Shown: positions 1 to 64,000 of the stretch, in pieces
Layout of the letters: each line of letters starts with the position of its first letter
How positions within the stretch are numbered: the first letter of the stretch is position 1
Made by a program: the position numbers and the translations under genes
Source of the DNA: Mesorhizobium liriopis
GTDB lineage: Bacteria > Pseudomonadota > Alphaproteobacteria > Rhizobiales > Rhizobiaceae
Direction of reading: 5' to 3'
Assembly (NCBI RefSeq): GCF_024053505.1
Contig: NZ_JAMXQS010000005.1
Location: 62,001 to 126,000, forward strand
DNA length: 64,000 nucleotides
Notes under the pieces: generated by a model
The model's input: only the letters and a program-made list of their open reading frames with translations
The model's database searches: none
What the model was told of the DNA's origin: nothing

Positions 1-188
1 CAGCCCTCAATCTGGTGCCACATGACATTTTTTTCGATATGCCAAGTCTGTTTGAACTCGTTCCAACGAGTCAACGCGTTGCTTTCCCCATACATGAATA
101 CTGGCTAGATATAGGGCGCCACAACGATCTTGAGAAAGCTACTCAAGAGTACATACTACATTTCGGAAATACAAAATCATCATCATAA
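1..188 (+). CDS. Sugar nucleotidyltransferase, C-terminal end (partial)
   Basis: The reading frame enters from the left edge (first full codon at base 3) and stops with TAA at 186-188, giving 61 residues. The stretch FPIHEYWLDIGRHNDLEKA is the characteristic C-terminal part of NTP-transferase proteins that activate sugar phosphates (RmlA/ManC-like or CBS-NTP transferase proteins of surface-polysaccharide loci). The catalytic N-terminal GGxGTR region lies outside the window, so nucleotide and sugar cannot be named. A second sugar nucleotidyltransferase (manC-like) lies 1.6 kb away on the opposite strand, which suggests an envelope-polysaccharide locus. Confidence 0.75.
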   Translation, partial: ALNLVPHDIFFDMPSLFELVPTSQRVAFPIHEYWLDIGRHNDLEKATQEYILHFGNTKSSS

Positions 189-476
189 CGGTTGAAATTG
201 AACTCTTGTATGAGGCAGTTAGGATACTTCACCGAACGTCTCTTGTCCAAGTTGTAGATTGCGGCCCGCTGTTGACAGTCGTGTTCATTGAATAGGGTTT
301 GGCAGTTCTCTCCAGAGCAGGGAAAACCTGACGTTTGGACGAGCGGTTGATCCCATACTCTCGCGGTTAAGATTTTTGTCAGGAAAGGTGAACTCCTAGA
401 GCAGTGGAGGGCAGGCTCCGCCTGACGCCCACCTGTCGACAGACGATTAGTGTAGCCCGTGGGTTCTAGAGGCCAC
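189..476. other. Intergenic, no gene recognised
   Basis: Between the nucleotidyltransferase stop and the left end of the IS3 relic. Open frames here show no family resemblance and contain many rare codons; I see no promoter or hairpin I would defend. Confidence 0.5.
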
Positions 477-1762
477 CTGATCGCCCCCCCCACTGGGTAG
501 TACGGATTGAATGTTAGTTCATGGTTGGTTTTGGTGCCATGATGAGCTTGGCCGGCAGAGCTGGTCGGGTCAGCGCACCCGGCGAAGCAGCCAACGAGGG
601 TACGAACACGTCGGGTTCTGGGGTTTGTAGCCCAGCGAGCCGTGAAGCTGAACGGTGTTGAAGCGCCTTCGCCAACTCTCGATGATGATCTAGGCCTCGT
701 GCAGGCTGCGGAACACCTCGCCATCGAGCAGTTCGTTGGGCAGGCCAGCGCTGAACCGCTCTACAAAGCTGTTCTCACACGGGCTACCGGGAGCAATGTA
801 GGCGGTTTTGGCACCCACGCCCTTGATCCACACCTGCACGCTCTTGGCGACGAACTTCGGCCCGTTGTCGGAACGAACATGCTCCTGAACACCGCGTGAG
901 GCACGAACAGGTCCGACAGCACGTCGATGACGTCATGGGCCTGGAGCTTTCGCGCCACCCGGATCGCCAGACACTCGTGGGTGAACTCGTCGATCACGTT
1001 CAACATCCTAAACTTGCGCCGGTTGTGGGTACGGTCTTCCACGAAGTCGTGGCTCCACAAGTGAGCCCGGCGCTCCGGCCTGAGCTGAATTCACGAGCCG
1101 TCGTTGAGCCAGAGCCGCCCACGCTTGGGCTGCTTGGCAGGGATCTTCAGCCCCCCTCGGCGCCAGATCCGCTCGACGCGCTTGTCGTTCACCACCTAGC
1201 CCGCATCGCGAAGCGGAGCTGAGATCTTTCTGTAGCCGTGAACCCCCATACCGTCAGGCCAGCTCGAACAGCTCAGCTGTGAGCTGCTCTTCGTCGTCGG
1301 TGCCCCGCGGCACTTGGCGCTGTATTGAGCGATGCTGTCCGAGACCACGGCAGACGCGCCGCTCCGACAGGTTCAGCACTTGAATGACATGCTCAATACA
1401 GGCGCGCCGGCGATCGGGGCGAGAGTGTTTCCCCTTGCCGCCTTCGCCAAGATCAGCTTGTCGAGCGTGAGATCGGCAACTGCTTTTCGCAATAGCTGGT
1501 TCTCCGTATTAAGCTCTGTGAGCCGCTTCACCTGGTCAAGGTTCAGCCCACCGGACTCCTTTCACCAGCGATAGTAGATCACTTCTGTCACGCCGATTGA
1601 GCGAACCGCCTCCGTCACCGGCCTACCTTGCGCCGTCAGCACATCAACCTGCCGTAGCTTCGCAGCGACCTCTTCAGGCTTGGATCGCTTGGCCATCTTC
1701 CGTCCTCCTTCAGTCTCTCAAAGCGATACTTCAGGGCCAACCAGTTCAATGGGGAGGATTAG
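477..1762 (-). mobile_element. Decayed IS3-family (IS407-like) insertion sequence
   Basis: About 1.29 kb bounded by imperfect terminal inverted repeats: CTGATCGCCCCCCCCACTGG at the left and, read on the minus strand, CTAATCCTCCCCATTGAACT at the right. It carries an OrfA/OrfB transposase pair on the minus strand, with in-frame stops and frameshifts. Size and organisation fit the IS407 group of IS3. The exact ends and any target duplication are not clear, so the boundaries are approximate. It lies between two sugar-nucleotide genes and 60 bp past the 3' end of the manC-like gene. Confidence 0.7.
514..1696 (-). pseudogene. IS3-family transposase OrfA/OrfB, multiply disrupted
   Basis: OrfA starts at 1696 (MAKRSKPEEVAAKLRQVDVL, a helix-turn-helix transposase N-terminus) and has a TGA after residue 44 (..IYYRW-stop-KESGGLN). 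OrfB follows in broken frames: the region around 1260-1400 reads ERRVCRGLGQHRSIQRQVPR, 761-1060 carries the integrase-core segment NVIDEFTHECLAIRVARKL, and 600-720 reads NELLDGEVFRSLHEA followed by a stop. The catalytic DDE segment after 'VLSDLF' is frameshifted. The protein cannot be made, so the element is not autonomous. Confidence 0.8.
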
Positions 1763-1824
1763 TCTCCCGTTTCGCACCACGAATCTGCCAAAGTAGTGCG
1801 ACATGCCTTCATGCATTTGAATGC

Positions 1825-3276
1825 TCACTCGCGCGCGTAGACGTCCTCGATCCTAATGATATCGTCCTCACCCGTATAGCTTCCAACCTGCACTTCGATT
1901 AGCTTGAGCTCGATCTTGCCGGGGTTGGCAAGCCTGTGAGTGCAGCCAATGGGAAGATAGGCGGCCTCGTTCTCATGGACGAGCTTGGTGCTGCCATCGA
2001 CAGTGACTTCTGCCGTGCCATGAACCACGATCCAGTGCTCGGCGCGATGGTGGTGACGCTGCAGGGAAAGCTTTCCGCCTGGCTTGACGCAGATGTGCTT
2101 GACTTGGAAGCGGTTGCCCTGGTCGATGCTTTGATACCAACCCCAGGGTCTGTGATGCCGCCGATGCTCGGACGCTGCTCGGTGTCCCTTGGACTTGAGT
2201 GTCGCCACCATATCCTTCACGCGCGCCGCCTGAACCTTGGAGGCGACCAGGACGGCATCCTCGGAGGCCACCACCACGACGTCGCTCAAGCCCACGACTG
2301 CCGTCAGAGGCCCCTCCGAGCGCACGAGGCTATCCCGGGTGTCGATGACGAATGCGTCGCCCTCGATCACGTTGTTCTCTGCATCCTTGGCTTTAACCGC
2401 GTGCAGAGAGCCCCACGAACCTACATCGCTCCAGCCGAAGGTAGCGCGCTGCACACCGGCACGCGTCGTCTTCTCCATGACGGCGTAATCGATCGAAATC
2501 TGAGGCGAGGCCGCGAAGCTTTCTTCATCCAGGCGGATGAAGTCGAGATCGCGGCGACTTGCGGCAACACTTTTCCGGGCTGCCTCGACGACGTCAGGTA
2601 CAAAGACCTGAAGCTCATCAAGCATGGTCTTGGGCGCGAAAGCGAAGTTGCCGGAGTTCCAGAGGTAGCCATCCGCGAGATACTTTTCGGCCGTCGCTCG
2701 GTCCGGCTTTTCCACAAAGCTGGAGACGGCGTAGGCGCCGCCTTCGCTTGTTCCAGATGACTCGAGACGTTCCTCCGCGGGTCTGATGTAGCCATACTCG
2801 GTGGAAGGCTGATCCGGCACGATCCCGAGCGTCATGATCCGGCCGGCAGAAGCGAGCTCACCGATCGCTTGAACATCCGCCCGGAATGCATCGTCATCCG
2901 TAACTACATGGTCGGCAGCGGTTGCGAAGCATATCGCTTCGTTGCCGCCCCGCGCCTGCGCCAGTACCGCACCAACGGCGACCGCCGGGCCTGAGTCTCG
3001 GCGCATTGGCTCTAGAACGATGTCCGCCTCCACCCCGATCGCGCGAAGCTGCTCGGCACAGATAAAGCGAAAGGCATCACTAGTAATCACGACCGGCCGT
3101 CCGAACCCTTGGCCCACGACGCGCAGGACGGCCGCCTGAAACGTCGACCGCCCCCCGCCTAAAAGCGCGATGAACTGCTTAGGCATCGTATCGCGCGACA
3201 CAGGCCACAACCGCGCTCCCGAACCACCGGCCATGATCACGGGTATGATGGTTCTTCCAACGTGCTCTTCAGCCAA
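1825..3276 (-). CDS. manC: Mannose-1-phosphate guanylyltransferase / mannose-6-phosphate isomerase
   Basis: 483 residues, the usual length of bifunctional type II AlgA/ManC/CpsB enzymes. These make GDP-mannose from mannose-1-phosphate and GTP, often with phosphomannose isomerase activity, for exopolysaccharide or LPS. The N-terminal nucleotidyltransferase domain begins with PVIMAGGSGARLWPVSR and PKQF (GTP-binding signature) and contains the sugar-binding FVEKPDR motif near residue 185. The C-terminal cupin (about residues 365-480) has the metal-binding pattern KPGGKLSLQRHHHRAEHW. The start at 3276 gives a normal N-terminus. The partial nucleotidyltransferase at the left edge supports a polysaccharide locus. 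The downstream side has been invaded by an IS3 element but the frame is intact. Confidence 0.9.
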   Translation of the reverse strand: MAEEHVGRTIIPVIMAGGSGARLWPVSRDTMPKQFIALLGGGRSTFQAAVLRVVGQGFGRPVVITSDAFRFICAEQLRAIGVEADIVLEPMRRDSGPAVAVGAVLAQARGGNEAICFATAADHVVTDDDAFRADVQAIGELASAGRIMTLGIVPDQPSTEYGYIRPAEERLESSGTSEGGAYAVSSFVEKPDRATAEKYLADGYLWNSGNFAFAPKTMLDELQVFVPDVVEAARKSVAASRRDLDFIRLDEESFAASPQISIDYAVMEKTTRAGVQRATFGWSDVGSWGSLHAVKAKDAENNVIEGDAFVIDTRDSLVRSEGPLTAVVGLSDVVVVASEDAVLVASKVQAARVKDMVATLKSKGHRAASEHRRHHRPWGWYQSIDQGNRFQVKHICVKPGGKLSLQRHHHRAEHWIVVHGTAEVTVDGSTKLVHENEAAYLPIGCTHRLANPGKIELKLIEVQVGSYTGEDDIIRIEDVYARE

Positions 3277-3356
3277 TGATTGCTCCCACGCCAGGACGAC
3301 TCACAGCATTCGCCCAATCAACCGTTCTATCTTGCATGATGCCGTAAGGTGGCAAG

Positions 3357-3488
3357 CTACCCTTTCAGTCCACCACCAGCACGCAGCATGTCGTCGCGGT
3401 CGTATCGGCCCTTCCGCCCACACAAAGCGCAGGCCACCTCGACCTTGAGGCTGGGGTAGGACTTCAGGGTGTCAGCGACTCGGCTCAT
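3357..3488 (-). CDS. Small CxxC zinc-ribbon-like hypothetical protein, probably truncated
   Basis: 43 codons (MSRVADTLKSYPSLKVEVAC...) with a CALCGRKGRYDRDDM segment. This resembles the N-terminal CxxC part of small phage-associated or island-associated proteins in alphaproteobacteria. Only one CxxC pair is present, so a complete zinc ribbon would need dimerisation or a lost C-terminal half. It is divergent from the gene starting at 3513, with only 24 bp between the two start codons. Function unknown. Confidence 0.4.
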   Translation of the reverse strand: MSRVADTLKSYPSLKVEVACALCGRKGRYDRDDMLRAGGGLKG

Positions 3489-3512
3489 GAGAACATAGTA
3501 GGAACAAATGCC

Positions 3513-3815
3513 TTGAGCGGGCAATCCCGACTCGCTTACGTTCGCGAACATATCCACGGAGAGTATCCCATGGTCGTGCGCGCAATGCCTGCCGAAATCA
3601 TCAACCTGCCCGACTTCGAGACGGACATGACAACAGTGGCCCGGCTGATCCGCAAGCACCGCGGCACAGTGAAGCTGAACTGCCCGCATGATCAGGCGCT
3701 CGATCGCCTATTCGACGCTCTTCTTGCCACGCTGCGCGATGTCACCGGCGAACCGATCCCGCCATGGGCGGAAGACGCGGCCTTGCGGAAGGCTAGACGC
3801 GAGCGGAAGGCATGA
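3513..3815 (+). CDS. Hypothetical protein, 100 aa
   Basis: Unrecognised protein. The first residues (MSGQSRLAYVREHIHGEYPM) may be upstream of the true start; methionines at residues 20 and 25 are alternatives. The C-terminal half is rich in charged residues and ends with a basic tail (RKARRERKA). Its stop overlaps the start of the helix-turn-helix protein gene at 3812 (ATGA), so the two are probably cotranscribed. The setting with small divergent and overlapping genes resembles a phage or integrative-element remnant. Confidence 0.5.
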   Translation: MSGQSRLAYVREHIHGEYPMVVRAMPAEIINLPDFETDMTTVARLIRKHRGTVKLNCPHDQALDRLFDALLATLRDVTGEPIPPWAEDAALRKARRERKA

Positions 3816-4207
3816 CTGAGGAACGCTTGGAGATCCGCCACTACGCGCTGTGGACGGCTATTGATGATCTTGCCGTCCAAGTGAACCTCAGTCCGTCCGC
3901 CCTTGCCATCCACGCTGGGCTGAACTCATGCACGCTGAACCGTTCCAACCGAACTCGGGGCGGCACGCTCCATTGGTCGAGCACAGCGACGATAGGTGCC
4001 CTCCTGTCGGTCACGGAAACGAGCTGGGGCGAGTTCGGGCACCTTGTCGATCTTATCGAGCAGGCGCAGCTCAACCAGATTGTAGAAGCGCAGAAGAAGG
4101 CCCGCGAAGTCGGGGGGACAACGCGGGCTAAGGGCGAGCGAGCAAGTACGGGAAAGCTCGCCAGGTCAGAGTGTCAAATGATATTACGCAACGGAAGCGA
4201 AAGCTAG
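3812..4207 (+). CDS. Helix-turn-helix protein resembling the N-terminus of S24-type phage repressors
   Basis: 131 residues. Residues 10-75 read LWTAIDDLAVQVNLSPSALA, then IHAGLNSCTLNRSNR, then STATIGALLSVTETSWGEFG. This is the layout of the DNA-binding domain in alphaproteobacterial LexA/CI-like (S24 peptidase) regulators. The C-terminal S24 protease domain (Ser-Lys dyad) is missing; a short basic tail follows instead. It therefore looks like a truncated regulator or a stand-alone DNA-binding protein. It overlaps the preceding gene by 4 bp. Confidence 0.6.
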   Translation: MTEERLEIRHYALWTAIDDLAVQVNLSPSALAIHAGLNSCTLNRSNRTRGGTLHWSSTATIGALLSVTETSWGEFGHLVDLIEQAQLNQIVEAQKKAREVGGTTRAKGERASTGKLARSECQMILRNGSES

Positions 4208-4270
4208 CCGTGCGGTTAACATATGATAGCACAAAGAGTTTGCTATCAGGCGAGGGACCAAGTCGCCATC

Positions 4271-4585
4271 ATGACCGCCGACGACACCGACAGTCTGCAT
4301 GCCTTTATCACCGAACTCATCCGCGCGGCGAACGAGATCGAGCGCGTGAGCATTCAGGAACGAGGTGCCCTACTCCGCCGAGCAGCCATCACCATCCGTC
4401 GGTTCGAAGGAGAGTCGGGCGAACTAAATGATCGAGCCTCGGTCACTGACCTTATCGATGGCTCCTTGCTTCCGCGCGTCATCCGGGCGCGCGCCAAGTC
4501 GAGCAGCCGGGCCGCTGCGAGCGGAACGGTGCGGTCCATAGTCTTTCCCCAACTTGATACAGGTGAGTGCGACGCGCTGTTTTGA
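4271..4585 (+). CDS. Hypothetical protein, 104 aa
   Basis: Start taken at the ATG at 4271 (MTADDTDSLHAFITELIRAA) rather than the upstream ATG at 4223, because the protein-like composition begins here. The first 50 residues form a helical acidic segment (ELIRAANEIERVSIQERGALLRRA split over two helices) like small rhizobial proteins of unknown function. The rest is low in recognisable features. It lies 64 bp after the HTH gene on the same strand. A strong hairpin about 140 bp downstream may end this unit. Confidence 0.45.
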   Translation: MTADDTDSLHAFITELIRAANEIERVSIQERGALLRRAAITIRRFEGESGELNDRASVTDLIDGSLLPRVIRARAKSSSRAAASGTVRSIVFPQLDTGECDALF

Positions 4586-4725
4586 GCGTCACCTTGCGGT
4601 TACTCGGGTTGAACTCCCCACTCGTTCGAGTAGCTAAGTGTTCCGGTATCGAACTCGGTCTAACCCCTTCATCGAGTTGCCAGCATTCAGCGCACCATCG
4701 AGCGGTTGGGGGTGAACCTCTCGGT

Positions 4726-4770
4726 CGGCCCGACACCCACTTCCGGTGGGGTGGTGTCGGGCCGTTTTCG
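4726..4770 (+). terminator. Rho-independent terminator
   Basis: Stem CGGCCCGACACCCAC / GTGGTGTCGGGCCG around a short loop, followed by TTTTCGTT. This is the strongest hairpin in the region. It lies on the strand of the 3513-4585 gene group and upstream of the sulfotransferase gene. Confidence 0.7.
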
Positions 4771-5106
4771 TTGCTCCGTCGACAACGGAGGTCCATCGGA
4801 GACCATTTCTATCTTCAGTCTTGAGTCGCGCGACATGACGAACGCGGCGTCACATTCCAGGCGACACGGAATGTCGCTTTACCGATGGTGGATTTGAGCC
4901 GGCGCAGCTATCTGCACGCCGCCTCCCATGCTCCCTGCAAAGATCGTGGGTTCAGCAACCCCGGCTCGGCACTTGCGTCTCTACCCCCGAGGCTTGTGCC
5001 GAGCCGACAGCGCCTGAATAGAAACTTGTGTTCGCCCTGCGCTCAAACCCGCGCAAAGTGTCTCGGACCTTGCGTTAGCGGTGGAAATTCTTTCTACGCT
5101 TGCTGC

Positions 5107-5850
5107 ATGATCGTATCGCATCAGCATCGCTATGTATTTGTCCATGTCCCAAAGAATGCGGGGACGACAATTGCAACGCATCTAGCGAAGTATCTCGGCC
5201 CACGAGACCTCATGCTCGGGTCTTGGACTGAAGCTCTAGCAGGCGGTGCGAAGCTCAACCGGCGCATGACGAACATTATCTTACGCAATCGCTCGCCGTT
5301 TTCAGTGATACGAAGCGCAGTCCGCCGACGCAGCATCGCAAAAATGCTCGACACTGCAACCAAACGTCATTTCTCGAACAAGCTTTGGGATCACTCAAGC
5401 TTGGCTGAAATTGAAGCACATGAAGCTTTCGATGACGGTGCGTACTTCAAGTTTTGCGTTGTCCGGAATCCGTTCGAGCGTCTTGTCTCGCTCTACAATT
5501 GGAGATACCGGAATTTCGAGCGCCGCCCATCTTTTTCGACGATGCTTCGGCTGATTGATGACGGTTGCGCCGACATGCATGGGATCAACTGGCAGACTTG
5601 GGACCTCTACACGCGCGACAACAAGATTGCCGTCGATTTCGTAGCGCGGCAGGAACAGCTTGCTGCCGACTTTGGAACTATATGCTCTCAGATCGGCATT
5701 CCGTACCAGCCTGAGAACCTTACCCGCGAGAAGTCGAATGCGCCTAAGAACCATGTGGCAGCTTCATACTACAAGCCGGGCGATCGAGAGATCGTCGAGC
5801 GCGTGTATGCAGACGAAATCGAACACTTTGGCTACCGCTTCCCCAACTAA
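5107..5850 (+). CDS. Sulfotransferase family protein
   Basis: 247 residues from the ATG at 5107. The longer frame begins at 4885 but its first 74 residues show no similarity. The N-terminus YVFVHVPKNAGTTIATHLAK contains the 5'-PSB loop (VPKNAGTT) that binds the phosphosulfate of PAPS. FCVVRNPFERLVSLYNWRY near residue 120 is the 3'-phosphate-binding motif (RNPxxRxxS). Both are typical of the Golgi-type sulfotransferase 2 family, whose bacterial members decorate surface glycans or lipids. No signal peptide or membrane segment is seen, so action is cytosolic. Its neighbourhood with sugar-nucleotide genes suggests a polysaccharide acceptor, which is inference. Codon use is more AT-rich than the flanks, consistent with transfer. 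Confidence 0.8.
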   Translation: MIVSHQHRYVFVHVPKNAGTTIATHLAKYLGPRDLMLGSWTEALAGGAKLNRRMTNIILRNRSPFSVIRSAVRRRSIAKMLDTATKRHFSNKLWDHSSLAEIEAHEAFDDGAYFKFCVVRNPFERLVSLYNWRYRNFERRPSFSTMLRLIDDGCADMHGINWQTWDLYTRDNKIAVDFVARQEQLAADFGTICSQIGIPYQPENLTREKSNAPKNHVAASYYKPGDREIVERVYADEIEHFGYRFPN

Positions 5851-6087
5851 CGCATGAGCTGCGGAAGGCATCGCCCGCTAGCACGAAGCCTTGCGGCAGG
5901 TCGAACGCCTGCGCTCAGGTAAAGCCCGGCAAGATGGTGTTCATGTCGGTTGGCATGGCGATCCCATGGTGAGTAGAGCGATGAGCATCGTGTTATCGAT
6001 TGCTCAACTGCGTCGACGGTCAGGTCCGGCGTTAAGGAGGTCCAAACCCTCGGCGTCAGACTGCTTAGGTTCCTTCACGGCTACCAG

Positions 6088-6303
6088 TTACGTTGTGGCC
6101 TGCCCCCCGAAAAGTTCTCTAGTCCAAGCCTGCGAGCGGCCATGGCCGGCAATAGTGCCGCCGGCCTCGTCCATCAGCACCGGCACGGTCCAACCCCACT
6201 GAGTGATCGAGGCTGCAATCTGCGCAACCTGTTGCTGACTATGGGTTCGCGCGTTCCTGGCATACGGGATCAGGGAAGCAACCGCATGCCGCTCGACACG
6301 GTC
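6088..6303 (-). pseudogene. Fragment of ParB-domain phage DNA methyltransferase
   Basis: A 71-codon open stretch ending at TAA 6088-6090 reads AVASLIPYARNARTHSQQQV, AQIAASITQWGWTVPVLMDE and AGGTIAGHGRSQAW. This is the ParB/sulfiredoxin-like nuclease domain found at the N-terminus of many phage and island DNA-modification methyltransferases. The sequence degenerates right after the GHGR motif, and no methyltransferase motif (DPPY) is visible further on. No start codon fits. Interpreted as a remnant of a prophage or island. Confidence 0.65.
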
Positions 6304-6737
6304 GGTAGGCTAGGCTTGGACTCCAAGCGCATGCTGATCAGACATTGAAAAGCGGCTCAGTCATGGGCGTCCAAAACGAAACGAAACGCGACAAACAGGT
6401 CTGGCGCTAGCACGATGTCGGGGCCGGCCCGACCCGCATGACCCCACACCCCCAACAGAAGGGGCCCGTACCGGGGGCGGGGTGGAGAAGCGTGCTGCTC
6501 TGCCAAGTCTCGCACAGGGCAGCGAGAAGCTGTTCGGCCACGAAGGGATGGGCGGGGAGTAGCATGCAGACTGCTCGGCGTTGGCAGGCTGCAGTGCAGC
6601 GATGGTTGCCATCGCCTGCGCCCTCAGCTCTGCATCAGCATGATCGTGTTCCATGCCCTGTAGACTACCAGATCGCCTAAATCATCGTTATCTCGACAGG
6701 TCTTCGATCGTTTGCGCATGAATACGCAGACACGGAC
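6304..6737. other. Intergenic with no recognised gene
   Basis: A C- and G-rich stretch. A minus-strand frame from 6654 begins plausibly (MEHDHADAELRAQAMATIAA) but then becomes low-complexity Pro/Arg-rich sequence, probably a decayed gene. Nothing else can be supported. Confidence 0.4.
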
Positions 6738-7604
6738 ATGAGTGGTGATCTACTGCGTTCCACAGTCCGTGACGCGCTATTCCAAGAACCAGGAGCCCAT
6801 CACCTGAGCCGCCTGTCGAACCGTCTACAGCGTGTGCTGCTCCTGATTGTGGCAAGCCTCCTGGTCTGGCTTGTGATGGCATATCTGCTCTTACCCTTCG
6901 CATTTCGCCACTACGAGCATCAGCAAGCGCTCGGTGTTCTGCCGATGGTGACTCAGACCGCAAACGGCATGGCAGGCGATCCGTTCAACATCGGTCTTGT
7001 GGGCACACAAAGGCAGGTTGTCGGTGTCATGCACAAAGCAGGTTGGTTTCCGGCCGACCCTGTGACGCTGCGCACCAGCATCGAGATCATCGGCAGCGTT
7101 CTGCTTGACCGCGCTTACGCAGATGCGCCTGTCAGTCCGCTCTTCTTCGAAGGACGCAAGCAGGACCTCGCCTTTGAGAAAGCCATCGGCCGCAGTGCTG
7201 ATCGGCGCATGCATGTCCGCTTCTGGCAGGCTCTGCGCAAGGGCCGCGAGGGACGCCCTGTGTGGCTCGGCGCTGCCACTCTCGATAGCGGCGTCGGCTT
7301 CAGTCATTATACGGGCGAGGTCACCCATGCCATTGCGCCTGACATCGACGCCATGCGCGACACGCTTTCCACACAGCTCGCCGAGACTGAACTGATCACC
7401 GAGACCTACGAGGTGTCTGGCATCGGACCGACGCTCTTTGGCCGCAACGGTGAGGGCGACCGCTACTGGACCGATGGGGAGATCACGGTGTCCGTCATCG
7501 CCGTGGATGGCGAGACGGGCACCAACCCACCCGCAGTCTTATCCAAACCGCCGCTTATCGATCTCAAGGACCGAGCCTGGCAGACAGTGATGACACCGAA
7601 CTGA
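6738..7604 (+). CDS. LssY C-terminal domain membrane protein
   Basis: 288 residues. One membrane segment near residues 35-55 (VLLLIVASLLVWLVMAYLLL) is followed by a soluble domain with the LssY_C pattern. That includes DPFNIGLVGTQRQVVGVMHK, AGWFPADPVTLRTS, 'SPLFFEGRKQDLAFEK', 'RMHVRFW' and 'LGAATLDSGVG'. LssY_C proteins occur near or fused to PAP2-like phosphatases, but their biochemical role is unknown; a lipid-related envelope role is inferred. The gene stands alone, convergent with an AraC regulator gene. A second ATG-rich start is not apparent, so 6738 is used. Confidence 0.8.
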   Translation: MSGDLLRSTVRDALFQEPGAHHLSRLSNRLQRVLLLIVASLLVWLVMAYLLLPFAFRHYEHQQALGVLPMVTQTANGMAGDPFNIGLVGTQRQVVGVMHKAGWFPADPVTLRTSIEIIGSVLLDRAYADAPVSPLFFEGRKQDLAFEKAIGRSADRRMHVRFWQALRKGREGRPVWLGAATLDSGVGFSHYTGEVTHAIAPDIDAMRDTLSTQLAETELITETYEVSGIGPTLFGRNGEGDRYWTDGEITVSVIAVDGETGTNPPAVLSKPPLIDLKDRAWQTVMTPN

Positions 7605-7735
7605 GCGGGTCTGCGACTGGGCGCGTGCGCGTTGGTGTCGCGATTGGCAGCGTGCCGGATTGTCCGTTCCGACTCCTTCTACGTCATGGAGTTCCTATTC
7701 TCGAGCGTCTCCAAGCGGACATGATCTTGGCAGCT

Positions 7736-8641
7736 CTAGCCGGCCTCGACGCTGTTTTGACGTGCGAACCGGATGGGTGGCACACCCACGAACCGGGTGA
7801 ACGCGACACTGAAGGCACTGGCGGATCCGTATCCGACGGTTTCAGCAATCTCCTTCACTCCGCCGTCCCCTTGCCGCAACATGTTCCTGGCAAGGGCCAT
7901 CCTCCACGACAGGAGGTACTCCATCGGCGGCACACCAACCTCCTTCCGGAACCTGTCGAAGAACACCGAGCGGGACATGGATGCCTCTTTCGCCAATCGT
8001 CCTACCGTCCAGCCGTGACTGGGATTACGGTGGATGCAGCGTATGGCGCTGCCCAGCCTGGCGTCCGCCAGTCCCCGGAGTAGTCCCGGCGGAGCAGTAT
8101 CGTCCGACGCGGCCCGCAATGCCTCGATGAGCAACACGTCGAGCAGGCGCCCTATGACCATCTCCCGAGCGGGCCTATCGTCTCGCGCCTCGTTCCTTAC
8201 GAGTTGCACCAGTGTGGCGACCCGCTTCAGCCCCCGAACGTGGATGAACTCGGGAAGGAGGGACAGGAGCAGTTCGGCATCGGGCGATCCGAAGGCAAGG
8301 CGGCCGGCCAGCATGCGCACGTCCGCGGGTCCTTCCAGATCGCCGTGCCTCATCTCGTCATCCAGCATGGAATGGACTGACTGCCCTTTGGGTGGACCGC
8401 CGTCGAGGCTGCTCATTGTGAAGTCACGAGCCGCTGGAACGAGCACGAAGTCGTTCTCCTTCAGCTCCAGCTGCGGACGTCCTTCCAAGGACAGCAGCAC
8501 GCCTCCCTCCAAGATCGCGCAAAACAGGGGATCGTTCGTCACCGACACGTCGATCCGCCACGACCCCGCGCCACTTGCCTGCTTCGAGAAGGGCAGGCTT
8601 GGCTGGAGCAGTGCCACCACCTCGGCGAAGGGATCAGTCAT
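7736..8641 (-). CDS. AraC-family transcriptional regulator with cupin sensor domain
   Basis: 301 residues from the ATG at 8641 (MTDPFAEVVALLQPSLPFSK). The N-terminal half is the cupin of the AraC_binding type seen next to short-chain dehydrogenases (SGAGSWRIDV, LKENDFVLVPAARDF). The C-terminal 100 residues hold two helix-turn-helix units, including LAKEASMSRSVFFDRFRKE and IAETVGYGSASAFSVAFTRF. It is divergent from the SDR gene at 8740 across a 98-bp gap, the classic arrangement for controlling that gene. The inducer is unknown. Confidence 0.88.
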   Translation of the reverse strand: MTDPFAEVVALLQPSLPFSKQASGAGSWRIDVSVTNDPLFCAILEGGVLLSLEGRPQLELKENDFVLVPAARDFTMSSLDGGPPKGQSVHSMLDDEMRHGDLEGPADVRMLAGRLAFGSPDAELLLSLLPEFIHVRGLKRVATLVQLVRNEARDDRPAREMVIGRLLDVLLIEALRAASDDTAPPGLLRGLADARLGSAIRCIHRNPSHGWTVGRLAKEASMSRSVFFDRFRKEVGVPPMEYLLSWRMALARNMLRQGDGGVKEIAETVGYGSASAFSVAFTRFVGVPPIRFARQNSVEAG

Positions 8642-8739
8642 TTCTGGACGCTCGCGAATGCTATACGGACTTGCGATGATAGGAAGTCTGGATGACGGCG
8701 TCCACATGTCTCCCGTGCACAAGCACGAAAGGAGAAACC

Positions 8740-9495
8740 ATGAACACCGTCCTCATCACAGGCTGCTCGTCCGGCTTCGGGCTCGACATTGCCAAACATT
8801 TCCTCGGGCAAGGTTGGAGGGTCATCGCGACCATGCGCACGCCTGACGAGAGCGTCCTCCCCGCTTCGGAACACCTCCGCATCCTGCCGCTTGATGTCCG
8901 AAGCGATGAGAGCGTCAGGCAAGCAGTCGAGGCAGCAGGCCCGATCGACGTTCTCGTCAACAATGCGGGCATCGGCTGGTTGAACGCTCTCGAAGGCACG
9001 CCGATGGATATCGCGCGAGACATCTTCGAGACCAACACGATCGGGACCATGCGGACCATGCAGGCCGTCCTGCCGCAGTTCCGCGAACGGCGGTCGGGCA
9101 AAATCGTGAACGTGACTTCGACGGTCACGGTGAAGCCGCTGCCGCTCCTTTCTGTGTACACGGCCAGCAAGGCGGCGGTGAATGCCTTCACCGAATCCGT
9201 CGGAATCGAACTCGAGCCGTTCGGCATTGCTGTTCGCATCGTGTTGCCAGGCCTCGCGCCCGAGACGAGCTTTGGCAAGAATGCGTTCGGTCGCATTGAG
9301 GGCGCGGGCGGATTTCCAGAGCCCTATGCGGACTTCACGAACGCGACAGTCGAAAAGATGCGGCAGCACTCCGGTCCGGTCACCAGGTCGACTGATGTTG
9401 CAGAAGCCGTCTGGCGCGCTGCAACCGACCCAAGTTGCCCGATGAAGCTTCCGGCCGGAGCCGACGCGGTGGCCGCGGCCGACTGGGACGCCTGA
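8740..9495 (+). CDS. SDR family oxidoreductase
   Basis: 251 residues. The start at 8740 is chosen because AAAGGAGAAACC precedes it and the Rossmann motif begins directly (NTVLITGCSSGFGLDIAKHF, TGxxxGxG). NNAG is at about residue 73 and the catalytic Ser and YxxxK are in NVTSTVTV..LLSVYTASKAAVN. This is a classical NAD(P)-dependent short-chain dehydrogenase of the kind paired with AraC regulators. The C-terminus (GVxVxxVLPG then TDVAEAVW) fits the family. Substrate unknown. Probably activated by the divergent AraC protein. Confidence 0.88.
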   Translation: MNTVLITGCSSGFGLDIAKHFLGQGWRVIATMRTPDESVLPASEHLRILPLDVRSDESVRQAVEAAGPIDVLVNNAGIGWLNALEGTPMDIARDIFETNTIGTMRTMQAVLPQFRERRSGKIVNVTSTVTVKPLPLLSVYTASKAAVNAFTESVGIELEPFGIAVRIVLPGLAPETSFGKNAFGRIEGAGGFPEPYADFTNATVEKMRQHSGPVTRSTDVAEAVWRAATDPSCPMKLPAGADAVAAADWDA

Positions 9496-9585
9496 GACCG
9501 TCCTGTTGCGCCAAGCGCTATGCAGACGAAGATGGCAACGGTCACAAAGGGTAGGAGCAACTGGATGAGGCCATCGACAACGCGC

Positions 9586-9993
9586 TCATGGATGCAGCCT
9601 TGCGGTCTTGGTCGCCTTGTCGACATCCTTCCTTGAGCCTCGGATCGCGATGCCTACAAGGTCAGGAGCCTCAAGCGGCTCAGCCTTGAATGCCTCGCGG
9701 TTCGCCGCGTCGTGGCCCGTTGAGAACATCGCTCGGACATATACCGCCGTCAGGAGACCCTTCTCCGCTGCGATCCGATGGGCGCGGCGGAGATCATTCA
9801 ACCCGGCGGCGAAAATCAGCATCGGTTGTCCGAGGAGGCTGGCGAACTGGCGTCCTCGAGCATCTACGTAGGGCTCACCCATGGCCTCCGGTGCTGCCGC
9901 GGCGATGCCCGTGGCAAGGAACGCGGTGACGTTCAGCTTCTGCCAGGTTGCAAGATCGTCCAGAACCAAAATGGCGATTTTCGTATCGAACAT
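9586..9993 (-). CDS. DUF2000 family protein
   Basis: 135 residues from the ATG at 9993 (MFDTKIAILVLDDLATWQKL). The frame extends upstream but the conserved domain starts here. It matches the DUF2000 pattern: KLNVTAFLATGI, 'GEPYVDARGRQFASLLGQP' and a C-terminal 'VGIAIRGSRKDVDKATK'. DUF2000 proteins are small alpha/beta proteins related to peptidyl-tRNA hydrolase 2 folds, of unknown function. It is divergent from an Lrp-type regulator 30 bp away, a pairing seen in other proteobacteria, so Lrp probably controls it. Confidence 0.85.
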   Translation of the reverse strand: MFDTKIAILVLDDLATWQKLNVTAFLATGIAAAAPEAMGEPYVDARGRQFASLLGQPMLIFAAGLNDLRRAHRIAAEKGLLTAVYVRAMFSTGHDAANREAFKAEPLEAPDLVGIAIRGSRKDVDKATKTARLHP

Positions 9994-10023
9994 GCTTAAC
10001 CTTCGGCTAGCAACATAAACAGA

Positions 10024-10593
10024 ATGCCAGATATGATTAGATGGGAAGGTGATAATGCCGAAAGCCATTCGGCAAAAGCAGGGATCGGCGCGTTGAAGGA
10101 AGATACGAACCGCATTCGCCCGAAGCATGCTCCTCCAGCTCGCTTGGACGACAAGGACCGAACGCTGTTAGGCCTGCTTGCCGAGGACAGCACCCGCAGC
10201 TACGCCGAGCTCGGTAATCTCCTCAACCTTTCTCCTCCAGCCGTCCACGAGCGTGTAAAGCGCCTGCGGCAGGACGGAGTTATCAAGGCGAATGTGGCGA
10301 TCCTCAACGGAGCCAAGATTGGAAGGCCGCTCCTGACATTCGTCCATGTAGACACGACGAGCTGGGCCGTAACGCGCCACTTACTTGTCCTGAAGGAATT
10401 ACCGGAGGTAGAGGAGATTCATACGGTGACCGGCGAGAGCGCGATGCTCCTCAAGGTGAGGACAAGGGATACGCAGGCGCTTGAGGACCTTTTGGAACGG
10501 ATCCACTCCATCGAGGGCTTCAAGGGTACGAGGAGCTACATTGCTCTATCGACCTACCTTGAGCGCGGGCCGAGCCCAGTGGCAAGCGAATGA
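10024..10593 (+). CDS. Lrp/AsnC family transcriptional regulator
   Basis: 189 residues as drawn. The conserved part starts near residue 41 (LDDKDRTLLGLLAEDSTRSY, winged HTH with LLNLSPPAVHERVKRL), so the first ~35 residues may be extra and a later TTG start near 10093 is possible. The C-terminal RAM ligand-binding domain follows (VHVDTTSWAV, 'VEEIHTVTGESAMLLKVR'). It is divergent from the DUF2000 gene, and the short shared gap suggests reciprocal control. The amino acid effector is unknown. Confidence 0.85.
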   Translation: MPDMIRWEGDNAESHSAKAGIGALKEDTNRIRPKHAPPARLDDKDRTLLGLLAEDSTRSYAELGNLLNLSPPAVHERVKRLRQDGVIKANVAILNGAKIGRPLLTFVHVDTTSWAVTRHLLVLKELPEVEEIHTVTGESAMLLKVRTRDTQALEDLLERIHSIEGFKGTRSYIALSTYLERGPSPVASE

Positions 10594-10596
10594 TGA

Positions 10597-10670
10597 TGAC
10601 TCTCGCGCAAAGCGGAATAGCAGTTCATGGGCCATGGCTGGACTGTCGGGATTTGGTGCATATTCTTTAA
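10597..10670 (+). repeat. Interspersed repeat, partial copy
   Basis: Shares the core CGCAAAGCGGAATaGCAG, GGGCC and GACTGTCGGGaTTTGG with the better copies at 22.1, 27.3, 33.9 and 53.6 kb, in the same orientation. It lies between convergent genes (Lrp and the ABC ATPase). The 5' part of the repeat is not recognisable here. The rest of 10671-11027 shows nothing else. Confidence 0.45.
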
Positions 10671-11027
10671 CAGCCGACAATCCGCATTGGACCCGATCTG
10701 GGTCATAGATCGCCCTGTAGGTCATTTCCGAAGGCGGACGTTTCCTTCCTTGAGACTAACAAGTCACCAAGTGTGACAGGATTTTCGGCGAGACTATCTC
10801 GCACATGTCGCCCCCTCATTGACCAGTCCTCCATCGCATCGATGGTGGGTAGGTTCTTAAGGTCAAATTCCATACGTGAAACAGAACTCGACGAAATTAA
10901 AGTTCACTATGCCCACAAAGGAAACACGTGCGCTCCAGAAACTTTGGCGCACGGCATTCAGCGGCTGGGCATCATTTCGTCTCGAGCCTCAGGCTGAGCG
11001 AGTTTCGAACAGCGGCGCGCTTTCGCG

Positions 11028-12110
11028 TCACCCCACGACCCTTTCCGTTTCCGGGTCGATCAGGTGGATATGCTCCGATTGAACTTGCAGCGGCAGCTGT
11101 GTGCCCGGACGCAATGTGTTGCTTGGCGGAAGGCGTGCAACCGACGCTTCGCCTGCGAGCTTGAAGTGGACCAGGGTCTCCATGCCCAAAGGTTCGACCA
11201 TGGATATGGTCACAGGCGCCAATCCTCCCGCACATTGGCGGAAGTGCTCGGGCCGGACGCCAGCCAGCATCGGCTTGTCCCGGTGCGAAATGAGTGTTGC
11301 CTCATTCTTTTGCGCGAGCGGCAGCAGGTCGCCAGTGGAAAGGCGGAAGGCCGGGCTTCCCTCATGAGCCTCGATGCGGCCGGGGAGGAAGTTCATGCCG
11401 GGTGAGCCGATGAAGCCCGCGACGAATTTCGTGGTCGGCGCCGAATAGAGCTCCTGCGGTGGGGCGACCTGTTCAATGCGGCCCTTGTTCATCACAACCA
11501 CCCTGTCGGCCAACGTCATGGCCTCGATCTGGTCGTGAGTGACGTAGACAGTGGTCGTCGGAACCCGCGCATGCAGGTCCTTGATCTCGGTGCGCATCTG
11601 GACGCGCAATTTGGCGTCGAGATTGGATAGCGGCTCGTCGAACAGAAAGACGCTCGGCTTGCGGATCAACGCACGGCCCATGGCGACGCGCTGGCGCTGA
11701 CCGCCCGAAAGCTGGCGCGGCTTGCGTTCCAGCAGCGGCTCGAGACCCAGGATCGCTGCGGTTTCCGCAACCCGGCGCCTGATCTCGTCACGCGGCGTGC
11801 CGCGCAGTTTGAGTCCAAACGCGATATTGTCGGCTACGGAAAGATGCGGGTAGAGCGCATAGTTCTGGAACACCATCGCAATATCGCGATCGCTGGGCTC
11901 GAGCTCGTTCACGCGCTTGCCGCTGATGCGGATCTCACCATCGGTGATGTCCTCAAGCCCGGCAATCATCCGCAAGGTTGTGGACTTGCCGCAGCCTGAG
12001 GGGCCGACCAGCACGATGAATTCGCCGCTTGCCACATCGAGATCGATGCCATGCACGGTGGCGAGCTCGCCATAGGACTTGAACACCTTGCTGAGAGCGA
12101 GCTGGGCCAT
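11028..12110 (-). CDS. Sugar-type ABC transporter ATP-binding protein (UgpC/MsmK-like)
   Basis: 360 residues. Walker A GPSGCGKST near residue 38, Q-loop FQNYALYPH, signature LSGGQRQRVAMGRAL, Walker B VFLFDEPLSNLDAKLR and switch His in YVTHDQIEAM. The C-terminal 120 residues form the TOBE/OB regulatory domain of CUT1 importers (FIGSPGMNFLPGR, 'GVRPEHF'). It would energise the permease pair at 17950-19682, which has no ATPase of its own on the plus strand. It is the last gene of a minus-strand unit with M24, M81 and ROK genes. Confidence 0.92.
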   Translation of the reverse strand: MAQLALSKVFKSYGELATVHGIDLDVASGEFIVLVGPSGCGKSTTLRMIAGLEDITDGEIRISGKRVNELEPSDRDIAMVFQNYALYPHLSVADNIAFGLKLRGTPRDEIRRRVAETAAILGLEPLLERKPRQLSGGQRQRVAMGRALIRKPSVFLFDEPLSNLDAKLRVQMRTEIKDLHARVPTTTVYVTHDQIEAMTLADRVVVMNKGRIEQVAPPQELYSAPTTKFVAGFIGSPGMNFLPGRIEAHEGSPAFRLSTGDLLPLAQKNEATLISHRDKPMLAGVRPEHFRQCAGGLAPVTISMVEPLGMETLVHFKLAGEASVARLPPSNTLRPGTQLPLQVQSEHIHLIDPETERVVG

Positions 12111-12143
12111 GACGGTCTTCCTTTCAGAGCGCGAGGGAGCGCA

Positions 12144-13508
12144 TCAAGCCTTGGTGAGGAGGTGGCTGCTTTTAAGCCAGAAGGGCGGCACGCAAAGCGG
12201 CGTGGATGACAGGGGCAGGATGTTGCTCTTGATGGTGATGCCAATCTGATCGCGCACGAAAGCACGGCGCGCCTCGATGCGGGCATGGGTTTCGGGATGC
12301 TTGGCCTTGAGCTCCGCACGCAAGGCCTCATCGGCAAAGAACACCGGATCTTCCGAGTTGAGTGCCCAGTTGCCGGGCATCGGCACGGGAATGACGTCGA
12401 CCTGGAACGCCATGCCTGAAGCGAGCGTCTCAGTGGAGCCGGGGCGCACCGGGCTGTGGGTCCATTCCTCGTAGCCTGTCAGGTGGCCAGGATTAAGGGC
12501 GGAGCGCAGGTTTCCTTCGGCGAGCTTGGCGGTAACGGCCTCGTAAAGCGTGCCGCCCGCCACACCGATATCGGCGGTGTCGTACCATGTGGCCAAGCCT
12601 TCGAAGTAGGCGGATGCAATTTTTAGGAATTCCCCGTTCTCTTCATCGAAGAGCCCCGCGCGCGAGGCGAGTGCACCCCACATGCCCACAGCCGTGGTGA
12701 TGCCGTCGCCGCGCCCGATCTTGCGTCCGTTCGCGCTGCGCAAGCCGATCACCGTTTCGCCCGGTGAAGCGGAAGCAAGCATCGTGTGCACGTTGAGGGG
12801 CTCGGCCGCATAACCCATCCGTGCGGCGGCCCGGAACTCGTCGTCGCCTTCGCGTGCACCCGAGACGATGCGCCAGACGGCAAGCGAGGCACGTGTCGCG
12901 GCCCACTCGAAAACGGCAAGCTGATCGGCATCGAGCTTTGCCATCAGGCCATGCCCGGGATGAAACAGCACCGCGGTCACGTCGCGCACGCTGCCAGATT
13001 CACCCACCGCGCGACGCAGCATGGCGAGATGGACGGCCGGCACGAAGAAGGCGTCCGACAGGTCCTCATCCTCTTCCGCTTCGAGATATTTCCAGCCCAC
13101 CAGACCGATGCTGTCGCCTTGCTTGATGCCCGCATCGCGGAAGCGGTCGATGATCCGGGGAAAGCGCGATCGGTCCTGACCCATCAGGCTCAGCGATTGC
13201 GCGACCAGAACTTCAAGCCCGGGCAGGCCGGCAAGCGGCGCGTAGGATTCCGACTCGTTGCCCGTCAGCAGGACACGGCGGTCACCGGGTCCGAGCAGGA
13301 GAAACGCTTCCTCGAAACGCGGCTCGAAACCCGCAAGGTAAGTAATCGCTGCGATATGCTCGCGGTCGGCATAAACCACCAGCCAATCGGTGCCGGCCTT
13401 GGCATAAGCCGCGCGCACGCGTGCCTCGTAGATTTCGGCCGGAATGCGCGGGGCCTGATGCGCTGCCCCGAAATCGGGGATCGTGATGGGTTTCAGTTCA
13501 ACACTCAT
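12144..13508 (-). CDS. M24-family (Xaa-Pro peptidase/creatinase-like) protein without canonical metal ligands
   Basis: 454 residues. The N-terminal creatinase domain is seen in DWLVVYADREHIAAITYLAG and FEPRFEEAFLLLGPGD. The C-terminal pita-bread-like part has 'PGHLTGYEEW' and 'LASGMAFQVDVIPVP', corresponding to the GHxxG and GMxxxxEPG positions. The usual two aspartates (DxGxxxxGYxxDxTR) are replaced by GDGITTAVGMWGALASRAG, and the Glu of the EPG motif is Gln/Val-Asp. A dinuclear metal site therefore seems absent. Creatinase is a known metal-free member of this fold, so a non-peptidase hydrolase is possible. Neighbours are the MlrC-type peptidase and the ABC ATPase (34 bp). Confidence 0.75.
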   Translation of the reverse strand: MSVELKPITIPDFGAAHQAPRIPAEIYEARVRAAYAKAGTDWLVVYADREHIAAITYLAGFEPRFEEAFLLLGPGDRRVLLTGNESESYAPLAGLPGLEVLVAQSLSLMGQDRSRFPRIIDRFRDAGIKQGDSIGLVGWKYLEAEEDEDLSDAFFVPAVHLAMLRRAVGESGSVRDVTAVLFHPGHGLMAKLDADQLAVFEWAATRASLAVWRIVSGAREGDDEFRAAARMGYAAEPLNVHTMLASASPGETVIGLRSANGRKIGRGDGITTAVGMWGALASRAGLFDEENGEFLKIASAYFEGLATWYDTADIGVAGGTLYEAVTAKLAEGNLRSALNPGHLTGYEEWTHSPVRPGSTETLASGMAFQVDVIPVPMPGNWALNSEDPVFFADEALRAELKAKHPETHARIEARRAFVRDQIGITIKSNILPLSSTPLCVPPFWLKSSHLLTKA

Positions 13509-13538
13509 CGAGAAATCTCCTGAAAGGTGCAGACCACG

Positions 13539-15053
13539 TTATTCGTCACCGTAAAGACCCTGCTCAGGGCTCCACGCGAAATCGCGGTCGAGGGGATAAG
13601 TGGGGCGTGGCAGCGCCTTGCGGTCGAGCCGCGTCATGTCGAGCTGTGAGGTACCGTCGCTCAAGAGCAGGATATGGCGTGCCGCGATGTCTTCCAGCTG
13701 CGGATGCAGATAGCCGAGTTTGACGACGCAAGCTTTATGCGCAGTCGGATCAATACCCATGGCCTCGAAATGCGCCAACGTGGTGATGCCGATCGGCTGC
13801 GCATGAAAGCTTGCGAGAACATGACCAATGCGCACCAGCGCCCAGGCGCTTTCGCGTGAGCGGTAAGGCTGGAAGCCGCCGAGTTCGAGATACTCGCCGC
13901 AGGCCACCACACGGGCCGATACATTCCACGCGGTCTTCGGTCGTGAAAGATGCTCCGATCCAAGCGTAATCTGGACATCGGCGCCCCTTCCCGCTCCGAC
14001 GAGCTGGGCGACCGTCTTAGGTGCAGTAATGCCGAGGATCACAACGCCCCGCACCTCCGGGTCCTGCAGCGCCGCCTGCAGCACGCTCGTGAGATCGCCT
14101 GCCGCGCCCGCGGTGGTGTTGTCGCCAGAATCGGAGACGAAAACTGGTCGTTCTGCGCATGTCGCGGCACGGTGCAGGCCTTGCGTTACCTCGGCCGTTT
14201 CCATGCGCAGCCGAAACTCCGCACGCTGGTCCCAGATCGCTTGGCCGAGTTGCATGGCTTCCCGCCGGGCAAGAGCAGGGTCGCCTTCGCTGACCACAAT
14301 TGCGGTCGCCGCTGTCCACGGCCGATCGTTCCAGGCGAAACCGACAAGAATATTGGCTTCCATGATGCCCGCTTTTTCGTCGTAGCCGGGCAGGCTTCCA
14401 TAGAGCTCGCGCGCCGGTGTGGCGGCGGTGACGGCCGTCTCACCGGGAATCAGGATCGGCACGCTGACGGCGGCCTTCTTCGGCACGATTCCTTCGCGAA
14501 TGACACGGAGTAGCTGATCGGCCGCGCGGTATCCCGTCTGGCGATCATCGCGGTGAGGCGCCGTGCGCAGCACGCTGAACACTGTTGCGGCATCGAGTAG
14601 TTCCGGTGTCATGTCTCCATGCAAATCGAGCGAAAGCCCGATCGGAACATCGGGCCCGACAAGGTCCCGGATGGCGACCACAAAATCGGTGTCCGCATCA
14701 CGATCCAGTCCCTCCACTTCGAGAGCGCCGTGATTGACGACAAGCACACCACTGAAAGGCCCGTGCTGTGCGAGCAAGGCAAGTGCTTGCTCCTTCACAT
14801 CCCTGTAAGCATCGGCAGCGAGCGGTCCGCCAGGAAGCGCGGTCGCCCATTGCAAGGGCGCGGCCTCCACATCAGCGTCCTCGGCAATGCGCTGGAGCAT
14901 GCCTCGCACCATCCAGAGATCGCCGTCGCGCATCTGTTCGGAGGAATAATGCTGAACCGCGGCACGGTCGGTATGCAGGGGCGAGTCGAGCATGATCTCG
15001 ATCGACAGACCGACGATCGCGACGCGCGTGCGGCTTTGGCTCTTCTGGGTCAT
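13539..15053 (-). CDS. M81 family metallopeptidase (MlrC-like)
   Basis: 504 residues, the normal length for the family. Visible motifs include VLVVNHGALEVEGLDRDADT, LSLDLHGDMTPELLDA (metal-binding DLHG), a histidine-containing VLRTAPHRDD and the conserved 'FVSDSGDNTTAGAAGD' segment. MlrC was named for microcystin degradation, but most homologues lie next to ABC transporters and probably act on other small peptides or amides. Here it sits between ROK and the M24-like gene, all with short gaps, so it is likely part of the catabolic operon. No signal peptide is seen, so it should be cytoplasmic. Confidence 0.88.
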   Translation of the reverse strand: MTQKSQSRTRVAIVGLSIEIMLDSPLHTDRAAVQHYSSEQMRDGDLWMVRGMLQRIAEDADVEAAPLQWATALPGGPLAADAYRDVKEQALALLAQHGPFSGVLVVNHGALEVEGLDRDADTDFVVAIRDLVGPDVPIGLSLDLHGDMTPELLDAATVFSVLRTAPHRDDRQTGYRAADQLLRVIREGIVPKKAAVSVPILIPGETAVTAATPARELYGSLPGYDEKAGIMEANILVGFAWNDRPWTAATAIVVSEGDPALARREAMQLGQAIWDQRAEFRLRMETAEVTQGLHRAATCAERPVFVSDSGDNTTAGAAGDLTSVLQAALQDPEVRGVVILGITAPKTVAQLVGAGRGADVQITLGSEHLSRPKTAWNVSARVVACGEYLELGGFQPYRSRESAWALVRIGHVLASFHAQPIGITTLAHFEAMGIDPTAHKACVVKLGYLHPQLEDIAARHILLLSDGTSQLDMTRLDRKALPRPTYPLDRDFAWSPEQGLYGDE

Positions 15054-15070
15054 GGATTGGAGGAACTCTT

Positions 15071-16231
15071 TCAGGGAAGTACGCTGGGCCCTTCGAGGCC
15101 TGTGACGCCATCAAGCGCGAGCGCGATGCCGCCGAGATAGGGCTGATGGACTGAAATCTCGGAAAACAGCAGGCGTGTCGCCTCGGCCATCCGGGGATGC
15201 GCAAGTCGGCCGATCGCGTGCTCCAGCGCGGGCCGGATGAAGCCTTCCGCGCGGGCCATGTCGCCTCCGAATGCGACGACGGGCGGGTTGAACGTGTTGA
15301 TGAGGCTCGCCACCGCCGAGCCGAGAATGGCACCGGCCTGTTCGAGCACTGCCAGCGTCACCGGCTCACGCTCGCCCGCTTGCAACATGATCTGATCGAA
15401 CGAGACGACCGTATTGCCCATGGCGGCACTGATTTCGCGGCAAAGAGCCGGTGCAGACAGGTAGGCCGAAAGGCAGCCGGCAGAGCCGCACGAGCAGATG
15501 CGGCCCTGCGGCACAACCTTGAGGTGGCCGAGTTCGCCGGCAAGCCCGTTCATGCCGAGATAGGTCTCGCCGTCGAGAAAGAGCGCGCCGCCGACGCCGG
15601 ACCCCGAAAAAAGGTAGATGAAATCCTTGACGCCGATGCAGCTGCCGAAAAGATGCTCGGCGGTGGCTGCCGCCTTGCCGTCATTGCCCACGTAGAGCGG
15701 CGTGCTGATTTCCCCGGCCAAAAGATCGAGAACGGGAACATCGCGCCAGCCCAGAACGGGAGCATGCAGCAGGGTACCGTTCCGGTCGATGAGCCCGGGC
15801 AATGAAACGCCTACGCCCAGCAGCTCAGCCTGTCGGTCACTCATATGGAGCACCGTTTCGATACCCTTGGCGACATGCTGCGCGAGTTCACCGACCTGCC
15901 CGCCGAAGCGCGTTCGGTGCTGGGCGATCGGCAAACCATCAAGGCCGCTCGCCACGAAGATTGTTTCCCCCAGCTCCACCTGAACGCCGACCAAGAGCCC
16001 GCTCTGCTGCGAGATTGCAAGCGCCTCCGATGGCCGGCCGGGCCGGTTCTCGCCCTGCTTGGGCGCGCGAACAACCAGGCCCATGGCATCGAAGCGATTG
16101 ATCACGGAGGAAACGGTCGACTTGTCGAAACCAGTCTTCTCGATGATGTCGCGCTGCGAGATCTGCGGCACCAGACGGATGCAGTGAAATATCTCGTTGG
16201 CGTGGAAGCGTCGTGTGAACGAGCTTTTCAT
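15071..16231 (-). CDS. ROK family transcriptional regulator
   Basis: 386 residues. The start at 16231 is preferred over 16249 because GGGAGG lies 7 bp before it. An N-terminal winged helix (VPQISQRDIIEKTGFDKSTV) precedes the ROK sugar-kinase-like domain. The kinase part has GVSLPGLIDRNGT, VGNDGKAAATAEHLFG and the zinc-binding cluster CSCGSAGCLSAYLS, with the preceding HLKV in place of the family's usual histidine context. It is the first gene of the minus-strand unit and is divergent from the solute-binding protein gene, so it probably represses both sides until its sugar is present. Confidence 0.9.
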   Translation of the reverse strand: MKSSFTRRFHANEIFHCIRLVPQISQRDIIEKTGFDKSTVSSVINRFDAMGLVVRAPKQGENRPGRPSEALAISQQSGLLVGVQVELGETIFVASGLDGLPIAQHRTRFGGQVGELAQHVAKGIETVLHMSDRQAELLGVGVSLPGLIDRNGTLLHAPVLGWRDVPVLDLLAGEISTPLYVGNDGKAAATAEHLFGSCIGVKDFIYLFSGSGVGGALFLDGETYLGMNGLAGELGHLKVVPQGRICSCGSAGCLSAYLSAPALCREISAAMGNTVVSFDQIMLQAGEREPVTLAVLEQAGAILGSAVASLINTFNPPVVAFGGDMARAEGFIRPALEHAIGRLAHPRMAEATRLLFSEISVHQPYLGGIALALDGVTGLEGPSVLP

Positions 16232-16269
16232 GTCCGACCCTCCCATCAATTTAATCTCGAAACAAGAAA

Positions 16270-16289
16270 AACATGTCCGATAATATGTT
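16270..16289. promoter_or_regulatory. Inverted repeat, candidate ROK operator
   Basis: AACATGTCCGATAATATGTT (arms AACAT/ATGTT) lies 39 bp upstream of the ROK start in the 315-bp divergent region. Position and AT-rich arms suit an autoregulatory operator. The rest of this gap (16290-16546) shows no gene; a long in-frame extension of the binding-protein ORF there is not coding-like. Confidence 0.35.
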
Positions 16290-16546
16290 GCCGTGTCAAG
16301 CGTCGACTCGGATGCATTTTTCCAGCGAACAGATGAGGAATTTATATATGCCCGTTAAATCAGCGGTTTGTTGTGACTTCCAATGCCCGCAAGCAAGGAG
16401 CAGCCGGAGGCGGATCAGGCACATCCGCAAAGATTCGCATTGACAGACCGAAAAATCGCCGCCAGTTTTTCTTTTACAAAGATAAATCCGGCTACGACAC
16501 CGCGGTGGTGTTCGGCCAGGAGCGAAAGCGGGAACAGGAGAAGATT

Positions 16547-17833
16547 ATGAGGCGAATTCAGAAGTTTGCCGCCGTACTTGGCGCGCTTGCTGCAGCGACG
16601 GCGCTGGCCGGCTCGGCACGGGCGCAGGAAAAACCCGAAATCTGGCACTACTACGCGGCAGGCTCGGAAAAAGCCGGGATCGACGCCCTGATCGATTATG
16701 CAAACAAGCAAAACCCCGATAACCCGGTCGGCCAGCGTGTCATTCCTGGAAACGTCGTGGAACTGCGCCGTCAGTTGCAAACGGCCCTTCTCGGCGGCCA
16801 GCCGCCGGCAGCCTATCAAAGCTCAATGGCGTCGGAGCTGAAGACATTCGTCGATGGTGGCCGTCTCCACGACCTTTCCGCCGTCTGGGCCGAAATCAAA
16901 GGCGATGAGATATTCCCCGAAGGCATCCAGCGCGTCGTCAAGATCGGCGGCAAGCCTTACGGCATTCCTTTCGATCTCTCTCTCATCAACAACGTCTTCT
17001 ATAACAAGGCGATCTTCGAGAAGATGGAGATCACCCCGCCCGCGAATTGGGACGAGCTGGTGGCCGCCTGCAAGACTTTGCGTGAGGGTGGGGTCGAGCC
17101 GCTGGGCAATGCCGGTGGTCCCTTCTGGAGCCTCTACAACTTCTACGCCCCGCTCGTTTCTACCGTCGGCGTCGACGGCTACTACAAAATCGCCAGCGGC
17201 GAGATGGGCTTCGACACGCCGGAGTTCCGCAAGGCGCTTCAACTCTACCGGGACACAATGGTGAGCTGCTACGCCAAGAACTGGAGCGGCAAGACCTGGA
17301 CGCAGACCGCCGATGACGTGGTCAACAACAATACCGGCATGTTCATGATGGGCATCTGGGCTTCCGCCTACTTCAAGCAGGCCGGCTTTGCGCCGGGCGA
17401 GAAGTTCGATGTCTTCCCCGCACCCGGCACTGATGGCAAGGTGATCTTCCAGATGGATGCCTTCGCGGTTCCCGAGGGACCGGAAGCGACGGTGAAGGCC
17501 GCGGAAGGCTTTATCCGGGCGGCAACCTCGCCGAAGGGGCTCGAATCCTTCGCAGTTCCGAAAGGCTCGCTTGCCCCGTCCACGGCTGTTCCGGCCTCGA
17601 TCTACGACTATGCCGGCAAGAAGTTCGCCGAGCAGTATGCTGCGGCCTCCAAGGCGAACGCGGTTCTGCCCAACCTCTTCTTCCTGCTGCCGACCAAGGT
17701 CGGCACCGAACTCGGCAACCAGATCGAGCGCTTCGCCATCGACCCCTCCGAGAGCACTGAAAACGAGGTGATCAGCACGCTGGAAGCCTTGCGCCAGGAA
17801 GCTCTCGCGGAAGAAGCCTACACCAAGTGGTGA
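16547..17833 (+). CDS. ABC transporter extracellular solute-binding protein (family 1)
   Basis: 428 residues. The start at 16547 is supported by an AGGAG 7 bp upstream and by the immediate signal peptide MRRIQKFAAVLGALAAATAL with cleavage near SARAQ-EK. The frame is open upstream to 16373 without protein-like content. The mature part has the family 1 sugar-binding signature around GGKPYGIPFDLSLINNVFYN and ends normally. It would deliver a sugar or glycoside from the periplasm to the permeases encoded next. Ligand not predictable. Divergent from ROK, its likely repressor. Confidence 0.9.
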   Translation: MRRIQKFAAVLGALAAATALAGSARAQEKPEIWHYYAAGSEKAGIDALIDYANKQNPDNPVGQRVIPGNVVELRRQLQTALLGGQPPAAYQSSMASELKTFVDGGRLHDLSAVWAEIKGDEIFPEGIQRVVKIGGKPYGIPFDLSLINNVFYNKAIFEKMEITPPANWDELVAACKTLREGGVEPLGNAGGPFWSLYNFYAPLVSTVGVDGYYKIASGEMGFDTPEFRKALQLYRDTMVSCYAKNWSGKTWTQTADDVVNNNTGMFMMGIWASAYFKQAGFAPGEKFDVFPAPGTDGKVIFQMDAFAVPEGPEATVKAAEGFIRAATSPKGLESFAVPKGSLAPSTAVPASIYDYAGKKFAEQYAAASKANAVLPNLFFLLPTKVGTELGNQIERFAIDPSESTENEVISTLEALRQEALAEEAYTKW

Positions 17834-17843
17834 TGGCCTAGGA

Positions 17844-17876
17844 GACGGCACGCCGAAGCTCCCTCGGCGCGCCGTC
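17844..17876 (+). terminator. Intercistronic hairpin (attenuator or mRNA stabiliser)
   Basis: GACGGCACGCCGA / TCGGCGCGCCGTC with a 7-nt loop immediately after the binding-protein stop codon and before the permeases. There is no T-run, so it is more likely a partial terminator or 3'-protecting stem. Such a stem is common in ABC operons, where binding protein is made in excess. Confidence 0.5.
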
Positions 17877-17949
17877 CCCATTCAAGGCAGGCAAGCGCGC
17901 TAAGCTCTTCCTGCCGCCTGACATTCTTACTCTGACGGAGCCATGGCCC

Positions 17950-18861
17950 ATGGCGCACATGCCAGCCAAAGCCGGATGGTCGCGAACCACTCTCACCTTC
18001 GCCGGGTTCCTGGCACTTCCCGTCGCGCTCTTCGCTGTCTTTTTCCTCTACCCGATCGTCTCGACCTTCTACCTTTCGCTGCATGACTGGGATGGTGTCG
18101 CGCAGAACATGCGCTTCATCGGCCTGCGCAACTATTGGGTCCTAAGCGCCCAGCCCCGTTTCTATCATGCGGTGCTCAACAACATTTCCTGGCTCGTCTT
18201 CATGCTGCTCGGACCGACAGCGCTGGGGCTTCTGCTTGCAGCGGTGCTCGATCGAGGCCTGCGGGGCGAACGCGCCTTCCGCATCATATTCTTTCTGCCC
18301 TTCACCATTCCGGCGGTGGCCGTCGCGGCCATCTGGCGCTGGGTCTACGAACCCTCCAACGGCCTGCTGACGACACTGATGCGCAATGTGGGTCTGGGCG
18401 AGTTCGCGCAAAACTGGCTGGGCGATCCGGGAGTTGTGAACTTCGCGCTGATGGGCGCCGTGCTTTGGTGGACGACGGGCTTTGCATTTCTCGTCTTCTT
18501 CGCAGGCCTGCGCAACATTCCGGTCGAACTGCTGGAAGCTGCCCGCATCGAGGGTGCCACGCCCTGGCAGAGCTTCTGGCGTGTCAGCTTCCCGCTTCTT
18601 TGGCCTTCCACCATCATCGTGCTCGGCATTTCGGCCATCGATGCCATGCGCCTGTTCGATATCGTCTGGGCAACGACAAGCGGTGGCCCCGCTTACGCAT
18701 CCGAGGTTCTAGCCACGCAGATGTATGACGTCGCCTTCGGCCGCTTCGAGATGGGCCGCGCGAGCGCGATCTCCGTCTACCTTCTCCTGATCGCGGGAGT
18801 CGTGATCATGCCCTACATCGCATACATGTCGCGCCGTGTCGCCGACAGCGAGGCCGACTGA
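17950..18861 (+). CDS. Sugar ABC transporter permease (MalF type)
   Basis: 303 residues with six membrane segments, the first at LTFAGFLALPVALFAVFFLY. The EAA loop that contacts the ATPase is at LLEAARIEGATPWQSFWRVS. Typical CUT1 inner-membrane subunit; it overlaps the next permease start by 1 bp (TGATG at 18859-18863), indicating translational coupling. Start at 17950; the ATG at 17942 is in another frame. Confidence 0.92.
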   Translation: MAHMPAKAGWSRTTLTFAGFLALPVALFAVFFLYPIVSTFYLSLHDWDGVAQNMRFIGLRNYWVLSAQPRFYHAVLNNISWLVFMLLGPTALGLLLAAVLDRGLRGERAFRIIFFLPFTIPAVAVAAIWRWVYEPSNGLLTTLMRNVGLGEFAQNWLGDPGVVNFALMGAVLWWTTGFAFLVFFAGLRNIPVELLEAARIEGATPWQSFWRVSFPLLWPSTIIVLGISAIDAMRLFDIVWATTSGGPAYASEVLATQMYDVAFGRFEMGRASAISVYLLLIAGVVIMPYIAYMSRRVADSEAD

Positions 18862-19682
18862 TGAGCGCGCAGACCATCAACCGGCGCGGGCCCGTTCCCT
18901 ACACGGTCGCAATCGTCTTCGCCCTGGTCTTCGTGGCGCCCCTCGTGCTCGCCATCCTGACCTCGCTGAAATCGCCGGCCGAGATCACGCGCGTTCTCTC
19001 GGTGCCCACCGAACTGTACTGGCAGAACTATGCCACGGCCTTCGAACGAATGGGACGGAGCCTGCTCAACTCCATCCTGATCACGGCGCCGGCCGTCGTG
19101 CTGTCGATCGCAATCGGCTGCGTTGCCGCCTATCCGCTCGCCTTCATGCATGGGCGCGGCGGCCGCTTCACCTATTTCGTGCTTCTGACCGGCATGCTGG
19201 TGCCCTTCCAGATCGTGCAGATCCCGCTCTTCTTTCTGATCCGCTCGATCGGCCTTTATGACACGATCGGTGGCCTGTGGCTGGTGCACACCGCTTACGC
19301 CATCCCCTTCTGCACCTTCTTCATGCGCAACTTCTTCTCCTCTGTTCCACGCTCCATGTATGAGGCAGCTCGCATCGACGGCTGCAGCGCGGCTTCCTAC
19401 TTCTGGCGTCTGCTGCTGCCGGCATCGGCCTCCGGTCTTTCCGCACTTGCCATCATTCAGAGCCGCGCGATCTGGAACGATCTTCTCTTCGGCATGACGC
19501 TGACCAGCAGCGACAATGCCCGCCCCGCGACTGTTGCGATTGCCGGCTTCGCATCGAGCCTTCAGGTGGAATATGGGCCGCTCATGGCCGCGACCCTCGT
19601 CTCCACGGTTCCGGTCATGCTGGCATTCCTGATATTCCAGAAGTCATTCGTGCGAGGGCTTCTCGGCGGCTCGGGAAAATGA
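18861..19682 (+). CDS. Sugar ABC transporter permease (MalG type)
   Basis: 273 residues, six membrane segments, EAA motif at MYEAARIDGCSAASYFWRLL. It is the second transmembrane subunit of the CUT1 importer and pairs with the preceding protein and the ATPase at 11028-12110. Its stop overlaps the start of the next gene (ATGATG at 19679), tying transport and the following oxidoreductase pair into one operon. Confidence 0.92.
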   Translation: MSAQTINRRGPVPYTVAIVFALVFVAPLVLAILTSLKSPAEITRVLSVPTELYWQNYATAFERMGRSLLNSILITAPAVVLSIAIGCVAAYPLAFMHGRGGRFTYFVLLTGMLVPFQIVQIPLFFLIRSIGLYDTIGGLWLVHTAYAIPFCTFFMRNFFSSVPRSMYEAARIDGCSAASYFWRLLLPASASGLSALAIIQSRAIWNDLLFGMTLTSSDNARPATVAIAGFASSLQVEYGPLMAATLVSTVPVMLAFLIFQKSFVRGLLGGSGK

Positions 19683-20110
19683 TGCCATCGGCCACCTTTC
19701 TTGCCCTTCTCGACCGCATCATCCCAGTTGATGAATGGCCATCGGCGACGACTTCAGGCGTTGACCGCTTCATTCTTGCGCTCTGGCAGAGCGGAGCTGA
19801 TGGGTCGGCTGGCTCAGCAGCGGCCGGGCTTGAAGAACTCGATAAGCTCGCCAGCCATGCGGGTTACGCGAGCTTCGCTGATGCTCCCGAAATTACCCAG
19901 GACACGCTTCTGGAACAGGTCGCCGCAACGGTCTGGTTTCGGCAACTCTGCGAGCTTGCTGCCGAGGGCTATTATGCCAATCCAGGCAATGGCGCGAACC
20001 CCGATGCCATCAGTTGGCACATGATCGGCTACAAGCATGGCCTGCCGGAAGGTCCGGACGGGCCTCCCGCCAATCGATCCGAAGCCCGCATGGGCAAGCT
20101 TTGGGCATGA
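19679..20110 (+). CDS. Gluconate 2-dehydrogenase subunit 3-like protein
   Basis: 143 residues. Matches the small-subunit family of FAD-dependent membrane dehydrogenases (FLALLDRIIPVDEWPSATTS, 'GFxxL..Q..LL' equivalent QDTLLEQVA, 'YYANPGNGANPDAISWHMIG'). Typical subunit 3 proteins are longer and carry a Tat signal that exports the whole complex; this one begins directly with the domain and has no signal. The partner GMC protein therefore probably stays in the cytoplasm. Overlaps both neighbours by 4 bp. Confidence 0.85.
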   Translation: MMPSATFLALLDRIIPVDEWPSATTSGVDRFILALWQSGADGSAGSAAAGLEELDKLASHAGYASFADAPEITQDTLLEQVAATVWFRQLCELAAEGYYANPGNGANPDAISWHMIGYKHGLPEGPDGPPANRSEARMGKLWA

Positions 20111-21753
20111 GCATGGATTTCGATGCCATCGTGGTGGGTGCCGGAGCCGCAGGCGGCATTGCGGCCTGTGTCTTGGCGGAAGCAGGCAAGCGCGTTCTTC
20201 TGGTGGAACAGGGGCGCTGGCGTTCGCATGCCAACAGCGGGCACCGGGACCATCTGCGCAATCACCGGCTTCAGGCTCACGGCATCAACACTGGCCCTTA
20301 TGTCGATGGCCATCCGCGCATCTTCGTCGATGCATCGGGTGAGACGCATGTGGTGCGCCCCCATGACGACGGATATCACAACAACGCATCCACGGTTGGC
20401 AGCGGTACCTTGCTTTACGGCGGCCTGGCTTGGCGTTTCCACCCAGACGATTTCCGCCTTAAGAGCCGTTATGGAGTGCCGAAGGGCTCATCTCTGGTCG
20501 ATTGGCCGATTTCCTATGCCGAACTCGCTCCATGGTATGAGCGCGCCGAATGGGAGATCGGCGTCGCCGGACATGATGGAGACACCAATTCAGGAGCACG
20601 GACTCGCGGCTATCCCATGCCGCCGCTTCCGCCCAAGCCCTCCACCGCGAAACTCAGGGCAGGCGCCACAAATCTCGGCATCAGCACGTTCACGCCGCCG
20701 ATCCTGATCAACACGGTGCCGCGTGACGGCCGCGCCGCGTGCGTCCAGTGCGGCTCCTGTGTCGGCTTCCCTTGTCCGAGCGACGCCAAGAACGGCACGC
20801 AGAACACCGTGATTCAGCGCGCACTCGCGACGGGCCGCTGCGAGATCATGACCGGCACAGTCGCGGAGCGGATCGCAACCAATGCCCGCGGTCGCGTGGT
20901 CGGCATTGACCTGATCGACATGGGCGAAGGTAATGCCGAGATACGGCGCCGCATCACTGCCAGGGCAGTGATGCTTTCTGCAGGCGCCATCGAAAGCGCA
21001 CGCCTGCTTCTGGCTTCCGCCACAGATTCCGAACCTCATGGCCTCGGCAATAATCGTGACCTCGTCGGCCGCAACCTTCAGGGACACTATTACCCGACTG
21101 TCTTCGGGCTTTTCGAGGACGAGGTGGAGAACAGCCATGGACCCGGCGTCACGATTGCCACGACCGATTTCGTGCACGGGAACGAAGGCGTGGTTGCGGG
21201 CGCAATGCTAGCGGATGACTTCGTGATGCTGCCGGCAATCTTCTGGAAACAGGCTCTTCCGCCCGATCTCCCACGCTTTGGGTTGAAGGCCAAGCATTTC
21301 ATGCGCGACAATTATCGGCGGGTCTCTCAGATCAAGGGGCCCGTTCACGAGGTTCCGGCTCCCGACTGCCGCGTTACGCTGGATCAGACCTGCAAGGACC
21401 GATTCGGACGCTTCGTCCCGCGGCTCAGCGGTGTTGTGCATCCGGAAACATTGCGGACGGTCGCAGCCATGCATGAGAAGGCGGAGGCTTGGCTTGAGGC
21501 ATCAGGTACAATCCGGACCTGGGGTGCGTTGCCCGCTCCGCGCCTTTCTGCAGGTCAGCACCAAGCCGGCACCTGCCGCATGGGGGACGACGAAGCGATA
21601 TCGGTCACGGACCCATTCGGTCGGGTATGGGGCCACCCGAATCTGTTCGTGAGCGACGCCTCGCTTCATCCAACCAATGGGGCTTACAACCCTGTTCTCA
21701 CAATCATGGCGATGGGGTTCAGGAACAGCGATAATTTGGCAAAAATGCTCTAG
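20107..21753 (+). CDS. GMC family FAD-dependent oxidoreductase
   Basis: 548 residues from the ATG at 20107, which overlaps the previous stop (ATGA). FAD-binding AIVVGAGAAGGIAACVLAEA at residue 6. A cysteine-rich CVQCGSCVGFPCPSDAKNG near residue 215 is typical of gluconate/fructose-dehydrogenase-type GMC proteins. The C-terminal HQAGTCRMG and HPTNGAYNPVLTIMAMG carry the catalytic His/Asn positions. Predicted to oxidise an alcohol group of the imported compound. No signal peptide; subunit 3-like partner directly upstream. Electron acceptor unknown. Last gene of the operon. Confidence 0.9.
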   Translation: MSMDFDAIVVGAGAAGGIAACVLAEAGKRVLLVEQGRWRSHANSGHRDHLRNHRLQAHGINTGPYVDGHPRIFVDASGETHVVRPHDDGYHNNASTVGSGTLLYGGLAWRFHPDDFRLKSRYGVPKGSSLVDWPISYAELAPWYERAEWEIGVAGHDGDTNSGARTRGYPMPPLPPKPSTAKLRAGATNLGISTFTPPILINTVPRDGRAACVQCGSCVGFPCPSDAKNGTQNTVIQRALATGRCEIMTGTVAERIATNARGRVVGIDLIDMGEGNAEIRRRITARAVMLSAGAIESARLLLASATDSEPHGLGNNRDLVGRNLQGHYYPTVFGLFEDEVENSHGPGVTIATTDFVHGNEGVVAGAMLADDFVMLPAIFWKQALPPDLPRFGLKAKHFMRDNYRRVSQIKGPVHEVPAPDCRVTLDQTCKDRFGRFVPRLSGVVHPETLRTVAAMHEKAEAWLEASGTIRTWGALPAPRLSAGQHQAGTCRMGDDEAISVTDPFGRVWGHPNLFVSDASLHPTNGAYNPVLTIMAMGFRNSDNLAKML

Positions 21754-22068
21754 GCATCAATTGATTCACATGAACACCAAACTCAAATTCCTTACGCAGA
21801 GGTCGATATTCACCGGTCTCGGTCAGGTGCACATCATATCCTAGACAATTTACTGCCTCTCTCCACCAAGCGGCTCGTGACTGCAACGTCTTATCGCGAA
21901 TGAGATGGATGGTGTTGTGTTTTTGCGCGATGTAATACTTCGGTTTTACCGGATTAAATATTCTTAAAACGTATTTATTTTAGGGAATGAAAGGAGACTT
22001 TGACGTCGTATATCTCCGAGACCTACCTGTCTGCCTCCCATCCACTCCGGACGATAGAAACGCGTCGT
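21754..22068. other. Intergenic, AT-rich, no gene recognised
   Basis: The stretch from the GMC stop to the repeat copy has lower GC than its surroundings, especially 21900-21990, with no supported coding frame and no clear terminator. Confidence 0.4.
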
Positions 22069-22175
22069 ACCAATGGCTGCTTATAGGCGATTGTCGGAGT
22101 GGCGAAATGGCTGGAATGAGGCGCAAAGCGGAACGGCATAAGCTGGGCCGACCCCATACCGTCCGGGTTAAGGCA
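22069..22175 (+). repeat. Interspersed repeat, copy at 22.1 kb
   Basis: Full-length copy of the window's dispersed repeat: CCAATGGCTGCTTATAGGCG at the 5' side, the core GGCTGGAATGAGGCGCAAAG then CGGAACGGCATAAGCTGGGC, and ACCGTCCGGGTTAAGG at the 3' side. It lies between the 3' ends of the GMC gene and the HxlR gene. Confidence 0.7.
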
Positions 22176-22290
22176 CAAGCAACGAAAAGCTGACCTTCAT
22201 TTCCCGACCCTATCCCAGTCACTCATGGGAAGCAGCTTCGTCTGTGTAAGCAATTACCACCGCTTGGTTCATCGGCGTTCCGGCCGACTA

Positions 22291-22713
22291 TCATGGAACC
22301 GAATTCTCCTTGCCGTCGAACCGACGACGGCATTCCGCAATACGGGGCCAATTATCTCGGATCCAAGAGGTGAAGCCCTCTAGTGCTGGCAGCATACTCG
22401 CGCCCATCTCGGTCAGCTCATACTCGACGCGTGGTGGCACTTCGGGAAAGTAGTGGCGCGTCAGCAGCCCGTCACGCTCGAGGTTGCGCAGGGTGACCGT
22501 CAGCATGCGCTGCGTGATGCCCACGATGCCCGCCTTCATTTCCGAGAAGCGGAGGCGGTGCGAAGATGCCACCGCCAAGTGGCTCATGACGAGGACAGTC
22601 CATTTGTCGCCAAGGCGTGCCAGCACGCCGTTCGGGGCGCAGGGCCGGAATACAGGACCCTTCTCTGTCTCCTGATAGGGCCGTCCGTAGATCTGCCGTT
22701 CCATTTGTATCAT
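22291..22713 (-). CDS. HxlR family transcriptional regulator
   Basis: 140 residues (or 137 if the ATG at 22704 is used; that one has AGGG upstream at a poor distance). Winged-helix signature CAPNGVLARLGDKWTVLVMS, then ITQRMLTVTLRNLERDGLLT and 'VPPRVEYELTEMG', the family hallmark. The conserved Cys in PCAPNG is a possible redox sensor, as in some HxlR proteins. It is divergent from the NmrA-like gene and probably controls it. Confidence 0.88.
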   Translation of the reverse strand: MIQMERQIYGRPYQETEKGPVFRPCAPNGVLARLGDKWTVLVMSHLAVASSHRLRFSEMKAGIVGITQRMLTVTLRNLERDGLLTRHYFPEVPPRVEYELTEMGASMLPALEGFTSWIRDNWPRIAECRRRFDGKENSVP

Positions 22714-22806
22714 CCCTGTGCCCGAGGGTAGCTCGTGTGCCGTCTTCCGAGCCGAGCGGCATGAGTATAGATGGGTAACCCTCGAGACAAAGTAGGGTTC
22801 TCAATC

Positions 22807-23721
22807 ATGTCACATCGCCAGCCGATCCTCGTGTTCGGTGCCACAGGTCAGCAGGGCGGATCAGTTGTAACCGCACTCCTGAAAGCGGGGCGCCCCGTGC
22901 GGGCCATTGTGCGTGACCTAGGGTCACCGGCTACCATGGCGCTTCGCGACGCCGGCGCCGAATTGGTCGAGGGTAGCTACGCCGACCAGGCCTCGATGCA
23001 GAAAGCCATGCAGGAAGTCCATGGCGTCTTCAGCGTTCAGCCAAGTTCGCCTGGCGGCACAGTGACAGACGAGGAAGAGGTACGCTACGGCATCGCAGTC
23101 GCGGACTTGGCAGTCGAGGCGGGCGTTCGGCACCTCGTTTACAGCTCAGGCGCTGCGGTCGGCGACAAGCCAACCGGTGTCGCTCATTTCGATACGAAGA
23201 GACGCATCGAGGCGCATGTCCGCTCCCTGCCGCTTACTTGGACGATCGTTCGCCCTGCCACCTTCATGGAGATGCTGGTGATGCCGGGCTTCGGGCTGGA
23301 TAAGGACCGTTTCACCTTCTTCGTCCGGCCAGACCAGTCGATGCAGTTCATCGCCGTTGAAGATATCGGCCGGATCGTCGCTGCGGTCTTCGCCGATCCC
23401 AAGCGGTTCGGCGGGCAGACGTTCGAGATCGCGGGTGATGAGTTGACGGGGCACAAACTGGAGACGCTGTTCACCCAGGCGGCCGGCCGTCCCATTACCT
23501 ATGCCCGTTTCTCTGACGATGATTTGGCTGCCAACCTCTTTCTCTCCAAGCTGACCAACCTCTTGGATGAGGGCCCGCTTGCGGGACACGCGGATATCCA
23601 TGCCTTGCGCGAGCTTGAACCAGACCTCATACAAGTTTCCACATGGCTTACAGGTAGCGGGCGAGAAGCCTTTGCCAAGGCACTCGGCGCCAAGGGTCAT
23701 TGGGCATACAACAACGCTTGA
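22807..23721 (+). CDS. NmrA-like NAD(P)-binding protein
   Basis: 304 residues from the ATG at 22807. The Rossmann motif PILVFGATGQQGGSVVTALL (GATGxxG) starts at residue 6 and the protein lacks the classical SDR YxxxK. The middle segment 'RHLVYSSGAAVGDKPTGVAHFDTK' and 'TIVRPATFMEML' fit NmrA/QOR2-type atypical SDRs, which act as quinone reductases or redox sensors. Divergent HxlR regulator with a 93-bp gap. Confidence 0.88.
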   Translation: MSHRQPILVFGATGQQGGSVVTALLKAGRPVRAIVRDLGSPATMALRDAGAELVEGSYADQASMQKAMQEVHGVFSVQPSSPGGTVTDEEEVRYGIAVADLAVEAGVRHLVYSSGAAVGDKPTGVAHFDTKRRIEAHVRSLPLTWTIVRPATFMEMLVMPGFGLDKDRFTFFVRPDQSMQFIAVEDIGRIVAAVFADPKRFGGQTFEIAGDELTGHKLETLFTQAAGRPITYARFSDDDLAANLFLSKLTNLLDEGPLAGHADIHALRELEPDLIQVSTWLTGSGREAFAKALGAKGHWAYNNA

Positions 23722-23849
23722 GGTGACGATGGATCAGGTATTTCCGCTTCCCACTTCAATGCAGACAGAGTGCTCACATAGTGAGAGCAGAAGGGGTCGT
23801 CCGCGACGGAGCGGACGACCACGCCGATGTCAGATTTCAATATTCTGAT

Positions 23850-24003
23850 CGAGAGCTCGGGGCGGCGCGTCTCGACGTATATGCCCTTGATCTCGATGGA
23901 CGCCTGCTGGCCTGCGCCGATGCGATCGTGACGACGCAGGGCATTGAAGCCCTGCGCCGCTAGCGCCAAGCGCCGCGCTTCGGGAACGGAGAACTCCACC
24001 TTC
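23850..24003 (-). pseudogene. Remnant of a YcaQ-like winged-helix DNA glycosylase (N-terminal fragment)
   Basis: Read on the minus strand, VEFSVPEARRLALAAQGFNA resembles the N-terminal helix of YcaQ/AlkX interstrand-crosslink glycosylases. A further RHDRIGAGQQASIEI resembles the following RIGxxQxxSVNV segment. There is no start codon in place and nothing of the rest of the ~400-residue protein. The frame continues to 23721 without similarity. It abuts the 3' end of the epoxide hydrolase gene. Low-confidence assignment. Confidence 0.35.
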
Positions 24004-25141
24004 AGGAGCGCGCTCCCGACACCGTCGCGATAAAGGCGCGCAAGTCGGCCAGCATCAGGTCTGGCTCCTCCAGAGCGGCGAAATGCCCGCCCCGCGGCAT
24101 GTCGGTCCAATGCACGATGTTGTAGGTCTTCTCCGCGAACGAGCGCGGCGGCGGCAAGAACACTGGATCGGGAAAGGCCGCAACGCCGGTCGGCACTTGG
24201 ATGCGGGTGCCGGCCGGAAGCATCATCGACTTCTCAAGCCGGCTGCCGTAGTAGATCCAGGTTGCAGTCACGAACGATGCCGGCGCAATGTAGAGCATGA
24301 TGTTGGTGAGGAGTTCCTCCTCGGAAAACTTGCTCCAGATGTTGGGGTCGCCATCGGCGGTTGTCGGAAGATCGGCCCACTTGCCGAACTTTTCGAGTAT
24401 CCAGCCCGCCACTCCGACTGGGCTGTCGGCCATCGCGACGCCGAGCGTCTGCGGACGGGTCGCCTGTTCGTGAAAGTAGGCGCTCTCCCGATCGGCAATC
24501 GCGGCCCGCTGGGCGACGAAGGCCTTCTCCTCGCCAGTCGTCGGAGCGGCGTCCTCCACACGCATGGTCATCATGTTGATATGGATGCCGAGCAGAGCAT
24601 CCGGTCGATCATGCGCTGCCCAAGCCGCAATGGCGTGGCCCCAATCACCCCCTTGAATGAAATACCGCGCGTCGCCGAACAGTTGGATCATCAGCCCATG
24701 CATAAGCGCAGCAGCACGCCGCGGGCCGATTGGGCGCGTGATCGGGTTGGAGAACGCGAAGCCCGGCAGCGACGGGACGACAACATTGTGCCCGTCCGCT
24801 GCAAGCGGCTCCAGGAGCCGCTCGAACTCGAGATACGAGCCCGGCCAGCCGTGGAGAAACAGGACGGGCGGCTTGGAGCCGTCGCCCTTCACATGAACGA
24901 AATGGAGGTGCTCGCCTTCCACGTTGGCCGTGAAGTTGGGGAGTGCATTGAGGCGCCGTTCAACCGCACGCCAGTCATAGCTGTCCTGCCAATACGCGAC
25001 GAGCCGCTTGAGGTCATCAATTCCGACCCCCGCTGACCAGCCCCCCGCATCCGGCAACTGGCTAAAGTCATAAGCCTCGACCTTTGCTCTGATCGTGGCG
25101 AGCCGTTCGTCGGGTATGTTGATCGTGTAGGGTGAAATCAT
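24002..25141 (-). CDS. Epoxide hydrolase family protein
   Basis: 379 residues. The N-terminal epoxide-hydrolase lid domain (ISPYTINIPDERLATIRAKV) is followed by the alpha/beta hydrolase core. Core motifs are the oxyanion motif LFLHGWPGS, nucleophile Asp in FIQGGDWGHAIAAWAAHD, lid tyrosines (TWIYYGSR) and the catalytic His in MPRGGHFAALEEPD. Opens epoxides to diols; bacterial members often serve detoxification. No signal peptide. It stands between the NmrA and SDR/AraC modules and has no tight operon partner. Confidence 0.9.
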   Translation of the reverse strand: MISPYTINIPDERLATIRAKVEAYDFSQLPDAGGWSAGVGIDDLKRLVAYWQDSYDWRAVERRLNALPNFTANVEGEHLHFVHVKGDGSKPPVLFLHGWPGSYLEFERLLEPLAADGHNVVVPSLPGFAFSNPITRPIGPRRAAALMHGLMIQLFGDARYFIQGGDWGHAIAAWAAHDRPDALLGIHINMMTMRVEDAAPTTGEEKAFVAQRAAIADRESAYFHEQATRPQTLGVAMADSPVGVAGWILEKFGKWADLPTTADGDPNIWSKFSEEELLTNIMLYIAPASFVTATWIYYGSRLEKSMMLPAGTRIQVPTGVAAFPDPVFLPPPRSFAEKTYNIVHWTDMPRGGHFAALEEPDLMLADLRAFIATVSGARS

Positions 25142-25391
25142 GATGTTCTCCGCTTAAGCTGGGATGCGGTTCGATGGAGAGGGCGCCGAGCAATCTGCTA
25201 TCCATTTTGTCGATGGATGTTCTGAGAGCCGACGGCCGCTCGGCATAGTGCTCGGTACGTTGCCGGGGTTGAAATCGACCCTTCCGAGACCTCAACCGCC
25301 CGTAACGTCCCAAGAGCGGACGTTCAGATGCATACACCATCCCAATGGGCAGCAGTCGTGGAACCCATCGAGATAATTGGAAGCCCAAGCG

Positions 25392-26147
25392 TCAGATGGT
25401 CTGGCCGCCCGACACTTCGATACGCTGGCCGTTCACCCAACGGTTATCGGGACCCAGGAGGCTGGCCACCATGGGGCCGATGTCGTCGGGCAAGCCAACG
25501 CGGCCAAGCGCCGTCATGTTGGCAAATGCAGTGTTGTAGTCAGGAATGTCGCGCACCGCTCCGCCGAGAAAATCGGTCTCGATTGCGCCGGGAGCGACGG
25601 TGTTGGCGGTGATGCCGCGAGCACCAAGCTCCTTGGCCATATAGACCGTTAAGACCTCGATTGCCCCCTTGGCGGCCGAATAGGCCGAGAAGCCTGGGAA
25701 GGAAACGCGGGTCAGTCCGGAGGAGAAGTTCACGATGCGCCCGCCATCCGTCAGCACTGGCAGAAGCGCCTGCGTCAGAAAGAATACGCCTTTCACGTGA
25801 ACAGCGAACAGCGTGTCGAACTGCTCTTCGGTCGTCGACGCGAAGTCCGCCATCTCGCCGTGACCGGCATTGTTAACGAGATGATCCAACGTGTCGCGGC
25901 CCCAGGTGACACGCAAGGTGTTCTGAAGCGTTGCCACAAAAGTGGAAAGTGAGGCGACGTCGCCGGTGTCGAGCTGCAGTGCTACTGCTTTGCGACCGAG
26001 CGCTTCGATCTCGGCAACGACCGCCAGTGCGTCAACTTTCCCGCTGCGGTAGGTTAGGACAACATCGCCGCCATGACGTGCGATGCTGATCGCTGTGTTG
26101 CGTCCGAGGCCGCGGCTACCGCCTGTGACAAGGGAAATCGTGGTCAT
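25392..26147 (-). CDS. SDR family oxidoreductase
   Basis: 251 residues from the ATG at 26147, preceded by GGAGACATCC. Motifs: SLVTGGSRGLGRNTAISIAR, VNNAGHGEMADF, catalytic Ser in IVNFSSGLTRVSF and YSAAKGAIEVL, and a C-terminal GGQTI. Classical NADP-type SDR. Divergent from the AraC-type regulator at 26279 with a 131-bp gap that should hold both promoters. Substrate unknown. Confidence 0.9.
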   Translation of the reverse strand: MTTISLVTGGSRGLGRNTAISIARHGGDVVLTYRSGKVDALAVVAEIEALGRKAVALQLDTGDVASLSTFVATLQNTLRVTWGRDTLDHLVNNAGHGEMADFASTTEEQFDTLFAVHVKGVFFLTQALLPVLTDGGRIVNFSSGLTRVSFPGFSAYSAAKGAIEVLTVYMAKELGARGITANTVAPGAIETDFLGGAVRDIPDYNTAFANMTALGRVGLPDDIGPMVASLLGPDNRWVNGQRIEVSGGQTI

Positions 26148-26278
26148 GGATGTCTCCGGGTTGCTTGGAGCTTCCTTGTGCCGCATCTATCCCGATCCTC
26201 GTTGCGCGATCGTCCGCAAAATTTGCCTGATTGTCCAATCCGGTTGGCGCCGTCTCTTCCGATGCCTACGGTGAGCAT

Positions 26279-27172
26279 ATGCATGATACGCTTCTCTACC
26301 ATGCCCGCCGCTACGCTGACGCCCATGCTGACGTGAACGGCGTGACTGCAACATCAGTGAACGGTCTGGCGGTCCTTCGCGAAACCGCGCCGACTAGACT
26401 GCAATACGCAGTGTCGAAGCCGTTGGTCGCTTTGGTCTTGCAGGGCAACAAGCGCGTGTCGATGGGGACCAGGACACTCGACTTCGGAGCGGGCGAGTCC
26501 CTTGTTATCTCCAGCGATGTCCCAACTGTCAGCCAGATCACGGCAGCCAGCCCGATCTTGCCCTATTACTCCTTGGTCCTTGAACTCGACCCCGCGATGA
26601 TCGCAGGACTGGTCAGCCAGATGGGGGCAACGACGTTCGAGGTCCATGAACCGGTCCAGGTCGATCCAACTGGATACGAACTCGCAGATGCGGCTTGTCG
26701 GCTGCTCCGCTTGCTCGATAAGCCGGACAGCCTTTCGATATTAGGGCAACAGTTCAGCCGTGAAATGCACTACTGGCTCCTCAAAGGTCAACATGGACGG
26801 GCGATCAGGGCGCTTGGCATCAGCGACAGCCATGCCCAACGGATCGGGCGAGCCGTTGGGCTCCTGCGATCACACTATGCCGAGGCCATCAAAGTCGAAA
26901 CCTTGGCGAACGTCGCCAACATGAGCCTGTCAGCATTCCATCTGCACTTCCGGGCCATCACCTCGTTGTCGCCGCTCCAATTCCAAAAGCAGCTTCGGCT
27001 CATCGAAGCACGAAGACGCATGTTGGCGGAGGGGCACGCCGTCGCGGATGTGGCCTATGGTGTAGGCTACGAGAGCGTGTCGCAGTTCACCCGCGAGTAT
27101 GGCCGCCTGTTCGGACAACCACCGGCGCGGGAAATTCGCCAGGCACGCTTGCAGATGGAGGCAGTAGCCTGA
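26279..27172 (+). CDS. AraC-family transcriptional regulator (AraC_N type)
   Basis: 297 residues using the ATG at 26279 (MHDTLLYHARRYADAHADVN), with GGTGAG just upstream; a TTG at 26231 would add 16 residues. The N-terminal AraC_N sensor domain (PLVALVLQGNKRVSMGTRTL, 'VISSDVPTVSQI') is followed by a double HTH ending in VAYGVGYESVSQFTREYGRL. Divergently placed with the SDR gene it likely activates. Confidence 0.88.
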   Translation: MHDTLLYHARRYADAHADVNGVTATSVNGLAVLRETAPTRLQYAVSKPLVALVLQGNKRVSMGTRTLDFGAGESLVISSDVPTVSQITAASPILPYYSLVLELDPAMIAGLVSQMGATTFEVHEPVQVDPTGYELADAACRLLRLLDKPDSLSILGQQFSREMHYWLLKGQHGRAIRALGISDSHAQRIGRAVGLLRSHYAEAIKVETLANVANMSLSAFHLHFRAITSLSPLQFQKQLRLIEARRRMLAEGHAVADVAYGVGYESVSQFTREYGRLFGQPPAREIRQARLQMEAVA

Positions 27173-27300
27173 CTTCAACGCAGACTCTTCTAGCGATGCG
27201 CAACGGATGCGCCGTTCGCGGAAGGCAAATTACGAAGCTATTGGCCCCGAAACGGACGGGCGGGAGACCACCCCAGTTCCGTCGTCCAAACCTCCGCTTC

Positions 27301-27425
27301 TCAATGGCAGCTTTCGGGACAGCTTCAGGATAGTCGGAACGGCTGGAATGAGGCGCGAAGCGGAATGGCAGGAGTTGAGCGGGGAGCAGACTGTCTGGCT
27401 TTCGATACGAAGGGCAAAAGCTGCC
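27301..27425 (+). repeat. Interspersed repeat, copy at 27.3 kb
   Basis: Full copy: TCAATGGCAGCTTTCGGGAC, AGCTTCAGGATAGTCGGAAC, core GGCTGGAATGAGGCGCGAAG, CGGAATGGCAGGAG, and the 3' palindrome CAGACTGTCTG. It lies between the 3' ends of the AraC and DUF1488 genes. The palindrome differs from CGGACTGTCCG of the 33.9-kb copy by paired changes. Confidence 0.75.
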
Positions 27426-27470
27426 AGCTAGTGCGTAAATGCGGCCATGAACTAGGGCCTGCCCATACGG

Positions 27471-27737
27471 TCAGTCGAAATCAGCGGCGCGCAGCAGGTA
27501 GGTTGTTTGACGGTTGCTTTTGTAAACCTCCCGCGCAACGTCGTGAATCGCGCCCAAGGAGGCATCGAAGGCGGCAAGTGACTCAGCCTCGCCATTGAGC
27601 AGGCTTAGCCCTTTTGCCCGGAGAGCGCCGATCTCGATCGCAAAAGGCACCGACCGCATGCCATCATGTCCAATAAAGCGAACACGGCGATTTTCCGCAT
27701 CGTATGAGCGACTTGGGTTGAGGAAGCTGAGTGCCAT
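27471..27737 (-). CDS. DUF1488 family protein
   Basis: 88 residues from the ATG at 27737 (MALSFLNPSRSYDAENRRVR). The domain pattern FIGHDGMRSVPFAIEIGAL and a C-terminal 'YKSNRQTTYLLRAADF' match DUF1488, small proteins widespread in rhizobia with unknown function. The upstream 14-codon extension of the frame is discarded because the domain starts at MALSF. Confidence 0.85.
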   Translation of the reverse strand: MALSFLNPSRSYDAENRRVRFIGHDGMRSVPFAIEIGALRAKGLSLLNGEAESLAAFDASLGAIHDVAREVYKSNRQTTYLLRAADFD

Positions 27738-28206
27738 ATGAGAATTACCTTCCGGGTGAAGTGCCGGGCTGCGGATCACTCGCGTTCGTGCGGCGGAGCC
27801 TGGCAGCGCTAGGCGTGACTGCCGCCTACCTCATTGTCGAGAATGCGATGGGCAAGGCGCTCTACCCTTCCTCGTGGAATCAGGCCATCTGTCTTGGTAC
27901 ATCTGACGCTGTCAGCGAACACTTCCGGTGGTATCCGTACGCAAGGTTTACGCGGAAATGCTCTCAACGGGAGGTCTTTGAAAGAGCTCGACTGGATGAC
28001 CCCATGTGTAAAATTGGATCGCGGGTCCAGTTACCTCGTTAATCGCCTGCCGAAGGGACCGCTTCGTCCAATGACGCCTGAATCAATTCGCCGGAAAAGG
28101 AACGCACGGAACGCGTTGCGATGGTCATGGGCCCTTAATTCGAGCTGACTTCGCAGCGCGGCATGCATCACCATACCTGTCCGACGTTATCGTGCCAGCA
28201 GGTTGA
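27738..28206. other. Intergenic, no gene recognised
   Basis: Several short open frames exist but none looks like a protein. The 469-bp stretch lies between the start of the DUF1488 gene and the stop of the small membrane protein gene, both on the minus strand. Confidence 0.4.
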
Positions 28207-28371
28207 TTACTGCGTCCGTTCAATCTGCGTCCGGCTGCCGATCTGCGTTACATCATAAGTCTGGTAGACGAAGAGAGCACCAATGGCCGCAGCGGCCAAG
28301 CCGAAAAGAATGGCAATGTGCACGGGATTGTTGCGCGTCGGAACCGACGCGGATGGCGTAAGGTTGTCCAT
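28207..28371 (-). CDS. Small single-pass membrane protein, 54 aa
   Basis: ATG at 28371, stop TAA at 28207-28209. A polar N-terminus (MDNLTPSASVPTRNNP) is followed by one membrane helix (VHIAILFGLAAAAIGALFVY) and a polar tail. Such short proteins are common among rhizobial stress genes. An EcfG-type promoter (GGAAC-N18-TT) ends 62 bp upstream of the start on the same strand, which strongly supports that the gene is real and stress-induced. Confidence 0.65.
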   Translation of the reverse strand: MDNLTPSASVPTRNNPVHIAILFGLAAAAIGALFVYQTYDVTQIGSRTQIERTQ

Positions 28372-28432
28372 TATCGTGACTCGTTTCTATTTGGGGGCAA
28401 GAGCCAACAATTTCATGGCTGCCACCACTCTC

Positions 28433-28457
28433 AACATCGCGCCAAGTTTATTGTTCC
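28433..28457 (-). promoter_or_regulatory. EcfG (general stress sigma factor) type promoter
   Basis: On the minus strand: GGAAC at 28457-28453, 18 bp, then TT at 28434-28433 (context TGTT). This is the rhizobial RpoE2/EcfG pattern. It directs transcription to the 54-aa membrane protein gene. Confidence 0.55.
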
Positions 28458-28690
28458 ATAAATTTAAGCTCGTCCCGGCGGATGCGGCCACAACTGATAG
28501 TTATTTCCTCTACTTATTGCACCTACCCATGTGCTCTCAAATTACCAATACCTATCATTTATCATCTTCCTACAGTGAAGTTCGCGGATTTATTCGATAA
28601 TAAGGGTTTTATTTCAGCAATTAGGTATCGATGGCTTGTTAAAAACGTCTCTCATCCCCATGTTGTATTGCAGAAGCAAGCTTGAGAGAC

Positions 28691-28749
28691 CGCAGATCCT
28701 ATACTGCGGGAACTCCCGCTCAGCCTTCGGCTGAACGCTTCGCAGGAGT
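28691..28749 (+). promoter_or_regulatory. Structured 5' leader that may mask a Shine-Dalgarno site
   Basis: Three elements precede the gene at 28756: hairpin CGCAG/CTGCG (28691-28708), hairpin CAGC-CTTCGG-CTG with a UUCG-type loop (about 28720-28734), and ACTCC (28712-28716) complementary to the GGAGT Shine-Dalgarno (28745-28749). Pairing of the last two would close around the UUCG hairpin and hide the ribosome-binding site. Confidence 0.4.
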
Positions 28750-28755
28750 ACGACA

Positions 28756-29049
28756 ATGTTCGGATTTCAAGGTGGCGAGAGCCGCGAGACCGTGGCCCGC
28801 AAAAGGGGCTACATGACGGATGCGCGACAGCGCTGGTCCTTCATCACTCTTTACGACATGTCCACGATCAAGAACGAGGCCCAGCTGCAGCAGATGGTCA
28901 AAGTTCGTCTCGGTCTTTCAGAGGCTGATGCCTGGACAGATGTAAGAGACTGGATCAAGGGCAAGGATTTCACGTCCAATCCGCAGCCAAGCGCTTCTGA
29001 AAGTATCGGCCGCTGGGACAGCGAGGGCGGTGCGGCCGACAAGCCTTAG
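28756..29049 (+). CDS. Hypothetical protein, 97 aa
   Basis: Starts 6 bp after GGAGT. Unrecognised. Residues 35-75 (MSTIKNEAQLQQMVKVRLGL, SEADAWTDVRDWIKGKDF) look like a compact helical domain; the N-terminus and the Ser/Pro-rich C-terminus appear disordered. No membrane segment. The structured leader suggests post-transcriptional control. An internal start at the Met of MSTIK (residue 35) is possible. Confidence 0.6.
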   Translation: MFGFQGGESRETVARKRGYMTDARQRWSFITLYDMSTIKNEAQLQQMVKVRLGLSEADAWTDVRDWIKGKDFTSNPQPSASESIGRWDSEGGAADKP

Positions 29050-29141
29050 CGATTACAACCTGCCAAATTTTACCGTTATCTTGAATGCATGCACAGACGT
29101 GGCCGCCACAGCTGCCGCAGGAATAACGATTGGAGACCGCC

Positions 29142-29252
29142 GTGAAGCTCCATATTCCAGCATCTCTTTACCTATATGACTACCGTTCGTTACTCGCCAA
29201 AGTGGCTTTCGCGGCAGCCGTCACGGTCATCTTGCTCTCCCTCTTTGTGTGA
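29142..29252 (+). CDS. Tiny membrane protein, 36 aa
   Basis: GTG start at 29142 with GGAG 6 bp upstream; the product is VKLHIPASLYLYDYRSLLAK followed by one hydrophobic helix (VAFAAAVTVILLSLFV) to the stop. Too short for family assignment; supported only by the ribosome-binding site and the clean amphipathic/hydrophobic pattern. Confidence 0.4.
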   Translation: MKLHIPASLYLYDYRSLLAKVAFAAAVTVILLSLFV

Positions 29253-29669
29253 AGCGGTCAGTCGCGCCGCCCTAGTAGCTGTGCGACGGTCATTCCAGCG
29301 CATTGGTTTATCGTGCGGAAACCTTCCAACCTCGGAACGTTGACCTTTCACCTACGACTACATGGCCTCACATCACCAACCCGAACTAGGCAATCTTGGA
29401 CCATCCCTATAATCACCCAAATGAAAAAGGTGTGTCGGATGTCGCCGATGTCCTTCCCTTGGTCGGTGAACGCATGTTCCGCTCGGAGCACCGCTTTCCT
29501 CGCGCTGCTGGACGTGGTGCTTCGCTCATTTTAAGGCTACTGCTGTCGAGTGGGTGGGAAATGCCCGTGCAAGTTGGCGGCAGCATCTCATAGGCCGTAA
29601 CTTGGTCGGCGCTGCAGCCAAGCAACTTGCCCAAGCGGCATTAGAACTGCTGCAAGGCTTGGCTCAGAC
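29253..29669. other. Intergenic, no gene recognised
   Basis: About 420 bp between the tiny membrane protein and the IS5-family element. Open frames on both strands lack protein-like composition. No repeat copy or hairpin was noticed. Confidence 0.4.
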
Positions 29670-29671
29670 TA

Positions 29672-30558
29672 GGTAGGGGACTCACCCAAGCCATTGAGTG
29701 ACCGTCGCGATTAGAGCGATGGCGGCGAGATAGTTGATGGCGAGGCGATCGTATCGGGTTGCGATGCGCTTCCAGTTCTTGTGCCTGCCGAACATGCGCT
29801 CGATGATGTTGCGCCGGCGGTAGGCTGTGCGGTTCAACGGGTAGATGACATCGCGTGCGGCTCGCCCGGGAATGACGGGCTCGATCTCCCGTTCGACGAG
29901 CCAGTTTCGCAGACGGTCGGCGTCATAGGCCTTATCGGCGATGAGGCGCTGGGTCGGCGTCATGGCCTGCAGAAGCGGCAGCGCCATGGTGATGTCGGCG
30001 ATGTTGCCAGGCGTCAGGGCGATGGCGACGATCCGGCCACAAGCGTCGGCCAGGCAATGGATTTTCGTTGTTCGGCCACCACGCGAGACGCAGCCGCATG
30101 GCTGAACTCCCCGTTCTCCGGGAAGGACATCCACTGGATATCTTTCTGATCCTTCGAACTCCGCCTGAAGCCGAGCGATGAGTCTTCACATGGGTGCTGT
30201 CGAGGCAAAGCTCGTCCGGAACGGCACCAGCCGTTGCGACCTTGGCGAAGATGCGTTGCCAGACGCCGCGCCGTGCCCAGCGGATAGAGCGATTGTGAGA
30301 CGCGTCTTGGCCGGCCTGTACTGAGGCGGCACATCAGACCTGCGCCCGCCGGTCTTCAGAATATGCAGAATGCCCGAGATCACTGGCCGGTCATCGACAC
30401 GCGGCTTGCCTGGCTGGTTCTTCGGCAGATGCGGCTCCAACACCGCCTAAGCCTCGTCCGACAGCCAGAACAGATCACGCATGGTCGCCTTTCATCCAAG
30501 GACCCAATGCCAGACGGAAACAGCCAATCAGGGCGATATGTTGGATGGGCCCCCTACC
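29672..30558 (-). mobile_element. IS5-family insertion sequence (IS427-like), defective
   Basis: 887 bp with inverted ends GGTAGGGG at the left (29672) and its complement CCCCTACC at the right (ending 30558), each flanked by TA (29670-29671 and 30559-30560), an apparent 2-bp target duplication. It carries a disrupted DDE transposase on the minus strand. Ends beginning with GG and a TA duplication fit the IS427 subgroup. Confidence 0.75.
29682..30482 (-). pseudogene. IS5-family transposase, interrupted
   Basis: The start at 30482 reads MRDLFWLSDEA-stop-AVLEPHLPKN, so codon 12 is a TAG. Then PGKPRVDDRPVISGILHILK continues until a frameshift near 30310. The C-terminal half resumes in the frame at 29682-30134 (GRTTKIHCLADACGRIVAIA, 'LIADKAYDADRLRNWL', 'YRRRNIIERMFGRHKNWKRI'). 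Domains of a typical IS5 DDE transposase are thus all recognisable but not in one frame. Confidence 0.8.
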
Positions 30559-30560
30559 TA

Positions 30561-31027
30561 ACAACGCTGAGGCAAGCAGGCGCTTGCTTTTAATAGAGCG
30601 TAGCGGCTCTGTACGCTAACGTACAAATCGGAAGCCCGCCCAGCTTTGGGGTAGACGGGGAGTGCTGGACCGGCCCACCATTGAAGTTGTTATCGATAGA
30701 CCAATGGCCTCAGGGGCAAGGCGGCAGGCATGACGCGCCCATGTGGCTCAGCCACGCCACCGACAGCAGAAAGCCCGCCTGAAGCGGATCAGGCGGGCTT
30801 GGAGCTCGGAAACGATATTCTTGCAGGGAGCACTGCTCCCGAGGATAACGCAACGTCAGTTCAGGCATGGGGTTCCAATCGTCGTTATGGCCACGAGAAG
30901 GGACGTCAGAACGGAGAATCCTTCAGAACCTTGCAAGTGGCCAAACCACGCCACGAGCGCTATGCCGTTTGCGAGGCCAGCAGTTCGTTCCGTTACACCA
31001 ATCCCAATGCTCCACAAATACACGGCG
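30561..31027. other. Intergenic, no gene recognised
   Basis: Contains two back-to-back palindromes next to the IS element (AGAGCGTAGCGGCTCT and GTACGCTAACGTAC, about 30595-30625). A plus-strand frame at 30730-31083 is not protein-like. Confidence 0.4.
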
Positions 31028-31258
31028 TCAGAACCGGTAGTGAGACTGATCAACCGTCATGCCGGCCAATCGGATTGCATTAACGAAGCTCGCACGTGCC
31101 TGTTTGTTCGCAAGATGCCCGGGATTGGCTAGATGACAGTAGGTCATAGCATCTAGCCACTCGTCGGTCGCATTCAATGGCCAATGGGCAACTAGGAAAT
31201 TCCAGGCTTCGTCGGCGTTGTTGATAAGGCAAACGTTGCTGGGCGCCGTAGAGAACAC
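31028..31258 (-). CDS. DUF982 family protein (GTG start or 5'-damaged)
   Basis: 76 residues from a GTG at 31258. Contains the DUF982 pattern: NADEAWNFLVAHWPLNATDE, 'CHLANPGHLANKQARASFVNAIRLAGM'. DUF982 proteins are small, of unknown function, and almost confined to Hyphomicrobiales. Eight more family-like residues (TSFEVPLV) precede the GTG in frame, and an ATG lies at 31291, but codon 3 after that ATG is TAG. So either the GTG is used, or a nonsense mutation has truncated the N-terminus. A second DUF982 gene follows upstream. Confidence 0.7.
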   Translation of the reverse strand: MFSTAPSNVCLINNADEAWNFLVAHWPLNATDEWLDAMTYCHLANPGHLANKQARASFVNAIRLAGMTVDQSHYRF

Positions 31259-31343
31259 GACGAGCGGAACTTCAAAAGATGTCTAGGACATGGATCACCA
31301 TGCGCTGCAATTGAGGCCGCAATAAGTGCGATCAAGAACGCTG

Positions 31344-31607
31344 CTAGATTGCGACCAATTTCGCATCCACCGACATACCTGCTTGGCGAACGGCGGCAAC
31401 GAAGGTGGAGCGTGCTGCTGTCACCGTGCCTCGGCCCAATTCAGCAATCCGGCAGGACTCGAGCGCAGCTTTCCAATGACGATTGTCCTCTAGCTTCGCC
31501 CGCATGAACAGAAATGCAAACGCTTCCGCCACCGTCGAAACGAGAACCACTTCACGTGGACGTCTGGCGAAGATCACGAGTGGAATACGGAAAGAGAGGT
31601 TGTCCAT
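31344..31607 (-). CDS. DUF982 family protein
   Basis: 87 residues. The N-terminus MDNLSFRIPLVIFARRPREV corresponds to the start that the neighbouring copy has lost. The rest ('VAEAFAFLFMRA', 'ARSTFVAAVRQAGMSVD') fits DUF982. It lies 53 bp upstream of the damaged ATG of the neighbour, as a tandem diverged pair. Function unknown. Confidence 0.78.
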   Translation of the reverse strand: MDNLSFRIPLVIFARRPREVVLVSTVAEAFAFLFMRAKLEDNRHWKAALESCRIAELGRGTVTAARSTFVAAVRQAGMSVDAKLVAI

Positions 31608-32117
31608 GTATCACCCTGCGCCCTTTCCAGCTTGAAAGATAGTGCGATGCACAAATCGGCCGAGATGGGTTAGTAACAGCTACCAGCCCCGCATTGAATT
31701 CCACCTCGAGCTCAGCTTACGCAAAGCGAACCTGTGCTCAGGGCTCGCGGCTGCTCGTTTGAAGGAAGCACCGCGACGGGTGTGGAACGCGCACCTTTAT
31801 AGAATACAACATTGCGCACATTGCAGCATCGCATTCAGCTGATACGGCTTAGATCCAAACAATTGTTGGGATTGGCTAGGCAGCCAGTGTATGATCCACT
31901 CTCAGTGCTGGCTGCTCCCTGCAAGCTGTGGCCGGCGGACAACCCGGCGCCGTACCTATCAACCCCCGAGGCAGGCGCCGGGCCTGTTGTCCCGAGACGT
32001 GAAGAGCTTCAGACCGGACCACCCCTCTTCCTATCCGGAGCCCTTTTTACGGTGAAGCATAAGGACGACACCGCGTTCGCATATTGTTCCCATACCAATT
32101 GATAAGCAGTCGGACGT
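31608..32117. other. Intergenic, no gene recognised
   Basis: About 510 bp. Two plus-strand open frames (from 31642 and 31812) have unlikely composition and no ribosome-binding site. Nothing else can be supported. Confidence 0.4.
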
Positions 32118-32334
32118 TTACCCATCGTAGCCTTCCGGTTCTGGGTCTACCTTCGTCGGCAATTTCAGCCCTTTGTCCACCTTCGGCCAAACGTTGAGCG
32201 GCACGCGCTTCAACACTATCTCGCTGCGCATGGCTGTCAGCATGACGAGAGGATCAGTTCTCGCCGACCTTCCAACTGCGCGCAAAGATCAACGTCATGT
32301 TCGGACCAAGCGGGATCTCCCGGATGTCGAGCAT
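32118..32334 (-). pseudogene. Small hypothetical protein gene with a frameshift
   Basis: An ATG at 32334 opens MLDIREIPLGPNMTLIFARS and stops after residue 26. Shifting by one base restores a coding-like frame, DPLVMLTAMRSEIVLKRVPL and NVWPKVDKGLKLPTKVDPEP, to a TAA at 32118. The proline/lysine-rich second part is too ordered to be chance. Family unknown. Could also be two overlapping very small genes. Confidence 0.4.
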
Positions 32335-32404
32335 GCGTGACCTTTAATTTGCTATCGTCGCGCTCAGGTGCTCAGGTGTGTCAAATGGTAAGCGGAGGAT
32401 CAGC

Positions 32405-32614
32405 ATGAGCGACCTATGGGCCTACCAACGCGATGCCCTACAGCGAGAGATCATTTGCACGCGCAAGGATATTGAAGACATGCAAAGGGGCAGGCTTCGA
32501 ATCACTCGTAGCCAGGGCGAAGCACCTGCCTGGGAAGACGATACGGGCAACTGGTTACGGCGTTCTGAGAACCGTTTGGAGGCCCTCATCTCCGTTATGC
32601 AGCGTTTCGACTGA
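32405..32614 (+). CDS. Hypothetical protein, 69 aa
   Basis: Start at 32405 supported by GGAGG 6 bp upstream; a further ATG 27 bp earlier lacks this. The product (MSDLWAYQRDALQREIICTR...) is highly charged and probably all-helical, with a Trp-rich middle (APAWEDDTGNWLRR). No membrane segment, no known family. First of five tiny genes on the same strand. Confidence 0.6.
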   Translation: MSDLWAYQRDALQREIICTRKDIEDMQRGRLRITRSQGEAPAWEDDTGNWLRRSENRLEALISVMQRFD

Positions 32615-32728
32615 TACACCATCGGCCGATGTCACGTGCATCTCGGTCATATCCCGTATATGCTTCACCCGGCAGCGCGATGCTGAGCCGACTTCGGCTC
32701 AGGTCCAAGTCTGCCCGAAGGATCACCC

Positions 32729-32980
32729 ATGAGCTATGCAAGCCGCAAGGACCTTGTGCTGCACAAGCCCTACACCCTGCCACGTACCGGGCAGGAGCTT
32801 CCTGCCGGGTCCTATGTCGTAAACTCCGAACCTCGGTTTCTTTCGTCGATGGGCCAAACATCATCGCACAGCGTCAATTACCTTGAGATCCCCTATGGTG
32901 CACTGGGACCTGATCACGTCGGTGGCACGATACTGATGAGCGACGATGAACTGCATCAGGCTCGGGCAGGAATAGCATAG
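32729..32980 (+). CDS. Hypothetical protein, 83 aa
   Basis: Begins 8 bp after AAGGATC. Residues 5-35 (SRKDLVLHKPYTLPRTGQEL then PAGSYVV) suggest a small beta-rich domain, and the C-terminus is a short helix (DDELHQARAGI). No family recognised. A small hairpin TGAGCC/GGCTCA (32684-32701) lies in the leader, similar in type to the one before the gene at 28756. Confidence 0.6.
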   Translation: MSYASRKDLVLHKPYTLPRTGQELPAGSYVVNSEPRFLSSMGQTSSHSVNYLEIPYGALGPDHVGGTILMSDDELHQARAGIA

Positions 32981-33010
32981 CGGGTTCGCTAAGCTAAGGG
33001 ACAAGGTAGG

Positions 33011-33178
33011 ATGCCGAAGGCGAGAGGCAGGAGCCCGCTGGATAAAGAGCGGGCAAAAACGGACGCGCTTTTAAGAAGGGTGGGTTACACGGCGTTGAAA
33101 GATGCCGGCATCAAATCAAAGCGTCCCGACCTCCCCGATCTGAAGATTGAAAAGCGAGACACACATAAGACACGCTGA
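33011..33178 (+). CDS. Hypothetical basic protein, 55 aa
   Basis: ATG at 33011, TGA at 33176-33178, preceded by AAGGTAGG. The product (MPKARGRSPLDKERAKTDAL, 'RVGYTALKDAGIKSKRPDLP') is strongly basic with a short amphipathic helix. Possibly nucleic-acid binding, which is only inference. Lies 30 bp after the previous gene. Confidence 0.45.
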   Translation: MPKARGRSPLDKERAKTDALLRRVGYTALKDAGIKSKRPDLPDLKIEKRDTHKTR

Positions 33179-33195
33179 GAGCGGTATACTGGTCA

Positions 33196-33339
33196 ATGAA
33201 CCATACCCGTACAATCATCCTGGCGTTTCTATCATTCGTCGTTGTTGCTTTCTTCTTTGTATCCGTATGGGGGTTTTCCCGCGTCGGTGCGATTAGGAAC
33301 AGCGCTGACGCCGAAGCCTCCGAAACGGAGGCTAACTGA
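33196..33339 (+). CDS. Small membrane protein, 47 aa
   Basis: ATG at 33196, stop at 33337-33339. N-terminal membrane helix TIILAFLSFVVVAFFFVSVW, then a polar tail rich in Ala/Glu. Its stop overlaps the start of the next small membrane protein (TGATG), so the two are translationally coupled and may form a complex. Confidence 0.6.
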   Translation: MNHTRTIILAFLSFVVVAFFFVSVWGFSRVGAIRNSADAEASETEAN

Positions 33340-33539
33340 TGCCCCTCTTGCCCCGGCTTGATAAGTGGAACAACGGCACGCCGGAACTGGAAGCCAAACG
33401 ACGTCCTTATGTGACCGTCGCGCTGCTGTTGAAGATCGGTCTCTGCGTGGTAGCCGGCTGGGTAGCTTACCACCAGTTTTCCAGAGTGGCCTTCGATGCT
33501 CCGTCCACCCATTCGAATGTGCCGGCAGTCATCCACTAG
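33339..33539 (+). CDS. Small membrane protein, 66 aa
   Basis: MPLLPRLDKWNNGTPELEAK, then one membrane helix (VTVALLLKIGLCVVAGWVAY) and a short outside/periplasmic tail. Overlaps the preceding gene by 1 bp. No family recognised. The pair resembles two-gene small membrane modules whose products act together. Confidence 0.6.
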   Translation: MPLLPRLDKWNNGTPELEAKRRPYVTVALLLKIGLCVVAGWVAYHQFSRVAFDAPSTHSNVPAVIH

Positions 33540-33734
33540 GCTTACGCGGCTCTCGTCGCTGGTTACAGACCGAAGCGAGGATTTCCACATAATTGGCCCA
33601 GCGGCTTTCCGCGGTATTCGCGAGTAGCATTCATCTGCAACAGTATAGCCAGCGCAGCATGCAAATTTGTGCTTTGCACCAATCGCTATCGGCTTAGACT
33701 CTGTGCGTCGGCCATCTTTTCCTCCCAGGTGAGT
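33540..33734. other. Intergenic, probable promoter region of the sRNA
   Basis: No gene seen. A possible sigma-70-like -10 (TAGACT near 33693) and a TCCTCCC stretch at 33719-33725 precede the structured RNA. Confidence 0.3.
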
Positions 33735-33822
33735 TGCCGATAACTAATGCGGTGTATCCTCCTCCTGCGCCGTATCCCCAGTAGAAGCCCGCTGAACCTC
33801 CTCCACAGCGGGCTTTTCTTTT
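33735..33822 (+). ncRNA. Candidate anti-Shine-Dalgarno sRNA (cuckoo/ar14-like)
   Basis: Two consecutive hairpins each expose a CCTCCTCC sequence in the loop. The first has stem ATGCGGTG (33747-33754) and CGCCGTAT (33768-33775) with two G-U pairs and loop TATCCTCCTCCTG. The second is AAGCCCGCTG/CAGCGGGCTT with loop AACCTCCTCCA, followed by TTCTTTT. This architecture is known from alphaproteobacterial trans-acting sRNAs (cuckoo/ar14 family) that pair with ribosome-binding sites. No ORF overlaps it. The 5' end is uncertain and may lie nearer 33700. Confidence 0.6.
33785..33822 (+). terminator. Rho-independent terminator of the sRNA
   Basis: Perfect 10-bp stem AAGCCCGCTG / CAGCGGGCTT followed by TTCTTTT. 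Confidence 0.8.
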
Positions 33823-33900
33823 CCACGTTGTTGGGTGGCATCCTCAATGCGGCAGTTCAGTTCATTAGTTCCACCCTGCTTCTTTATTCCTACCGACCCC

Positions 33901-34035
33901 AGCAATGACAGTTTTCGAGACATTTTTAAATCAGCCGGAGTGGCTGGAATGAGGCGCAGAGTGGAACGGCAGGAACTGGGCCGAAAGCGGACTGTCCGAT
34001 TTCAGACGACCGTCGAGCGAATGCTGACGTTCGTC
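33901..34035 (+). repeat. Interspersed repeat, copy at 33.9 kb
   Basis: AGCAATGACAGTTTTCGAGA, core TGGCTGGAATGAGGCGCAGA, GTGGAACGGCAGGAACTGGG, and the perfect 3' palindrome CGGACTGTCCG. Lies between the sRNA terminator and the 3' end of the Lrp gene. Confidence 0.75.
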
Positions 34036-34171
34036 TAACGATCCTTTCCAAGACGTTCGTCCTTCCCTCACTCCACTCCGATATGAGGCTCGCTGTTCGA
34101 GACCATTTGAATATCACATAGCAGCCCTGATCCTAATGATGCCTGCTCTGAAACCGCTTCTGAGGCGCGCT

Positions 34172-34618
34172 TCAGTCTAGTGGCAGCATGCGGCGTCGTA
34201 CTGGTTGTGACTTTACGATTGCCGTATGCGTTTCCGCCTTGTCGGCGATACGATCCAAGATCTCATCGAGCTGATCAATGCTACGCAAGTGCATCCGCGC
34301 GAAGAAGCAGTCCTCGCCTGTGACCTTGTCGCATTCGACCACCTGCGGAATTTCCTCAATCAGCCGTTGCACGGCGTGCAGCTTGCCCGGTAGCGGGCGG
34401 ATGCGGACCATAGCTTGAAGCGTGTAGCCAAGCGCCTGAGGGTCAATGTCCAGCGAGAAGGTTCGGAGAATGCCGCGCTCCTCAAGACGCTTTAGCCGCT
34501 CTGAGGTGCTGGGCGACGACAGGCCGGCGCGCATGGCCAGTTCCTTCAAGGACAAACGTGCGTCGTCAGCGAGCGCACGGAGAATGCGGCGGTCATTCTC
34601 GTCGAGCAGAGCAGTCAT
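34172..34618 (-). CDS. Lrp/AsnC family transcriptional regulator
   Basis: 148 residues, full length. Winged HTH LLDENDRRILRALADDARLS with ELAMRAGLSSPSTSERLKRL, then the RAM domain ('VRIRPLPGKLHAVQRLI', 'CDKVTGEDCFFARMHLRS'). Divergent from an EamA transporter gene 126 bp away, the usual arrangement for Lrp-type control of amino acid or metabolite exporters. Confidence 0.92.
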   Translation of the reverse strand: MTALLDENDRRILRALADDARLSLKELAMRAGLSSPSTSERLKRLEERGILRTFSLDIDPQALGYTLQAMVRIRPLPGKLHAVQRLIEEIPQVVECDKVTGEDCFFARMHLRSIDQLDEILDRIADKAETHTAIVKSQPVRRRMLPLD

Positions 34619-34744
34619 GATGAGGCAACACTCCCGTTTTACCTGAGATTAACAGGGCGAGGCAGCGCTACGCCTCATATCTCATATAGAACACCTGCAC
34701 CTGTCCCGGCACAATAGCAGCGCAACCTCAACGGACACCCTCCA

Positions 34745-35698
34745 ATGGTCGAAACGCGAACGCAGGGCATCGCTGAGATGACGGCGGCCATGGTCATTTC
34801 CGGCACCATCGGACTTGTTGTCGTCTTGTCCAAGCAACCGCTTGTGAATGTCGTCTTCTGGCGGTGCGCCGTCGGGGCGGCCACTCTTCTCCTCGTCTGC
34901 GCTACGCTTGGCTTGCTCAAGGGTAGGGTCATTACGTGGGGAAAGGCAGGGCTTGCAGCGCTCGGCGGGGTCGCCATCGTGTCAAACTGGCTGTTTCTAT
35001 TCGCAGCCTACCCGCTGGCCTCGATCTCGATTGCGACTGCCGCCTACAATACGCAGCCATTCATGCTGGTGGCGCTGGGCGCCCTTGTCGTCGGCGAGCG
35101 GCCGAGCCTGGCGAAGGTCCTTTGGCTCGTTGTTGCCTTTGCCGGTATGCTCGCCATCGTGGAGGGGCGCCCAAACGCTGGAGGCGAAACCGGCGGCTAC
35201 CTGGTGGGCGTGGCCTACGCGCTCTGCGCCGCTTTTCTCTATGCGCTCGCGGCGATCGTTGCCAAGGCGCTCAAAGACGTGCCACCCCACCTTATCGCGC
35301 TGATCCAAGTTTCGGTTGGCATTCTAATGCTCGCGCCTTTCGCGGACTTCTCGGCTCTGCCTGTTGATCCAACGGGCTGGCTGTGGCTGCTCATGCTCGG
35401 CATCGTCCACACTGGCCTGATGTATGTCCTCCTCTATGGCGCCATCCAGAAGCTACCGACGAGCCTGACGGGCGCCTTGTCTTTTATCTATCCGATCGTC
35501 GCGCTCATGGTCGACTTTGTCGCCTTCGGGCAGCGTCTCGGGCTCGTCCAGAGCCTCGGCGTCGGCGCCATACTCCTTGCCGCTGCGGGATCGACGCTGG
35601 GTTGGAAAGTCTTCGTAGGCGATCGGTCGATGCGTACTCGAGCCACTGCGGAGATCGATCCTCGAAGCCCTCCCACCGCCGCTAGGCAGGAGACTTGA
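34745..35698 (+). CDS. EamA family (DMT) transporter
   Basis: 317 residues with ten membrane segments in two EamA repeats (first beginning MTAAMVISGTIGLVVVLSKQ, second YLVGVAYALCAAFLYALAAI). Signature 'YALYxxA'-like segments and 'PIVALMVDF' near residue 255 are present. Inner-membrane exporter of an amino acid or metabolite; substrate not predictable. Probably controlled by the divergent Lrp regulator. The last 25 residues are a polar tail. Confidence 0.9.
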   Translation: MVETRTQGIAEMTAAMVISGTIGLVVVLSKQPLVNVVFWRCAVGAATLLLVCATLGLLKGRVITWGKAGLAALGGVAIVSNWLFLFAAYPLASISIATAAYNTQPFMLVALGALVVGERPSLAKVLWLVVAFAGMLAIVEGRPNAGGETGGYLVGVAYALCAAFLYALAAIVAKALKDVPPHLIALIQVSVGILMLAPFADFSALPVDPTGWLWLLMLGIVHTGLMYVLLYGAIQKLPTSLTGALSFIYPIVALMVDFVAFGQRLGLVQSLGVGAILLAAAGSTLGWKVFVGDRSMRTRATAEIDPRSPPTAARQET

Positions 35699-35885
35699 TG
35701 GGAGGTGCGGGACGGTGCCGGCCCGGCTGTTCCGAACGCCTAGCCGCGTTGACGGGAGAGCCCAGGCCCAAATTGCAGACGTTCGTGTTCAAGCAGCTTC
35801 CCCGGCCTAATTCTTTGACCTGTGACTGGCCTGTCTGGCGTTCGGCGCGGTCCACGCAAGGTCAGCCTCATGGAGGCTCAGGTAA

Positions 35886-36113
35886 CTATCCATCCGGTAG
35901 AAGCTGCTTCACCCGCTCGTGCACCACGTCAGCACTGAACGGCTTGCGAAGAAAGATGGCGCCCTCGGGGATATCGCCCGGTCCCGGATCGGCTAAGCCT
36001 GACGCAATGAGTATGCCGATATGCGGACATTCCTCTGCGCACTTGCGCGCTGGGTCGAACCCATCGCGAGGCCCCACCATCTGAACAGTTCCTACCGCAT
36101 GATGGCCAGTCAA
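35886..36113 (-). pseudogene. Response-regulator receiver domain, C-terminal fragment
   Basis: CPHIGILIASGLADPGPGDI and PEGAIFLRKPFSADVVHERV correspond to the second half of a receiver domain, including the conserved Thr/Ser position (ASG) and the KPF lysine. The phospho-acceptor aspartate half is missing; upstream residues are unrelated. Resembles small stand-alone receiver proteins of rhizobia. The region 35699-35885 contains nothing else recognisable. Confidence 0.65.
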
Positions 36114-36145
36114 GTTGCAGACGAGTTGGACCGCGCGAGGTACGC

Positions 36146-36526
36146 TCAGTTCCGACGCGAGGATGGCCGGGCACCCATCTGGTCGAGTGCATCGGCGTTT
36201 CGCCGACCCCAGGCATAAAGCATTTCGACGGGCTCAACGAAGCGTTGTCCCAGTTCGCTCAGGTGATACTCCACCGCTGGCGGCATGGTGCTTTGAACAT
36301 GCCGCGTCAAAAGTCCGCTCGCCTCCAGTTCACGCAGCGTTTGCGTCAGCATTTTCTTGGAGATGCCGGGCAGGCTGCGCAGAAGCACTCCCGTTCTCGC
36401 CGTGCCGCCATGGCGGACATGAAGCGTGTGCAGGATCATGCTCGTCCATTTCGTCGCAAACAGTTCGAGGACCCGGCGCGGCCCGCAGTCCTCACGCCAC
36501 TCCTCGTCAGGCGTGCCCTGTTGCAT
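36146..36526 (-). CDS. HxlR family transcriptional regulator
   Basis: 126 residues. 'CGPRRVLELFATKWTSMILH', then ISKKMLTQTLRELEASGLLT and 'MPPAVEYHLSELG' are the HxlR hallmarks, with the conserved N-terminal Cys. Divergent from a PRISE-like reductase gene 96 bp away, its likely target. Confidence 0.9.
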   Translation of the reverse strand: MQQGTPDEEWREDCGPRRVLELFATKWTSMILHTLHVRHGGTARTGVLLRSLPGISKKMLTQTLRELEASGLLTRHVQSTMPPAVEYHLSELGQRFVEPVEMLYAWGRRNADALDQMGARPSSRRN

Positions 36527-36622
36527 TGAAAGGCTCCTTCTCCTGCCGGGTCACCAAATGGTGCCTTCTGGACGTTGCATGCCTTCGTGCCTAGCTCGCG
36601 TTCTGTCGAGAAGGAACAACCT

Positions 36623-37687
36623 ATGTCAAAAACAGCCTTGGTGGTGGGTGCAAGCGGCATCGTCGGCAGCGCAACGGCTACGCTTCTGCTGGAGAACGGA
36701 TGGACTGTCTACGGGCTTGCGCGTCGCCCGCTTGCGCAGGACGGCGTTGAGCCGATCGCCGCAGACCTCCAGGATGCACAAGCTACGACAATCGCTCTGC
36801 AGAGACTGAAGCCCGACGCCGTCTTCATCACCACTTGGCTTCGTCAGGATTCGGAGGCCGAGAATATCCGCGTCAATGCCGCCATGGTCAGGAACCTGCT
36901 CGATGGCCTGAGGTCGTCTGCGACACCGGCGCGCCATGTCGCGCTGGTCACAGGCCTCAAGCATTACCTCGGGCCGTTCGAAGCCTATGGCAAGGGTATT
37001 TTGCCCCAGACGCCCTTTCGCGAAGCCCAGGGCCGCCTCGATGTGGCAAACTTCTACTATGCGCAAGAGGACGAAGTGTTCGCGGCTGCGAAGCGCGATG
37101 GCTTCCGCTGGAGCGTTCACCGCCCGCACACCGTGATCGGCAAGGCGGTGGGCAATGCCATGAACATGGGCACGACGCTTGCCGTTTATGCCACGCTTTG
37201 CCGAGAAATGGGCCGACCATTCCGCTTTCCCGGCTCGTACGCACAGTGGAACGGGCTGACGGACATGACGGACGCGCGGCAGCTGGCACGCCAGCTTCTC
37301 TGGGCCGCGACCACGCCCGAGGCGACAAACGAGGACTTCAACATCGTCAATGGGGATGTCTTCCGCTGGAAATGGATGTGGGCACAAATCGCCGAATGGT
37401 TCGAGCTTGAACCCGCACCCTTCGACGGCACGATTCAGCCTCTCGAAGAACAGATGAAAGATGACGCGCCTGTCTGGCGGAAGATTGCCGAGCGCGACGG
37501 CCTTGCCGAGCCGGACCTGTCGCGCCTAGCCTCGCCCTGGCACACCGATGCAGATCTCGGGCGGCCGATCGAAGTCGTCACCGACATGAGCAAGAGCCGG
37601 CGTCTCGGCTTCACCGCCTACCAACCGACGGACGATGCGTTCTTCGATCTTTTCGCGCGCCTTCGCACCGATCGCCTGATCCCGTGA
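36623..37687 (+). CDS. SDR family oxidoreductase, PRISE-like (progesterone 5-beta-reductase/iridoid synthase type)
   Basis: 354 residues from the ATG at 36623, preceded by AAGGAACAACCT. The Rossmann motif TALVVGASGIVGSATATLLL is followed by GWTVYGLARRP, typical of the PRISE subgroup. The middle has 'LVTGLKHYLGPFEAYGKG' and a 'SVHRPHTVIGKAVGNAMNMG' stretch (the RPxxxxG position). These NADPH enzymes reduce enones. Probably controlled by the divergent HxlR protein. A short frameshifted gene follows after 11 bp. Confidence 0.88.
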   Translation: MSKTALVVGASGIVGSATATLLLENGWTVYGLARRPLAQDGVEPIAADLQDAQATTIALQRLKPDAVFITTWLRQDSEAENIRVNAAMVRNLLDGLRSSATPARHVALVTGLKHYLGPFEAYGKGILPQTPFREAQGRLDVANFYYAQEDEVFAAAKRDGFRWSVHRPHTVIGKAVGNAMNMGTTLAVYATLCREMGRPFRFPGSYAQWNGLTDMTDARQLARQLLWAATTPEATNEDFNIVNGDVFRWKWMWAQIAEWFELEPAPFDGTIQPLEEQMKDDAPVWRKIAERDGLAEPDLSRLASPWHTDADLGRPIEVVTDMSKSRRLGFTAYQPTDDAFFDLFARLRTDRLIP

Positions 37688-37698
37688 GGAGGACGCAA

Positions 37699-37904
37699 AT
37701 GACAGATAGTTTTGACCGCGCCGACAACGAACACCGTGCGCCCTTGAGGGCAGTGTCTGGGATCAGCTCAAGACTTTCGATCGTATCAACTATGATATCG
37801 CTGGTGACCTAAGCCGGCTGGTCATCCTGCACGACATGCAGCGCTGGCCCGACTTACCGGTGTTCGAAGAAATCGACGGGTTCCGGATTCTGAAGGCATC
37901 CTAA
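37699..37904 (+). pseudogene. Frameshifted small gene downstream of the PRISE-like reductase
   Basis: ATG at 37699 with an ideal AGGAGG 7 bp upstream, right after the reductase stop, opens MTDSFDRADNEHRAPLRA. A plus-one change near 37740 then gives a coding-like C-terminus, SVWDQLKTFDRINYDIAGDL and 'VILHDMQRWPDLPVFEEIDG', ending at the TAA at 37904. The total length (206 bp) is not a multiple of three. Family not recognised. Either a recent frameshift or a sequencing error. Confidence 0.5.
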
Positions 37905-38247
37905 ACTCAAAATATCGCCCTCTCACGCCTCGGCAGCAGTGGCGATTGGGCCGAGAACGGATTGTCTATCTACAAGCGCCCGATCATTTAAAGCTGCCGT
38001 CTGCTCCGGACTCCTTCCCCGCCGTAGACAATATCGGAAACAGCACTCGGCCCATCGGGCAGACTAGGTGCTGGACGCTCCTGCCGAATGGCACGTTGCG
38101 ACTAGTTCGTCATCGGCGCAGAGGACACTCTCGCGCCCACTTCAGCATGCCTCTGCGGAATAGTTTGTATGAGCTTTCAACCCGTTTCCTTAGTGCTGGT
38201 CAGCTGCGTATCTCGTCGGCATCGAAACCCGAACGAGGACGAATGGC
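37905..38247. other. Intergenic with a weak repeat trace
   Basis: Around 37945-37982 the pieces GCAGTGGCGATTGGGCCGAG and AACGGATTGTCTATC recall the 3' half of the interspersed repeat, but match is poor. No gene seen. Confidence 0.3.
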
Positions 38248-38925
38248 ATGAAACTGCAGGACAAGCTCGACACGATCAAGGATGCCTTTGAGAATGGCCG
38301 GTTCCCCCTACGCCCGACTACTGAGCAACTCGCAATCATGGCGCGTGCCACGAAGTCACTGATCGAAAGCGGCCAAGCAGACCGAGCTTTGAAGGCTGGC
38401 GACAGAGCTCCTACTTTCGAACTTAAGGACGCTGACGGCGAGACGATCTCTTCGCGCGATCTTCTAGCCTTGGGACCACTGGTTCTGACCTTCTATCGCG
38501 GTGTCTGGTGCCCATTCTGCAACGAGGACCTAAAAGCCCTCGAAGCCGAGCGACTTGCGATCGAGGCACGTGGCGCGAGGCTCGTTGCTGTCTCCCCGCA
38601 AAGCCAAGCCAACAGCCGCAAGTCAAAGCGCGGCAACGAACTCAGCTTCCCAATTCTAAGCGATACCAACTCGGATCTTGCCGGCGCGTTCGGTATCCGC
38701 TTCACGCTGCCAGACGACCTCATCGAAGTCTACAAGAGCTTCGGCAACGAGCTACCACGCATCAACGACAACCCGGACTGGGTACTGCCGATGCCGGCGC
38801 GCTACGTGATTGGCACAGACGGCACTATCGCCTTCGCAGAAATCAATCCCGACTATACAAAGCGTCCCGAACCTTCGGAACTCCTACCAGTGCTTGACGG
38901 TCTGGGCGTTGGAAAGGTCGCGTAG
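38248..38925 (+). CDS. Peroxiredoxin-like family protein
   Basis: 225 residues. An N-terminal helical region (~50 residues) precedes a thioredoxin fold: GDRAPTFELKDADGETISSR, then FYRGVWCPFCNEDLKALEAE. The CPFC sequence places two cysteines where peroxiredoxins of the AhpC/TSA group have TxxC, as in the peroxiredoxin-like (PrxQ/thiol-oxidoreductase) subgroup. Later 'MPARYVIGTDGTIAFAEIN' is the usual beta-strand end. Cytosolic; probably reduces peroxides. Monocistronic, ended by a strong hairpin. Confidence 0.88.
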   Translation: MKLQDKLDTIKDAFENGRFPLRPTTEQLAIMARATKSLIESGQADRALKAGDRAPTFELKDADGETISSRDLLALGPLVLTFYRGVWCPFCNEDLKALEAERLAIEARGARLVAVSPQSQANSRKSKRGNELSFPILSDTNSDLAGAFGIRFTLPDDLIEVYKSFGNELPRINDNPDWVLPMPARYVIGTDGTIAFAEINPDYTKRPEPSELLPVLDGLGVGKVA

Positions 38926-38933
38926 ACCGGTCA

Positions 38934-38967
38934 GGCTCTGCGACGGCCCGACGGCCGTCGCAGAGCC
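38934..38967. terminator. Bidirectional hairpin between convergent genes
   Basis: GGCTCTGCGACGGCC / GGCCGTCGCAGAGCC, perfect 15-bp stem with a CGAC loop. It lies between the peroxiredoxin stop (38925) and the LysR stop (38990) and can serve both strands, though T-runs are short. Confidence 0.7.
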
Positions 38968-38989
38968 CTTCAACGGGTAGGCAATCACT

Positions 38990-39898
38990 TCACCGTTCCA
39001 GTCGCAGTTCCGGCTCGCGCGCACAGATTTCCGCAAGGAAGTCCACGAAGAGGCGAACGCGAGACGGCATGCGGCGGCCGGATGCTGACAACGCGTGGAT
39101 GGGAGAAGGTGGGGGCGCGTATTGAGAGAGAAGCTCGATCACATCTCCATCCGCCAGGGCGTCGGCGAAAATCCAGCTTCCGCTGTGCGCGACTCCAAGG
39201 CCAGCCATCACAGCGCCGCGCAAGTGCTCAGCGTCGTTGGTGCGAAAAAAGCCAGCAGAATCGACCATCAGTTCGCAATCCGGCGAGTTGAATTGCCAAC
39301 CAATGGCTTCGCCATGGAAGACGTAGGCAATCTTCTCGTGCCCGACAAGGTCGGCAGGCCTCTCCGGTCGGCCACGCTCGCGTACGTATTCGGCGGATGC
39401 GACCGTCATCATCCTCATCGTGCCAATACGCCGAGCAGTCAGAGAGGAATCGGCCAGCTGCCCGATGCGGATTGCAACATCCATGCCTTGACCTATCAAA
39501 TCTACTTGAGAGCCCGAGACACTTATCTCGATCATTACTTCAGGATAGCGGGCCCGGAACTCGCCGAGCTTTGGAACAACGAACATACGTGCGAATGCGG
39601 GCGATGAGGTGATACGTACGAGGCCGGACGGGGCGATCTGTCCGCTCGTCACGCGCTCCTCCGCTGCCGTGAAGGCGTCCAGAAGCTGACGCACGGAATC
39701 GTAATAGTCTAGTCCCGCGGGGGTCACCCTTAAAGCTCGCGAAGTGCGGGTAAGAAGCTGCACCCCGAGTCGCGCTTCGATAGCCGCCACCGTCTTGCTG
39801 ACATATGGTTGACCGATGCCGAGATCGCGGGCTGCCTTCGAAAAGCTGCCGCTCTCGACGACACGGACGAACGCTCGAAGCGCATCGACGCGGTCCAT
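38990..39898 (-). CDS. LysR family transcriptional regulator
   Basis: 302 residues. N-terminal winged HTH MDRVDALRAFVRVVESGSFS, KAARDLGIGQPYVSKTVAAI; the effector domain ends normally ('MPSRVRLFVDFLAEI'). Subgroup resembling CrgA/DsdC-like regulators of oxidoreductases. Not clearly divergent from a target: upstream lies the 3' end of the esterase gene on the same strand. Confidence 0.92.
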   Translation of the reverse strand: MDRVDALRAFVRVVESGSFSKAARDLGIGQPYVSKTVAAIEARLGVQLLTRTSRALRVTPAGLDYYDSVRQLLDAFTAAEERVTSGQIAPSGLVRITSSPAFARMFVVPKLGEFRARYPEVMIEISVSGSQVDLIGQGMDVAIRIGQLADSSLTARRIGTMRMMTVASAEYVRERGRPERPADLVGHEKIAYVFHGEAIGWQFNSPDCELMVDSAGFFRTNDAEHLRGAVMAGLGVAHSGSWIFADALADGDVIELLSQYAPPPSPIHALSASGRRMPSRVRLFVDFLAEICAREPELRLER

Positions 39899-39994
39899 GC
39901 GACTATCCGAACTGCGGATAGAAGTGATGTCCAGAACACGTCCAGACTAACCTAGTCCGGCACGACACACACCAGAGCGGCCCACGTGGAGCCA

Positions 39995-41089
39995 CTATCG
40001 GCTCCCCTTATCGACGTGCTGGCTTACCCACTTCACCAGGATATCGGCGACCTTAAGATTGTTCTTGTCTTGCATGAACATGTGGCTATTCCCCCTAAGC
40101 TTGGTCTCCGGAAGTGAGATGAATGTCATATCGCCACCTGCAGCCTTGATCTGACCCATTTGCCTAAGGCAAGCTGCGTCGGGCTGTTCGCCAAGACGAT
40201 CGCCGACCATCACCAGGATCGGAACCTTTGCCAAGATCTCTACCTGCTCCTTGGCCAAATTGGAGAAGCAACCGGTCTCAAGCTGAATAATGCCCCTGAT
40301 GCCGCCCTTCTGCTTCAGAACAGCCTGGGTCGGGAAACCTGCCGATTGAGAATGACCAACTAGAACGGCGCCGCCAAGGTCATGCGCGAGTGCAGCAACG
40401 TTATTGACAGTCGGGTTGCTCGTTTCCGGCGAGACCAGTTCGCCAAGCAGGCTCGGCACCTGCGTCTCGATCATGTCCGGGATGACCTGCTTGTAGAACT
40501 CTTCGACATGATCCAGTGGAAACTGCACATCGGGCCAACCTTCACCAAGTTTTGGGCCGAAGCGGAACACTTTCCAGGCCATCTCGGAGATGCCGAGGAA
40601 TACCCGAGGCTGCTCGCCGGGGGGTATGGTCCCGTCACGAACCTGATTGAAGACCGTCCCGTTGAACCCCGAGCGTGCACGACCTGTCTGCTCTGCAAGA
40701 TATGTCGGGAAGCCCTGACGGGTGAAGTACTCGTACCATCCCATACGACCGTCGGGTGTGGTCTCCCACTGTTTCGAAGACAGGAGCCCACCGTGCATGA
40801 AAACGATAGGCGTATGGGATGGGTTCGGTGGCGACTGGAACTGAACGTACATCTGATCGACCAAGACTCGGCCGGCTTCGAATGGCTCCCCGAAAACATC
40901 CTTCAACTCGCCCCAACCGGCGTTCTTTGTCTCGACAGCCCTGCCGCCGACGAAGAAGCTGCCTTGGCTCTGAAGAACAAGAGGCTCGGCCGAAGGTTTG
41001 AGATCGGACAGGGCCTGCGCAGAAGCGTTCACTGGGATTGAGGCCAGCACGACGAATGCTGCGCTTCTCAGTAAAGGCAATATGCTCAT
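39995..41089 (-). CDS. Secreted alpha/beta hydrolase (esterase 713-like)
   Basis: 364 residues from the ATG at 41089, preceded by AGGGAGA. Signal peptide SILPLLRSAAFVVLASIPVN, likely cut after ASAQA. The core has HGGLLSSKQWETTPDGRMGW (oxyanion loop and a segment typical of the esterase 713 group), nucleophile Ser in VLVGHSQSAGFPTQ, and a late 'NSHMFMQD' with the catalytic His. The family includes Alcaligenes esterase 713 and related periplasmic esterases. Divergent from a LysR gene at 41223, which probably controls it. Confidence 0.85.
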   Translation of the reverse strand: MSILPLLRSAAFVVLASIPVNASAQALSDLKPSAEPLVLQSQGSFFVGGRAVETKNAGWGELKDVFGEPFEAGRVLVDQMYVQFQSPPNPSHTPIVFMHGGLLSSKQWETTPDGRMGWYEYFTRQGFPTYLAEQTGRARSGFNGTVFNQVRDGTIPPGEQPRVFLGISEMAWKVFRFGPKLGEGWPDVQFPLDHVEEFYKQVIPDMIETQVPSLLGELVSPETSNPTVNNVAALAHDLGGAVLVGHSQSAGFPTQAVLKQKGGIRGIIQLETGCFSNLAKEQVEILAKVPILVMVGDRLGEQPDAACLRQMGQIKAAGGDMTFISLPETKLRGNSHMFMQDKNNLKVADILVKWVSQHVDKGSR

Positions 41090-41222
41090 GATGTCTCCCT
41101 GCGATGACGTGATACAGCTTATGTTCGATGACCGAGCGGTGTGCATTCGCACCGATTGACAAGTGATGGCTGTATGGCCGTCACGAGATTCCGCGTAAAC
41201 TCGCCATCTCCGCATAAGGGCT

Positions 41223-42125
41223 GTGAGATTACGCACCATAGATCACTGGGACGAAGTTCGCATGTTCCTAGCTGTCGCTGAGGGCGGCACGGTGCGTGCA
41301 GCGGCCGACGCGCTCGCCGTCAATCACGCGACGATCATTCGCGGCATTGGACGTTTGGAGGAAAGGCTCAATACCAAGCTCTTCGACAAGCTGCCGTCCG
41401 GCTACAGGTTGACCGATGCAGGGGCCGACATCGTAGAACTGGCCAAGCAGATGGCTATGGCGTCATCTGGGATCGAGGCCAGGATCTTCGGGCGCGATCA
41501 GAGCGTATCCGGCCCGCTGCGGCTCACGCTGCCTGTGTCGTTCGCGACGGACCTGTTGATGCCGAGCCTTGCAGCGTTCAGGACTATGTACCCCGACATC
41601 GCTTTGGAAGTGATCGGGTCGACGTCACTAGCCAACTTGAGCAGCCGGGAAGCGGATGTCGCGCTTCGCGTGGTCGTTGGCGCTCGGACCCCACCAGAGA
41701 ACCTTTATGGCACCAAGCTCGGCGCCTTCCATACGGGGTACTATGTCCATCGAGATCTCCTGACGGACCGTGCGCCTCCCGCCGCGTGGTTGCTAGGTGT
41801 CAACGAGACCGTGCCATCGTCTTGGCAGCCGGGAGGTGGAATCAGGATAGCCGCCGCGCCGATTCGGTTTGCGGAAATGCGATCACAGTTTGAAGCCGCT
41901 CGCACGGGAATGGGAATCTCGCTCCTACCGTGCTTTCTGGGCGACGCCGATCCCCTGCTCGTGCGTGTGCCGGACGCTCCAGTCATACACACGGGTGACA
42001 TATGGTTGCTAACGCATGGCGACACGCGACAAACAAAACGCGTGCGGCTCCTATGTGACCATATCCGTGGGGCCATACGGCGGCACTCTGAACGACTGGC
42101 CGGAAGGCCCGAGAAATGGCCTTGA
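41223..42125 (+). CDS. LysR family transcriptional regulator
   Basis: 300 residues with a GTG start at 41223. HTH: DHWDEVRMFLAVAEGGTVRA, 'ALAVNHATIIRGIGRLEERL'. Effector domain begins GPLRLTLPVSFATDLLMPSL. Divergent from the secreted esterase gene (133-bp gap), its likely target. The long effector domain ends in a basic tail. Confidence 0.9.
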   Translation: MRLRTIDHWDEVRMFLAVAEGGTVRAAADALAVNHATIIRGIGRLEERLNTKLFDKLPSGYRLTDAGADIVELAKQMAMASSGIEARIFGRDQSVSGPLRLTLPVSFATDLLMPSLAAFRTMYPDIALEVIGSTSLANLSSREADVALRVVVGARTPPENLYGTKLGAFHTGYYVHRDLLTDRAPPAAWLLGVNETVPSSWQPGGGIRIAAAPIRFAEMRSQFEAARTGMGISLLPCFLGDADPLLVRVPDAPVIHTGDIWLLTHGDTRQTKRVRLLCDHIRGAIRRHSERLAGRPEKWP

Positions 42126-42212
42126 ACTCGCCTGATCGTTTGCGAGAACTGTGTCGCCCCTTCCGACCCTCTGATGCATTCGACCAGCACACCCAAAGAT
42201 CGCTGGGTGGAT

Positions 42213-42315
42213 TTGGCAATCGCCATCCTTGTAGCCGGATGGCAGCTTGGCGCAAAACGGAATGGCACGTTCTAGTCCGGAAGCGAACCGTCCGGTTTTG
42301 GGCAAAATCGATGGA
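42213..42315 (+). repeat. Interspersed repeat, diverged copy at 42.2 kb
   Basis: GGCAATCGCCATCCTTGTAG, core GGCGCAAAACGGAATGGCAC, and 3' part GCGAACCGTCCGGTTTTGGG. Diverged from the best copies but same order and orientation. Lies between the LysR stop and the minus-strand remnant at 42377. Confidence 0.6.
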
Positions 42316-42376
42316 AAGCTGCCCTTCTGAGGTCCGCTGTCGCAATGCGGCGGGCCACGTTTGTTGCGTTGCCATC

Positions 42377-42520
42377 TACACGAGCAGTTCCTCCCACACG
42401 TGGCGATGCTTGCTGACGACCTCACTCAAACGCTTGGTGACCAGTTCCAGCCACTTGACCGCCTCTTCGTCACTCTCGCGGTCTTGATCCACGAACGAGT
42501 GGTTGGGCAATTTGGCAACT
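42377..42520 (-). pseudogene. C-terminal fragment of an unidentified protein
   Basis: The minus strand reads LPNHSFVDQDRESDEEAVKW, LELVTKRLSEVVSKHRHVWE, ELLV and stop, a convincing helical protein end. No start codon exists before an upstream stop near 42552. Family unknown; probably what is left of a gene lost by deletion. Confidence 0.35.
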
Positions 42521-42586
42521 GAACACGGCCTAGCCGGTTGCCTTACTGATCATGGCTCAAGCAAGCTGAAGGCAGATGGTTCAACA

Positions 42587-43033
42587 ATGGAACAGAAGCC
42601 AATAGAGCCGACCACAAATCCCGTCCTTACCGGCATTCTCGGCCGATGCCCGCAGTGTCAGCGCGGTCATCTGTTCAAAGGCCTGATCAAACTCGCGCCC
42701 AGTTGCGAAGTGTGCGGACTCGATTATTCATTTGCAGATCCAGCAGATGGCCCCGCTTTCTTCTCCATGTCGATTGTGGCCGTCCCGGCGCTCGCATTCG
42801 CGCTTTGGTTTCAGTTCACTTTCGATCCGCCGCTGTGGGCACATCTGCTTGTGACATTGCCGCTCACCATCGGATTGTGCGTAGCACTGCTCCGCCCACT
42901 CAAGGGATGGCTAGTGTGCTCCCAATATTACCACAAGGCAGAAGAAGGCAGTATCGACCACGAATGGCATGCCGAAGCTTTGCGGAAATTCAATGAGGCC
43001 AAAGAGCGAGGCGAGGATGGCCGTGAAAGGTAA
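42587..43033 (+). CDS. DUF983 family membrane protein
   Basis: 148 residues from the ATG at 42587. Two CxxC pairs at the N-terminus (GRCPQCQRGHLFKG and PSCEVCGLDYSFA) form the family's zinc-ribbon-like motif, followed by 'DPADGPAFFSM' and two membrane helices (VPALAFALWFQFTF and LLVTLPLTIGLCVALL). DUF983 genes commonly lie with cytochrome oxidase assembly genes in alphaproteobacteria, and here the first oxidase cluster starts next door on the opposite strand. Function unknown. Confidence 0.88.
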   Translation: MEQKPIEPTTNPVLTGILGRCPQCQRGHLFKGLIKLAPSCEVCGLDYSFADPADGPAFFSMSIVAVPALAFALWFQFTFDPPLWAHLLVTLPLTIGLCVALLRPLKGWLVCSQYYHKAEEGSIDHEWHAEALRKFNEAKERGEDGRER

Positions 43034-43087
43034 CAATCCGCATTTTTGCAACTGGCGCGCAACTAGCCTATTGAATCAGATCATCCG

Positions 43088-43495
43088 TCACTGGAGCGTA
43101 TAGAGATAGGCGGCCATGTTTCGCGCCTCCCCTTCTGTTACACCCTGATCCGGCATTCCATTCCCAGGACTGACTTTCTGTGGCTCTCGGAGCCAGAAGA
43201 CGAGATTATTAGGCTGATTGGAAAGAAGGCCCGCGATTTCGGCGCGTCCTGCAAACCCTTCCAGTGACGGACCGACCTTTCCGTTCGCTTTTGCAATGCC
43301 GGGAATTTCATGACAGCTGCCGCAGCCATAGTGGGACATCAGAGCTTGCGCCGCTTCTGCGTGACCACCAGTCGCCTGCTCGGCAGCAACCCGCGTTCTT
43401 TTTTCTGTTTGAATATAAAATAGAGACAGCGAGACCGTCCCGGCCAAGAAGGCGACAGTGAAAAGAATAAGCATGAATCTGACGCTAGACGGCAT
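43088..43495 (-). CDS. Membrane-anchored cytochrome c
   Basis: 135 residues. N-terminal membrane anchor/signal (SVRFMLILFTVAFLAGTVSL), one haem c site CGSCHEIPG near residue 58 and an axial Met in PGNGMPDQGVTEGEARNMAA. Last gene of the minus-strand oxidase cluster; its start overlaps the end of ctaG by 11 bp. Probably an electron donor to the oxidase. Confidence 0.88.
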   Translation of the reverse strand: MPSSVRFMLILFTVAFLAGTVSLSLFYIQTEKRTRVAAEQATGGHAEAAQALMSHYGCGSCHEIPGIAKANGKVGPSLEGFAGRAEIAGLLSNQPNNLVFWLREPQKVSPGNGMPDQGVTEGEARNMAAYLYTLQ

Positions 43496-44414
43496 CGTGG
43501 GTGCCTTGTGTTGAAGCCGTCGAACTCAGCAGATGGCGCATTAAAACAAGTGCTGCGCCCACATGGATGAGGCCACCTGGCACCCACATAACGAGGCCAG
43601 CAAGTTGCTGATCTTCCATCGCGGTCAAGCCGAAAGGCGGAGGGCCGAGTTTTAGATAGGCCGCATACCAGGGACTTTGAGCGAAAGCCATCAAGGCTCC
43701 GAGCGCGCCTCCAACCAACGAGGTGACTACGAGGCAGAGGACCGCCAACATCTTGGCAGCCGTATCTCCGGCATGAGTGCCGCGCCACCTAAGCATTGCA
43801 TTCCAAAACATCACGGCGGTCAGGATGAAGCTGAGGTGTTGCACGATATGCCAAGCATCGCTTTGCAGCGCTTGGTTGAAGAGTGTGGGCGCATGCCACA
43901 GCCAGAGCGCAGCAGCCTGAAGCACCGTTGCGCCGATCGGGCTAGACAGGATCCGCCACCAATCCGATCGACTTAGCATCGCTCCTGCTCGTCCCAAAAG
44001 CCGTCGACCTCGGGGCGGAAAGCTCCACAACATAACAGGCAAAGGCTCCGCCATCACAAGAAGAGGCGTCGCCGCCAGCATCAAGATCTCATGCTCGATC
44101 ATATGCACGAGAAAGGAGCGCTCGCCTGCCGCGTGGATCGGCGAAATCAGTGCGACGGCAAGCAGCCCCAAGCCCGTTCCAAATGTCACGGCGCGACGCT
44201 GTAAAACCGGCACACCACGCGCTGAACGAGATCTCAGCCGCCACCAACCTCGCGCAAAGACAAGAAGGAGCAGTGCAAGCGGGCCCGTGATCCAAATGTC
44301 CCATGTCCAGGGAAAGCTCTCGGGTAAATGAATGTGGCTGCCATGGGCAAGTGCCGGCACCGTTGCCAATGAAAAGGGAAAAGCGACAAGTAGATGCCTG
44401 CTCAATTGACACAT
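43485..44414 (-). CDS. ctaG: Cytochrome c oxidase assembly factor CtaG (caa3 type)
   Basis: 309 residues from the ATG at 44414; the frame is open further upstream but that overlaps the preceding gene. Begins with a signal-like helix (LVAFPFSLATVPALAHGSHI), then about seven membrane segments. The CtaG_Caa3 signatures are SFLVHMIEHEILMLAATPLL, 'LWLWHAPTLFNQAL', and 'MEDQQLAGLVMWVPGGLIHV'. Required for copper-site assembly in caa3-type oxidases. Overlaps the genes on both sides. Confidence 0.9.
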   Translation of the reverse strand: MCQLSRHLLVAFPFSLATVPALAHGSHIHLPESFPWTWDIWITGPLALLLLVFARGWWRLRSRSARGVPVLQRRAVTFGTGLGLLAVALISPIHAAGERSFLVHMIEHEILMLAATPLLVMAEPLPVMLWSFPPRGRRLLGRAGAMLSRSDWWRILSSPIGATVLQAAALWLWHAPTLFNQALQSDAWHIVQHLSFILTAVMFWNAMLRWRGTHAGDTAAKMLAVLCLVVTSLVGGALGALMAFAQSPWYAAYLKLGPPPFGLTAMEDQQLAGLVMWVPGGLIHVGAALVLMRHLLSSTASTQGTHDAV

Positions 44415-44734
44415 GGCGGCACGATGAGCGTGGCAACGGTTTGAAAAAGGATCGCGAGAGAAAATACTCCGCAGCCCAAAAGCGCTACTTTTCCGAGCCA
44501 GCGATTCAATTCCTTCTGTTGAGCTCGGCCCAATCGAATGGAGCGCTGGGCAATGATAGCCCCAATAAGACAGGCAAAAAACGCGCCGGCTCCCCAGAGA
44601 GGACCGAGCCACGATCCAACTGCGACGCAAGCTGAACTTACCGATATCGCCAGCCCATACTCAAAGCTTATCCAGGCAAGTGGCGGCATCAGTAGAGCGA
44701 TGGCGAGCGTGGTTCTGGCGGAAAAGTTGACCAT
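44402..44734 (-). CDS. Small membrane protein of the oxidase cluster, 110 aa
   Basis: Three hydrophobic helices (FSARTTLAIALLMPPLAWIS, 'ACVAVGSWLGPLWGAGAFFACLIGAI' in part, and 'VALLGCGVFSLAILFQTVAT'). Position between coxC and ctaG with 4-bp and 13-bp spacing or overlap shows cotranscription. It may be the subunit IV-like or accessory subunit of this oxidase; no family recognised with certainty. Confidence 0.7.
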   Translation of the reverse strand: MVNFSARTTLAIALLMPPLAWISFEYGLAISVSSACVAVGSWLGPLWGAGAFFACLIGAIIAQRSIRLGRAQQKELNRWLGKVALLGCGVFSLAILFQTVATLIVPPCVN

Positions 44735-44737
44735 CCT

Positions 44738-45355
44738 TCAGCTCAGTCTCGGCATCCAGTAGACCAAGCCATAAATGGGCAGCCAGAACAGAACCACGAA
44801 GGTCCAGTAATTGGCGGTATCCTCCACATCCGAGAACTGGTTGTCACCCACCTCATGCGTAAAGAGCCACAGCGCCTGAACGGCTGTTTCCCCCAGTTCG
44901 GTGAACACATGTGTGGTGTGCAGTACCATCAGCAGCCAAACCATCGATCCATAGCCATCGGCGCTCCATCGAACATTCAGATGTCCGAACTCAAGCAGGC
45001 GTATGACTGTGAGCCCGACGCCGATGACGGTCATCAAAAGTATGCCGATCCGCACCGCTTGTTCCTTCTTGGCACGCGCTTGGCGCAGCAGCCAAAGGTT
45101 GGGGATCTCGCTTAGCAACAGTCCAAGCGTGAAGACGCCGCTCCATCCGAGATCGGGCAGCGCGTCGCCCGCCGGCGGCCATGCGCTACTGTGACTCAGG
45201 ACGTAAAGATAGGCTGCGATCGCAAGTGCAAAGCCGGTTCCCTCAATCAGCATGAATCCGAGATTGCCCCACCACACCAGGTGGCGCGCGCCGTTGGCAT
45301 GGTCGGGAAGGTCGGCAAGAGAACCGACGACGGAAACTTCCTTCTGTGTCGCCAT
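44738..45355 (-). CDS. coxC: Cytochrome c oxidase subunit III-like protein
   Basis: 205 residues from the ATG at 45355, overlapping the coxA stop. Five membrane helices: 'WWGNLGFMLIEGTGFALAIA', 'GWSGVFTLGLLLSEIPNLWL', 'IGILLMTVIGVGLTVIRLLE', 'SMVWLLMVLHTTHVFTELGE' (subunit III HTxH region) and 'YWTFVVLFWLPIYGLVYWMP'. Shorter than classical subunit III (about 270 aa), as usual in caa3-type and related oxidases. Confidence 0.85.
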   Translation of the reverse strand: MATQKEVSVVGSLADLPDHANGARHLVWWGNLGFMLIEGTGFALAIAAYLYVLSHSSAWPPAGDALPDLGWSGVFTLGLLLSEIPNLWLLRQARAKKEQAVRIGILLMTVIGVGLTVIRLLEFGHLNVRWSADGYGSMVWLLMVLHTTHVFTELGETAVQALWLFTHEVGDNQFSDVEDTANYWTFVVLFWLPIYGLVYWMPRLS

Positions 45356-47268
45356 TACACGCGCACCCGCAAAGGACCGGTTTTGCTGCGCGGACGCTGC
45401 GGCCAGAACCATGCCGTGAGCGCCCCAGCGATCGGCAGAGATCCCCAAACGACGGCCCAGGGTGTGAAAATGCTGCCGATGAACATGATGCTGACTGCAA
45501 TGGCTGCCAGGAGTGGCCATATCGAGGGTTGCGCGCTCTTCTGGCGATATTCGGGATGTGCTTCCGCCAGCGAACTGACCAGCACTTCACGCCTACTGAC
45601 GCCGACACCATCGAGCATCCTGAGAGGGTCTTCGCTCCACAGGGGCGCGATGCTGTTCACCACCGGCGTATAATCGAAATTATGCTGCGGTGGCGGGGAG
45701 GACGCGGCCCATTCCAGCGTCGAGCCGCCCCAAGGGTCAGGCCCAGCGGGCGCGCCACGCCAGAGGCTGAGAAATGCATTGGCGACGAAGATCAGCCCAC
45801 CCAGAACGGCAATTGCCGAGCCCAGCGTGGCGACCATATTCAGTGTACTCCAGCCGAGCGACGGATCGTAGGTATAAACACGGCGCGGCATGCCCATCAG
45901 TCCGAGAATGTGCATCGGAAAGAAGCCGAGATTGAAGCCACCGACGATCAGTAGAAAGCTCGCCCACCCCCAGCGTTCAGACATCATCCGCCCAGTAGCT
46001 TTGGGATACCAGTAGCAGAACGCGCCAAGCAGCGGAAAAATCGCGCCGCCCACCAAGACATAGTGAAAATGGGCAACCACGAAATAGGTGTCGGTTAGCT
46101 GCAGATCGAGTGGGGCCGAAGCGGTCATGACCCCGGACAGACCACCCATCACGAAGGTGATGATGAAGCCTATCACCCACAGAAATGGTGTGTAGAACTG
46201 CGGTCGTCCGCTCCAGATGGTCGCGATCCAGCAGAAAACTTGGATGCCCGCCGGAAGGGCGATGGCCAGGCTGGCTGCAGTAAAGAAAGAATTGCCGAGC
46301 TTGGGCAGCCCCACCGCGAACATGTGATGCACCCACAGGCCAAAGGCGAGCACACCAATAGCTACCACCGACAGAACCATGGCCGTGTGGCCAACGATCG
46401 TCCTGCGCGAGAATGTTTCTACGATTGCAGTGATGAAGCCGACTGCTGGGATGAATATCATATAGACTTCAGGATGTCCGAAGAACCAGAACAGGTGCTG
46501 GAAGAGCAGGATGTCCCCGCCCTGTGTCGGGGCAAAGAAGACCGTTGAAACCAGCCGATCGGATATCAGCATGCTTGTTACCAACATCACCGCCGGCATG
46601 GCGAATATGGTCATCAGCGAAGCAACCAACATCGCCCAGAGAAAAAGCGGCATTCGCGCAAGCGTCATGCCGGGCGGACGCATCTTCAGTATCGTCGCCA
46701 CCATGTTAACCGATGCTGCAAGTGCGGCGACCTCGGTGAAGGTAATCATCTGCGCCCAGATGTCGGCGCGGTGCCCGGGCGAATACGCGGATCCTGAGAG
46801 TGGTGGGTATTCAAACCAGCCGAGATCGGGCGTGATGTCGAGCGCATGCGACACCCAGAGCGTCATGACGCCACCGACATAGAGCCAGAAGCTGAAAGCA
46901 GCCAGCCTCGGAAAGGCCAAGGCGCGCTGTCCCAGCATCAGGGGCACGAGCCATATCCCCATGGCCTCCATCACAGGCACGGAAACCAGAAACAGCATGG
47001 TCGAGCCATGGAGTGAGAAGGCCTCGTTATAGCCTTGTGGCCCGAGCACCTTCAGTTCCGGGAAGGAAAGCTGAAGACGCATGTGGAGCGCCAGCATGCC
47101 GGCTGCGAACAGTAGGACAACGGTGGTTAGAATATAGCGCGCAGCGATCCGCTTATGGTCCACCGTGGTTAGGAAGCCCCAAATGCCGGGGGCGTCAGCC
47201 CATGTCTGGGCAAGACGAGCGTGCCGTTCCGACGTCTTGGGCTCATTTGATTGAAGTGCAAAAGTCAT
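45355..47268 (-). CDS. coxA: Cytochrome c oxidase subunit I
   Basis: 637 residues, twelve or more membrane helices. Haem a ligand in FSLHGSTMLFLVSVP, CuB/Tyr pair in WFFGHPEVYMIFIPAVGFI, CuB histidines in LWVHHMFAVG, and haem a3/a ligands in VVAHFHYVLVGG: all haem-copper oxidase residues are present. Reduces oxygen to water with proton pumping. Overlaps coxB (47265-47268) and coxC. Type A features (GHPEVY) fit an aa3/caa3 enzyme. Confidence 0.95.
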   Translation of the reverse strand: MTFALQSNEPKTSERHARLAQTWADAPGIWGFLTTVDHKRIAARYILTTVVLLFAAGMLALHMRLQLSFPELKVLGPQGYNEAFSLHGSTMLFLVSVPVMEAMGIWLVPLMLGQRALAFPRLAAFSFWLYVGGVMTLWVSHALDITPDLGWFEYPPLSGSAYSPGHRADIWAQMITFTEVAALAASVNMVATILKMRPPGMTLARMPLFLWAMLVASLMTIFAMPAVMLVTSMLISDRLVSTVFFAPTQGGDILLFQHLFWFFGHPEVYMIFIPAVGFITAIVETFSRRTIVGHTAMVLSVVAIGVLAFGLWVHHMFAVGLPKLGNSFFTAASLAIALPAGIQVFCWIATIWSGRPQFYTPFLWVIGFIITFVMGGLSGVMTASAPLDLQLTDTYFVVAHFHYVLVGGAIFPLLGAFCYWYPKATGRMMSERWGWASFLLIVGGFNLGFFPMHILGLMGMPRRVYTYDPSLGWSTLNMVATLGSAIAVLGGLIFVANAFLSLWRGAPAGPDPWGGSTLEWAASSPPPQHNFDYTPVVNSIAPLWSEDPLRMLDGVGVSRREVLVSSLAEAHPEYRQKSAQPSIWPLLAAIAVSIMFIGSIFTPWAVVWGSLPIAGALTAWFWPQRPRSKTGPLRVRV

Positions 47269-48290
47269 TGCCGCTGCTCGAGATAATGAGCGATGGCGTT
47301 CAAATCGGCTGGCTCAAGAGGAATGAACGGCATGAGCGTTCCGGGCTTCACAGCTTGGGGTTGGGCGATCCATCCTTGAAGGGCGCCACGGCTCATCGGA
47401 AGTGAACCGGCGGCAAGCGAATGGCGCGAGGCAATATGTGTGAGATCTGGTCCCGCTCTGCCTTGGGCAGCAGTGCCCCGGATCGTATGGCAGAGCCCAC
47501 ATGTGCCCGTCTCAATGAGCGCTAAGCCCCGGCTCGCAACAGCGTCGCCGGTTGGAGGATGAGCCGTTTCTTTTTGGCGTGCGATCCATGCCGCAAATTC
47601 CCCAGCCGTATCGACTTTCACGTCGAGCGCCATGTGAGCGTGCTGGAGCCCGCAATATTCGGCGCACTGGCCGCGAAACCAGCCAGTCTTGCGGGGTGTG
47701 AGATCGAGCGAATTATTGCGCCCCGGAACAACATCCGTCTTGCCCGCAAGGTTAGGGACCCAGAAACTGTGGATCACATCGCCTGAAACGAGCTGAATGC
47801 GTGTGGTCCGATCAATCGGCAGATGCAATTCGTTGGCCGTTTCGATCCAACTTGTGCCTCCCGGTTCGCGATAAGCGATGCGCCACCACCATTGATGACC
47901 ATTAACCCTCACATCAAGAACCTCGGCATCCTGCATCCGGGCAAGACCACGATCGGCGAGAAAGCTGCCCAGCACCAGAACACTGAGCGCTGCGATGATA
48001 AACCCGCTCCAAACGACGAGCACATGGCGAAGCCCTTTATCAGGAGGGGCCACAACCGTGTTGGGCGCAACAGAAGCGCGCCGCTTTCGCACGAGGCTCA
48101 ACACGAGAAACCCAAGCACCAGAACGTAGATGGTGCCGCAAACCATGCTCATGAGTAAAAGCAGGTCGTACAAATTCGCGGCCTGCTGCCCGGCAGGAAA
48201 CAACGGGGACTGGGTGCTGGAGCATCCGCAAAGAAGAGGGAGCGGCAGAAGCACGGCAGGCCATACAGCCCTCGAGACCATCCGTCTCAT
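47265..48290 (-). CDS. coxB: Cytochrome c oxidase subunit II with fused cytochrome c domain (caa3 type)
   Basis: 341 residues from the ATG at 48290. Lipoprotein signal (PLPLLCGCSS), two membrane helices, then the cupredoxin domain with CuA ligands HSFWVPNLAG and CAEYCGLQHAHM (Cys, Glu, Cys, His, Met all present). C-terminal cytochrome c with CGLCHTIRG and a later Met in GTLMPF. The fusion defines a caa3-type enzyme that takes electrons from its own haem c. Overlaps the upstream cytochrome gene. Confidence 0.93.
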   Translation of the reverse strand: MRRMVSRAVWPAVLLPLPLLCGCSSTQSPLFPAGQQAANLYDLLLLMSMVCGTIYVLVLGFLVLSLVRKRRASVAPNTVVAPPDKGLRHVLVVWSGFIIAALSVLVLGSFLADRGLARMQDAEVLDVRVNGHQWWWRIAYREPGGTSWIETANELHLPIDRTTRIQLVSGDVIHSFWVPNLAGKTDVVPGRNNSLDLTPRKTGWFRGQCAEYCGLQHAHMALDVKVDTAGEFAAWIARQKETAHPPTGDAVASRGLALIETGTCGLCHTIRGTAAQGRAGPDLTHIASRHSLAAGSLPMSRGALQGWIAQPQAVKPGTLMPFIPLEPADLNAIAHYLEQRQ

Positions 48291-48778
48291 GGCGATAACC
48301 GTGGCTCGCGAACCTGGTCGAACCCCTCCCGGCGCCTTTTTTCCACGCCGATGTTTTTCAGGTTTCGCACATAGGCCGTGAGCTGCCAAAGTTGCTCCTC
48401 GGGGATATGCGCGTCATACCGAGGGATAGACGATACATGGCCGTCTGCAATGAATGCATGGATCTCATGGAAACCGCTGCCATGCTGCCAGTTCTCGTCC
48501 ATGAGATCCATGGCGCCGCTTGCATTGGGACCGTGGCAAACTTCGCAGCCGTACCACAGCGCGTAGCGCCCACCTTGCGAGATCTGATAGGCGTTCTCTT
48601 CATATTGGGAAATGCGAGGATCGTTGGGTCCGTTTGGAGCACTAAGCGGGTGCCGCACCTCCACTGGCCGCACTTCACCTTCGCAGCCAATCAACGGCAA
48701 AAATACAACGCTGAGGATCGCGCCTCTTATGACGAGCCGAAGCAAGTTAGACTGCCGGCAGAACCAAGCATGCTTCAA
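48287..48778 (-). CDS. Cytochrome c lipoprotein
   Basis: 163 residues. Signal with lipobox SVVFLPLIGCEG, haem c site CEVCHGPN near residue 79 and possible axial Met in GAMDLMDEN. C-terminal 'PEEQLWQLTAYVRNL' is the usual class I helix. First gene of the oxidase operon, overlapping coxB by 4 bp, thus likely an electron shuttle to the caa3 enzyme. Confidence 0.88.
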   Translation of the reverse strand: MKHAWFCRQSNLLRLVIRGAILSVVFLPLIGCEGEVRPVEVRHPLSAPNGPNDPRISQYEENAYQISQGGRYALWYGCEVCHGPNASGAMDLMDENWQHGSGFHEIHAFIADGHVSSIPRYDAHIPEEQLWQLTAYVRNLKNIGVEKRRREGFDQVREPRLSP

Positions 48779-48820
48779 TTGCAGACACCGAAGGTGAAAG
48801 TGTTTCTGCGACTGGCTGTT

Positions 48821-48842
48821 TTACGAACGATCAGTCGTTTAC
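48821..48842. promoter_or_regulatory. Palindrome upstream of the caa3 operon
   Basis: AACGA-TCAG-TCGTT within TTACGAACGATCAGTCGTTT, 43-64 bp upstream of the first operon start codon. Size and ACG-rich arms resemble TetR-type operators; no TetR gene is in the window. Confidence 0.35.
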
Positions 48843-49167
48843 TGCTTCCATCCGTCTGCATAGGCTGAGGACTTTCTGACCTGAACTGTTGAGAAGACTA
48901 GATACAGCCTTGCTGCGGGCTGCGAAACGAGGGGCCATAGGCATATCTCGGAGAGATACACCTAGCGAAGCGACCAGTTTCCGCCCAGTTCGCGAATTTT
49001 GAAATACCTTAAGTTATAGATATAGGTGTGGACGAATGATTGGGCTTATTTGGACGAAAACGCATATTCCTGCCCATTGGAATTAACCTGAAATCCGTGA
49101 CCAACCAGATGGATCGCGGGCTTCAAAGGGTGCTACGGCTTGTTGCGCTCTTTGGCGAAGTTCAGCC
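48843..49167. other. Intergenic, no gene recognised
   Basis: About 325 bp between the oxidase operon promoter region and the 3' end of the YciE-like gene. AT-rich around 49000-49040. No terminator or repeat copy was recognised. Confidence 0.4.
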
Positions 49168-49659
49168 TCAGGCCGCCTTCTGGTTGACGGCCGTGTCGGC
49201 GAGCTTGGTCATGTCGGCATCGGTCTGCTTTTCCTCGGCCAGGTTCTGGTCGATCAGCTTGGCCGCATCCTGCAGGCCGAGCGTCTCGGCCCAGCGCTTG
49301 AGCGTGCCGTAGCGCGTGATCTCGTAATGCTCCACGGCCTGCGTCGAGGAGATGATGCCCGCATCGAGTGCTGCCGTGTCCTTGTACTCGTCGAGGATTT
49401 CCTCGCCTTCCGCCACGATCCCCTCGATCGCCTCGCAGGTCTTGCCCTGGGCGCGCTTGCCGAAGATCTCGAACACTTCCTGCAGGCGCTCGATCTGGCC
49501 TTCGGTCTGGTCGCGATGCTTTTCGATCGCAGCCTTCAATTCCGGCGACTGCGCGGCCTTGGCCATTTTCGGCAGGGTCTTCAGAATCTTGCGCTCGGCA
49601 TAATAGATGTCCTTGAGCGTGTCGTAGAACAGATCCTCAAGCGTCTTCTCTTTTGCCAT
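49168..49659 (-). CDS. YciE/DUF892-type ferritin-like protein
   Basis: 163 residues. Begins EKTLEDLFYDTLKDIYYAER, the YciE family hallmark, followed by helices carrying the ferritin-type acidic/His residues (AAIEKHRDQTEGQIERLQEV and STQAVEHYEITRYGTLKRWA). Four-helix di-iron protein linked to stress responses. An EcfG-type promoter lies 40 bp upstream, so it is predicted to belong to the general stress regulon. Confidence 0.92.
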   Translation of the reverse strand: MAKEKTLEDLFYDTLKDIYYAERKILKTLPKMAKAAQSPELKAAIEKHRDQTEGQIERLQEVFEIFGKRAQGKTCEAIEGIVAEGEEILDEYKDTAALDAGIISSTQAVEHYEITRYGTLKRWAETLGLQDAAKLIDQNLAEEKQTDADMTKLADTAVNQKAA

Positions 49660-49698
49660 GTGCCGTCTCCTTTGAATGCTAGAATGGAAGCCGCTTTA

Positions 49699-49723
49699 AA
49701 TGGAAATCTGAGTGGGTTGTTCC
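49699..49723 (-). promoter_or_regulatory. EcfG-type promoter of the YciE gene
   Basis: Minus strand GGAAC at 49723-49719, 18 bp spacer, TT at 49700-49699 (context CATT). Correct orientation and distance for the gene starting at 49659. Confidence 0.55.
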
Positions 49724-49745
49724 AACGCCTGCTTGACCAATCAAA

Positions 49746-49782
49746 AAGCCCCCGACTAGGCCGAAACCTAGTCCGAGGGCTT
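49746..49782 (-). terminator. Rho-independent terminator after the DUF4142 gene
   Basis: Read on the minus strand: AAGCCCTCGGACTAGG, loop TTTCGG, CCTAGTCGGGGGCTT then TTTGATT. The T-run shows it works on the minus strand, ending transcription from the DUF4142 gene before the YciE promoter. Confidence 0.75.
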
Positions 49783-49870
49783 ATACGTACCGAGCTTGCC
49801 TTCACGGGAACGCACGCGAACTGTATCGCGACATTTAGAGGCGAGCTTTTAAATTTGATTGTGAAATAGC

Positions 49871-50452
49871 TCAGCCTGCTTTGGACTGCAGCATGGTCAG
49901 GTGGTCGATGTGTTCCTTGATCTGACCGCGTGCGAGCTTGGTGACGGAAAGATGCTCACGGTTCTGACCGACCTTGAGGTAATCTTCCTGGATTGCCAGA
50001 AGCTTTTTGTGGCCATCGAGCTGTGCCGTGACATAGGCCTTGTCGAATGCCGCGCCGCTTGCCGCATTGAGATCGGCCAAAGCCTTTTTGCCCGCCTCAT
50101 CGAGCATCGCCTCGACTTCCGCTTCGCTTGGCGGATGCAGTGCGCCCTCTGCCTTCATGTCAGCCGATTCCATCGATTTCAGAATGTCGGCAATGGTTTC
50201 CTGCTCGGCCACTTCCCAGTTCGCAAACGCCTTGACCATGGCGTCGCTTGCCTTCTCGACCGCAACGCGGCTGGTGGCGAGCGAAAGGCCGCCCACCATT
50301 TTGGTCTCCATGGCATGCTTCTTTTCCGCTTCGCCCATCGGCATGGCCGACTGTGCAAGCGCGCGCGTTGCCATCAGGGCAGCAGGCGCGGCGGATGCCA
50401 CGGCAAGGGTGGTGATCATTCGGCGACGGTTCACGGCATTGTCTCCAGGCAT
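49871..50452 (-). CDS. DUF4142 domain exported protein
   Basis: 193 residues from the ATG at 50452. A twin-arginine-like signal (NRRRMITTLAVASAAPAALM, cut near ALAQS) precedes a ferritin-like helical DUF4142 domain (SRVAVEKASDAMVKAFANWE, 'FDKAYVTAQLDGHKKLLAIQ', 'IKEHIDHLTMLQ'). Predicted periplasmic. DUF4142 proteins are frequent in alphaproteobacterial stress regulons; an EcfG-type promoter lies 30 bp upstream of this start, supporting that here. Confidence 0.9.
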   Translation of the reverse strand: MPGDNAVNRRRMITTLAVASAAPAALMATRALAQSAMPMGEAEKKHAMETKMVGGLSLATSRVAVEKASDAMVKAFANWEVAEQETIADILKSMESADMKAEGALHPPSEAEVEAMLDEAGKKALADLNAASGAAFDKAYVTAQLDGHKKLLAIQEDYLKVGQNREHLSVTKLARGQIKEHIDHLTMLQSKAG

Positions 50453-50481
50453 TGAGCCCATTGCTCAACGATTACCGGCGC

Positions 50482-50506
50482 AATCCCGGCTTGACGCCTC
50501 CGTTCC
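50482..50506 (-). promoter_or_regulatory. EcfG-type promoter of the DUF4142 gene
   Basis: Minus strand GGAAC at 50506-50502, 18 bp, TT at 50483-50482 (context GATT). Confidence 0.55.
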
Positions 50507-50626
50507 ACAGTCTCATTCGTTTCCTTGCGCGCACAATCTCTTTTCCCCTTTGGCGAGCGGACCTGTTCCTCTTCGGTTTGGCGTCATCGATGTTCCGCTG
50601 TGCTGGCCCCTATCCATCAAACTGAC

Positions 50627-50651
50627 GGAACGAGTTCACACGACCGCGCTT
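50627..50651 (+). promoter_or_regulatory. EcfG-type promoter of the SPW gene
   Basis: GGAAC at 50627-50631, 18 bp, TT at 50650-50651 (context GCTT), 27 bp before the start codon. It forms a divergent stress-promoter pair with the DUF4142 promoter. Confidence 0.55.
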
Positions 50652-50678
50652 CACCCAGGGCGTGCCTCGGAGCCAACC

Positions 50679-51023
50679 ATGATCTCAACCAAGATCCACG
50701 GCGTTATCGATTATCTTGTGGCCATCGTGCTGATCGCAGCACCCTTCGTGCTGGGCTTCGCGGATGGCGGTCCGGCCCAGTACTCAGCGATCGGCCTCGG
50801 CATCTTCGTGATCGTTTACAGCCTGTTCACGAATTACGAACTCGGTGCCATCGGCATCTTCAGGTTCCGAACGCATCTGATTCTGGACGGGCTGTTTGCC
50901 CTGGCCTTGATCGCGTCGCCCTGGCTTCTCAGTTTCAGCAACTTGATTTGGTGGCCGCACGTGGTTTTCGGATTGGCGGCTCTCCTTGTGATCGCCTTGA
51001 GTGGTCGAAAGGATTACGCCTGA
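50679..51023 (+). CDS. SPW repeat membrane protein
   Basis: 114 residues from the ATG at 50679 with GGAG 6 bp upstream; the long upstream open frame lies over the DUF4142 gene and is not coding. Four membrane helices. The second half contains ALIASPWLLSFSNLIWWPHV, the SPW-type motif, and the N-terminal half has the diverged equivalent ('LIAAPFVLGFADGG'). Function unknown. Stress regulation predicted from its EcfG-type promoter. Confidence 0.88.
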   Translation: MISTKIHGVIDYLVAIVLIAAPFVLGFADGGPAQYSAIGLGIFVIVYSLFTNYELGAIGIFRFRTHLILDGLFALALIASPWLLSFSNLIWWPHVVFGLAALLVIALSGRKDYA

Positions 51024-51107
51024 ATGACCCCTTCAAGGATTGAGGGGCAAGGCATTCGTACTGTCCAGAAGCTTTAATTTCAGCGTCCGCCAAACTGGAG
51101 TCGTCCC

Positions 51108-51416
51108 ATGAACGTCGCAAATCTGCAGCTCGAAGGCCTGATGATGGCTGTGGCGTCCTTGAACCAGGTGCTCGTCCAGAAGGGCGTGGCTACAGTGGCC
51201 GAGATCGACACCGCGCTGCACAAGGCGGAAGCGTCGCTGACAAGCGAAGATCATCTGGCGGAAGACATGAAGCCCGTGCAGCGCGACGCGGTCGTCTTCC
51301 CGATCCGTCTGCTGCGTCTTGCGAACAACTCGCAGGACAGCAGTGATGTCATCCCGTTCAGCGAGCTCGCTCGCATGGTTGGCGAGACAAAGCATCCCTA
51401 TAATGACGAGATGTGA
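51108..51416 (+). CDS. Conserved-looking hypothetical protein, 102 aa
   Basis: Preceded by GGAGTC 8 bp upstream. Mostly helical, with LEGLMMAVASLNQVLVQKGV near the N-terminus and a Pro-containing middle ('QRDAVVFPIRLLRLANN'). No signal or membrane segment. It follows the SPW gene by 84 bp, with a weak hairpin (CCCCTTCAA/TTGAGGGG) between, so it may be read through from the stress promoter. Confidence 0.7.
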   Translation: MNVANLQLEGLMMAVASLNQVLVQKGVATVAEIDTALHKAEASLTSEDHLAEDMKPVQRDAVVFPIRLLRLANNSQDSSDVIPFSELARMVGETKHPYNDEM

Positions 51417-51565
51417 GGCTGAGGTGGATCAGGTCAGACGCTTCCGAACCGCAGTTTTCAGCCTTCCCGGGACCGGGCGCTTCCACCTTCCCTGATGCCC
51501 GCCTCCCCAAATCCGGAACATCGCGTCACTTACCGCAATCGCGTCACGAACAGGACCATCATGCC

Positions 51566-51688
51566 ATGAATGCCAAAGCCATTGCACTTCTCATCGTTGT
51601 CGTCCTGGTGTTCGGGTTCGCGACCTATCGCTATCTCGCCGACACCAATGAAGCTGGTCCGGTGCCTCAACAGTCGGTGCAGGAGTAG
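51566..51688 (+). CDS. Small membrane protein, 40 aa
   Basis: MNAKAIALLIVVVLVFGFAT is a signal-anchor helix, followed by a short polar tail ending at TAG. A shorter in-line ATG (51561) is closed after two codons. Typical of tiny stress-related membrane proteins; a GGAAC at 51522-51526 lacks the TT at the right distance, so a promoter cannot be claimed. Confidence 0.5.
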   Translation: MNAKAIALLIVVVLVFGFATYRYLADTNEAGPVPQQSVQE

Positions 51689-51800
51689 TATGCCACCCAA
51701 CTGGTATGGGGGCGTGGCGCGAGGTCTGTTAGCCATTCAGGGAGGCGCCGGGTTTGCCCTGAGGTCGCGCTGTCAGCCGCCGGGCAAGAACACTTCCTGC

Positions 51801-51825
51801 GGAACCGGCCCTCGCAGTCACTGTT
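51801..51825 (+). promoter_or_regulatory. EcfG-type promoter of the small lipoprotein gene
   Basis: GGAAC at 51801-51805, 18 bp, TT at 51824-51825 (context TGTT), 25 bp before the start codon. Confidence 0.55.
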
Positions 51826-51850
51826 CGCTCCATTCATAAAGGAGCGCGAC

Positions 51851-51982
51851 ATGCGAGTCACACTTGCGATCCCTGCCTTCATTCTCTTCTGCGGTCTGGC
51901 CCTGCTCTCGGTCGGATGCCAGACGCAGGAACCCGACCGAACCATTCAACCACAGGACCAGTACGCACGAGATCCGACATGA
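51851..51982 (+). CDS. Small lipoprotein, 43 aa
   Basis: ATG at 51851, preceded by AAAGGAG; TGA at 51980-51982. Signal MRVTLAIPAFILFCGLALLS and lipobox LSVGC, then a polar mature chain of only 20 residues. Resembles entericidin-like or other tiny lipoproteins. It has an EcfG-type promoter, so it probably contributes to the envelope stress response. Confidence 0.65.
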   Translation: MRVTLAIPAFILFCGLALLSVGCQTQEPDRTIQPQDQYARDPT

Positions 51983-52180
51983 TCGCACTAGGCTCAGTGC
52001 TCTGCACGTGTTCCTTGTCGAAGCCCAACAGGCTAGTGTCCATTCAAGCCAATTGAAGGGCTGATATTTTTACGCAGGTCTGAACCATACTAACCTTCGT
52101 TATTGTGAGCATGCGGCGCTGCGCCAAGAAGTGGCACGTGTCGATGATCACAGTTACCTCCCTGTAGCGAAGTGCCTTCC

Positions 52181-53248
52181 ATGAACGAAGCTTCACTCGA
52201 TCTTCTGAAGTCCCTGGTTCACACGCCCTCGCCGAGTGGTTTCGAGGGCGAGGTTGCCAAATTGTATCGCGACCACGCGCAACGCTTTGCCCATCGTGTC
52301 ACCACGGATGTGATGGGCAACGTGACGGCGGTCATCAATCCCGATGCGCCGCTGCGCTTCATGTATGCCGGTCATATGGATGAGATCGGCTTCATCGTTC
52401 ACTACATTGATGCCGACGGCTTTCTCTTCTTTTCCACGATCGGGGGTACGGATGTCGCAACCGAGATTGGCCAGCGTGTTTGGGTTCATGGCTTCGAGCG
52501 CGTGGAAGGCGTGATCGGCCGCAAGGCGATCCAGACCTTCAACGCTTCCGACACTTCGCAGACGCCGACGCTCAAGGATCTCTGGATCGACATCGGTGCC
52601 ACCTCGCGCGAGGAGGCCGAACGCGTCGTCAAAATCGGTAGCTCGGTCACGCTTCAAACGGACTTTGCGACCCTGCTCGGCAGTCAAGTTGTCGGTCGCG
52701 CCTTCGACAACAAGGTGGGTCTCTTCATTGCAGCCGAAGTCCTCCGCAATCTCGCAGATGAGGGTGGGATCGATAAAGATGTCGGCATCCATCTTCTCGG
52801 TACCGTGCAAGAGGAAATCGGATCGCGGGGTGCGCAGACTGCTGCCTTCAACCTTGCGCCCCATGTGGCGCTTGCCGTGGATATGGGCGTTGCCATGGAT
52901 TACCCCCGCGCCCGGCCCGAAGATCAAGGCAGGCTCGACCTCGGCAAGGGGCCGGCTCTTTGGCAAGGGCCCAACACTAACCCAGTCGTGTTTGAGCTTT
53001 TAAGGCAAGCTGCGGACAAGGAGGCAATCCCTTTTCAGCTCATGGCGGACGGCAGCACGAGCCCCACTGATGCGCGCCTGCTGCAGGCCAGTCGCGGAGG
53101 GGTCGCAACCGGCGTCATCTCCGTGCCACTGCGCTACATGCACACACCCTCCGAGGTGATGTGCCTCGACGACGTTGAAGCGACGGTCAGGCTGGTCTGC
53201 GCCTTTTGTCGTCAGTTGAAGCCCGATACGAATTTTATCCCTTGGTAG
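52181..53248 (+). CDS. M42 family metallopeptidase (glutamyl/deblocking aminopeptidase type)
   Basis: 355 residues from the ATG at 52181; a GTG three codons earlier (52172) is an alternative. All M42 metal and catalytic residues are seen: AGHMDEIGF, GRAFDNKVG, GTVQEEIGSRGA, AVDMGVAMDY and the final RYMHTPSEV. N-terminal SPSGFEGEV is the family start. Members form large tetrahedral cytosolic particles that trim peptides or, in some, act as cellulases. Lies alone in the stress island; no stress promoter seen. Confidence 0.92.
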   Translation: MNEASLDLLKSLVHTPSPSGFEGEVAKLYRDHAQRFAHRVTTDVMGNVTAVINPDAPLRFMYAGHMDEIGFIVHYIDADGFLFFSTIGGTDVATEIGQRVWVHGFERVEGVIGRKAIQTFNASDTSQTPTLKDLWIDIGATSREEAERVVKIGSSVTLQTDFATLLGSQVVGRAFDNKVGLFIAAEVLRNLADEGGIDKDVGIHLLGTVQEEIGSRGAQTAAFNLAPHVALAVDMGVAMDYPRARPEDQGRLDLGKGPALWQGPNTNPVVFELLRQAADKEAIPFQLMADGSTSPTDARLLQASRGGVATGVISVPLRYMHTPSEVMCLDDVEATVRLVCAFCRQLKPDTNFIPW

Positions 53249-53260
53249 CGAAGTAGCTCA

Positions 53261-53509
53261 TTAGCCTTTGGCTGCATGATCCTTATCAGGCGAGCCACTA
53301 TCGTTCGGATCCGGTTTTGGAGCTTTGGGTATCGGTGGGTACGGCCCTCTTTGCGTTTCATCGTCATAGGCAGGCTTGCTCGGATTGCCGTTAGCAAGCG
53401 ATGCGCGCCCAAACATGATGGTGCTGATCGAAAAGAGTTTCACATAGGGTACCTTCGAACGCGGCAGACGCTTGATCAATTGATACCAAGATGGCCATAC
53501 GCCTTTCAC
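53261..53509 (-). CDS. Hypothetical protein, 82 aa
   Basis: The N-terminal half is basic and helical (SWYQLIKRLPRSKVPYVKLF), while the C-terminal half is a Pro/Asp-rich tail (GPYPPIPKAPKPDPNDSG). No family recognised. Convergent with the M42 gene, 12 bp apart. The alternative overlapping frame 53212-53412 looks less protein-like. Confidence 0.5.
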   Translation of the reverse strand: MKGVWPSWYQLIKRLPRSKVPYVKLFSISTIMFGRASLANGNPSKPAYDDETQRGPYPPIPKAPKPDPNDSGSPDKDHAAKG

Positions 53510-53537
53510 CTCGCTGCTGATGTCCTATAGCCTCAAG

Positions 53538-53665
53538 TCAATGTCCGCTTTCGGGATAGCTTCAGGATGACCGCAATGGCTGCTTTGAGGCGCAAAGCGG
53601 AATGGCGGGAACTGGGCCTTAATCAGACAGTCCGGTTTCGGGCGCCGTTAGCGAAAAGACGCCGT
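53538..53665 (+). repeat. Interspersed repeat, copy at 53.6 kb
   Basis: Full copy: TCAATGTCCGCTTTCGGGAT, AGCTTCAGGATGACCGCAAT, core GAGGCGCAAAGCGGAATGGC, GGGAACTGGGCC and AGACAGTCCGGTTTCGGGCG. This copy lies in a divergent region, upstream of the second oxidase cluster. Confidence 0.75.
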
Positions 53666-53881
53666 TCCGTTTTCGATCCCACGGGTCCCTCAACGCACTC
53701 CACTTGGCATCTCCGACAACTAAAGCTTCGAGGGATTGCCACAGCCTTCCCAAGCCGGCGAATTGTCACTCAGGGCTATTCGAGAGGTTTGGGTAACAAT
53801 TTCGCGCATTGGAAAAATGGCTTGCCACTCTGTGCCGAATTAAGGAAACCACTGAAGTAATCAAAACCTGAAAGACGCTGC
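53666..53881. other. Intergenic upstream of the second oxidase cluster
   Basis: No gene or clear promoter recognised. AT-richer stretch with AAAACC near 53860 just before the TTG start of ctaG. Confidence 0.35.
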
Positions 53882-54577
53882 TTGAGCTATTGCGGTTCAC
53901 CGCCGGTTCCCGGCGAGATTCTTCTTCGCTGGAATTTCGATCCTTGGCTACTTACTGCCCTAGCGCTTCCCCTCGGCCTCACTCGTTTCAGCACGCACCC
54001 AAGAGCGCTACTCCTAGGCTGGACAGTACTTGTGGTTGCCTTCGTATCGCCGCTATGCGCAATGAGCGTATCACTTTTCTCAGCGCGAGCCGTACATCAT
54101 CTCCTGCTTGCTTCGGTCGCGGCTCCGCTTTTCGCGACGGCGTTTCCTGCTCGGCGGATCGGTCCGCTCGCGCTGCCTTTCATTTTGGCGACCTTGGTCT
54201 TCTGGATATGGCACCTGCCCGCGTTCTATGACCTGGCACTCGCGCGCAGCGATCTCTACTGGCTGATGCAGGCAAGCCTGCTAGGTTCGGGCGTTCTGTT
54301 CTGGCGTACGCTGTTTGCTTCGGAAGCCGTGCCAGCGATGCTTGGGCTGGTCGGTGCGATGGCGCAGATGGGGTTGCTGGCGGCGATCCTCACTTTCGCA
54401 CCTGAGCCGGTCTATGCCTCGCACCTGTTCACGACGCTGCCGTGGAACATCACCGCGCTTGGCGACCAACAGCTAGCGGGGCTCGTGATGTGGGTGCCGG
54501 GGATGGTGCCTTACGCGGTGGTATTCGCACTTCTCGCACGGCGGGTCTGGCAGCGGAACGCAGCGTTCGCTGGATGA
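53882..54577 (+). CDS. Cytochrome c oxidase assembly factor CtaG-like protein (second copy)
   Basis: 231 residues with a TTG start; a stop lies just upstream in frame, so no longer version is possible. About six membrane helices. Shares with the other CtaG the segments SARAVHHLLLASVAAPLFAT, 'FWIWHLPAFYDLAL' and 'LGDQQLAGLVMWVPGMVPYA'. Shorter than the first copy (309 aa) and lacking its N-terminal region. Overlaps the next gene (ATGA), placing it in the second oxidase cluster. Confidence 0.85.
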   Translation: MSYCGSPPVPGEILLRWNFDPWLLTALALPLGLTRFSTHPRALLLGWTVLVVAFVSPLCAMSVSLFSARAVHHLLLASVAAPLFATAFPARRIGPLALPFILATLVFWIWHLPAFYDLALARSDLYWLMQASLLGSGVLFWRTLFASEAVPAMLGLVGAMAQMGLLAAILTFAPEPVYASHLFTTLPWNITALGDQQLAGLVMWVPGMVPYAVVFALLARRVWQRNAAFAG

Positions 54578-55065
54578 TCGCGCTGGTGAAGTTCGCCCAT
54601 ATCGCCGCGCTGGTAGTGTGGAGCGCGGGATTGGTGGGACTGCCGCTGGTGCTGGCCAAGCATAGCCGCGAGAAACCACAATTCGATTATGCGCGCCTAC
54701 GCATTGTCACTCACTATGCCTATACGCGCATCGTGACACCGGCAGCCGTGCTGGCGATCGCCTTCGGCACTGCTCTGATCTTCCTGCGCGAGGCATTCGT
54801 GCCTTGGCTTTTCGTGAAGCTGATGGTGGTCGGCCTGCTTGTCGCGCTGCATGCCTATATCGGCCATGTCACGCTGGTGCTCGGCGAGGAAAAGGGCGAG
54901 GTGGACACGCCCGGCCCCTTGCCGCTGTTAGGCGCAGGGCTTTTCGCGATGCTCCTGATCCTCATGCTGGTTCTGGGAAAGCCGGTGCTTGGGCCTGAAT
55001 TCTTTCCCGTCTGGCTCCTCGAACCGCAGGGTCACCCCTTGCCGGTTACCGAGGTGCCGAGTTGA
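54574..55065 (+). CDS. CopD-like membrane protein
   Basis: 163 residues from the ATG at 54574. Four helices with MIALVKFAHIAALVVWSAGL (conserved His and the WxxG of CopD/HemJ-like proteins) and 'VKLMVVGLLVALHAYIGHVT' carrying two more His. May help copper delivery or bind haem in assembly of the oxidase. Overlaps ctaG by 4 bp; its 3' end overlaps the convergent DUF2231 gene by 34 bp. Confidence 0.75.
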   Translation: MIALVKFAHIAALVVWSAGLVGLPLVLAKHSREKPQFDYARLRIVTHYAYTRIVTPAAVLAIAFGTALIFLREAFVPWLFVKLMVVGLLVALHAYIGHVTLVLGEEKGEVDTPGPLPLLGAGLFAMLLILMLVLGKPVLGPEFFPVWLLEPQGHPLPVTEVPS

Positions 55066-55574
55066 TAGTCGAAAACGAGTTTGCCGCCATGCCAGCCGGT
55101 GAAGCCGGTGAAGATGGCAGCAAACAGCGAAAGCGTGATGCCCCAGGGCAGCACGGCCTGCTCGTATCCGCCCAAGCGATAGCCCCAGCTCGCGCCGAGG
55201 ATCGACAAGAGCATCACCGCGATCACGAAATGCGTCCAGCTCGCCGCTCGCGCGCGGATGCCGGGCACAAGCAGAAGCTCGACCGTGCCCGAAAGCCCCG
55301 CGCCCAGCCCGAACAGGAATGCCATGCCGCTGGCCCAGAGCGCCGCGCGTGCCCAGAACTGGTCGCCGGTCCAGAGATAGAAGGCGTCCGCACCCAGCGT
55401 GCACATGGTCAGCGCAATGGGGAATGCCACCAGCATCGCGTGGATGGGGTGGCCGGCAATGGCGATCTTGGACTCGGTGCGATGGAAGCCCGGCGTCCTG
55501 GAAATCGGATCGACCAGCTTCGCTTCCGTATCCCGATCCTCGTTCGCGCCTTGGTCGGCGGTGGTCGCGCTCAT
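55032..55574 (-). CDS. DUF2231 membrane protein
   Basis: 180 residues. Four membrane helices. Begins the domain with SKIAIAGHPIHAMLVAFPIA (the GHPxHxxLxxFPI hallmark) and continues 'TGFTGWHGGKLVFDYQLG'. DUF2231 proteins may bind haem or take part in envelope redox; function unproven. It is antisense within the oxidase cluster. Its start overlaps the start of coxB on the other strand by 24 bp, and its end overlaps the CopD-like gene. Confidence 0.88.
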   Translation of the reverse strand: MSATTADQGANEDRDTEAKLVDPISRTPGFHRTESKIAIAGHPIHAMLVAFPIALTMCTLGADAFYLWTGDQFWARAALWASGMAFLFGLGAGLSGTVELLLVPGIRARAASWTHFVIAVMLLSILGASWGYRLGGYEQAVLPWGITLSLFAAIFTGFTGWHGGKLVFDYQLGTSVTGKG

Positions 55575-56240
55575 GCTCTTTCCCTGCTTTCGATTGGCGT
55601 TCCGCTTGCCGGTTGCGCCGGGCCGTTCTCAACGCTTGAGCCTAACGGACCGGCGGCCGAGAGGGTCGCAACGCTCTGGTGGGTGATGTTGGGCGGAAGC
55701 GCTCTGATCTCAACCCTTGTGGCCGTTTTGATTGTCGTGGCGTTCGTCAAACGCGACAGCGAGACGCGCGTCAGCCCGAAACTCTGGATCGGCGGCTTTG
55801 GGCTCGGCTTCACGTCCGCCGTGCTCATGGCGCTGCTCGCCTACGCGCTGGTGCTGGGCGAATCCACGCTGCCGACCCCGCGCGACGGCACAGTGGCGGT
55901 GGCGGCCGAAGGGCGGCAGTGGGACTGGCGGTTCCGCCAGCCGGGGGTCAGTGGCGAGATCGCGACGGAAGGCGTACTCAACATTCCGGTGGGCGTGCCG
56001 GTCGATGTGCATATCACCACGCAAGACGTGATCCATTCCTTCTGGGTGCCGCAACTGGCTGGCAAGATGGATGCCATTCCCGGCAAGACGAACGTGCTGC
56101 GCATCGAGGCGAGTCTGCCCGGCACCTATGAGGGCCGCTGCGCCGAGTTCTGCGGGATCGGCCACGCGGGCAACGTATTTCGTGTCGTCGCTCATGATGC
56201 CGACGGCTGGGCCGCGTTCCAGCGGAGTGAGCCCCGATGA
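55551..56240 (+). CDS. coxB: Cytochrome c oxidase subunit II (no haem c domain)
   Basis: 229 residues from a TTG at 55551; no ATG or GTG fits before the lipoprotein signal LSLLSIGVPLAGCAG, so the start is uncertain. Two membrane helices, then a cupredoxin domain with HSFWVPQLAGKMDAIPGKTN and CAEFCGIGHAGN. The CuA cysteines, Glu and His are present, but the position of the Met ligand (HxxM) is Asn. No C-terminal cytochrome c, unlike the first cluster's subunit II. Overlaps coxA by 4 bp. Confidence 0.88.
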   Translation: MVGGGRAHALSLLSIGVPLAGCAGPFSTLEPNGPAAERVATLWWVMLGGSALISTLVAVLIVVAFVKRDSETRVSPKLWIGGFGLGFTSAVLMALLAYALVLGESTLPTPRDGTVAVAAEGRQWDWRFRQPGVSGEIATEGVLNIPVGVPVDVHITTQDVIHSFWVPQLAGKMDAIPGKTNVLRIEASLPGTYEGRCAEFCGIGHAGNVFRVVAHDADGWAAFQRSEPR

Positions 56241-58741
56241 CCACCCGATTGACCGCATTGGGCCGCCATCGCGCGCTCGACCGCATCTGGGGGACGCCGA
56301 AGGGCTGGCGCGGCACGCTGCAGTCGGTGAACCATTCCGATATCGGCAAGCGTTTCATCCTCGCAAGCTTCTTCTTTTTCGCGGTCGGCGGCGTGCTCGC
56401 CATGCTGATCCGCGCACAATTGGCCACGCCCAACAGCGCATTCGTCGGACCCGACATCTACAACCAGCTCTTCACGATGCATGGCAGCATCATGATGTTC
56501 TTGTTCGCCATTCCCATGTTCGAAGGGCTGGCGCTCTACCTCTTGCCCAAGATGCTCGGCAGCCGCGACATGGCGTTCCCACGCCTCTCCGCCTATGGCT
56601 GGTGGTGCTACCTGTTCGGCGGCACAATCCTGCTTGTTGCGCTCGCGCTCGGCGTCGCGCCCGATGGTGGCTGGTTCATGTATCCGCCGCTGTCCTCGAA
56701 ACCCTTCACGCCCGGCATCAATTCCGATGTCTGGCTGCTTGGCATCACCTTCGTGGAAATTTCGGCGGTGGCAGCGGCCGTCGAGATCGTGGTTTCGATC
56801 CTGAAACTGCGCGCGCCAGGCATGCGGCTCGACCGGATGCCGCTTTTCGCATGGTATCTGCTCGTCACCGCGCTCATGATGGTGGCGGGCTTTCCGCCAC
56901 TGATCCTGGGATCGATCCTACTCGAAGCGGAGCGTGCCTTCGACTGGCCCTTCTTCGACCCCGTGCGCGGCGGCGACCCGTTGCTCTGGCAGCACCTGTT
57001 CTGGCTGTTCGGCCATCCGGAAGTCTACATCATCTTTCTGCCAGCTGCCGGCGTCGTTTCTACCGTGTTGCCGGTGATGGCGCGCACACAAATCCTCGGC
57101 TACGGCGCGATCGTAGCGGCCATCCTAGCGCTCGGCTTCCTAAGCTTCGGGCTCTGGGTCCACCACATGTTTACGACTGGCATTCCGCACATGGCGCTGG
57201 GTTTCTTCTCGGCGGCCTCGGCATTGGTCGCGATCCCCACCGGTGTGCAGATCTTCGCTTGGATCGGCACGCTGTGGGGTGGGCGACCGGACGTGCGTCT
57301 GCCCATGCTCTACCTGCTCGGCTTCTTCGTGGTGTTCGTGCTCGGCGGACTGACGGGTGTGATGCTGGCGGTGGTGCCTTTCGACTGGCAAGCGCATGAT
57401 AGCTATTTCGTGGTCGCGCACTTGCATTACGTTCTGGTCGGCGGCTTCATCTTTCCGATGCTGGCCGGCGCCTACTACTGGCTGCCGCATTTTACCGGTC
57501 GCGCGCGGGTCTTGCGCCTAGGCGAAGCCGCGTTCTGGCTGATCTTCATCGGCTTCAACCTGGCCTTCTTCCTAATGCACCTGACAGGACTTCTGGGCAT
57601 GCCGCGCCGGGTCTACACCTATCCGGACGGCATCGGCTGGACATGGCTCAACCTTCTATCGTCGGTCGGCTCCTTCGTGATGGCCTTCGGCTTCGCGCTG
57701 TTTGCCATCGACGTCGCCCTGCAGATCTTTCTTGCCCGCCGCGCGCCGCGGAACCCGTGGGGTGCGAACACGCTCGAATGGGCGATGGCGACGCCAGCAC
57801 CCGCCTACAACATCGCAAGCCAGCCGCATGTGAAAAGCCGCGAGCCTCTTGTCGACGATTCCGAATTGCCGGTACGGCTTGCGCGGGGCGAAGGGTACCT
57901 GGCGACGCCCCGCAATAACTGGCGCGAGACGATGGCCGTCGACATGGTGACGGGGCGGACTGACTTCGTCGCGGTGGTGCCGGGCAACACCTCTCTGCCG
58001 ATCATCACGGCGGCGGTGACGGGGCTGTTCTTTCTGTCGCTGCTGTTCGGTTTCTACTGGCTGGCACTTGCACCACTTGCCGGCGTCGTATTGCTCGGAT
58101 GGCGTTGGGCATGGACACTTGGATCACACGAAGATCTTGGTCCGCTCGATGCCGGGCGGGGTGAGGCGCTGCCGGCCCATTGGGAAGCACGCGAAGCGCC
58201 AGGCTGGGTGGGGAGCCTATTTCTGTTGGGTGCCGATGCGACGCTCGGCGCCTCGCTCCTTTTTGGTTATGCCTTTCTCTGGACGATAGCACCCAATTGG
58301 CCGCCACCGGAACTGGTCGCAGGTGGCTGGCCGGAAGCCTCTGCGGCCCTGCTCGGCGTGGCACTTGCCACCCTTGCCGCAGGCCGTACGACAGTGGCCG
58401 TGCTGGGCGGGAAGCTGGACAAGGCAAAGCGGATGCTGTTGCTTGCCGGCACCGCACAGGCTGTGGTGATCGTGGCTCTCGCTTCTCTGGTTCTGCGCCA
58501 TCTGCCCGACCCTACTATCCATGCCTATGGCGCGGCCTGCGCGACGCTCGTCGCTTACGCCGTGCTCCATGCGGCGATCGCCTTGATGATGGCGCTTTTT
58601 GTCAGTCGCCGGATCGCGGCGGGTTATGTGTCGCCCGCGCGCACTCTGGAGCCGCGCGTCGCGACGCTATTCACCGCGTTTGCTGGCGCCGCGACGGGGC
58701 TCGTGCTTCTCGCGCTGATGCTGCCAGTGATGCTCGCATGA
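56237..58741 (+). CDS. Cytochrome c oxidase subunit I-III fusion
   Basis: 834 residues. Residues 1-560 form subunit I with all haem/copper ligands: FTMHGSIMMFLFAIP, WLFGHPEVYIIFLP, LWVHHMFTTG and VVAHLHYVLVGG. After a linker (about 560-640) with one or two helices, residues 650-834 form a five-helix subunit III part (LGADATLGASLLFGYAFLWT, 'AYAVLHAAIALMMALFVSRR'). CoxA-CoxC fusions are known in caa3-type and related oxidases. Overlaps coxB and the following small gene by 4 bp each. Confidence 0.93.
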   Translation: MTTRLTALGRHRALDRIWGTPKGWRGTLQSVNHSDIGKRFILASFFFFAVGGVLAMLIRAQLATPNSAFVGPDIYNQLFTMHGSIMMFLFAIPMFEGLALYLLPKMLGSRDMAFPRLSAYGWWCYLFGGTILLVALALGVAPDGGWFMYPPLSSKPFTPGINSDVWLLGITFVEISAVAAAVEIVVSILKLRAPGMRLDRMPLFAWYLLVTALMMVAGFPPLILGSILLEAERAFDWPFFDPVRGGDPLLWQHLFWLFGHPEVYIIFLPAAGVVSTVLPVMARTQILGYGAIVAAILALGFLSFGLWVHHMFTTGIPHMALGFFSAASALVAIPTGVQIFAWIGTLWGGRPDVRLPMLYLLGFFVVFVLGGLTGVMLAVVPFDWQAHDSYFVVAHLHYVLVGGFIFPMLAGAYYWLPHFTGRARVLRLGEAAFWLIFIGFNLAFFLMHLTGLLGMPRRVYTYPDGIGWTWLNLLSSVGSFVMAFGFALFAIDVALQIFLARRAPRNPWGANTLEWAMATPAPAYNIASQPHVKSREPLVDDSELPVRLARGEGYLATPRNNWRETMAVDMVTGRTDFVAVVPGNTSLPIITAAVTGLFFLSLLFGFYWLALAPLAGVVLLGWRWAWTLGSHEDLGPLDAGRGEALPAHWEAREAPGWVGSLFLLGADATLGASLLFGYAFLWTIAPNWPPPELVAGGWPEASAALLGVALATLAAGRTTVAVLGGKLDKAKRMLLLAGTAQAVVIVALASLVLRHLPDPTIHAYGAACATLVAYAVLHAAIALMMALFVSRRIAAGYVSPARTLEPRVATLFTAFAGAATGLVLLALMLPVMLA

Positions 58742-59064
58742 GTTTCTTGTTTCGCTCGAGTTTGGGGCTGATCGTTTGGGCAGCAGGCTTTTCGCTTGTA
58801 TATGCGCTGCATGGGCTGGGCTGCGCGCTGGGCTGGCCGCTCGTGACGCTTGGACCGCTTTCGCTGTTTCGTTGGGTTATGCTGATCGGTTGGGCGGGAA
58901 CACTTCTCGCCAATTGCCTTGTGCTCCTATGGAGCTGGCGGCTCGGCAGATCTCGCTCCATTGGAGCCTTCGAACTACGGCTGGCGCGTGTCTCGGCGAT
59001 CGTAGGACTTGGTGCGACAGCCGTATCCTACGCTCCAAGCGCCTTCTCTGTTGTGTGTGTTTGA
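58738..59064 (+). CDS. Small membrane protein of the second oxidase cluster, 108 aa
   Basis: Starts at 58738 in an ATGA overlap with the coxA-coxC stop. Three helices (LGLIVWAAGFSLVYALHGLG, 'LSLFRWVMLIGWAGTLLANC', 'VSAIVGLGATAVSYAPSAF'). It resembles the small membrane proteins often ending such clusters and may be a subunit IV-like component. The upstream extension of the frame inside the fusion gene is not coding. Confidence 0.75.
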   Translation: MSFLFRSSLGLIVWAAGFSLVYALHGLGCALGWPLVTLGPLSLFRWVMLIGWAGTLLANCLVLLWSWRLGRSRSIGAFELRLARVSAIVGLGATAVSYAPSAFSVVCV

Positions 59065-59177
59065 AGCAAACAGAAAGAACTGCGCCCAGCAAACGAATGG
59101 CTGCGACTGCATCATTGCCGTCAAAAAGCAGATGGTCGGCACACTACCCCATTTATGTCGTTTGTACATTCGTCCGC

Positions 59178-59330
59178 CAATGTCGGCTGTTGGGAGATAC
59201 TCAGGCTAATTGGAATGACTGGAATGAGGCGCAAAACGGAAATGCAGACATCGGAATCAAAGCAGACTTTCTGCTCCCAATTGACAATCACCACGCGATA
59301 CGCGTGGGTGGTAAGCAGACGGTCCGGTAT
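59178..59330 (+). repeat. Interspersed repeat, copy at 59.2 kb
   Basis: CCAATGTCGGCTGTTGGGAG, GATACTCAGGCTAATTGGAA, core GACTGGAATGAGGCGCAAAA, then GCAGACTTTCTGC and a later GCAGACGGTCCGGTATGAGC. Diverged and somewhat longer than other copies. Between the 3' ends of the oxidase cluster and the LysR gene. Confidence 0.65.
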
Positions 59331-59463
59331 GAGCCCTCAAGCAGGTAAATTGACCATTTAGTGCGGCAGCTTTTGGCCATCAATTCAAAGGCGCCGGCCT
59401 CTCGTTGGTGGCCGCGAACTCCCTTGCAACTTGGACGAATGCACTGAATGCGGCTGGCGGGTT

Positions 59464-60300
59464 CTATCTGCCCGGGTAGTAAAGCGCAAGCGGCGGCAGC
59501 TTGGGTGTCCAGTCATCCAGGACAGTTACCAGTCGTCCCGCCGCTACATCTTCGCGCACATCCGACTCCATTATATACCCCAATCCGATACCGCTCATTG
59601 CCGCAATTCGCACTAGACTCGGCTCATCAAGCGTAATCGCGCCCTGAACATCAATTTGCACAGCGCTCCCCTCTTTTTCGAAGCCCCAGCGAAGTAGCGC
59701 GTTGTTGGGGAGGCGCGCCCGAATACAGCGAAAGCGATAGAGATCGCTGGGCACGACCGGGTGTCCATAGGTGCTTAAAAAGTCCGGAGAAGCTACAACT
59801 GCATTTCGACGCGGCATTCCGAGTGAGATGGCGATCATGTCACTCGGCACAAGATCGGCAGACCTCACGCCCATGTCGTAACCGCCGGCGACGATATCAA
59901 CCAATCGCCCCTCTGTAACCAAGTCGATGTGCACCTGCGGATAGCGTTGCAGAAACGACAGAACGAGTGGCGCCATTACCTCCCGTGCTGCAGATGCATA
60001 GGTGTTTATGCGCAGAGTGCCCATCGGTATCTGCTGTAGCGACTGCGCGGCCAGCATCGCATCATGGATGTCAGTCATCGCCGGGCTGACCCGCGCCACG
60101 AAGTTCTGTCCGGCCTCCGTCAGCGATACGCTTCGTGTGGTCCGGTTAAACAGCCGGACCCCGAGATGGCGCTCGAGCTTGGCAATGGCGTTGCTTAGCG
60201 ACGTTGTAGACATCCCAAGGTCAAGGGCGGCCGCCCTGAAAGAGCCCATTCGGGCAATGCTCAGGACCGCATCAAGGTCCGCCAGTAGCGATCGCGTCAT
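59464..60300 (-). CDS. LysR family transcriptional regulator, C-terminally truncated by a stop codon
   Basis: 278 residues from the ATG at 60300 ([20 protein letters not shown]). HTH '[20 protein letters not shown]', effector domain '[20 protein letters not shown]'. The frame stops at a TAG right after [10 protein letters not shown], where this subgroup continues. Beyond it the same frame reads NPPAAFSAFVQVAREFAATN to a TGA at 59380, giving the usual 306 residues. The last helix is therefore lost. Divergent from the SnoaL-SDR operon, its likely target. Confidence 0.85.
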
Positions 60301-60436
60301 AGTCCCTCTTTTCGTAATTCCACATCCTGCTTTGTCCCAATTATCACGGCAATGGCCAAGGCATAGGTTGTTAGTGCCGGCCCACAAAGGTCGGGCATGC
60401 GGCCAGTGAGGGCGCGACAACAATCCGGAGATTACC

Positions 60437-60766
60437 ATGACGATTAAACTACCCAAGGCTATTGAAGCCTATTTCGAGGCCGACCGAAGCGGCGTCCCTG
60501 ACGCTATCGCAGCGACTTTTTCGGAAAACGGCACGGTGAAAGACAAGGGCCAAACCCATCGCGGACGTGACGCCATCCGTGCCTGGATGGCTGCTGAGGC
60601 CCAGCAGTATAGCTATACAGTGGAGCCCTTCCTGGTCACCGCCGAGAACGGCAAGACGCTCGTAACGGCGCACGCTGTTGGCGACTTCCCTGGCAGCCCG
60701 ATCGACCTCAGGTTCTTCTTCGTCCTTTCGGGAGACAGGGTTGCCGAGCTGGAGATCACGGTATGA
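60437..60766 (+). CDS. SnoaL-like (NTF2-fold) protein
   Basis: 109 residues. Cone-shaped alpha+beta domain pattern: [20 protein letters not shown], '[23 protein letters not shown]', '[15 protein letters not shown]'. Such proteins act as small isomerases, hydrolases or accessory binders. Its stop overlaps the next SDR start (ATGA), so the pair is coupled, and the LysR gene is divergent. Confidence 0.88.
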
Positions 60767-61542
60767 CACCGTTCATCAGCCTCCAGGGCCGCCGTGCCCT
60801 GATCACCGGGGGCACCTCAGGTGCTGGGGCAGCAACCGTGGCGCTCTTTCAAGTGCTTGGCGCCCGCGTACTTACTACCGCACGCACCAAACCGACAGAC
60901 TTCTCCGGTGCCAGCTTCATCGAAGCAGACCTGACGACCAAAACGGGGGTCCAGTCCGTGGTTGACGCGGTGCAGGAGGAGTTCGGCGGGCTCGATATCT
61001 TGATCAATGTACTCGGTGGATCATCTGCCCCCTCAGGCGGCTTCGCCGCACTCTCCGACGAGGAATGGGACAAGGAGTTCGCCCTCAACTTCTTTCCAGC
61101 TGTCCGGCTCGATCGTGCACTCATCCCCAGCATGCTTGATCAGGGAACCGGCGTCGTTATCCATGTCACTTCGATCCAGAACAGACTTCCGCTGCCGGAG
61201 GCGACGACCGGCTACGCTTCGGCTAAGGCGGCGCTGAACACCTACAGCAAAAGCCTTTCCAAGGAGGTGTCTCCGAAGGGCGTACGGGTGGTGCGGGTAT
61301 CCCCTGGCTGGATAGCCGATCGGGGCACGAACGGTCTGGCCCTGCGCATCGCCGAGCAAGCTGGCATCACATACGACGAAGCTGTGCAGATGATCATGAA
61401 CTCGCTCGGCGGCATTCCGTTGGGGCGACCGGCTGCACCGGAAGAAGTGGCCGACTTGATCGCGTTCCTAGCATCGGATCGGGCCGCATCCATCACGGGC
61501 ACGGAGCACGTGATCGACGGTGGGACGGTTCCTACCGCGTAA
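60763..61542 (+). CDS. SDR family oxidoreductase
   Basis: 259 residues. Cofactor motif [20 protein letters not shown], a variant [11 protein letters not shown] in place of NNAG, catalytic '[24 protein letters not shown]' and the C-terminal '[15 protein letters not shown]'. Classical SDR; substrate unknown. Cotranscribed with the SnoaL-like protein gene. Confidence 0.9.
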
Positions 61543-61613
61543 GGCAGCCGGAGCCCACAATATGCACCGCGACGTCACCATTCATTTTAGTACGAAAGTT
61601 TAGGAGACAAATC

Positions 61614-62408
61614 ATGAGCATTACCAACAAGACCATACTTGCCGCTGCTGCGGCGTCATTGATTGCAACGGTTCCGGTCGCTCAGGCTCAGGAACGCAAT
61701 GCCTCGCCCCAGCCGGTTCGCAATGTGGTGTTGGTGCATGGAGCCTTCGCCGATGGCTCCGGCTGGCGCGGGGTTTATGATAACCTGACTGCCCGTGGCT
61801 ACAATGTCACCATCGTCCAGAACCCCCTGACCTCGCTGGCAGATGACGTCGCTGCAACCCGTCGTGTACTCGACCTGCAGACCGGACCGACCATTCTCGT
61901 CGGCCACTCATGGGGCGGCACGGTCATTACTGAAGCCGGTGTCCATCCTAAGGTTGCCGGGCTGGTCTATGTGTCGGCTCTGTCGCCCGACGCCGGCGAG
62001 ACAACTGCGCAGCAATACGAAGGCTTCGCGCCAACTCCAGACTTCGTGCTCGATGTGCGTCCCGATGGGTTTGGGTTCATTGATCCCTCCAGATTCAAGG
62101 CCGGGTTCGCGCATGATACCACCGACAATGAGGCAGCCTTCATGCGGGACTCGCAGGTTCCGATCAACATGTCGGCGTTTGGCACCAAGCTGGAAAATGC
62201 TGCGTGGCGCAACAAGCCAAGCTGGTCGGTTATCGCAACCGAGGACAAGGCCTTCGATCTGGCGATGCTACGACATATGGCCAAAAAGATCAGCGCAACG
62301 GTCACCGAAGTCTCGGCGAGCCACGCTGTCTTTATGACGCAACCCGAAGTCGTCTCGGATACCATTGATGAAGCGGCGCACACCACTGGCCTCGCCGCTG
62401 CTAACTGA
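61614..62408 (+). CDS. Secreted alpha/beta hydrolase
   Basis: 264 residues, preceded by AGGAGAC. Signal peptide ILAAAAASLIATVPVAQAQE. Core: VVLVHGAFADGSGWRGVYDN, nucleophile elbow VGHSWGGTVI, 'IATEDKAFD' acid and ASHAVFMTQPE His. The group is commonly annotated as alpha/beta hydrolase of the EstC/salicylate-esterase-like type. Periplasmic. Stands 71 bp after the SDR gene and may share its transcript. Confidence 0.9.
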   Translation: MSITNKTILAAAAASLIATVPVAQAQERNASPQPVRNVVLVHGAFADGSGWRGVYDNLTARGYNVTIVQNPLTSLADDVAATRRVLDLQTGPTILVGHSWGGTVITEAGVHPKVAGLVYVSALSPDAGETTAQQYEGFAPTPDFVLDVRPDGFGFIDPSRFKAGFAHDTTDNEAAFMRDSQVPINMSAFGTKLENAAWRNKPSWSVIATEDKAFDLAMLRHMAKKISATVTEVSASHAVFMTQPEVVSDTIDEAAHTTGLAAAN

Positions 62409-62635
62409 GAGTTATTGGGGTGAGCGCGACCTTGTTGTGCCCACCCCGCTTTACGATGGCTGCAAGCAGTCGAAACCGGTTGATCGTTCGGTACATAAAT
62501 CAAGATTTGTGCACCCAGCGACTGATCGCTTTCGACCCATGTCGGTCGGTCATCGAAATGCTCAGGCTGATCTGAAGCGGACGTAGATGCGTTCGGCTGG
62601 AACACGAGCAACGTTGAATGGAAATGCTGCTGGCA
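62409..62635. other. Intergenic with a weak repeat trace
   Basis: Around 62540-62587 the pieces CCATGTCGGTCGGTCATCG, AATGCTCAGGCTGATCTG and AAGCGGACGTAG recall the 5' half of the interspersed repeat. Match is partial. No gene. Confidence 0.3.
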
Positions 62636-62662
62636 TGTCACATCCGGCTCGCTCGGCTCGTC
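62636..62662 (+). promoter_or_regulatory. ECF41-type sigma factor promoter
   Basis: TGTCACA (62636-62642), 16-bp spacer, CGTC (62659-62662), 48 bp before the start codon of the AhpD-like gene. This is the bipartite promoter known for ECF41 sigma factors, whose partner genes are carboxymuconolactone decarboxylases, oxidoreductases and epimerases. Confidence 0.7.
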
Positions 62663-62709
62663 CTCCCTTTGAACGTCGATCTTCGGCGTTCCGAGCAAAA
62701 GGACGAGAC

Positions 62710-63165
62710 ATGAGCGAGAACATGCGGTTGGTCTGGAACGAAGTGGCGCCGCAGGGTGCCAAGGCGCTCTATGGCATCCACCACTACATCACGACGGGCA
62801 CCGATCTGCCACATGAGCTGATCCACCTTGTCTTCCTACGCGTCTCGCAGATCAACGGCTGCGCGCACTGCATCGACCTTCACACCCGGGACCTGCTGAA
62901 GACGATGCCGCTTGATAAGGTGGTCCTGGTTCCGGTTTGGGCCGAAGTGCCCCACCTGTTCTCCGACCAGTACCGCGCCGCACTTGCCTGGGCGGAGGAG
63001 GTCACACGGGTCAGCGAGACGCACGCCACCGATGAGGCCTACACAGCCGCAAGCGCTGCCTTCGCTCCCAAGGACCTCGTCGACCTGACGATTACGATCG
63101 CTGCGATGAACGCGTTCAACCGTCTCGGCGCGCCCTTCCGCCTCCCGGTCCAGGCGAAAGCCTAG
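62710..63165 (+). CDS. Carboxymuconolactone decarboxylase family protein (AhpD-like)
   Basis: 151 residues from the ATG at 62710. The redox motif CAHCIDLHTRDLLKT (CxxC with downstream His) near residue 56 and 'LPHELIHLVFLRVSQINGCA' are the AhpD-fold hallmark, and it ends 'ITIAAMNAFNRLGAPFRLPV', typical of peroxidase-like CMD proteins next to ECF41 factors. Cytosolic; likely a thiol peroxidase or alkylhydroperoxidase. Driven by the ECF41-type promoter upstream. Confidence 0.9.
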   Translation: MSENMRLVWNEVAPQGAKALYGIHHYITTGTDLPHELIHLVFLRVSQINGCAHCIDLHTRDLLKTMPLDKVVLVPVWAEVPHLFSDQYRAALAWAEEVTRVSETHATDEAYTAASAAFAPKDLVDLTITIAAMNAFNRLGAPFRLPVQAKA

Positions 63166-63275
63166 TCCGTTCTGCTGCTTCGTCAGGAACGGCGCCAATG
63201 CCGTCCCGCCCGCCGACGTTGATCGATCCTGCCCGACAATTCCGTACTTCACGTCGCTAATTTTTCCCAGGGCAT

Positions 63276-63303
63276 GTCACATCCGGCCCGGCCCACCTCG
63301 TCA
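63276..63303 (+). promoter_or_regulatory. ECF41-type sigma factor promoter
   Basis: TGTCACA (63276-63282), 17-bp spacer, CGTC (63300-63303), 67 bp before the NAD(P)-binding protein gene. It shares GGCATGTCACATCCGGC with the promoter at 62636. Confidence 0.7.
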
Positions 63304-63369
63304 TTGTTCGACGGAAGCCGAAAGCGGCATGGAGCCGCCCCGTTCGTTCTCGAACAAGGAGAAGGTAAG

Positions 63370-64000
63370 ATGAAGATCGTGGTGATTGGAGGCAGCGGGC
63401 TCATCGGTCGGCACCTGACAGCCGAACTCTCGCGGCAAGGGCATGGAGCCATCGCGGCATCGCCCAGAAGCGGGGTGAACGCGCTGACGGGCGAGGGGCT
63501 CGCGGAGGCTCTTTCCGGAGCCGGTGCTGTGGTCGACGTGTCGAACTCGCCCTCTTTCGAGGACGCGGCGGTGCTCGACTTCTTCGAGCGCTCCGGCCGC
63601 AACCTCGTCGCCGCCGAGCGCGAGGCGGGTGTGAAGCACCACGTCGCCCTGTCCATCGTCGGCACGGACCGCCTCAAGGGGAACGGCTACCTCCGGGCCA
63701 AAGTCGTGCAAGAACGACTCGTCAAGGACGCAGGCATTCCCTTCACCATCGTACGCGCGACCCAGTTCTTTGAGTTCGTCGCCACCATCGCCGAAGCCTC
63801 CGTCGACGGCGACCGCCTCATCGTACCAGATGCCGACTTACAGCCCATCGCCGCCGCCGATGTCGCCGCAGCACTTGCCGATGTCGCGCTCGCTCCGCCG
63901 CGCAATGCGACGATCGAGATCGCCGGACCAGACCGCCAGCCGTTCCGTGACTTCGTTGCCCGCCGCATCGCCGCCAATGGCGACTATCGGGAGGTGCAGG
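63370..64000 (+). CDS. NAD(P)-binding oxidoreductase (atypical SDR), right-truncated
   Basis: Starts at 63370 after AAGGAGAAGGTAAG and runs off the right edge (210 residues visible). Rossmann motif IVVIGGSGLIGRHLTAELSR, then 'VVDVSNSPSFEDAAVLDFFE', 'HVALSIVGTDRLKGNGYLRAK', 'TIVRATQFFEF'. This is the NmrA/SDR-a type oxidoreductase that forms the second partner class of ECF41 sigma factors. Its promoter fits that. The sigma factor gene itself is not in the window and may follow on the right. Confidence 0.88.
   Translation, partial: MKIVVIGGSGLIGRHLTAELSRQGHGAIAASPRSGVNALTGEGLAEALSGAGAVVDVSNSPSFEDAAVLDFFERSGRNLVAAEREAGVKHHVALSIVGTDRLKGNGYLRAKVVQERLVKDAGIPFTIVRATQFFEFVATIAEASVDGDRLIVPDADLQPIAAADVAAALADVALAPPRNATIEIAGPDRQPFRDFVARRIAANGDYREVQ

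Follow-up and report, generated by a model that had tools for sequence, protein, structure and literature searches.

Near the right end of a 64,000-nucleotide stretch of the Mesorhizobium liriopis genome, hereafter called the window, two promoter words of the ECF41 type stand in front of two adjacent genes. Which sigma factor would read these words, and are the two genes controlled together or one by one? The ECF41 promoter has been described as TGTCACA-n16+/-1-CGTC (Wecke et al. 2012, PMC3426412). P1, the putative promoter of the first gene, is an exact TGTCACA-N16-CGTC match on the plus strand at 62636..62662, and P2, the putative promoter of the second, is an exact TGTCACA-N17-CGTC match on the same strand at 63275..63302. 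Both words were found exactly where an initial annotation had reported them. Comparison within the window also reveals an extended word, GGCATGTCACATCCGGC, common to the two sites. With the spacer allowed to vary from 15 to 18 nucleotides, P1 and P2 are the only 2 matches in the 64 kb window; shuffled versions of the window contain 0.11 matches on average, and 0/100 reach 2. The complete 4.48 Mb genome contains only 2 strict sites, but the reversed-pattern control gives 2 + 2, so that the genome-wide count is not above chance and carries no weight. It is the position and the conservation of the sites that exceed chance. Among 15 + 6 looser sites checked in the same genome, 19/21 lie inside open reading frames, on one strand or the other, that are 100 codons or longer, the two exceptions being L018 and L138, and no further ECF41 targets are proposed in this genome.

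P1 precedes the gene of a CMD/AhpD-like protein of 151 residues (62710..63165, plus strand), which contains a CxxCxxxH motif (CAHCIDLH) and scores 43.4 bits against Pfam CMD (cut-off 23) and 35.7 bits against TIGR00778 (cut-off 27.8). P2 precedes, across a gap of 204 nt between the two genes, the gene of an NAD(P)H-binding, NmrA/epimerase-like protein of 249 residues (63370..64119, plus strand), which runs past the end of the window at 64000. This protein exceeds the Pfam cut-offs for NAD_binding_10 (39.2 bits), NmrA (30.4 bits) and Epimerase (24.2 bits). The starts of the two genes at 62710 and 63370, as originally called, are consistent with the aligned leaders of their relatives. The second gene had been described as an oxidoreductase; it is indeed predicted to bind NAD(P), but by its NmrA and Epimerase matches it belongs to the 'epimerase' class of the published COE genes and not to the 'oxidoreductase' class.

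No ECF sigma factor gene is visible in the window, and the regulator had been guessed to lie just past 64000 or elsewhere. When the sequence was read 10 kb further to the right, an ECF41/SigJ-type gene was found to start 659 bases beyond the window end (64659-65564 in the window frame, plus strand). Its product reaches 381.5 bits with the SigJ model NF007214 (cut-off 271), whereas its 300.0 bits against NCBIfam TIGR02957 (SigX4) fall below the curated cut-off of 323.25. Sigma70_r2 (50.7 bits) and Sigma70_r4_2 (43.8 bits) both exceed their Pfam cut-offs. The best solved relative by sequence is Mycobacterium tuberculosis SigJ (PDB 5xe7, E 5e-49), which is also the top structural match of a moderately confident AlphaFold2 model (pLDDT 74.5, pTM 0.57); about a third of the residues are identical (33-34%). 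The C-terminal extension, residues ~165-290, is predicted to be an alpha+beta domain, and it has fold matches of the NTF2/limonene-epoxide-hydrolase type. On the evidence of the model this extension is a SnoaL/NTF2-like fold. The SnoaL-like extension foreseen by the initial annotation was found by fold prediction, the Pfam SnoaL_2 score of the C-terminal part (22.1 bits) being below its cut-off of 27.

Several short motifs are shared widely among the sigma proteins of the homologous loci. WLPEP, at residues 84-88 in the linker between sigma2 and sigma4, is present in 73/81 of them, DGGGK (at 202) in 76/81, and NPDKL (at 279) in the form NPDK[LF] in 79/81. Three conserved motifs characterize the ECF41 extension, and DGGGK and NPDKL are candidates for two of them, although the text of PMC3426412 does not spell the motifs out. 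A search of the genome with the sigma protein matched no other gene at E values up to 0.001. No anti-sigma family was matched in the scans of the CMD, NmrA-like, cupin and hydrolase proteins, nor among the best 25 matches of the SDR. The N-terminus of the cupin, judged by eye, resembles a signal peptide, which would speak against a cytoplasmic anti-sigma role for that protein. By its region 2 and region 4 core, its extension, the WLPEP motif, the adjacent COE genes and the promoter, the predicted protein is an ECF41 sigma factor.

The sigma gene is part of a row of closely spaced genes that all point in the same direction. A cupin gene (64161-64577 in the window frame, plus strand; Cupin_2, 43.0 bits) lies between the NmrA-like gene and the sigma gene, and an SDR oxidoreductase gene (65663-66628 in the window frame, plus strand) lies to the right of the latter; the matches of these genes beyond the window (cupin, sigma factor and SDR) include NCBIfam NF004845 with 455.1 bits (cut-off 414). 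The gaps are 41 nt from NmrA to cupin, 81 nt from cupin to sigma and 98 nt from sigma to SDR. Two terminator-like sites were found, a number at chance level (2.7 in shuffled sequences); one falls within the sigma gene, the other upstream of P1, and neither separates the genes of this row. The spacing suggests co-transcription, and P2 is predicted to head an NmrA-cupin-sigma(-SDR) operon. The SDR gene follows the sigma gene in 11/21 close loci. P2 does precede the oxidoreductase gene to which it had been assigned, but probably serves more than this single gene, as the cupin, sigma and SDR genes follow at such short distances.

The conservation of the sites was examined in 80 loci retrieved by similarity to the sigma protein, without use of the promoter (the best 80 of 164 relatives). 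These loci contain 91 strict N16-17 sites on the strand of the sigma gene and 2 on the opposite strand, compared with 1 and 0 for the reversed control. All of the sigma-strand sites (91/91) are located upstream of the sigma gene, at a distance of at most 2,100 nt. At least one strict site is present in 73/80 loci and absent from 7/80. A second set, restricted to the organism's own family and covering 1.5 kb on each side of the sigma gene (less at contig ends), gave a strict site near the sigma gene in 25/30 loci, counted by hand. One of these is the locus studied here (L101) and three (L102-L104) apparently repeat L062, L023 and L028; of the 26 new loci that remain, 22 have a strict site near the sigma gene and four (L105, L117, L124 and L127) do not. 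Immediately upstream of the sigma gene, that is within 250 nt, no strict site was found in 79/80 loci, L074 being the exception, and for this reason P2 is likely to be the promoter through which the sigma factor feeds back on its own gene.

The consensus of 87 distinct promoters is CA-TGTCACA-TCCGG ... CTCGTC, in which TGTCAC and CGT were fixed by the search pattern and the remaining positions were free. The A before TGTCACA is present in 99% of these promoters, the C before that A in 90%, and TCCGG after TGTCACA in 62-75% per position. The extended word that had been pointed out as shared by P1 and P2 is real, but for the most part it reflects the consensus that such sites have in general. 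Of the 21 close loci, counting the present one, 19 have a strict P1 and 20 a strict P2; a relaxed pattern finds P1 in 20 and P2 in 21, the P1 site of L033 having a changed first base. The exact sites, the neighbouring sigma gene and the conserved loci together bear out the original proposal that the promoters are of the ECF41 type and precede the kind of genes that go with an ECF41 factor.

Two or more strict sites are found on the strand of the sigma gene in 19/81 loci, namely 18 close loci and L069, where tandem separate sites stand one before NmrA and the other before CMD. A divergent pair is found in L162, with a minus-strand word (one change) before CMD and a plus-strand word before the NAD(P)H-binding gene. 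L078 also has divergent sites, both strict, and the -35 elements of the L078 and L162 pairs are 37 and 38 nt apart. The back-to-back pair of L163 resembles these two, with one word altered. Separate CMD and NmrA promoters therefore occur in more than one arrangement. L028 keeps both promoters, but between its NmrA and sigma genes the cupin gene is absent or a remnant.

Relatives of the enzyme genes are also found on plasmids, and nine such loci were examined, out of the 25 matches listed (623 records in all). Three of them have an adjacent sigma gene (L157, L162 and L163) and a strict site. Six have relatives of some of the enzyme genes and no adjacent sigma gene (L158-L161, L164 and L165), and no strict site was found in these. 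In rhizobial plasmids L158, L161, L164 and L165, NAD(P)H-binding or SDR genes together with cupin genes follow a gene for an Rrf2 regulator; CMD is present in three of these loci, L164 having no annotated CMD. The Rrf2-linked clusters resemble the present locus in having relatives of its enzyme genes side by side. They differ from it in gene order, in the transcription factor gene that replaces the sigma gene and in having no strict ECF41 site, which indicates that related enzymes go with different regulators.

Four other readings of the two sites have to be weighed against control by the ECF41 factor next door. The shared word GGCATGTCACATCCGGC might be coding, since it can be read as ATG-TCA-CAT-CCG, the start of a common N-terminus (MSHPA) of both proteins, and in the window both frames are indeed open and in phase (ORFs 62587-63165 and 63274 onward). 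The relatives, however, lose the frame: it is free of stops in only 13/20 P1 and 11/21 P2 homologues, and conservation is concentrated in the two elements TGTCACA and CTCGTC and in the later part of the leader, the stretches between them varying in length by 1-2 nt. A coding origin of the word is extremely improbable and has been rejected. It is also very unlikely that P1 and P2 are read by another sigma factor, be it the housekeeping factor or one of a different ECF group, with the ECF41 gene as an incidental neighbour. CGTC is common to many ECF promoters (PMC3426412) and cross-talk is possible, but TGTCACA is reported in the same paper to be specific for ECF41. Moreover, strict sites accompany an ECF41 gene in 73/80 loci and are absent from the six sigma-less plasmid relatives.

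The remaining two readings concern the division of labor between the sites. P1 might read through CMD to the sigma and SDR genes in one long operon, with P2 as an internal booster only. All genes being on one strand, and the 204 nt gap between CMD and NmrA containing neither terminator-like site, would fit this reading, but P2 is conserved no less strictly than P1 (20 and 19 of 21), and the NmrA promoter is kept in loci where no upstream CMD relative was found (L038, L040, L041, L042 and L044). We regard the long operon as rather unlikely, although it is compatible with a separate P2 unit and both can hold together. The initial annotation had taken the presence of two promoters to mean individual control, with different outputs. 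The spacers do differ consistently, being 16 in 20/20 P1 sites and 17 in 19 and 16 in 2 of 21 P2 sites; the leaders differ as well, and separate CMD and NmrA sites recur, in tandem in L069 and divergent in L162. However, one sigma factor and the same core motif would impose a shared on/off switch, and only strength or post-transcriptional fate could then differ. Separate transcription units are thus upheld, whereas individual control is a possible but somewhat doubtful reading: both sites match the genome's single ECF41 factor, and co-control is the simpler explanation.

By analogy with Sinorhizobium meliloti RpoE9, whose printed promoter ends with a G nine bases after CGTC (PMC6180224), P1 transcripts are predicted to start at the G nine bases after CGTC and to have a leader at 62671..62709 on the plus strand; a G is found nine bases after CGTC in 67% of the 87 distinct promoters. 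By the same analogy we infer that the P2 RNA would begin at about 63310, at a G eight bases after CGTC and beside the stem of a conserved stem-loop (63312..63346, plus strand). The structure has an outer stem, 63312-63317/63341-63346, and an inner hairpin, 63324-63328/63334-63338. In an alignment of P2 leaders from 25 loci (24 distinct rows; L033, identical to L032, was omitted), helix 2 is paired in 90% and has two-sided changes at 3/6 pairs, and helix 3 is paired in 97.5% of the 24 leaders. RNAalifold finds largely the same two helices. Overall, 85.2% of the cells are paired, against 36-58% in slid versions, and 0/500 shuffles are as high. The 14 cells with a two-sided change were reached by 0/500 shuffles and the covariation score by 2/500, but the 8 pairs with two-sided changes were reached by 24/500 and the 19 further pair types by 140/500. 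Helix 1 is 74.6% paired, lies mostly upstream of the predicted start site and is not claimed. In the leader of the present locus one pair of helix 2 is an A-G mismatch, the fold of this sequence taken singly departs somewhat from the common one, and the folding z is only -1.2. Rfam contains no match for the P2 leader up to E 1. With the shuffle controls mixed, the alignment gives moderate support to a conserved stem-loop in the P2 leader.

A leader hairpin as a general feature of ECF41 promoters did not hold up. The mean longest stem is 4.90 in 31 distinct CMD leaders from outside the close group (200 shuffled sets, 3.69; highest 4.10) and 5.49 in 37 distinct NmrA leaders (shuffled, 4.54; highest 5.16). 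However, 21 P1 leaders, from 20 close loci and L039, show no excess of hairpins (3.81 versus 4.25 shuffled), and the excess was not reproduced in 24 further own-family leaders (3.50; shuffled, 3.33; highest 3.83), where the first 38 nt and loops of up to 8 were used instead of whole leaders and loops of up to 10. The general feature was rejected after these two failures and the stem-loop was kept for the P2 leader alone. A perfect 5-7 bp hairpin a short distance upstream of the ribosome site, with differing stem sequences, was noted in the CMD leaders of L048, L049, L051, L059, L064, L068, L075, L079, L093 and L095-L097; it was not reproduced in the second set.

The limits of the conserved unit were located by BLASTN of 14 kb around the own locus (L003, in which positions are window positions minus 60000) against 27 loci, using the plus strand and pieces longer than 80 nt. 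Similarity begins at L003 2524-2633 in 20 close loci and in the plasmid copy L157, within about 0.1 kb upstream of P1. It ends in 11 loci at L003 5524-5730, close to where the sigma gene stops or in the first SDR codons, and in 9 loci at L003 6696-6744, just past the SDR gene. The match of L027 stops at 5905, at the end of its contig, and L028, one of the 9, matches in two pieces without the cupin region. Outside the cassette another match is seen in L025 alone (8553-8968); the other 6 loci match parts of the cassette only. Such sharp edges of similarity, bounding the same unit in unrelated contexts, are the mark of a mobile cassette.

The distribution of the sigma proteins points in the same direction. 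Short branches of their tree mix Aurantimonadaceae, Xanthobacteraceae, Alsobacteraceae, Rhizobiaceae, Methylobacteriaceae and a record labelled Enhygromyxa, and within the own family a sigma protein of at least 90% is present in only 4/151 genomes, the next best being 62%. When labelled on the tree, the two-promoter group is not one clade (3 changes), because the one-promoter loci L038, L039, L041, L042 and L044 fall among its members. L029 (labelled Enhygromyxa, Myxococcota) and L068 (labelled Mucilaginibacter, Bacteroidota) sit among the alphaproteobacterial ECF41 loci, which reflects contamination or else transfer over a long phylogenetic range. A mobilizable plasmid of Methylobacterium oryzae (L157) carries both promoters and the form with four genes, and this is the only copy in which an IS3 transposase gene was seen, about 0.3 kb downstream. 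The similarity edges and the plasmid copy suggest that the locus is probably a mobile cassette, and its promoters, targets and regulator appear to have been inherited and transferred together.

No cassette-end repeat was found among the 20 repeat families listed out of 21. An imperfect direct repeat (18/21) lies outside the edges of the own cassette, at window positions 62494-62514 and 66761-66781 (L003 6761-6781); 0/60 shuffles of the right flank reach 18/21, the highest being 15. Of six loci tested, the flanks of L026 contain a 16/21 direct repeat (0/60 shuffles) and those of L062 a 15/21 repeat (1/60), and those of L021, L022 and L028 nothing above chance. GGAAGCGGAC, considered as a cassette-end repeat, was dropped: it is present in several flanks and absent from the window, and GGAAGCGGACNT occurs 5 v 7, 11 v 9, 5 v 16 and 22 v 11 times against its reversed control in four genomes.

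Left of the cassette, the window contains genes for a small SnoaL-like protein (60437-60766), an SDR (60763-61542) and an alpha/beta hydrolase (61614-62408), as well as a LysR-like gene on the minus strand (59464-60456), read from the sequence. Relatives of the SDR and the hydrolase, together with LysR and NTF2-like genes, likewise flank the ECF41 locus of the Novosphingobium plasmid L162. Further left, the translation of an 834-residue open reading frame (56237-58741) looks like a fusion of cytochrome oxidase subunits I and III.

Taken as a whole, the locus is very probably best explained by a single ECF41 sigma factor, with its gene toward the right end of the cassette, that serves both P1 and P2, feeds back on its own synthesis and is transferred jointly with its targets. 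In the proposed mechanism, a small ligand or a stress would relieve inhibition by the fused SnoaL-like domain, and the freed sigma factor would bring core RNA polymerase to P1 and P2. P1 would then yield the CxxC-containing CMD/AhpD-like protein. From P2 would come the NAD(P)H-binding protein of the NmrA type and the cupin, together with the sigma factor (plus the SDR). As the sigma factor would be made from P2, a positive feedback loop would result. The products may form a small set for redox reactions or the handling of electrophiles. The sequences and positions, their conservation and the family membership are direct observations, whereas the dependence on the sigma factor, the operon, the feedback, the redox role, the transfer and the function of the leader are all inferred from sequence. 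A more elaborate version, in which this mobile, self-feeding cassette of two units has its P2 stem-loop at or near the 5' end of the sigma mRNA to set stability or translation, is speculative and quite unlikely. If true, the feedback gain would be tuned at the RNA level and P1 would be a plain output. Two ECF41 promoters, one of them predicted to feed the sigma gene, constitute an internal pair in which a spacer of 16 versus 17 and output versus feedback can be compared. Furthermore, a compact cassette of promoters, targets and regulator would be easy to clone whole into a host lacking ECF41 and to screen for the signal.

The nearest known systems are ydfG/ecf41 of Bacillus licheniformis and RSP_0606/0607 of Rhodobacter sphaeroides, which share the promoter and a COE gene beside the sigma gene (PMC3426412). 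COE genes with this motif are activated by the ECF41 factors of these two species (PMC3426412) and of S. meliloti (PMC6180224). The ECF41 loci described in PMC3426412 also resemble the present one in the WLPEP motif, in the C-terminal extension and, within its accessible text, in having no anti-sigma gene; in four cases they include cupin-fold genes oriented as the sigma gene, as is the cupin here. Where the order is COE-ECF, the promoter is usually before the COE gene and absent before the ECF gene, a rule that P2, as the likely source of sigma mRNA, would match. The same paper concluded that each ECF41 factor has one target gene or operon, and no inducing condition was known in 2012. S. meliloti RpoE9 with SMb20029 provides another parallel, its target being a CMD gene, and the extended edges of the printed promoter, CCATGTCACA...CTCGTC, agree with those of the present consensus (PMC6180224). 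RpoE9 differs in having one target, with CMD and sigma genes probably cotranscribed, and the accessible part of that report mentions no NmrA/cupin unit. In contrast to the loci of PMC3426412, two COE classes are present here at one locus, each with its own promoter. In the accessible ECF41 literature we found no locus described as having two COE genes that each possess a promoter, although one may be in print. Against these published cases, two target units for one ECF41 factor would be an extension rather than a repetition. An ECF41 factor of Azospirillum, which controls motility according to a title cited in PMC8999054, is likely to be an exception to the single-target rule. The regulatory mechanism proposed here is a known and ordinary one for ECF41 factors; it is the layout in two units that is somewhat unusual.
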